Part shown: piece by piece, positions 1-21,366 of the stretch
How the letters are laid out: every line of letters begins with the position of its first letter
How positions within the stretch are numbered: position 1 is the first letter of the stretch
Virus record (IMG/VR): IMGVR_UViG_3300021961_000741
Coordinates: 1 to 21,366 of that record
DNA: 21,366 nt
Direction: 5' to 3' (one strand)
From: a virus
Notes under the pieces: generated by a model
The model's input: the letters and a program-made list of their open reading frames with translations, nothing else
Database searches by the model: none
What the model was told of the DNA's origin: nothing
Program-made: the position numbers and the translations under genes

Positions 1-263
1 TGATCCGTCACCACGTACAAGTTCTTCGGCTTGAAGGACTTGATTAGCTTGACCGTTTCGGTGAAGTTGGTGACCGTGTCCCAGGCTTTGAAGTCGAGTA
101 GAAAACGATCGTCGTTGATCCCGGCGCCACGAAGTAAACTGACGACGTGATCTGGGCTGCCTTCTGAGCTGACGATCACTTCTGCAGAGGTGTGTTCCTC
201 TGCTAGTTCGATTACTTTGTAAAGCCGGGCGGCGTTACCACCCAGCTCGAGGATGATGTCCAT
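1..263 (-). CDS. DUF218/YdcF-like protein, 3' part cut by window edge
   Basis: The first 87 codons are in the window, starting with MDIILELGGN. A short beta strand runs into an LGGN turn. After it come VIVSSEG, a GAGINDDRFLLD segment, WDTVTNFTETV and, at the cut edge, NLYVVTD. This order matches the DUF218 (YdcF/SanA/ElyC) fold: a Gly-rich loop, an SxG motif, then the Thr/Asn motif and a (V)VTD/S strand that normally leads into an HM-R motif, which would lie outside the window. Bacterial members are linked to envelope processes, but their chemistry is poorly defined. The gene lies 19 bp after the S74 fibre gene on the same strand and has no clear Shine-Dalgarno sequence, so it is probably co-transcribed with the fibre. 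The role in the phage is unknown. The family call is by motif only. Confidence 0.65.
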   Translation of the reverse strand, partial: MDIILELGGNAARLYKVIELAEEHTSAEVIVSSEGSPDHVVSLLRGAGINDDRFLLDFKAWDTVTNFTETVKLIKSFKPKNLYVVTD

Positions 264-282
264 AGGTGGTTAGAGAGTAGGA

Positions 283-2325
283 CTAAGCGCCCTTGAGAGC
301 TGCTACTTCAGCTTCCAAAGTTTCGATGCGCCCAATGGCTTCCTGCAGCGCAGCCGTCAGCAGGGGCACCAGCTTGGACTGGTCGATGCCCTGGTAGACG
401 GGGCTGCCCGCATTGTCCACTTCATCTTTTGTCCCACTGATGGCTTCTGGAACAATGTCTTGAACCTCATGGGCAATGAAACCGTCAACGGTCTTGTTGG
501 GGTTTGCAAGAAAATTAAATCGGTGAACTTGAAGTTGCTTGATGCGATCAATAGCGCCTATCAACGGCACTACATTTTCTTTAATTCGATAATCAGAAGA
601 AGTGTTGTAATTGACGCTGCCATTGTTGATAATGATAGCCCCAGAGCCGCTTCCATTGTACCTGAAATTAAAGTAAGTCTGTGTATTTACGTTCCAGTAA
701 GAATTGGCTCCTGTTGTTGACCACCAAAAGCCATTCCCTTCCATAAACCTAAATCCAGTGGAGCTAACAGAACCGCTGGGACCACTGACCGATCCAATAT
801 CCACATTGCCAGTGGAGCTAATCCTCATCCGCTCCGTCGGGCTGCTCGCACCATCGGCGGTAGTGGAGAACTCTATGCGCCCTGGGTAATCACTACTTCC
901 ACCGGCTGCATCACTGCGAACAGTGATAAAGGCATAATCACCGCCCGCATTATCAGAAAAGACAAGCTGACCTATTTCGGAGCCAGAGGAAATGGCACTC
1001 GCTGCTTCTCCACGTTGAATACTTATTTTGCCACCTGATGTGCTGCCAAATGTGCTTGGACCAACTTGGAGTTTGGCGTACTGACCACTGCCAGAGCCAA
1101 CGCTTGTAGACGTGCCAACTAACAGACGTCCCGAGCTATCAATTTGTGCTCTTTGAGTGGAATCAGTGCTGAAAACCAGTGGATAAGCACCTTGAGAATA
1201 TATGTGTGAAGCATAAGCGCCGCCGCCTAAAACTCCACCGCTGCTGTTGTCTCTTCCAACAATTAAGGCGCCTGCCGTATTTGAAAACTGTGAGTAGCAG
1301 CCGTTAGTGCCAGTAGATGCGCTGGCTTTTAAAATTGGCTGCCCAGTAGTTGCAACAATTTCTAAGGGTGCAGTAGGACTCGTAGTGCCAATCCCTACGC
1401 GTCCTGAGGAGTCAAGAGTTAAAGGAAGCTTATCGTCTGTATTATTATAGACTCGTATTGCGCCCGCGGCACCGGACCCTGTGCCAGAGCAGTAAATTAA
1501 CCAGTCTTTTCCAGCCGCTGATGTGTTTTGTAGTCTTAAATACGGGTCCGCAGCGCTTGATGTAAGTCTAGGGAAGTTTCCAGTTCCTGCTGCTACATCT
1601 AATATCACTCCAGGGCTACTAGTCCCCAGACCTAAGCGACCTGAGCTGTCGATATTTAATTTGCCATCAGCAGTGAGAGATGGATTGCCACTTGACTTGT
1701 AAGCAATAACGTAATTTCCTGAGCTTAGGTCTAAGCCGTGACCCCAATTGTTACCAGAAGCGTTTTCAAACATCATGACGGCATCACCTGTTCCGCCACT
1801 GGTAATCAAAGCACGAGTATCACCAGGACTAGTGATATGTAAGACCTGGTCAGGACTACTAGTCCCCACACCTACACGCTGGTTCGAATCAACCGTCAGC
1901 GCAGCCGTACCACCGCTAGTAATAGCAATCGAATCAGCAGACGGATGATAAATACCAGTATTTAAATCTGACTCGAACGTAATAGAAGGAGTGCCGACAG
2001 TACCGTCGGGGAAGTTGGCTCCGACATTCAAATAATCAGCGCCAGCAAGAACTAAACCAAAGAAGTCCTCACCAGTACCTGGAGCCGAGCTGAAAATGAT
2101 ATTGCCGCCACTAATACGGAAACCATCCGTACCTGTGTCATCAGGTTGCTGAATGACACCACCGACCGAAATCAAACAAGAGTTCGTGACGGGGAAAGGA
2201 ACAGGGGCTACGCCACCAACCTGCAGAGCGAATGATGTAGTAGTTCCATTGAATGATCCACTAATATCATCGATATTCAGATAGTTCTGCTGAGCAGTCG
2301 TTGGTGTTAAACCAAGGTAACCCAT
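283..2325 (-). CDS. Tail fibre with C-terminal S74 intramolecular chaperone domain
   Basis: 680 aa. Residues 1-100 form an N-terminal fibre domain (LNIDDISGSFNG, then LISVGGVIQQP) of a type I know from cyanophage fibres; it probably docks to the virion. Residues 114-150 are a short beta module also found in the gene at 4137-4541. Residues 145-570 are a shaft with recurring DSSGRVGIGTTSP-like turns (RVGVGTSSP, RLGLGTSSP, RVGIGTTSP, RLLVGTST), typical of trimeric beta-helical fibres. Residues 577-680 are a peptidase S74/endosialidase chaperone: SDYRIKEN, GFIAHEVQ, VPEAI, then a coiled coil (LQEAIGRIETLEAEVAALK). Ser577 and Lys582 are spaced like the known Ser-Lys cleavage dyad, so autocleavage before Ser577 is expected, leaving a shaft of about 576 aa. 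Host receptor binding is inferred from fibre architecture. Confidence 0.9.
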   Translation of the reverse strand: MGYLGLTPTTAQQNYLNIDDISGSFNGTTTSFALQVGGVAPVPFPVTNSCLISVGGVIQQPDDTGTDGFRISGGNIIFSSAPGTGEDFFGLVLAGADYLNVGANFPDGTVGTPSITFESDLNTGIYHPSADSIAITSGGTAALTVDSNQRVGVGTSSPDQVLHITSPGDTRALITSGGTGDAVMMFENASGNNWGHGLDLSSGNYVIAYKSSGNPSLTADGKLNIDSSGRLGLGTSSPGVILDVAAGTGNFPRLTSSAADPYLRLQNTSAAGKDWLIYCSGTGSGAAGAIRVYNNTDDKLPLTLDSSGRVGIGTTSPTAPLEIVATTGQPILKASASTGTNGCYSQFSNTAGALIVGRDNSSGGVLGGGAYASHIYSQGAYPLVFSTDSTQRAQIDSSGRLLVGTSTSVGSGSGQYAKLQVGPSTFGSTSGGKISIQRGEAASAISSGSEIGQLVFSDNAGGDYAFITVRSDAAGGSSDYPGRIEFSTTADGASSPTERMRISSTGNVDIGSVSGPSGSVSSTGFRFMEGNGFWWSTTGANSYWNVNTQTYFNFRYNGSGSGAIIINNGSVNYNTSSDYRIKENVVPLIGAIDRIKQLQVHRFNFLANPNKTVDGFIAHEVQDIVPEAISGTKDEVDNAGSPVYQGIDQSKLVPLLTAALQEAIGRIETLEAEVAALKGA

Positions 2326-2348
2326 AATCTTTTATCTTCTGATATTTT

Positions 2349-2735
2349 CTATTCTACTGTTGTTGTATTGGGGCCAGCAGTAGAAGGTTCAACGGGCCAG
2401 ACAACAGATTCAGGACCGGTCGCAGCGTACGTTTGGGGCAGATCACGCAGGACTTGGCGGTATGCAGCCCAGGCAGCCTGATCGACTGAGGCGCCGGGGA
2501 TCATGGTCCAGTCGGAGTCGCGGATGAGCTGGTCGCGCTTTTCACGGATCGTGTCCCAGGTGACGGCGTTGTCAGCAGGGATCGGTTCGTTGCCTTCTGC
2601 TAGCCAAGCGAGGTACTCCTGGTAGTCAGTGTTGGCGGGGTCGAAGGGGATCCCTGCGCCGTCAGAAACACGCTTAATAGCTTGTATTGGCAAACCTGTA
2701 ATTTCGTGATTAGCGTAAAACTGGTACATAGTCAT
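2349..2735 (-). CDS. Tail fibre assembly chaperone-like protein
   Basis: 128 aa. The N-terminal half holds an acidic segment about a predicted meal of residues ([17 protein letters not shown]). Residues about 63-105 carry [14 protein letters not shown], then [12 protein letters not shown], the signature of the Phage_tail_APC group (tail assembly chaperone proteins, such as those next to fibre genes in many phages). The last 25 residues are Pro/Thr-rich and probably disordered. The start codon overlaps the stop of the jelly-roll fibre gene by ATGA, so the two are translationally coupled, and the S74 fibre follows 23 bp later. A second ATG two codons downstream could be used instead. The likely role is folding or attaching a neighbouring fibre; it may also be a virion part. 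Confidence 0.75.
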
Positions 2736-3778
2736 AGCTCCGCAGTTGCCGTGTAATTTTCAATATAATATGCTGTTGCGCCAGAAGTTGAACTCGCCTG
2801 AAATACCGCCATTCCCGTTGTACTGGTTTGTCTGTTTATGGCTCCTGTGTTAATAGTCCCAAGTACTGTTGGCGCCACTCTCATTGTCGTTGGAAAATAC
2901 ATTGCTACAGCTGCACTGCTGTTCGGAGGACTACTTACATAAGGACTTATAAAATACGCCTTATCGCTTAAACTTCCTTCGTTATACACAAAGTAATACC
3001 TCTGACACCTCGTTAGCTCATCGCCGTAGCTCCGGTGTTCAAACGGTGTGGCGACGGATCCGACTTCTAGTTGGACGCCGGTAACGTCAAAGGTGGCACC
3101 GTTAGTGTTTGCCCAGGTAGAAGTCATATCTGGAACACGGCTGCCAGCGGAATACGCTTGCCACGCATCTACACTGACACCTGAATCACTAAGATCTGTA
3201 CCAAAGAAGGGGACAATCACCACCTGCAAACCCTCCCCATTGTCATTGTCGATTGTTATATTACTATTTCCAGGAATGGTTTTAGTGATTTTCGTCCAAG
3301 TGTTGGCACTCAACGCAAATGAATAGACGTAATTTTGGAGAGTCCCATCTGCGCTAATTAACTGTCCATAGAAAGTTTGAGCAACGCTAGATCGCACCCA
3401 GAAACTAATAGTTACATGGCTAGCATTAGAAGCATACTGCCAGCCACTTGTTGCAATATTTTGACCCTCCATTTTTTGGATCATTTGGCAATAAGTTCCT
3501 GCCGCTGTGGAAGGCGTACTAATTGCCATACGATAAAACTTTCTAAAACCTTCATCGTAGGGATCGCCGCTTGACAAGGTTTGTTGACTTTGGGTTCCAG
3601 CCAAGCCACCACCAAAATTGAAGAAAAAACCGTCTAAAGTTCGGCGGTCACTGCTAGTGCTACTCGTCCCCCGTTGAGCCACCTGCATCGCACCGTTGAT
3701 GATCAGGTTCTTATTGGGGCCAACAACATTAAAAACGTTATCAGCTAAACGTCCGGCTTCAATATCAGTAAGTGCCAT
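2732..3778 (-). CDS. Tail fibre/receptor-binding protein with jelly-roll domain
   Basis: 348 aa. After a short leader come [16 protein letters not shown] (about residues 24-39), a beta-rich domain with TISFWVRSS (about 123-131), and [20 protein letters not shown] followed by [10 protein letters not shown] (about 233-263). This series of motifs marks a carbohydrate-binding-module-like jelly roll common in marine phage and cyanophage fibres; the region after CQRYY is the variable tip. Sugar binding at the host surface is inferred from that family. A strong Shine-Dalgarno sequence (AGGAGGT at 3786-3792) lies 7 nt before the ATG. The gene sits between two other fibre-type genes and overlaps the chaperone-like gene by 4 bp. 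Confidence 0.85.
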
Positions 3779-3793
3779 TTCGAGTACCTCCTA

Positions 3794-4135
3794 TCAAGTC
3801 TGCTCGAGGTAGCTGACTGCAATATCTAACGCGCTGGCTGTATCCGCTCGCGCTCTAAGAATGTCACTGGATTCCATGATGATCTTCGAGCCGCTAATCA
3901 GCTCAAGCGAACCGCCTGCAGGAATCGGGGCATTACGGATCAGGAAAACATCATCACCAGTATTTACATCCAACTGAACATCAACGTTGGCGCTCGTCCC
4001 TGTTTTGTTAGAGACCAGAATGCTAAGCAGAATCACCGTGGCAGATGCTCCGGCTGTAGTAATAACCGCAGCTGCATCTGTGATCGCGTTCGTCGTCAGG
4101 TCAGCGTTGGTGTCTACCTTGAATGTGTTTGCCAT
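3794..4135 (-). CDS. Small beta-rich virion/tail-associated protein
   Basis: 113 aa. The protein reads as an all-beta domain: ATVILLSILVSNKTG, then VDVQLDV, then IPAGGSLELI and KIIMESSDILRARAD, ending in a VSYLEQT strand. I recognise this pattern (strand, NAPIPAGGSLELI, SSDIL) from small conserved structural proteins of cyanophages, but no function is established that I can name. The Gly-rich turn and lack of a signal peptide or membrane segment fit a soluble virion part. It lies 1 nt after the stop of the Mtd-N-like gene and 15 nt before the jelly-roll fibre gene, inside the adsorption cassette, so a fibre adaptor or baseplate-cap role is a reasonable guess. Confidence 0.65.
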   Translation of the reverse strand: MANTFKVDTNADLTTNAITDAAAVITTAGASATVILLSILVSNKTGTSANVDVQLDVNTGDDVFLIRNAPIPAGGSLELISGSKIIMESSDILRARADTASALDIAVSYLEQT

Positions 4136-4136
4136 A

Positions 4137-4541
4137 TCAACCTAGAGCAATAATAAGTGCAAGGTTTTCAGTTGAGGTAACCGCTCCATCGACTGTGAGG
4201 TCTCCGGTGATTGTAACGTTCCCTGGGATGGTAACTGAACCAGATGTATCTATTGTAAGTCTAGCAACACCACCAGTAACCAAGGCAATCTGACCGACAC
4301 TCGGACTAATGATGCCAGTATTAGTGCTGTTAGCGAACTTCAGAGCACAACTCGAGAGGGATCCAGGGGCGAGAGATGAGTTGCTTCCATCCTCCCGAAG
4401 AAGTGGAAAACCGCCTGCAGTCGTAGCGTCGTGGACGACACACGTCTGTTTTACGGTGTCGACGGTAACTTCACCCGCTGCCCCGGTAAAACCCTGCGTT
4501 TCTACTGTAGATCCGCGCCGGAATTGTACTTGAGTTGCCAT
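4137..4541 (-). CDS. Short tail fibre with Mtd-N-like N-terminus
   Basis: 134 aa. Residues 1-50 (MATQVQFRRGSTVETQ, GAAGEVTVDTVKQT, VVHDATTAGGFPLLRE) match the small N-terminal beta-prism domain of major tropism determinant-type fibres (Mtd_N, also called hyaluronate lyase N-terminal-like). Residues 66-103 repeat the NTGI..PS...IA..TGG beta module seen in the S74 fibre gene. Residues 105-118 (VTIPGNVTITGDLTVDG) are beta-helix-like. The last residues, NLALIIALG, resemble the end of the neighbouring 542-aa fibre. A Shine-Dalgarno AGGA overlaps the previous stop. It is likely a trimeric accessory fibre or adaptor; no receptor domain is visible. Confidence 0.72.
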   Translation of the reverse strand: MATQVQFRRGSTVETQGFTGAAGEVTVDTVKQTCVVHDATTAGGFPLLREDGSNSSLAPGSLSSCALKFANSTNTGIISPSVGQIALVTGGVARLTIDTSGSVTIPGNVTITGDLTVDGAVTSTENLALIIALG

Positions 4542-4545
4542 AATC

Positions 4546-6174
4546 TTATCCTAATGCAATTGCAAGTGCAGTAGTAAAATCTTGAGTTGCAATTGTACCG
4601 TTTTCATCCGGCACGGTTAACGTTCGAGTCGTGCTGGTGGTAATCCCAGAACACTCAAACGCTAACTGCTTCGTTGCATCTCCATTGTCCTGAACTCGGA
4701 AGTTTGCATCAGAGAAGGTTGAAGGCAGCGCCGAGGTGTCGAGAAGGACATTACCTGCAAGATCGGGGAATGTAATCGTCCGGTTTGCAGTCAGTGTCGC
4801 TGTGGTCATCGTGACAGCGAAGTCACTCGTACCACCTCCACGGCCCTGAATAATAAAGCCGTCCTGAGTTGCAGCTTGACGGAAAGTTTGCCCGGTCGTG
4901 TTTGTAAATGTGTTGGCGCCCGTGAATGCGTTAGCAGTTCCAAGCAACGCAAATGTGCCGTTAGCATCCGGGAACGTATAAGTTCTCGTGGTGCTCGTAG
5001 TAATCGATGCGCTGCTGAAACGTGCGATCTTCGTGGCATCCGTAGCATCACGAATCGCGATACCAGAAACACCGCCGTTGGTGACAACTGCAGCAGAGGT
5101 TATAGATGTCAGACCAGCAATGGTTGTTGCAGTGCCGCCTAGAGCGATACCAGTAGAACCAACCGTGATCGAGCTGTTCGCCAGCTGTGCGTTCGGGATA
5201 GCGCTCGTTCCGAACTCACCCGTAGAATTGTTGTAGGTAAGGCCTGAACCAGTTGCAACGCTGAGTGACTCAAGCAGAGCGACAGTACCGCTCAAATTCG
5301 GCAGGTTGATTGCCCGATCAGCATCGGGATTGATGACTGAAAGCGTTGTCTCGTGTGCATCAGCACCGCTTCCCTCAAAGGTGATCCCGCTGGAGTTGAG
5401 AAGGATGCTGTTTGCGGCATCAGTTGCACCGATCGTGACCGCTGTACTAATGACAGAAGTCAGTCCATCCAGAGTCGTGGAACTGGCGCCAAGAGCAATA
5501 CTTGTTGTACCAACTGTGATCGTGCTGTTCGCCAGGTTCGCGTTGGCGATCGACGAACCAGTAGAAAGAAGAGTACCGCTGTTGTCAGGTAAGTTCAGCG
5601 CCCGATCTGCTGTCGGATCAACAACATTGAGGGTTGTCTCAAAGTCGTTTGCTGTTGAACCTTCGAAGACAATACCAGTTGAATTGAGCAGGATGCTGTT
5701 AGCAGCATCAGCTGTACCAATTAGAACCGAAGTGCTACCAATAAGGTTGGTTGATGTAACCGAAGTTAAACCACCAAGCGTCGTCGAAGATGCACCAAGG
5801 GCAATTGCCGTTGTGCCGATGGTGATGTCATCGTTCGCTAATTGCGAGTTAGGGATCGCACTGGTTCCGAACTCACCACTTGTGCTGTTATAAGTTAATC
5901 CGGAACCTGTGGCGACACTAAGGTGGGCACGGACCTCACCGGCAGAAGGACCAGTGTAAGTAATGACGCCACTTGTACTGTTGTAGCTAAGAGAACCGTC
6001 GCCACCAGAATCCGTAACAGAAATCGCACCACGCGCCCTCGCATTCGTGAAGTACTCATTAGTACCTTCTGTAAGGTCTGAAGTCGAATTGCCTGCAAAA
6101 TCGAGCTTATCAGTAGGAGTATTGACCTCCTCAAATAAGCCACTAACCAGACAAATAGCCTTCCTAGTTGCCAT
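4546..6174 (-). CDS. Repeat-rich long tail fibre-like protein
   Basis: 542 aa, Ser/Thr/Gly/Ala-rich, with no membrane segments. The head (residues 34-50, LTEGTNEYFTNARARG) is a common cyanophage fibre motif. The rest is built of diverged internal repeats: SVATGSGLTYN plus EFGTSAIPN at 86-110 and 305-328; LAN.xIT(V/I)G.T.IALG at 112-126, 214-228 and 331-345; DAANSILLNS with DRA(L/I)NLP at 156-197 and 252-292; and five (F/L/V)P(D/N)..G turns near 195, 291, 401, 469 and 521. Beta-helix or beta-roll folding is inferred. It ends in ALAIALG, like the next gene. It lies 4 nt before the Mtd-N-like gene. A 77-bp gap without a clear promoter separates it from the paralogue pair upstream. Confidence 0.8.
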   Translation of the reverse strand: MATRKAICLVSGLFEEVNTPTDKLDFAGNSTSDLTEGTNEYFTNARARGAISVTDSGGDGSLSYNSTSGVITYTGPSAGEVRAHLSVATGSGLTYNSTSGEFGTSAIPNSQLANDDITIGTTAIALGASSTTLGGLTSVTSTNLIGSTSVLIGTADAANSILLNSTGIVFEGSTANDFETTLNVVDPTADRALNLPDNSGTLLSTGSSIANANLANSTITVGTTSIALGASSTTLDGLTSVISTAVTIGATDAANSILLNSSGITFEGSGADAHETTLSVINPDADRAINLPNLSGTVALLESLSVATGSGLTYNNSTGEFGTSAIPNAQLANSSITVGSTGIALGGTATTIAGLTSITSAAVVTNGGVSGIAIRDATDATKIARFSSASITTSTTRTYTFPDANGTFALLGTANAFTGANTFTNTTGQTFRQAATQDGFIIQGRGGGTSDFAVTMTTATLTANRTITFPDLAGNVLLDTSALPSTFSDANFRVQDNGDATKQLAFECSGITTSTTRTLTVPDENGTIATQDFTTALAIALG

Positions 6175-6251
6175 CTTGCATACCTACATGGCTCACTTAG
6201 AGCACTAAGAATGAACCGTTTGTTATACCCATCCTACCAAGACTACCGTTT

Positions 6252-6716
6252 TTAACGGAGTAGGATAGGTGGTTCGATCTGGATGATGAATTCCGAGGTA
6301 GATGCTGCTTCACCAACGCGTGTCAGGAATCGACCTGCTGTAGAAGGTGGTGTTGTAGTAATGTTTCCAGCGCCAGAATCAGATAAATAAAAGATATCTC
6401 CAGCGTCTAATCCTGAGTCAGCAAGAACACCGACGATCAGAACGCGAACTTCTTCACCGGCTGACTTAGTTGTCTGGGCAAAACCAACGACCGTTGCTTT
6501 ATCAAGAGTGTCGTTAGCAATCGCTCGTCCAACCTTTCCATCACTAGCCCTGGAGAAGAGCGCGTCTCCTTGTGTCACATCTTCGAACCCTTCCGCTACG
6601 AAACCAGCGACGGAGTAAACCGTACGGCCAGCCATCGTATCTTTGAGGTCAATCAGAACCTGTGTGAGACCTACAGAATTAGGCGCATACGGTTCGTAAT
6701 TACTAATACCAGCCAT
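6252..6716 (-). CDS. Virion protein, shorter copy of a tandem paralogue pair
   Basis: 154 aa. One N-terminal docking-type motif (NYEPYAPNSVGLTQVLIDLK, residues about 6-25) is followed by a beta-rich domain: FEDVTQGDALF, VVGFAQT, VLIVGVLAD, AGDIFYLSDSGAGNITTTPP, STAGRFLTRVGEA and a final strand FIIQIEPPILL. The whole domain is alignable to the gene just upstream. The Gly-Asp-Ile-Phe-Tyr-Leu and TTTPPSTAG motifs are ones I recognise from marine phage tail or decoration proteins, with no firm role. Its start shares one base with the upstream stop (TGATG), so the pair is translationally coupled. A small palindrome (CCGTTTTTAACGG) spans its stop codon. Confidence 0.7.
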   Translation of the reverse strand: MAGISNYEPYAPNSVGLTQVLIDLKDTMAGRTVYSVAGFVAEGFEDVTQGDALFSRASDGKVGRAIANDTLDKATVVGFAQTTKSAGEEVRVLIVGVLADSGLDAGDIFYLSDSGAGNITTTPPSTAGRFLTRVGEAASTSEFIIQIEPPILLR

Positions 6717-7243
6717 CAGCGCAACCTAATTGGTGGTTCGAGTTGGATACTGAATTCTGTAGACGTTGCACCTTCGCCAACCCTGGTCACAAAATGACCT
6801 GCGGTGGAAGGAGGCGTCGTTGTGATAGCCCCAGCAGTTGCACTGAGGTAGAAAATATCACCTGCATCGATGCCAGTCAGACCATCAAGGAGGCCCGCAA
6901 CAAGAACCTTGACTTGGTTAGTAGCTGTCGCATCAGCATTGGCAAAACCGACGACCAAAGCCTCATCTGCGGTGCCATCTGCCTGGGCCAAACCACATTG
7001 ACCGTCACTGGTACGCATAAACAATGCCTGGCCTTTGTTCACATCTTCAAAGACCGTCGCATCAAAACCAACCCGAGAGGGCGCAAAGGTCGGGAAACCT
7101 TCTTTCAGGTCGATAATCGCGTCAACCAGACCGCGATAGTTCGGTTCGTACGGCTGACGGGTCATTGTGAACCCGTTGCCACGCATCAGGTCAACGAGAA
7201 CAGAAATAGCGCCTTCTATATTCGGTTCGTAACCAGTGGCCAT
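6716..7243 (-). CDS. Virion protein, longer copy of a tandem paralogue pair
   Basis: 175 aa. It has the same beta-rich domain as the following gene (FEDVNKGQALF, VVGFANA, GIDAGDIFYLSATAGAITTT, PPSTAGHFVTRVGEG, IQLEPPIRLR). Its N-terminus carries two copies of the YEPN..G.....(I/V)DL motif, one at residues 4-20 (GYEPNIEGAISVLVDLM) and one at about 31-48 (PYEPNYRGLVDAIIDLK); the shorter paralogue has only one. Extra motif copies could raise avidity for a virion partner. It is the first gene of the adsorption cassette left of the divergent gap and is read away from the plus-strand gene. The role as a tail or decoration subunit is inferred from family and position. Confidence 0.7.
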   Translation of the reverse strand: MATGYEPNIEGAISVLVDLMRGNGFTMTRQPYEPNYRGLVDAIIDLKEGFPTFAPSRVGFDATVFEDVNKGQALFMRTSDGQCGLAQADGTADEALVVGFANADATATNQVKVLVAGLLDGLTGIDAGDIFYLSATAGAITTTPPSTAGHFVTRVGEGATSTEFSIQLEPPIRLR

Positions 7244-7312
7244 ATGCTCGCACCTAATACTCTTATTTTAAATTGTCAACTACTTTAGAATAAATAAAAC
7301 GGTAAACATATA
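7244..7312. promoter_or_regulatory. AT-rich divergent intergenic region, possible bidirectional promoter
   Basis: This 69-bp gap is the only divergent gene junction in the window. On the minus strand a perfect TTGACA lies at 7274-7279, but the -10 options at the right distance are poor. On the plus strand AATAAATAA at 7289-7297 resembles the NATAAATAN late promoter of T4-like cyanophages and lies 15 nt before the plus-strand start codon. Neither is conclusive. Because both genes must start somewhere in or before this gap, some promoter activity here is plausible. Confidence 0.35.
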
Positions 7313-7561
7313 GTGACGCCCGAGACTTTAATGGCGATAATTAGCGCAGGATTTGCTGCTTTTGCTGGCTTAGCCAAAGCCTTGGGCCGTTTCAACGAAA
7401 AGCTAGATCGGAGGCTCGGTGTGATCGAGAAGAGCGTTGACGAGCTCGAAGATACCCTGCTCAGGGACTACGTTTTAAAGCAAGATTTCACACGCGAGGT
7501 TCAATCAATTCACCATAAACTAGACCGTATCTGGGAATTTATGGTGAACCAGAACCGTTAA
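7313..7561 (+). CDS. Small membrane-helix and coiled-coil protein, only plus-strand gene
   Basis: 82 aa with a GTG start. Residues 8-24 (AIISAGFAAFAGLAKAL) form one hydrophobic helix without charges. Residues 28-60 are a charged heptad-rich helix (FNEKLDRRLGVIEKSVDELEDTLL), followed by RDYVLKQDF and a second helix to LDRIWEFMV. One membrane segment plus a coiled coil fits a holin-like, spanin-like or membrane-anchored tail protein. I have seen similar short MTPE-starting proteins in cyanophages, with no proven role. An ATG at codon 7 (7331) is an alternative start with a weak GAGA upstream. The gene runs against all neighbours and its stop overlaps the stop of the next minus-strand gene by 4 bp, so the two are convergent. 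Confidence 0.75.
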   Translation: MTPETLMAIISAGFAAFAGLAKALGRFNEKLDRRLGVIEKSVDELEDTLLRDYVLKQDFTREVQSIHHKLDRIWEFMVNQNR

Positions 7562-7980
7562 ATCGCTACCCAAGCAGAAGTTGTTCCGTTAAACATAAAT
7601 AGACCTGGAGAAGATTTGTCATAGTGCAGCTGACCATCAATCGGGTTCGATGGGAAGCCAGAGGCCGACGTAGAAGCAACAGCCCTCACTGGTTCGAAAG
7701 ATGTACCGTCATAAATCTTGAAAATATTTGTACTGCTTTGGTCTAACCAGCTTTCGCCTTTACTGAAGCTCGTATAGCCAGTCGGAACGGCGTTAGGACC
7801 CGTGGAACCGACGTGAATCGGACCTACTTTGATCAGATCAGGCGTCGTCTGGCTATCGGCAAAATAAATACCTGGCTCGGTGGCGTTCAGGTTGACGGCA
7901 AACTCACCAGCACCCAGACGGTTCGGAAATACGCGGTCATAAAGAAGACTGGAGCGTAAACGTAATATCTGGGTTGTCAT
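7558..7980 (-). CDS. Fibre/adaptor-type virion protein
   Basis: 140 aa. Residues 4-50 (LRLRSSLLYDRVFPNRLGAG, EFAVNLNATEPGIYFADS, LIKVGPIHVG) form the N-terminal beta domain found at the start of many phage fibres: a GE(F/L)AVN strand, a PG(I/L)YFAD turn, and KVGP.HVG. Residues 72-82 (SKGESWLDQSS) and the C-terminus (GQLHYDKSSPGLFMFNG) each read like a beta-hairpin bearing a WLD or FMFNG motif that is usual in short tail proteins of marine phages. There is no tip domain, so an adaptor or short spike is likely. Its ATG shares a base with the stop of the 765-aa gene (TAATG), implying translational coupling with it. Confidence 0.7.
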   Translation of the reverse strand: MTTQILRLRSSLLYDRVFPNRLGAGEFAVNLNATEPGIYFADSQTTPDLIKVGPIHVGSTGPNAVPTGYTSFSKGESWLDQSSTNIFKIYDGTSFEPVRAVASTSASGFPSNPIDGQLHYDKSSPGLFMFNGTTSAWVAI

Positions 7981-10277
7981 TAGTTATTAATGTAGATTCC
8001 ACAGTCAATGTTAGCAAACGGAGCGGTAGTACGCCCACCATTGACATATGTACCACAGTCCAAAGCCTCGATTGAAGCGCGAACAGGCTCGCCATTACGG
8101 TAAGTCTCGCAATCAATCTCAGCGAACTGGAAGTCTGCCGTGTAATCGGTCAAAGGCTGATCGAGCATGCCGAATTTGGCATCACTCATCAAATTAACCG
8201 GGATATTAAGCAGCTTCTGCATCATAAATAATGTCGTTGTTGTGCTGTTCTGCGTTATCCCGTTTCGATCCAAGTTCCCGTTCTGGTCACGCCGGATCGT
8301 GTCCGTCGCCATCATGGTTACGAGCTGCGGAGTGAAATTACCTACCTGAACAGGCTGGTTACGGTCACCCGTTGTCGAGAGAGCGCCAGTCCAGGGCATT
8401 CCGTAGCCCATCATCTTCATTCGATCGAGTTGCTCCCGAGTTTGGTCAAATTCCTTATGAAAACGCTCGTAAAACTTCTGTAAAGCTTCGCCAACCGGTT
8501 GATCACTTGGTTCATAGAGCCAAGTCTTAACGTATTCGTGATTTCGGAGGTTCCTGACAACACAATAACCCGAAGTGGTCAGTGAAACAGGAGCAACAAC
8601 CAGAAACTGGTTCTCATTCAAGATTTCTGTGATCGTAAACTCGCCACTCGTGACGTTTCCACTCGTAATATCTAATTCGATGCGTGTGTTAGCACCTAAA
8701 CCATGATTTGGAGCAGTGACTGTAATATTTGGGCCTCCAGACTGTATATAAGTAGATGAAATATTGATCGGATCGTTTCCTTCGTCATGGACGATTGAGA
8801 ACATCGCTGCATAGATATGTTTACACCACCGAATTTGATAATATTTAAGGTTGTTGTAAGAATATTCAGCTGTATCTTGATATTCCGGGATCTGGTAAAA
8901 ATTATTCACATTCACAAACTTCATGCTGGAGAAAATACCAACATCGTCTGTCGTATCGACAGTGGTGCCCTCTCGATCGATGCGTGAGCCCCCACTCAGA
9001 GAGGTAAGTGGTGTCGAGGGAAAGCGGCGCTTACGTGCTTCAGACGTGACATCGAGATTCTCTCTGCGCATGAAGTCGGCACAGGTGCATTGGTAGCGAA
9101 TCTCCGTCGTCAGGTAGCGTCCGGTCGCAAAACCACGGTGCGCTGGGACAACTGTACTCGTGAGTCCGTTAGATGTCGTTGCACCGTAGCTATCGTCGCG
9201 TTGGAACAGAATTTCGTTGGTGTCTCCGTCTGTTCCGGTGACTGTATAGCCGACATAATTCTCATAATCGTAACCACGAAGGCGTCTATTAACAACTAAG
9301 TTCCCAGATGTGCTTCCAGTGGCATAATTCTCAACCGTAAACTGCGTCGCATTAAGAACAGTGACCTCAAATAGGCCACTCTGTCCTGCTCCAGAGATCA
9401 CTGCCAGGAAAACTTCGTTTCCAGTCGACAGACCGTGTGGAGAAGTACATGTAACAGTGACCGTTGTGGAGGCTCCACGGCTGTAAACCGAGAAAATACC
9501 TGGATCTCGCTCTAAAATTCGGTCAGCAAGACGTTCTCCAGCGAAGAAATTGACAGGAGTCGGTATGAAACGAATCTGAACACGTTGTTCAGTCCAAAAA
9601 GGATCAGAAAAAGTCGTAACTTTCTGAATTTTTGCTGTGCCAGACGCAGTTAGAGAGGCAGAAGCAGTAGCGGTGAACGTATTTTGAGTTGTTACCGTGA
9701 TTGCCAGCGTCTCGGAAGCACCTGCACCCGTGACAATCTTGATATAGATGCTATCGCCCGTCGCATAACCGTGATCTGAACATGTAATTGTCAGATTTGT
9801 ACCGGATTGCGAATAAGTTGCATTCTGAGCTGTAGTTAAATACCGTACTGCATCGATAGGTAGACCAAAATTGTAAAAACTGAAGCTGTTTGTGTCGCGT
9901 ACGCCAACCATCTGCTCCCCGATCTCTGTTTTGCTGCTGGGGAACATGAACATCCGCGCAGGGATGAAAACATTCGGGAACTGCTGGAACGCGCAGTACA
10001 TCCGAAAGTCGCCTCTAGTGTTCCTGCCCGTCGACTTGGAGCCGAACAAAGTCTGCGTTAAACAGTAGAGCTCATAGCCACGGCGCCAACGAGCCCAGAG
10101 GGATTCCTGGTTGTAGTAGCGGATATCGCTGCTTAAAACTGAGTTGGAGGGTTCAAAGTCAAAAGGATTCTGACCTCTGTCCTGGAGTGAGCGCTGATTC
10201 TTTTTGATCGAGTCGCTGAACCCACCAACCAGATTTCTATCGAAGCTGCCGCCAAAAAATGATTTATTACGCGGCAT
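7980..10277 (-). CDS. Large multidomain virion protein with SWIM-like motif and inserted modules
   Basis: 765 aa, no membrane segment. The core (residues 1-150, 220-260, 340-500, 580-715) is aromatic-rich, for example YYNQESLWARWRRGYELYCL and QFPNVFIPARMFMFP, and I cannot name it. A C397-T-C399 ... C485-K-H487 arrangement fits a SWIM-type CxC...CxH zinc-binding motif with an unusually long middle. Three beta modules are inserted at 154-219, 265-333 and 510-577. Residues 596-622 are helical (ALQKFYERFHKEFDQTREQL). The C-terminus (718-765) has an 18-residue repeat around IDC. Position between connector genes and fibres, and size, suggest a neck, tail or baseplate component. It starts 8 nt after the 257-aa gene, which carries the same module. 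Function is unknown; virion location is inferred. Confidence 0.75.
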   Translation of the reverse strand: MPRNKSFFGGSFDRNLVGGFSDSIKKNQRSLQDRGQNPFDFEPSNSVLSSDIRYYNQESLWARWRRGYELYCLTQTLFGSKSTGRNTRGDFRMYCAFQQFPNVFIPARMFMFPSSKTEIGEQMVGVRDTNSFSFYNFGLPIDAVRYLTTAQNATYSQSGTNLTITCSDHGYATGDSIYIKIVTGAGASETLAITVTTQNTFTATASASLTASGTAKIQKVTTFSDPFWTEQRVQIRFIPTPVNFFAGERLADRILERDPGIFSVYSRGASTTVTVTCTSPHGLSTGNEVFLAVISGAGQSGLFEVTVLNATQFTVENYATGSTSGNLVVNRRLRGYDYENYVGYTVTGTDGDTNEILFQRDDSYGATTSNGLTSTVVPAHRGFATGRYLTTEIRYQCTCADFMRRENLDVTSEARKRRFPSTPLTSLSGGSRIDREGTTVDTTDDVGIFSSMKFVNVNNFYQIPEYQDTAEYSYNNLKYYQIRWCKHIYAAMFSIVHDEGNDPINISSTYIQSGGPNITVTAPNHGLGANTRIELDITSGNVTSGEFTITEILNENQFLVVAPVSLTTSGYCVVRNLRNHEYVKTWLYEPSDQPVGEALQKFYERFHKEFDQTREQLDRMKMMGYGMPWTGALSTTGDRNQPVQVGNFTPQLVTMMATDTIRRDQNGNLDRNGITQNSTTTTLFMMQKLLNIPVNLMSDAKFGMLDQPLTDYTADFQFAEIDCETYRNGEPVRASIEALDCGTYVNGGRTTAPFANIDCGIYINN
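7983..8126 (-). repeat. C-terminal 18-residue tandem repeat in the 765-aa protein
   Basis: Three units end the protein: FAEIDCETYRNGEPVRAS (718-735), IEALDCGTYVNGGRTTAP (736-753) and FANIDCGIYINN (754-765, cut short by the stop). The pattern is (I/L)DC..Y.N(G/N) with one cysteine per unit and an exact 18-residue period. Confidence 0.85.
8547..8750 (-). repeat. Inserted beta module, copy 3 (765-aa protein)
   Basis: Residues 510-577. It reads YIQSGGPNITVT, then NHGLGANTRIELDITSG, GEFTITEI, NQFLVV and LTTSGYCVV. The order of motifs is the same as in the other three copies, diverged in sequence. It resembles the E1 FCCH-type beta domain found as inserts in phage structural proteins; this name is from memory. 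Confidence 0.65.
8817..9089 (-). other. SWIM-like zinc-binding motif (CxC...CxH) in the 765-aa protein
   Basis: Residues 397-487: CTC at 397-399 and CKH at 485-487, separated by 85 residues that include the basic stretch SEARKRRFPS. SWIM fingers are defined by CxCx(n)CxH. Four possible metal ligands are present in the right order; the long gap is unusual, so metal binding is only a prediction. Confidence 0.5.
9279..9485 (-). repeat. Inserted beta module, copy 2 (765-aa protein)
   Basis: Residues 265-333: YSRGASTTVTVT, PHGLSTGNEVFLAVISG, GLFEVTVLNATQFTVENY, GSTSGNLVV. It has the HGL..G..V.L....G, (G)x(F)xVT and TSGN.xV elements shared by all four copies. Confidence 0.7.
9621..9818 (-). repeat. 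Inserted beta module, copy 1 (765-aa protein)
   Basis: Residues 154-219: TYSQSGTNLTIT, DHGYATGDSIYIKIVTG, LAITVTTQNTFTATASASLT, ASGTAKIQ. The opening TYSQSGT is nearly identical to TYAQSGT of the copy in the neighbouring 257-aa protein. Confidence 0.7.
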
Positions 10278-10285
10278 GGCTTACA

Positions 10286-11059
10286 TCAATAGTAACCGCC
10301 TTGGACGTTAACGTAGAAACCGTTGGTCAAAGAGGTTGTTCCGCTGACGGCTGCATAGATTGCTTGGCCACGTTGCAGGATAAGTCCACGCTGTTTAGGA
10401 GCAACTTCGTTGTTTGCAGTCACGAAGTTAGAACCTGCCTGGACCACAGGGTGGTTAATGAAAGGAAGAACTTCTTTTAGTGTCAGGCTGTAGTTTTGCT
10501 CACCAACAACACTCGGAACGCTCGCCACGAAAAGCGGGAAGAACTGGTTCGTGTTAGTGACGGTGCCAGTGGACACCAAATAGAAACAGATGTCGGTAGG
10601 AGCGTAGACACTGACGTTGCCGCTCGTGGTTAAAGTACCGGCGCTAGTTACTGTGAAAGTTCCAGCAGTGACAGCACTAACGGTAGCAGTTTCATCAACA
10701 GCAGTCCCGCTGGTGTAATCAAGATAAACCTCTTGGCCGACTTTTAAGTTGTGATTTGCAAGCGTGACTACGACAGCGGTGGTACCAGATTGTGCATATG
10801 TTGCTGCACCAGCTGTAGCTGCGTCGATAAAGATATTGTTGTTTTTGCTGTAACGAAGCCAAATCTCATCGATGTAAGCACCACTGATTGCAGTGTCAGT
10901 CTGTGCCGAATCAACGTCAAAGACTTTGGTTGCGTTACCAACAGCGGTAGGGATCAGGCTTGTACCGAACAGCTGACCCGAAGCCACCGTCAACAGCGTG
11001 CTAGTCGTCGCGGGACGATCGACGAGGAGGGGCTGTTTATTTGAAGAGGTAGAGCTCAT
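10286..11059 (-). CDS. Virion protein with inserted beta module
   Basis: 257 aa. The outer part (residues 20-80 and 155-257) is a beta-rich protein: TLLTVASGQLFGTSLIPT, IDEIWLRYSKNNN, then ICFYLVSTGTVTN and LPFINHPVVQAGSNFVTANN. An inserted module occupies 86-154 (TYAQSGTTAVVVT, NLKVGQEVYLDYTSG, TFTVTSAGTLTTSGNVSV) and breaks the outer domain between two strands. The final GQAIYAAVSGTTSLTNGFYV reads like a decoration-type beta domain. It has a good Shine-Dalgarno sequence (GAGGA, 11063-11067) and overlaps the preceding small basic gene by ATGA. A head or tail surface protein is likely from position and composition; no named family recognised. Confidence 0.7.
   Translation of the reverse strand: MSSTSSNKQPLLVDRPATTSTLLTVASGQLFGTSLIPTAVGNATKVFDVDSAQTDTAISGAYIDEIWLRYSKNNNIFIDAATAGAATYAQSGTTAVVVTLANHNLKVGQEVYLDYTSGTAVDETATVSAVTAGTFTVTSAGTLTTSGNVSVYAPTDICFYLVSTGTVTNTNQFFPLFVASVPSVVGEQNYSLTLKEVLPFINHPVVQAGSNFVTANNEVAPKQRGLILQRGQAIYAAVSGTTSLTNGFYVNVQGGYY
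10598..10804 (-). repeat. Inserted beta module, copy 4 (257-aa protein)
   Basis: Residues 86-154 of the 257-aa protein. It starts TYAQSGTTAVVV and ends LTTSGNVSV, matching copy 1 (TYSQSGT) and copy 3 (LTTSGYCVV) of the adjacent 765-aa protein. Confidence 0.65.
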
Positions 11060-11259
11060 TTGTCCTCAGATTTTTCTTTGGTGGCTTTACGCCGATCATT
11101 CTTAGCTTCCATTCTAATGCGTGCCTTTTTAACGGCTTCACTTCGGCGTTTTTTATCACCTTCTTTTTTCTTTTCAGGAGAAGACTCTTTGTCCTCGGCT
11201 CCTTCCTGCTTTTTCTTGAAATGAGCGAGAAGCTCAGGGGGCATCTTTTTGTTGGCCAT
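11056..11259 (-). CDS. Small highly charged lysine-rich protein
   Basis: 67 aa from the ATG at 11259 (MANKKMPPELLAHFKKK). This start has a Shine-Dalgarno GAGGT (complement of 11267-11271) 7 nt upstream; the frame is also open to a TTG at 11277, which I do not favour. Residues 14-67 are almost all Lys, Arg, Glu and Asp, with patches KKKEGDKKRR and KKARIRMEAKNDRRK, and are probably helical or disordered. A nucleic-acid-binding or virion-internal role is possible, but no family is recognised. Its stop overlaps the next start by 4 bp. Confidence 0.65.
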   Translation of the reverse strand: MANKKMPPELLAHFKKKQEGAEDKESSPEKKKEGDKKRRSEAVKKARIRMEAKNDRRKATKEKSEDK

Positions 11260-11273
11260 TTGTGTTACCTCAA

Positions 11274-11771
11274 TCAACCGAAGGGAGCAGAAGCTGCTGC
11301 TGTGTATTGAGCACCGCTGGGCTTATTCGGTGCACCGATGCCATAGCGGGAAGGATCGACCTCCTCCTCAGCGCCCTTGGTCGGATCCAGCTTTTCAGAG
11401 AGGCTGTCACTGAAACCTTGGAGAATTTCACCAGCCATCCGAGAAGTGGAGACACCGGGAACCTTCAGGCCCTCATCTTGCTGTGCACCTTCGGTGTTAA
11501 CGCCCAGTGCTTCGGAGAACATTTGAGAACCGGCCTTACGGACCTCGCCAACCATGCTCTTGGGGCGCTCTGCTTGTGTAGTCGCCTGCTGGGCCTGGCC
11601 TAGATAGCTCGGTTGCTCCTGCTTCGTCTCCGGCATTTCTGGCATGCCCAGACGAGATTTGGTTGCACCACTCTCAGTAGGCATGTACCGTCCGAGGCTG
11701 CCGTAGCTTGCTTCGGGCTTCTCCACTTTTGTGGATGTGTATGAAGGAGAGCTGCTTCTAGTTGAACCCAT
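11274..11771 (-). CDS. Unrecognised Ser/Glu/Gln-rich, probably disordered protein
   Basis: 165 aa. Low-complexity N-terminus (SSSPSYTSTK, EKPEASYGSLGRYMP, TKQEQPSYLGQAQQATTQAE) followed by a short likely helical part, RKAGSQMFSEALGVN and MAGEILQGFSDSLSEKL (about 111-126). There is no signal peptide or membrane segment. The SEALG motif resembles FTEALG in the two muralytic proteins encoded further right, which may be a chance match or a shared short peptide. It lies in the middle of small co-oriented genes, 6 nt after the previous one. An internal virion or assembly protein is a guess. Confidence 0.6.
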   Translation of the reverse strand: MGSTRSSSPSYTSTKVEKPEASYGSLGRYMPTESGATKSRLGMPEMPETKQEQPSYLGQAQQATTQAERPKSMVGEVRKAGSQMFSEALGVNTEGAQQDEGLKVPGVSTSRMAGEILQGFSDSLSEKLDPTKGAEEEVDPSRYGIGAPNKPSGAQYTAAASAPFG

Positions 11772-11777
11772 TTCTAA

Positions 11778-12080
11778 TCAGGCAAAATCGATAAAATCCG
11801 ACGACTCTGCAGCAGAGGCATTCTCAGGATATGCAGGGAAAGGTGAGAACTTAGCCTCACCAAAAACCTGTCTTAAATACGATTCTAACGCGCCTCCTGC
11901 ATAGCGTTTACCTTTACCAGGGGACTCGCGCTGTGGTTGCCTACCCGTGGCGTAGACCGCGCCCATGTCACCAACCAAAGATTGAAAGACTTCTTGGTTT
12001 GTCGGTAACGGGCGTTCGTTGGGTCTTTCATCAAGGTTAATACCAAGGGTGTAACCCAGTTTCGTTCTAGATTTAACCAC
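11778..12080 (-). CDS. Unrecognised small protein, GTG start
   Basis: 100 aa. The GTG start is supported by a strong Shine-Dalgarno AAGGAGG (complement of 12091-12097) 10 nt upstream, which lies inside the preceding gene; the two overlap by 8 bp. Residues 1-45 hold charged and Pro-rich parts (LDERPNERPLPTNQEVFQSL), 47-70 are Gly/Arg-rich (GRQPQRESPGKGKRYAGG), then a short helix ALESYLRQVFG and an acidic end (SSDFIDFA). It has no membrane segment. No function can be given. Confidence 0.6.
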   Translation of the reverse strand: MVKSRTKLGYTLGINLDERPNERPLPTNQEVFQSLVGDMGAVYATGRQPQRESPGKGKRYAGGALESYLRQVFGEAKFSPFPAYPENASAAESSDFIDFA

Positions 12081-12294
12081 GGTTTTGCTTCCTCCTTTCC
12101 GCTAAAGATACAGCTCGCCTTGCTTTCTTGGCACGCTCAGTATTCTTCACGAACTGCTTTCCTTTGCGCGATTCACGTTTCTTCTTCTCATCAGTACGTT
12201 CCCGCTCCTCTGGAGAAAGCTTTGCCCATGCCTTCTCCGGAAGATATCGTTCCGTACCCTTCTTGCCGGGTTCAATAGCCTTGTCCGCTGCCAT
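12073..12294 (-). CDS. DUF5872-like C-terminal-half protein
   Basis: 73 aa, very basic. The sequence GTERYLPEKAWAKLSPEERE (residues 13-32) followed by TDEKKKRESRKGKQFVKNT (34-52) and AKKARRA (55-61) matches, as I recall it, the C-terminal half of DUF5872-type proteins known from phages and other viruses: (T/E)RYLPKKA, LSP.E, KKR, KGKQFV.NT, AKKAR. The N-terminal half of that family is a separate gene here, at 13096-13326. It starts 5 nt after the cysteine-rich gene. Possible role: nucleic acid binding or virion packing; not established. Confidence 0.65.
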   Translation of the reverse strand: MAADKAIEPGKKGTERYLPEKAWAKLSPEERERTDEKKKRESRKGKQFVKNTERAKKARRAVSLAERRKQNRG

Positions 12295-12299
12295 CGTTA

Positions 12300-12722
12300 T
12301 CAGTCCCGTATGGGTCCTCCGTGTAACCAGGCGTCACAAGTACGGTCACCAGCACATTTAAATTTAAAGAGCTGACAATAACCTAGGTTTGCACGCCAAA
12401 CGACATCGTGTGGATCTGCTGCTTGGGTCTCGTTGATGCCTTCGACAATGCAGTCCATAACACGAGCAGATTGGTCAAAAGCAGCGCAGTTGCCACAAAG
12501 CGCTGTCTTGGCTGTCTCCACGTCGGTTTTCCAAGTGTCTGCCTTGTTCTCCCAGAAACCAGGGTCAGGAAAATCAGGATTTAAAGGACCGTAACCAAAG
12601 TTTTTAATAGTCCAATCGCGATTTTTAACGTTCTCTTTAATGTCAACAGTAGCTTTGGGGCAAGACGGGCCAACCTCAGATACTTTTTTATTCAGAAGAA
12701 TCGTGACCTTGGGTTCCATCAT
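12300..12722 (-). CDS. Cysteine-rich protein, possible metal or Fe-S binding
   Basis: 140 aa from the ATG at 12722 (MMEPKVTILL); a TTG one codon earlier is unlikely. Counting from that ATG, Cys sit at 21, 76, 79, 91, 116, 123 and 129, in the pattern CGNC, then C, YCQLF, KC, RTCD. The six C-terminal cysteines come as CxxC-x11-C-x24-C-x6-C-x5-C and end in CDAWLHGGPI. Similar CG.C ... YC.L ... KC ... R.C..W proteins occur in marine phages. This could be a metal, iron-sulphur or disulphide-stabilised fold; no signal peptide is present, so the cytoplasm or virion is likely. It shares one base with the upstream stop (TGATG), so it is coupled to the 114-aa gene. Confidence 0.65.
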   Translation of the reverse strand: MMEPKVTILLNKKVSEVGPSCPKATVDIKENVKNRDWTIKNFGYGPLNPDFPDPGFWENKADTWKTDVETAKTALCGNCAAFDQSARVMDCIVEGINETQAADPHDVVWRANLGYCQLFKFKCAGDRTCDAWLHGGPIRD

Positions 12723-13066
12723 CAAGCGGCAGCAACGTTAAAGGTGACAAGTGCAGCGGTGCCGCCAGACTCGGAGACGAACCTAGGGCGAACCCATTTC
12801 ACGGGACGACCACCAACACTGAAAGCATGCGGGCCATTCGCAGTGATGGTTTGATCAGCAATGATCGGTGCAAAGTTTGTTCCATCAATGCTGCCATCAA
12901 GCCGAACTACGACATCCGTGTTGATGTTGTTGACAATCGCAATAAGAGTGTAATCCGTGGTGCGGAATCCGTCGTTCGCCGCCACCTCCACCAAAGTCCC
13001 AAAACCAGGCGCGTCCAGCTGGGGGCTAATGCTAATAAGCGTATCTTGGAAATAAGTGAGCGACAT
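12722..13066 (-). CDS. Small beta-rich virion protein
   Basis: 114 aa. The layout is strand-rich: LISISPQLDAPG, TLIAIVNNINTDVVVRLDGSID, then TNFAPIIADQTITANGPHAF, and WVRPRFVSESGGTAALVTFNV at the end. VRLDGSIDGTNF and the closing RFV.ESGGTA strand look like a single beta-sandwich domain of the sort used as small decoration or tail-adaptor proteins, but no named family was recognised. A 29-bp gap without a strong Shine-Dalgarno sequence precedes it. It is translationally coupled to the cysteine-rich gene that follows. Confidence 0.6.
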   Translation of the reverse strand: MSLTYFQDTLISISPQLDAPGFGTLVEVAANDGFRTTDYTLIAIVNNINTDVVVRLDGSIDGTNFAPIIADQTITANGPHAFSVGGRPVKWVRPRFVSESGGTAALVTFNVAAA

Positions 13067-13095
13067 GAAACTGACCGAGCTATACCCAGTTTAGT

Positions 13096-13326
13096 TCAGT
13101 TCTTCTTCTCGTATTCGTCTTTAGTCATCCACTTCTCTTTGCCCCAGCGGGTCAAATCTTTCTGTTCCTCGGTCTTACCACCTTTGTATCCGCCTCCCTT
13201 CTCTTTATAAGCCTTGGCAAGCATCTGAGCTTTACGAGCGCTCCACTCGCCTGCTTTACCTCCTTTAGAACCAGCCTTAATGCGATTCTTCAGGCGTTCA
13301 CGTAATTCAGGCTTGGTATATGCCAT
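13096..13326 (-). CDS. DUF5872-like N-terminal-half protein
   Basis: 76 aa, very basic. YTKPELRERLKNRIKAGSKG (residues 3-22), then AGEWSARKAQMLAKAYKEKG (25-44), GGYKGGKTEEQKDLTRWGKE (45-64) and KWMT match the N-terminal half of DUF5872-type proteins as I recall them. In those proteins a (T/E)RYLPKKA...KGKQFV half follows in the same chain. Here the chain stops after KDEYEKKN, and the second half is in a separate gene 0.8 kb downstream (12073-12294). Start overlaps the previous stop (TAATG). DNA or RNA binding is plausible from charge, not shown. Confidence 0.7.
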   Translation of the reverse strand: MAYTKPELRERLKNRIKAGSKGGKAGEWSARKAQMLAKAYKEKGGGYKGGKTEEQKDLTRWGKEKWMTKDEYEKKN

Positions 13327-13607
13327 TAAAACTGATTCTGAATAGGCCTCTTATTAAGAATAACAGGCGGAATGTTATCAGAATGCGAGCGTGAAACCTC
13401 ACGCATGTAAGCAGGGTTGTTTAGCTGGAAACGAGGATCGCTGCTTCCGTTATAGCCAACCACGTAAGAACAAGGATGGCTCTCATCTCGGCGCGTTTGA
13501 TTAAATGGATCACTGAACCCGGCTGTAGTCAGCGTGTAATCGTTGTACATATTTTGATACGTCACCGGAAAACTTTGTGTATAGCCAGGTACAGAAGCGA
13601 ATCTCAT
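13326..13607 (-). CDS. Unrecognised small Asn/Tyr-rich protein
   Basis: 93 aa. Tyr, Asn, Ser and Pro are abundant (YTQSFPVTYQNMYNDYTLTT, GFSDPFNQTRRDE, SDPRFQLNNPAYMRE). There is one Cys, no membrane segment and no signal peptide. Both ends are coupled: TGATG with the M15-type gene before it and TAATG with the DUF5872-like gene after it. Such composition suits a small virion-surface or internal protein, but I cannot identify it. Confidence 0.6.
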   Translation of the reverse strand: MRFASVPGYTQSFPVTYQNMYNDYTLTTAGFSDPFNQTRRDESHPCSYVVGYNGSSDPRFQLNNPAYMREVSRSHSDNIPPVILNKRPIQNQF

Positions 13608-14185
13608 CAGCTCATGAAAGTAGGTGCTTGGAAAGCCTGCTTGAGCATGCCAACAGCATCAATAGAAGGAGTAACTGGTTCAGTCTTTTTAGAACGCTTA
13701 GTCAGGAAATCAGACAGAAACTCATCAGCTTCTTGCTGCTTCTGACGGAGTAACATCTGAGCAACCTCTTGCTGATCTGCGGAAGGTGCAGCGGTTTGGG
13801 CCGTCTGCTGCATCCCTGGCATAGCGTCGATCAACGATCCCTGTTGATCTTTATATCGACCCGTCGCCAGCCACTCGACTTGCTGAGGCGTCATCTGGAC
13901 GTTATTCCGAAGCGCCAAATGGACATGCGTGTCGTGTCCCGGATCACCAGGGCCTAGCGCTTCCGTGAAGAGCCCGAGCTGCTTTGCGCGTTGCGAGAGA
14001 CCCTTGGTACGCTCTTGCCACTCACCTGGACGCCAATCAGTAACGTCAATCGCTTCACCGTAATAGTGGTGCGAGTTAGGAGCATGCTTACCGACTTTTC
14101 CAGAACCAAAAGCAGGGTTCTCACCAATACGAAGTCCGTATCTCTCCAGCTCTTTACCGAGGCCGACGATCGAATACTGCTGCAT
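13607..14185 (-). CDS. M15-type zinc peptidase-like endolysin/virion hydrolase
   Basis: 192 aa. Residues about 30-92 hold the signature of the peptidase M15/VanY-like fold: GKHAPNSHHYYGEAIDVTDW (H40 and D47 in HxxGxAxD) and later GPGDPGHDTHVHLAL (H87 and H89, one likely the third zinc ligand). Known M15 enzymes cut D-Ala-containing peptide crosslinks in peptidoglycan. There is no signal peptide. After a Gln-rich linker (about 105-150) comes a 40-residue tail (153-192) that is clearly alike to the tail of the transglycosylase encoded just upstream. Two muralytic genes in a row, inside the structural cluster, suggest virion-associated wall entry rather than late lysis, though endolysin is possible. 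It starts 2 nt after the transglycosylase stop. Confidence 0.8.
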   Translation of the reverse strand: MQQYSIVGLGKELERYGLRIGENPAFGSGKVGKHAPNSHHYYGEAIDVTDWRPGEWQERTKGLSQRAKQLGLFTEALGPGDPGHDTHVHLALRNNVQMTPQQVEWLATGRYKDQQGSLIDAMPGMQQTAQTAAPSADQQEVAQMLLRQKQQEADEFLSDFLTKRSKKTEPVTPSIDAVGMLKQAFQAPTFMS

Positions 14186-14187
14186 CG

Positions 14188-14838
14188 TTATAGATCCTCA
14201 ATAAATGTTGGCGCAGTCGAAAAAGCAGTCTTTAGAAGTGCAACAGGATCGATGGCGGATTGGGCCTGAGGCAACTGTTGCTGAGCTCTCTTCTTAAGAA
14301 TAAAATCACCCAACATCACATTGGGATCAATCTTCGGAAGATTCTCAGCTAGAAGTTTGATGCCAGTTGAAGCTTGTTCAGGTTCAGGTTGCGCAGGCTG
14401 CTGGGCGCCTAACGCTTCCGTAAAACTAAACTTATCTGGACCAATGATCTTGTTGACATAAGCATTTGTCTCCGCATACCTTCTACTGGCTTCAACTGCA
14501 CCAGGGCCAGCATTGTAAGCACGCAGAGCTTTCTCGGTAGCTTGGCGAAGCTTGAGAGGGTCAGTCTCTTCACCGGGGCTTTTGCCACCAAGGAATGTCT
14601 TAGTGTAAGCAGACATGTTCTTAGCTGCTGCATCAAGTGCTGCGACGGGATCATCAGGATTCACGCCCCAACCACGTGCAGTACCTGGCATGATTTGTGC
14701 AATGCCACGGGCGCCTGCATGGCTGACGGCTTGAGGATTAAAACCAGACTCAGCTTCAATCTGGCGTTCGAAAACCTGAGGTAGAAGACCGTACTTTTTT
14801 GCTTTTTCTCGTGCGATCTGGCGGAAATCTGTTGGCAT
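14188..14838 (-). CDS. Lytic transglycosylase (SLT domain), probable virion protein
   Basis: 216 aa from the ATG at 14838 (MPTDFRQIAREKAKKYG). Residues 17-120 are an SLT domain: LLPQVFERQIEAESGFNPQA with the catalytic Glu at 30 (ESGFNP), then SHAGARGIAQIMPGTA and, near 107, ALRAYNAGPGAV. These enzymes cleave peptidoglycan glycan strands, forming anhydro ends. The frame is open further up to 14997, where a hydrophobic, lipobox-like N-terminus would appear, but that part lies inside the upstream gene, so I use 14838. Its stop is 22 nt after the upstream gene's stop. After a Pro/Glu-rich linker, residues 172-216 form the tail shared with the M15-type protein. Likely role: local wall digestion during DNA entry. 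Confidence 0.85.
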   Translation of the reverse strand: MPTDFRQIAREKAKKYGLLPQVFERQIEAESGFNPQAVSHAGARGIAQIMPGTARGWGVNPDDPVAALDAAAKNMSAYTKTFLGGKSPGEETDPLKLRQATEKALRAYNAGPGAVEASRRYAETNAYVNKIIGPDKFSFTEALGAQQPAQPEPEQASTGIKLLAENLPKIDPNVMLGDFILKKRAQQQLPQAQSAIDPVALLKTAFSTAPTFIEDL

Positions 14839-14860
14839 GACGGTTGCTAACGGCTTTGCT

Positions 14861-15340
14861 TCAGCGGAAGTTGTTTTCCAGCAGGAGACGAGTACCAACG
14901 GCAACGTCAGCAGGGCCAGGGAGGGCTTGAATAAACTCAGAACCTTCCCGGTTGAACCGATACCGAGCTTGCTCGGGATTTCGGTAGTTGGGGACATAAA
15001 GATGCATGGCTAAGCGATCCGTCTCGTAGAGATAGATTTGCGTCCACGTCTTTAGAGTGTCCTTAAAATCTGAGGTGGCGATCGTACGATCGACATCACC
15101 CGCAATGCTTTCAATGCGGCTACGAGGCACTGTATCGTTGTTGACACTGCCGGTCATGTCGGTGCGTTTTTCAGCCTCATCGCACCGATTGACCTGCTCA
15201 ACAATCTTCGAATACCAGTACGAATCTTGGATGTTGTCGAGAGCTTCCTCAAGACGCGCTAAATCACCTGCAGGAACCGAAGTTAGGTTATAACCGAGGT
15301 GCCAGCGAACCTTAGATTTAAGGAAGTTATCTAATTGCAT
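14861..15340 (-). CDS. Connector/neck-like protein
   Basis: 159 aa, no signal peptide. Mostly helical: MQLDNFLKSKVRWHLGYN, LARLEEALDNIQDSYWYSKI and VEQVNRCDEAEKR, then WTQIYLYETDRLAMHLYVPN. Composition and length fit the small helical adaptor proteins that sit between portal and tail in many phages, and the gene lies downstream of the capsid genes as adaptors often do. No family motif is certain. The C-terminus (VGTRLLLENNF) resembles a short beta hairpin tail. Start codon at 15338-15340 follows a 71-bp gap with a hairpin. Treat the connector role as a guess from position and fold. Confidence 0.6.
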   Translation of the reverse strand: MQLDNFLKSKVRWHLGYNLTSVPAGDLARLEEALDNIQDSYWYSKIVEQVNRCDEAEKRTDMTGSVNNDTVPRSRIESIAGDVDRTIATSDFKDTLKTWTQIYLYETDRLAMHLYVPNYRNPEQARYRFNREGSEFIQALPGPADVAVGTRLLLENNFR

Positions 15341-15358
15341 TATTCGTGAAATGCGTTA

Positions 15359-15386
15359 TAGGCAGGCCAGGACTTCGATCTGCCTA
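15359..15386 (-). other. Intergenic hairpin, 7-bp stem
   Basis: TAGGCAG (15359-15365) and CTGCCTA (15380-15386) are perfect complements around a 14-nt loop. It lies between the helix-hairpin-helix gene and the connector-like gene, 19 to 46 nt before the next start codon. No U-tract follows on the minus strand, so it is not a standard terminator; an RNA processing or stability element is possible. Confidence 0.45.
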
Positions 15387-15411
15387 ATAACACAATACCA
15401 CGCGCAAATTA

Positions 15412-15852
15412 TCAGTCCACGCGGACAAGATTTTCCTTGAAGATCTCGTCCCAGTCAACGCGCTTCACGCCTTTGAGTTGCTCCAAGCGCTGGAAGCGTT
15501 CCCCAGCCATGGTTGTCTGCAGATCTTTGATATCTCGTGCAGTTTTCAGGCCGACGCCAGGAAGGGCATCTGCAATCTGACGTGCGGTTGCGGTGTTGAT
15601 ATTGATGCGGGTATCGACGGGGAACGTCTCACGCTTGGTGAGCTTCGGTTCCTTGACGCCATCAGCTGCAAGATCTGCGGTCAGACGCTCTTCAGTTCGA
15701 ATTTTTTCTGCGGTTGCATCGAGATGAGGGACCAGATCACACTCATCGACGTAAATAACTTCATCAGATGCGTCAACGCACATCATGATGCCTTCACCAT
15801 GTTGAGAAACAACTTCAACAAGACCGCCAGTGGGGCGATATTGGTACAGCAT
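15412..15852 (-). CDS. Helix-hairpin-helix (ComEA-like) protein
   Basis: 146 aa. The N-terminal third (residues 1-42) is a small beta domain (YRPTGGLVEVVSQHGEG, VIYVDECDLVPHL). Residues 50-78 are a charged linker. Residues 82-140 match helix-hairpin-helix tandem domains of the ComEA type: INTATARQIADALPGVGLKT with the glycine-rich PGVG hairpin, then RDIKDLQ and RLEQLKGVKRVDWDEI. Such motifs bind DNA backbones without sequence preference. A DNA-binding role at the head or connector (for example on packaged DNA ends) is inferred from position after the capsid genes. It lies just past a strong terminator, so it depends on read-through or an unseen promoter. Confidence 0.75.
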   Translation of the reverse strand: MLYQYRPTGGLVEVVSQHGEGIMMCVDASDEVIYVDECDLVPHLDATAEKIRTEERLTADLAADGVKEPKLTKRETFPVDTRININTATARQIADALPGVGLKTARDIKDLQTTMAGERFQRLEQLKGVKRVDWDEIFKENLVRVD

Positions 15853-15907
15853 GCCTGTCTTTTAAATCCTCAAGATAGCTTACCAAAGTAAATCTTAGGC
15901 GCAGGCG

Positions 15908-15934
15908 AAAAAAAAGCGGGCCGAAGAGGCCCGC
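15908..15934 (-). terminator. Rho-independent terminator after the second capsid gene
   Basis: On the minus strand, GCGGGCC (15934-15928) and GGCCCGC (15922-15916) form a perfect 7-bp GC stem with a TCTTC loop, followed by eight T (15915-15908). It lies 29 nt after the stop of the 272-aa gene. Confidence 0.92.
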
Positions 15935-15962
15935 GATGTTTAGGACTACGAGAAGCGAGTTA

Positions 15963-16781
15963 TCACTCGTCGTTACCGCCCACCTGGGAGGCGAAGTCGA
16001 TGAAGCCCTGGATGTCATTCCAGGACACGGCAGCTGCGGGACGCAGGTAGTTCACTCGAGCAACGATGTAAGCAGCCTTACCAGCAGCGGAGTCGTCAGC
16101 GCTAATGAACACACCGTCGCCGTTAGCGGCACCAGTGTTGGCGATGGCGTTCATGTTGAAGACCTTGAACGTCAGATCAGACGTGGTCTTGAACATCATC
16201 GAGTTGTTGAAGTCACCGGACGCGATGGTCGCGGTAACGCCGGTCACAGCGGGGAAGCCAGCAGGAGCAACGGCGTCAGTACCTTGAGCGATACCAGAAG
16301 CACCGATTTCAATGCTTGCGCCAGCAGCACGCAGACCGGTGGTAGAACCGGTAGCGGGAATACCAGGAGCGCCGGAGGAATCGCCACCGAGCACGATGAA
16401 CTCACTGCTGGTGCCCTGCAGGTTACAGGTGACAGGAGAGGCAGGGAAGCCAACGACACCGCCAGAGGGGATGTCAGCGGCCACGGCCAGAGAAGCGCCA
16501 TACACATAGGCAGGGCGAGTGGTGCTGGCCTGGACCACCATGGAGGTGCGATCATTACGAACGCGATCATCAGTACGACGATCGGGGGAAGGAATGATCA
16601 GATCCAGGGTTTTGAAGTCAGCTTTGTCAGCAGCAACGTTGCTGATCTTGACATAGCCGATGAGCTCATAAAGCTCCACACCAGGCCAACCATAAACACC
16701 TTCGGTGTTGTAGGAGGACAGGCGGTTGATTTGGTTGCCGGGCTGCAGAATAGCGCCAGCTTCAGACTTGTAAGTTGCCAT
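15963..16781 (-). CDS. Second structural protein, possible capsid decoration
   Basis: 272 aa, Ala/Gly/Ser/Thr-rich, no Cys except C119, no membrane segment. It reads as one or two beta-rich domains: NRLSSYNTEGVYGWPGVELY, VKISNVAADKADFKTLDLII, DRRTDDRVRNDRTSMVVQAS, a long Gly/Ser/Ala region (about 120-180), and SDLTFKVFNMN with a final helix (WNDIQGFIDFASQV). It is directly after the capsid gene with the strongest Shine-Dalgarno in the window, AAGGAGGT (complement of 16791-16798), 9 nt before the ATG, and it is closed by a strong terminator. High expression and a head-surface or minor capsid role are inferred; a tail tube subunit is an alternative. No family recognised. Confidence 0.7.
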   Translation of the reverse strand: MATYKSEAGAILQPGNQINRLSSYNTEGVYGWPGVELYELIGYVKISNVAADKADFKTLDLIIPSPDRRTDDRVRNDRTSMVVQASTTRPAYVYGASLAVAADIPSGGVVGFPASPVTCNLQGTSSEFIVLGGDSSGAPGIPATGSTTGLRAAGASIEIGASGIAQGTDAVAPAGFPAVTGVTATIASGDFNNSMMFKTTSDLTFKVFNMNAIANTGAANGDGVFISADDSAAGKAAYIVARVNYLRPAAAVSWNDIQGFIDFASQVGGNDE

Positions 16782-16800
16782 TAGTTAGGTACCTCCTTTA

Positions 16801-17937
16801 TCACTCAACGATGGTGAAGGCACAGGTCACGAAGTCCTTGTTCAGGTTCGCGAAACCGGCGTACAGCTGCCAAATCAGGATGATGAAGCGGCTGAAATCG
16901 TCGTTGTTGTTGATCAGAACCTGAGCGTTAGGACCACCGATACCAACGCCAACAGCCTGAGGACCGAAGAACAGGCCAGCAGGGGTGGTGCGGGTAGCGC
17001 TAGTGCCGTCCAGGCTGACGGTTGCGGTCTTGTCGGGGAAGTTGGTCGATTCGAAGAAGCGAACACCCTCAAACACGAAGCCAGAAGGCATCACGGGCTC
17101 GCCAGCAACGAACTGGGCTTGGCCATACTGACCACCGCCGTAGATAGCACCGTTGGGACCCATGGCGCCCATCAGGGGGTTGCCTTGGCCCATGCCGGGA
17201 TAACGGGCGACTTCACGGAAGCCTTGGTCAGCACGCAGATCCTTCATGAAGGAGGGATCAGCGATACAACGGTAGTAACCGTCAGCGAAGACGGGAACGT
17301 TACGCTTACGCAGGGACTTAACCACCTCGAGGAGGTCAGTCTTCACGTTGAACTTGAAGCGCTCAGAAGCGTACTCAGTTGCAGAGTAAGCAGAGACGGT
17401 AGAACCAGTCTTGGTGTGGCCGTTGGGATAGTAGTAACCACCCTGGGTGTCGGAGGACTGACCACGTGCTTCAGCCTTGAACAGTTCGTCCAGGAACACG
17501 CGATCGCGCCAGCGGCGATAGTCATCGAGCAGGGTCAGCGAACCGATGGACTGGTGGAACATGTTGAGGTTCCCGGTGTCCAGCAGCAGACGCTGAGCGG
17601 TCATCAGAGTCTCGCGAGCAATCTTGAAGGTGCTCGGGAGGTTGGTGTTGTTCGGGTCAGCAGGACCGGTGTACTCACGCAGAGACACCAGCACTTTGTC
17701 CTTAACGATCGACCGGCTGTTGGCGGTACCGATGGTTTGATCCTGGGTACGCTCACGGCTGGTCTTCGTGCCAGGGTTACCGAAGAAGCGGTAACGATCC
17801 AGCTGAACGGTCTGACCGGGCTGTTTGGTGAAGTCGTGGACAACTACGGGCTCAGTGGCCATCTCCACGATATAAGCTGGGTGGGGACGGTACAGCTCCG
17901 CGCCCAACAGCTTGGGGAAATCGTTATCAATAAACAT
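16801..17937 (-). CDS. Major capsid protein
   Basis: 378 aa. Residues 34-55 (VHDFTKQPGQTVQLDRYRFF) are followed by REYTGPADPNN, a long helix region (IARETLMTAQRLLLDTGNLN, WRDRVFLDELFKAEARGQ), FADGYYRCIADPSFMKDLRA with FREVARYPGMG, and a late beta part (VMPSGFVFEGVRFFESTNFP). The GYY..IADP...DLR segment resembles the (I)HP...DLR motif of N4 gp56-type and similar HK97-fold capsid proteins. Size, a place after the scaffold-like gene, the flanking terminators and the paired structural gene support a major capsid role. The assignment to HK97 fold is from family knowledge, not measured. The start ATG is the only good one. Confidence 0.85.
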   Translation of the reverse strand: MFIDNDFPKLLGAELYRPHPAYIVEMATEPVVVHDFTKQPGQTVQLDRYRFFGNPGTKTSRERTQDQTIGTANSRSIVKDKVLVSLREYTGPADPNNTNLPSTFKIARETLMTAQRLLLDTGNLNMFHQSIGSLTLLDDYRRWRDRVFLDELFKAEARGQSSDTQGGYYYPNGHTKTGSTVSAYSATEYASERFKFNVKTDLLEVVKSLRKRNVPVFADGYYRCIADPSFMKDLRADQGFREVARYPGMGQGNPLMGAMGPNGAIYGGGQYGQAQFVAGEPVMPSGFVFEGVRFFESTNFPDKTATVSLDGTSATRTTPAGLFFGPQAVGVGIGGPNAQVLINNNDDFSRFIILIWQLYAGFANLNKDFVTCAFTIVE

Positions 17938-17987
17938 GTTGGTTTCTCAGCGTAGGTTTAGCTGATACCCGAGGACAAGAATCCTCT

Positions 17988-18014
17988 AAAAAAATGGAGG
18001 GATTATCTCCACTT
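17988..18014 (-). terminator. Hairpin terminator in front of the capsid gene
   Basis: On the minus strand, AAGTGGAG (18014-18007) pairs with CTCCATTT (17999-17992), one pair being G-U, around an ATAATCC loop; seven T (17994-17988) follow or overlap the stem. It can end the upstream two-gene unit. It could also act as a 5' stabilising hairpin for capsid mRNA if transcription starts at the nearby TATAAT. Confidence 0.7.
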
Positions 18015-18021
18015 GGTAAAA

Positions 18022-18030
18022 ATTATAGCA
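18022..18030 (-). promoter_or_regulatory. Extended -10 promoter candidate (TGnTATAAT) before the capsid gene
   Basis: The minus strand reads TGCTATAAT, a perfect extended -10 element. No good -35 box lies at 16-18 nt. The start point would fall near 18015, right before the hairpin at 17988-18014, so the hairpin would be at the mRNA 5' end. Confidence 0.5.
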
Positions 18031-18051
18031 ACGGTTTATCAATCCTGTTTA

Positions 18052-18312
18052 TTAAGCGACAGGATTAATTACTCCACTCACGTTAGGACCGCCGATCATA
18101 TTGCCGGGGTAATAGCCAGTAGGAGGCATGGAACCCATCCGGTGATAAGGAGTCACATAACCGTCAACAGGCTGCATTGCAACCTGAGCGGCCTGGATCT
18201 CAGGATCGATCGGTTCTGCACCAGCTTGAAGTGCTGCTAATTCAAGAGCAGCAGCCATTTCTTTACGAGCAGCTGCTTTATTGACAGCTTTCTTTGCTTT
18301 GTTGGAATCCAT
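18052..18312 (-). CDS. Small Ala-rich helical protein
   Basis: 86 aa. Residues 1-50 form a strongly helical, Lys/Ala/Glu-rich segment (KAKKAVNKAAARKEMAAALE, LAALQAGAEP); residues 51-86 are Gly/Pro/Met/Tyr-rich and flexible (YVTPYHRMGSMPPTGYYPGN, MIGGPNV). No family is recognised. The start is coupled to the previous stop by TGATG. Its place between scaffold-like and capsid genes suggests a small assembly or internal head protein. It is followed by the hairpin terminator and the TATAAT element. Confidence 0.6.
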   Translation of the reverse strand: MDSNKAKKAVNKAAARKEMAAALELAALQAGAEPIDPEIQAAQVAMQPVDGYVTPYHRMGSMPPTGYYPGNMIGGPNVSGVINPVA

Positions 18313-18749
18313 CAGCGGCGTCCTTTTTTCTGGGGCATAGGGGGTTGAATACCCATCGGCAGTTGACCAACAGGAGGCATGAACTGAGACGCCATCATCT
18401 GTTCGTTCACTTGGATCTGGTCTTGGACCATCTCGGCATTACGAAGGAACTGTGGTGTCAGCAGACCGTTGCGGGGAAGGGGCGAGCCAGGAAGGTTCAG
18501 CTTCAGATAAGAAGCATCCAGATCCTGGGGCATGCGGGGCTGTGGTGCGTTGGGGTTGCCCACTTGAGGACCGCCGTTCGCAGCACGAATGGCGTAATAC
18601 TCGTCGATATTGCCGGACTGCACTTGGCGGGCTAAATCACCAGCACCAAAAGAAAACAGACCAGGAGCACCAACCGGACCACCTGCCGTACCGATAGCCG
18701 CAAGGAATGCATCGGCTTTTTCCCTGGCGCTTGTTTTCTTCGAAGCCAT
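18312..18749 (-). CDS. Unrecognised protein between scaffold-like and capsid genes
   Basis: 145 aa. N-terminal helix (TSAREKADAFLAAIGTAGG), a Gly-rich part, GNIDEYYAIRAANGG, a Pro-rich part with PGSPLPRNGLLTPQFL, another helix (RNAEMVQDQIQVNEQMMASQ) and a Met/Pro-rich end closing with a basic KKGRR. Met is unusually frequent in the last 40 residues. No signal peptide or membrane segment. Position between scaffold-like and capsid genes suggests head assembly, but nothing identifies it. It is the first gene after the scaffold terminator, and no Shine-Dalgarno sequence is visible. Confidence 0.6.
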   Translation of the reverse strand: MASKKTSAREKADAFLAAIGTAGGPVGAPGLFSFGAGDLARQVQSGNIDEYYAIRAANGGPQVGNPNAPQPRMPQDLDASYLKLNLPGSPLPRNGLLTPQFLRNAEMVQDQIQVNEQMMASQFMPPVGQLPMGIQPPMPQKKGRR

Positions 18750-18766
18750 AACAATATGTCGTTAAT

Positions 18767-18794
18767 AAAAAAGGGGCAGCCATTGCTACCCCTT
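18767..18794 (-). terminator. Rho-independent terminator after the scaffold-like gene
   Basis: On the minus strand, AAGGGGTAGC (18794-18785) pairs with GCTGCCCCTT (18780-18771) with one G-U pair, around AATG, followed by a run of T (18772-18767). It is 27 nt after the stop of the scaffold-like gene. Confidence 0.9.
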
Positions 18795-18820
18795 ATTTTA
18801 CATTCAGTGTATTGAAGCTA

Positions 18821-19819
18821 TCACTCCATCACGAGCATCTTCTGGCGGAAGACCTCGGGGTTGGCGGAGGCTTGGTTCAGATAGCGCCAAGCGTTAGCGG
18901 GATCGCGATCGGCCAGGTTGCCGAAGCTGTTCCAGAACTCAGAGGGGTTGCCCTGGGCCTGAGGCTGCGGGGGAGCAGGCATTTCAGGACGCTGGGGAGC
19001 AACGGGGCGCTGGAACTGCTGACCCACGGCTTGAGCCTGGGGCATAGCGGGAGCTGCTTGCTCTTCGGGGACGGGATAAGGACCGTTCTCACCGAAGAAC
19101 TCACAGGTGTAGTCAGCGAGCACGTCGGGATCAGTCAGGATGGTCTCGTAAGCTTTGTGCTCAGCGGAGAGTTCCTGAAGCAGGTTGACGGCTTCGATCA
19201 GCTGCTGATTGGTTTGAATCAGAGCGTCTTCGATCTGACAAGCGTAGTCATTGAGGACCTTCGGAACATCGGGACCGAAGTGGTCAATGATTTCAAGACT
19301 TGCCTCGCTTACCCCGTTGGCGCGGAGCTGGTCCGGGCTGATTTCCAGCGAAGTTTGGGAAGAGTTGGGCGAGTAAGCCTGGCTGTTGTTGATCCCAGGC
19401 GTAGAGGTCTGCATCCCCAGGCTGTTGAACTGGGTTGCTTGTTGGGAACCGTAGTTGGCCTGCCCGAGATCCTGAGGGCTCTGAATCGATTGTTGACCCA
19501 GGGACGGGAATTGGACGGGCGAACTCAGGAGCCCGACCACCTTGTTGAACGCCTCCTTGTAGGGGTTCTCCGCTTGTGGAGCCGCCTGGGGTGCTTGGGG
19601 GTACGACGCTGTAGGGATTGACTGGTACCCGGTCACCCCCATCTGGGCCTGCATTTGCGGGGCTGGGGCCGCCGTTTGTTGGTAAGGCGCCACCCATTGG
19701 GTATTGGTTGAAACCGCTGGAGCCTGAGCCGCCGTCTGGGCCGGAGCCGCGTAGCTGCTCGGCTGGGTCGGGGATACTTGGGGTGCCGATTGGGTCGGCA
19801 TTGCGGTATCGGCCTGCAT
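18821..19819 (-). CDS. Scaffold-like head assembly protein, 5' half overlapping the portal gene
   Basis: 332 aa. Residues 1-80 and 252-292 are Pro/Gln/Ala-rich and probably disordered; residues 84-100 (ENPYKEAFNKVVGLLSS) and about 160-250 (IEDALIQTNQQLIEAVNLLQ, then ELSAEHKAYETIL) are helical/coiled coil; the C-terminus (WRYLNQASANPEVFRQKM) is another helix. Composition, a coiled-coil middle and the place between portal and capsid genes fit a scaffold. The ATG at 19819 has a Shine-Dalgarno AGAGGTAA (complement of 19823-19830). The first 176 codons lie inside the portal frame, shifted by one base. In that part NNG codons such as GCG, CCG and ACG are common, but GCG is absent from the rest, suggesting two-frame constraint. 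An internal start (for example M136) is possible. Confidence 0.75.
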   Translation of the reverse strand: MQADTAMPTQSAPQVSPTQPSSYAAPAQTAAQAPAVSTNTQWVAPYQQTAAPAPQMQAQMGVTGYQSIPTASYPQAPQAAPQAENPYKEAFNKVVGLLSSPVQFPSLGQQSIQSPQDLGQANYGSQQATQFNSLGMQTSTPGINNSQAYSPNSSQTSLEISPDQLRANGVSEASLEIIDHFGPDVPKVLNDYACQIEDALIQTNQQLIEAVNLLQELSAEHKAYETILTDPDVLADYTCEFFGENGPYPVPEEQAAPAMPQAQAVGQQFQRPVAPQRPEMPAPPQPQAQGNPSEFWNSFGNLADRDPANAWRYLNQASANPEVFRQKMLVME

Positions 19820-21366
19820 AGGTTACCTCTTTTTGTAGGCTTTCGAGAGTTCGGTAAAGGAAAGGTGTGAGGTCAAGCCTCGGATCCGCAGCCATCGGGA
19901 GATTCGGTTGCTGCGGATGTGGTGTCCGCATCTCTTGATTGACTAGATCAATAAATGCGGAGTAGGCCCTCTGTACTTCCCCAACCATTCGGAACGGGAA
20001 ACCGGAGAGCATGCTCGCGATTTCGTCGTCCGTTTTCGAAGGGAATAAATACTTCAGTGCTTCAATGCTATCAACACCCAACTCTTGCAAGTTACGTGTG
20101 AAGATTGACTGGTTGAGTTTATCCTGTGCAGTATCTTCATAAACAGGCCCCATCCATCGCCAATCAACCTGGCGATCTCCATCAGGCGCTAATCCAAGAA
20201 CACCATCAGGAATCTCTTTGGTCTCGATCGCCGTATCAATGGCCTTCTGTAGCTTTTTCTCATAGTTCGCTTTTTGTTTTTCGTATTTAGCGACAGCAGC
20301 TTCGTCTTCGAGGTCTTCGGGAGGAGCTGGATACTTGATTCCGGAAGCGTAGGCTAATGACTTGCGGAAGATCTGCTCCTCCTGGAAGATCATTAACTCG
20401 AAGCACTTACAGATACCGTAGGTATACAGTTGCAAGCACTTCTTCTTAGCAGTTGCACTTACCCGTCCATAGGCTGATTTAATCTCCGTAGCAGTTACAT
20501 TTGTAATGCTAAGGTCGTCGATACCGCCTAGGGCAAGCCGGATCTCACTACGAAGTTGTTCGGCATACCGTGCCTGATCAGTACTTACAGCGTTCGGTGT
20601 AATAAAACCGACACGATCTGTGGGCTCCAGGTTGGCGATAACCCTGGGCACACGCATGCCTTGACCGGGTCTACCGTTATATCCAGAGACCTGGCGAGTA
20701 ATCGGGTCTTGCTTGTAAGTAGAGCTGAAAAGATTTAAATCAGATCCAAAACCTGATTGGCTTGAGATGCTCGGACGCTGCGCAGTATCTTGATCACCGC
20801 TCTCAATGATGTCCTGCTTGGGACGAGAAGAAAGCAGGGTCGGGTTACCGAAGAAAGAAAGGTTTGCACGAATGTTCTTTACCATCTCGTCGTGAACGAC
20901 GATCTGTTCAGCAATACCGTCGAACTCGCCTGAACCGTCAGTGCCGAAAGCGTCAGGATTGTTGAAGACTTCCACGCATGGAATGAACTCCATGCTGTTC
21001 GCCACGACCTTCTTGTCGTACATGGCGAAATCAGTATCGGGCATGTCGAAACTGATTTCCTGCTCGCTGTGATACTCCTCGATCTCAGTAGCAGTAATAC
21101 GGAGACGCATGTAGCGCTTATCCGTATTCAGGCCCACGCCACGGAAACCCTTGGAGGATTTCACCTTGTAGGCGTAAATGATGATTACTTCTTCAAGATC
21201 ACCCTCGGGTGAGTAGTAGGTGCGATATGCGTTCTTATCGAACCAGTAGAGCCGGTAGGTCTTCTTGGTGGGGCGAATGTAGAAGAGGCCTTTACCGTAT
21301 GCCAGGAAGCGATCCCAGATGGCATCTAAGCGTGCGTCCAGCTTGTTGAATTTAATGACCTGCTGG
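19293..21366 (-). CDS. Portal protein, 5' end cut by window edge
   Basis: The frame is open from the right edge (first full codon at 21365) to TGA at 19293: 690 codons in the window. The GTG at 21164 lies inside the gene and is not the start. Conserved-looking parts include WDRFLAYGKGLFYIRPTKKT, RLYWFDKNAYRTYY and EVIIIYAYK near the edge, then EYHSEQEISFDMPDTDF, MEFIPCVEVFNNP and AEQLRSEIRLALGG (in-window residues about 268-281), QLYTYGICKCFELMIFQ and NQSIFTRNLQELGVDSIEAL. These fit the clip, stem and crown layout of portal proteins, and a head-to-tail gene order supports it. The core ends near VTYAGRYRNADP; the last 174 codons (Gly/Pro/Ser-rich, ending RQRGKRGKS) overlap the scaffold-like gene in another frame. 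Confidence 0.8.
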   Translation of the reverse strand, partial: QQVIKFNKLDARLDAIWDRFLAYGKGLFYIRPTKKTYRLYWFDKNAYRTYYSPEGDLEEVIIIYAYKVKSSKGFRGVGLNTDKRYMRLRITATEIEEYHSEQEISFDMPDTDFAMYDKKVVANSMEFIPCVEVFNNPDAFGTDGSGEFDGIAEQIVVHDEMVKNIRANLSFFGNPTLLSSRPKQDIIESGDQDTAQRPSISSQSGFGSDLNLFSSTYKQDPITRQVSGYNGRPGQGMRVPRVIANLEPTDRVGFITPNAVSTDQARYAEQLRSEIRLALGGIDDLSITNVTATEIKSAYGRVSATAKKKCLQLYTYGICKCFELMIFQEEQIFRKSLAYASGIKYPAPPEDLEDEAAVAKYEKQKANYEKKLQKAIDTAIETKEIPDGVLGLAPDGDRQVDWRWMGPVYEDTAQDKLNQSIFTRNLQELGVDSIEALKYLFPSKTDDEIASMLSGFPFRMVGEVQRAYSAFIDLVNQEMRTPHPQQPNLPMAADPRLDLTPFLYRTLESLQKEVTYAGRYRNADPIGTPSIPDPAEQLRGSGPDGGSGSSGFNQYPMGGALPTNGGPSPANAGPDGGDRVPVNPYSVVPPSTPGGSTSGEPLQGGVQQGGRAPEFARPIPVPGSTIDSEPSGSRAGQLRFPTSNPVQQPGDADLYAWDQQQPGLLAQLFPNFAGNQPGPAPRQRGKRGKS

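Follow-up and report, generated by a model that had tools for sequence, protein, structure and literature searches.

A stretch of about 500 nt in the head module of an S-EIV1-like virus is, with a probability that we put at roughly 0.93, a true dual-coding overlap that would encode both the C-terminal tail of the portal protein and, from a separate start and one base out of register, the N-terminal half of a scaffold-like protein. The window, that is the whole stretch of DNA that was analysed, is 21,366 nt long (positions 1 to 21,366 of the IMG/VR record IMGVR_UViG_3300021961_000741). Among the relatives of this virus, both frames and the start signals of the internal gene are conserved, and selection acts on the two frames. 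We infer from the sequence that both products are translated and serve in head assembly. A ribosome coming from the portal start would read through the overlap and produce a portal C-terminal tail of ~170 residues, predicted to be disordered, and a second ribosome would enter at the internal Shine-Dalgarno sequence and ATG and read one base shifted to give the first half of the scaffold-like protein. Such a mechanism implies two separate initiations on one mRNA, and the internal start would probably provide the scaffold with a separate and higher output.

Organisation of the head genes

On the minus strand, the portal ORF runs in from the window edge (21366) to a TGA stop at 19293-19295. The scaffold codons start one base after the portal codons, and the overlap contains the last 174 portal codons, corresponding to the C-terminal tail, together with the first 175 scaffold codons, corresponding to the N-terminal half. 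The first-pass annotation of this DNA had described a 527-bp overlap with frames one base apart, a basic portal tail, a helical scaffold segment and a Shine-Dalgarno sequence ahead of the scaffold. The overlap and its register were confirmed from the ORF coordinates 19293-19295 and 19817-19819, and the RQRGKRGKS tail, the NPYKEAFNKVVGLLSS segment and the GAGGT Shine-Dalgarno sequence, which is conserved in relatives, were all found in the window. The features are the following.

19293..21366, minus strand: portal protein gene, an open frame 5'-truncated at the window end, with 690 aa in the window
18821..19819, minus strand: scaffold-like gene of 332 aa, with its ATG within the portal gene, located between portal and major capsid protein
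19293..19819, minus strand: probable dual-coding overlap of 527 nt, kept in 302 distinct sequences, with purifying selection on both frames
19825..19829, minus strand: Shine-Dalgarno GAGGT of the scaffold gene, within portal codons for E-V
19823..19825, minus strand: TAA that closes the scaffold frame one codon ahead of its ATG in the window clade
19817..19819, minus strand: scaffold ATG, made of the portal Tyr codon TAT and the following G
19520..19567, minus strand: conserved scaffold helix NPYKEAFNKVVGLLSS within the overlap, residues 86-99 being predicted helical
19353..19385, minus strand: conserved portal-tail motif QPGLLAQLFPN within the overlap, predicted as a short helix
19296..19322, minus strand: basic portal C-terminus RQRGKRGKS; relatives have similar basic ends
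19094..19267, minus strand: predicted long scaffold helix, residues 185-242, beginning just past the overlap end
18827..18946, minus strand: predicted C-terminal scaffold helices, residues 292-331
16801..17937, minus strand: major capsid protein gene, given for context (phrog_1357, major head protein, E 1e-16)

Elsewhere in the window, a 542-aa ORF (4546-6174, minus strand) contains repeated GTTAIALGASSTTLGGLTSVTS-like and DRALNLPDNSGT-like segments and probably encodes a tail fibre or decoration protein of repetitive build.

In the isolate S-EIV1 (KJ410740.1), the order of portal, scaffold and capsid genes is identical to that of the window, and the overlap is unannotated in GenBank. In the coordinates of our S-EIV1 locus, L002, the portal gene occupies 5802-8105 and the full scaffold ORF, of 325 aa, 7552-8529, with an overlap of 554 nt. 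In the GenBank record the portal is 'hypothetical' and the scaffold is listed only as 8128-8529 (L002), its last 133 aa (AHV82225), apparently because its start lies within the portal gene. Prodigal excludes long overlaps (PMC7457138), and this rule together with the S-EIV1 record implies that the scaffold-like protein of other annotated members may have been cut short as well. The window capsid protein is 71.7% identical to a plus-strand ORF of S-EIV1. As a separate observation, this S-EIV1 major capsid gene (L002 9049-10275, KJ410740.1 ~60784-62010) appears misannotated, the record placing in that region a hypothetical protein on the minus strand (AHV82227) and a short one on the plus strand (AHV82228).

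Conservation of the overlap among relatives

Relatives were taken from IMG/VR and belong to the S-EIV1-like, cyanophage-related viruses, a widespread group. Part of them was found by portal-motif patterns without requiring a scaffold start, deeper lineages were reached through L356 and L402, and the portal core and the scaffold half outside the overlap served as anchors. Both frames were open at the same offset, over 443-677 nt, in 302 distinct overlap sequences (91 of the window portal group, 141 of the S-EIV1 group and 70 of the L356 group). In L356, the deepest lineage, the portal is 42% identical to that of L005, a window-type relative with a complete portal homologue of ~752 aa, and the scaffold only ~30% identical over the C-terminal half, and the overlap still measures 506 nt. 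Together with L361-L440, L356 represents a deep sister clade of the S-EIV1-like phages with the same portal-scaffold overlap, in which some contigs reach 74-94 kb.

Frequent stops or frameshifts in one frame, which the first-pass annotation had named as a refuting outcome, were not what the homologues displayed: next to the 302 intact overlaps, the frames were broken in three contigs, L246, L275 and L430. Both proteins continue in shifted frames in L430 and L246, and a deletion displaces both frames in L275. Since these indels move the two frames together, sequencing or assembly error is their likelier cause. One contig (IMGVR_UViG_3300047546_001245, present as L182 and L320) has a portal-frame stop ~180 nt into the overlap, near the contig end, and was counted as evidence neither way. 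In L343 an in-frame stop was found in the scaffold frame, downstream of the overlap.

No relative devoid of the overlap was found in the IMG/VR related-locus and pattern scans. The overlap thus appears older than the split of all sampled lineages, and phylogenetic dating of the first frame is for the same reason unusable. With portal, scaffold and capsid as queries, tblastn against 50,697 phage records gave S-EIV1 as the only match, and a search of genome contigs gave one MAG contig.

Purifying selection on both frames

If the scaffold alone were coding, its third codon positions should collect the differences and its second positions the fewest. Counted over disjoint pairs of close relatives, differences at scaffold positions 1, 2 and 3 amounted to 38, 90 and 172 in the overlap versus 44, 24 and 499 downstream. 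Scaffold position 2 therein varies 2-2.4 times more than position 1, and the relation is reversed downstream. This pattern is as expected from portal coding, since the third base of the portal codon falls on scaffold position 2 and its first base on position 3.

Overlap-aware dN/dS was estimated by a simple pairwise counting scheme of our own in the style of OLGenie, which is not a full likelihood model, and scaffold-only downstream DNA read in the pseudo-portal frame was used as a control. In the closest pairs, the ratio was 0.116 for the scaffold (CI 0.077-0.156) and 0.295 for the portal tail (0.183-0.489). More diverged pairs gave scaffold and portal-tail values of 0.156 and 0.387, then of 0.201 and 0.500. 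All intervals, for the scaffold and the portal tail, lie below 1, and the pseudo-portal controls were 0.65 and 1.26. In the L356 clade, the portal-tail ratios were 0.354 (0.171-0.507) and 0.437 (0.357-0.517), with controls of 1.73 and 2.01. Frame-specific purifying selection, which the first-pass annotation had proposed to look for, is therefore present for the scaffold frame and for the portal tail in two clade sets.

Portal coding through the overlap, another of its claims, is borne out by the excess at position 2 and by contrasts between substitutions of one type at one scaffold codon position, a matching that removes transition bias and codon-position effects. Transversions at scaffold position 2 favoured portal-synonymous over portal-nonsynonymous changes by a factor of 1.86 (p 3e-4; control 0.87), and scaffold-synonymous transitions at position 3 favoured portal-silent changes by a factor of 2.78 (p 8e-11; control 1.06). 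In the L356 clade, the position-3 transition ratio was 3.77 (p 7e-5; control 0.85) and the position-2 transversion ratio 1.38, in the right direction and alone not significant (p 0.15; control 0.88).

These contrasts also bear on the proposal that synonymous variation is low on account of an RNA structure or a regulatory element, with no second protein. Synonymous conservation does peak around the start of the scaffold, where one would expect a signal for translation. Against this proposal, the position-2 excess and the difference between portal-synonymous and portal-nonsynonymous changes follow the portal codon structure, which an RNA element would not respect over 500 nt, and we give such an element next to no weight.

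Constraint is not evenly distributed along the overlap, the ratio of position-2 to position-3 differences varying between segments (chi2 78, p 2e-15). Scaffold constraint dominates scaffold codons 1-60 and 81-110, the latter containing the NPYKEAFNKVVGLLSS helix, and portal constraint dominates scaffold codons 61-80 and 111-145.

Codon composition and the chance of an open frame

Within the scaffold frame of the window, alanine codons inside the overlap are GCG 9, GCC 7, GCA 5 and GCT 5, versus GCT 12, GCC 6, GCA 1 and GCG 0 downstream. The hand count of GCG on which the overlap was first suspected (9 of 26 inside, 0 of 19 downstream) is thus exact, and the bias extends to 152 unique relatives, where GCG makes up 1457 of 4432 alanine codons inside the overlap versus 133 of 2389 downstream.

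When synonymous codons were permuted over the whole gene in the window, the portal frame was open that far with P = 0.005, and such whole-gene shuffles gave P of 0.005 or less in five genomes. It is nonetheless conceivable that the scaffold frame alone is coding, the portal frame being open by chance or composition and its tail being a harmless read-through. In agreement with this reading, permutation within the overlap codons only gave P 0.029 for the window and 0.10 for S-EIV1, and the portal product of the overlap is predicted mostly disordered. On the contrary, two independent clade sets gave purifying selection on the portal frame and their downstream controls were clean, no intact relative has an early portal stop apart from L182/L320 near its contig end, and the portal tail holds residues (P724, L730, F731, P732 and N733 in L005 numbering) that are invariant across 44 portals. 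A portal tail that is only read-through is consequently very improbable.

Codon usage in the overlap is poorer than in the single-coded parts for both frames, which counts against dual coding. Mean log-odds were highest in the portal tail (-0.054), followed by the scaffold part (-0.098) and the third frame (-0.163), and the portal tail scored better than the scaffold part in 87% of 141 genomes. This weakly suggests that the portal frame is the older one; the hint is taken as weak because selection on the scaffold frame is stronger.

The internal translation start

The ATG is preceded by CCTACAAAAAGAGGTAACCT in the window clade and by AAAAGGAGATG, with a short spacer, in the S-EIV1 clade. The Shine-Dalgarno sequence is kept as AAAAAGAGGT in the window clade, as AAAAGGAGAT in the S-EIV1 clade and as AGAAGGAAG in a further set, and it is weak in the L356 clade, as in gcgagagctgacctATG. 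The portal Glu codon that lies in it has G as third base in 152 of 152 sequences of the window and S-EIV1 clades, where A would be synonymous; the further set has A at this base, yet keeps AAGGA. In the same way, the Tyr codon holding the ATG is TAT in all 117 portal-motif matches, found with a pattern that had permitted TAC. Among the 302 overlaps, the start is ATG in 300 and GTG in 2. One of these two is L425, where the ATG has disappeared (TAC AGT G) and an in-frame GTG directly downstream could serve as start, which suggests a compensation that would keep scaffold initiation.

These signals bear on the view that the portal frame alone is coding and that the scaffold starts after 19293, the open frame upstream being incidental. 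In the S-EIV1 deposit the annotated start (AHV82225, 133 aa) does lie beyond the portal gene, and predicted order in the scaffold sets in near the overlap end. However, scaffold codons in the overlap have dNN/dSN of 0.12-0.20, the confidence intervals reaching no higher than 0.22, the ATG and the Shine-Dalgarno sequence are kept within the portal gene, with TAT retained in 117 of 117 cases though TAC is synonymous for the portal, and the scaffold-frame helix NPW/YxxAFNKVV is conserved. A scaffold N-terminus after 19293, the other refuting outcome named by the first-pass annotation, therefore finds no support, and the chance that it is correct is minimal.

Programmed frameshifting to a portal-scaffold fusion, in place of separate initiation, would be consistent with the shared strand, the constant offset and an A-rich AAAAAG near the start. 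It is at odds with the TAA just before the ATG in the window clade, at which a shift made before the start would terminate. Moreover, the Shine-Dalgarno sequence and the start codon are conserved at the right spacing and the A-rich stretch varies between clades, and a fusion of this kind is hardly credible beside independent initiation of the scaffold-like protein.

Nature of the two proteins

The portal assignment rests on family and gene order, together with a tentative likeness of fold. The protein matches phrog_20475 (E 9.5e-188), a profile of the head and packaging category that bears the name 'virion structural protein' and not portal. An AlphaFold2 model of the L005 portal, of low confidence (mean pLDDT 43), gave Foldseek and VIA matches in the PDB that were nearly all phage portals, over residues 12-461, with a best Foldseek E of 6.8e-5 and VIA Z up to 8.4. 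The gene order fits a portal, near the terminase large subunit and with the capsid gene downstream: in S-EIV1 the terminase lies a few small genes upstream, and in L356 a terminase-like ORF, assigned by eye, directly upstream. In the L005 tail, helices are predicted at 714-722 and 726-730; the QPGLLAQLFPN-type motif is absent in L356. Sequence searches of solved structures (PDB) gave no credible match for the portal or the scaffold-like protein, and a Pfam search gave nothing at the cut-off.

The name 'scaffold' was a guess of the first-pass annotation. Gene order and predicted helices agree with it; family membership does not add to it, the PHROG search having given no match for the window protein, and one of 47 scaffold relatives matching the scaffolding protein phrog_4080 only at E 0.16. 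Helices are predicted at residues 185-229, 231-242 and 292-331 in a model of low confidence (mean pLDDT 48), and a structural search with this model retrieved as sole match a vimentin helix (Z 4.4), which is uninformative. In the overlap-encoded part, N85, P86, A90, F91, N92, V95 and L98 are invariant. By analogy, helices 292-331 would occupy the position of the coat-binding helix-turn-helix of the P22 scaffold (PMC10275583). Given the internal-scaffold gene order and the rough architecture, the label is reasonable, at the level of an inferred role.

Statements on the fold of both proteins are weak, as both models have low confidence. With this proviso, the last long portal helix (L005 562-580) is predicted to end near the scaffold start, the ordered part of the scaffold to begin at residue 162, near the portal stop, and the scaffold product of the overlap to be mostly disordered, one short helix excepted. 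Portal order ending where the scaffold starts and scaffold order beginning where the portal stops point to an overlap that would encode two flexible extensions rather than folded domains.

Comparison with known overlaps and implications

Long same-strand gene overlaps are an already known kind of arrangement. In phage lambda, the Nu3 scaffold is made from an internal start in the head gene C, beside the portal gene and in the same frame. A scaffold with an internal start is common to both cases, but here the frames differ and yield two unrelated sequences. The Rz/Rz1 spanin genes of lambdoid phages are a same-strand, out-of-frame overlap of two functional genes; they resemble the present case as an out-of-frame overlap in tailed phages and differ from it in being lysis genes, with a smaller overlap and no part in head assembly. 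In phiX174 (Microviridae), the internal scaffolding protein B is encoded out of frame inside gene A. The likeness is that of a phage scaffolding protein encoded in an overlapping frame of another essential gene. However, phiX174 is a small ssDNA phage in which the partner is a replication protein, whereas the present overlap joins the portal gene of a tailed dsDNA phage of ~80 kb to only the 5' half of the scaffold gene.

Overlapping frames and scaffolding protein B have been noted for phiX174 (PMC2935103). In HIV-1 overlapping genes, function is segregated and constraint is divided between the frames along the overlap (PMC9119678), which is similar to the split of constraint found here, in an unrelated virus and unrelated genes. 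A survey of viral reference genomes found that 84% of annotated overlaps are <50 nt (PMC7017920). No report of an out-of-frame portal/scaffold overlap in tailed phages was found in the open-licence literature.

Scaffold mutations block portal incorporation in P22 and herpesvirus, and the contact between portal and scaffold is a recognised open question in head assembly (PMC10275583). It is possible, though we consider it unlikely, that the overlap is kept because its two products are partners: inside the procapsid, the portal tail would touch the N-terminal half of the scaffold, and this contact would assist in recruiting exactly one portal per head. If the two were partners, the shared DNA would force both sequences to evolve together.

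The finding is that of a long, old and strongly supported overlap joining two apparently essential genes of the head. It occurs in viruses of ~80 kb, for which a shortage of coding space is not usually assumed. The S-EIV1-like overlap exposes an annotation blind spot, and the family offers hundreds of natural sequences in which to study how one DNA stretch may serve two proteins.
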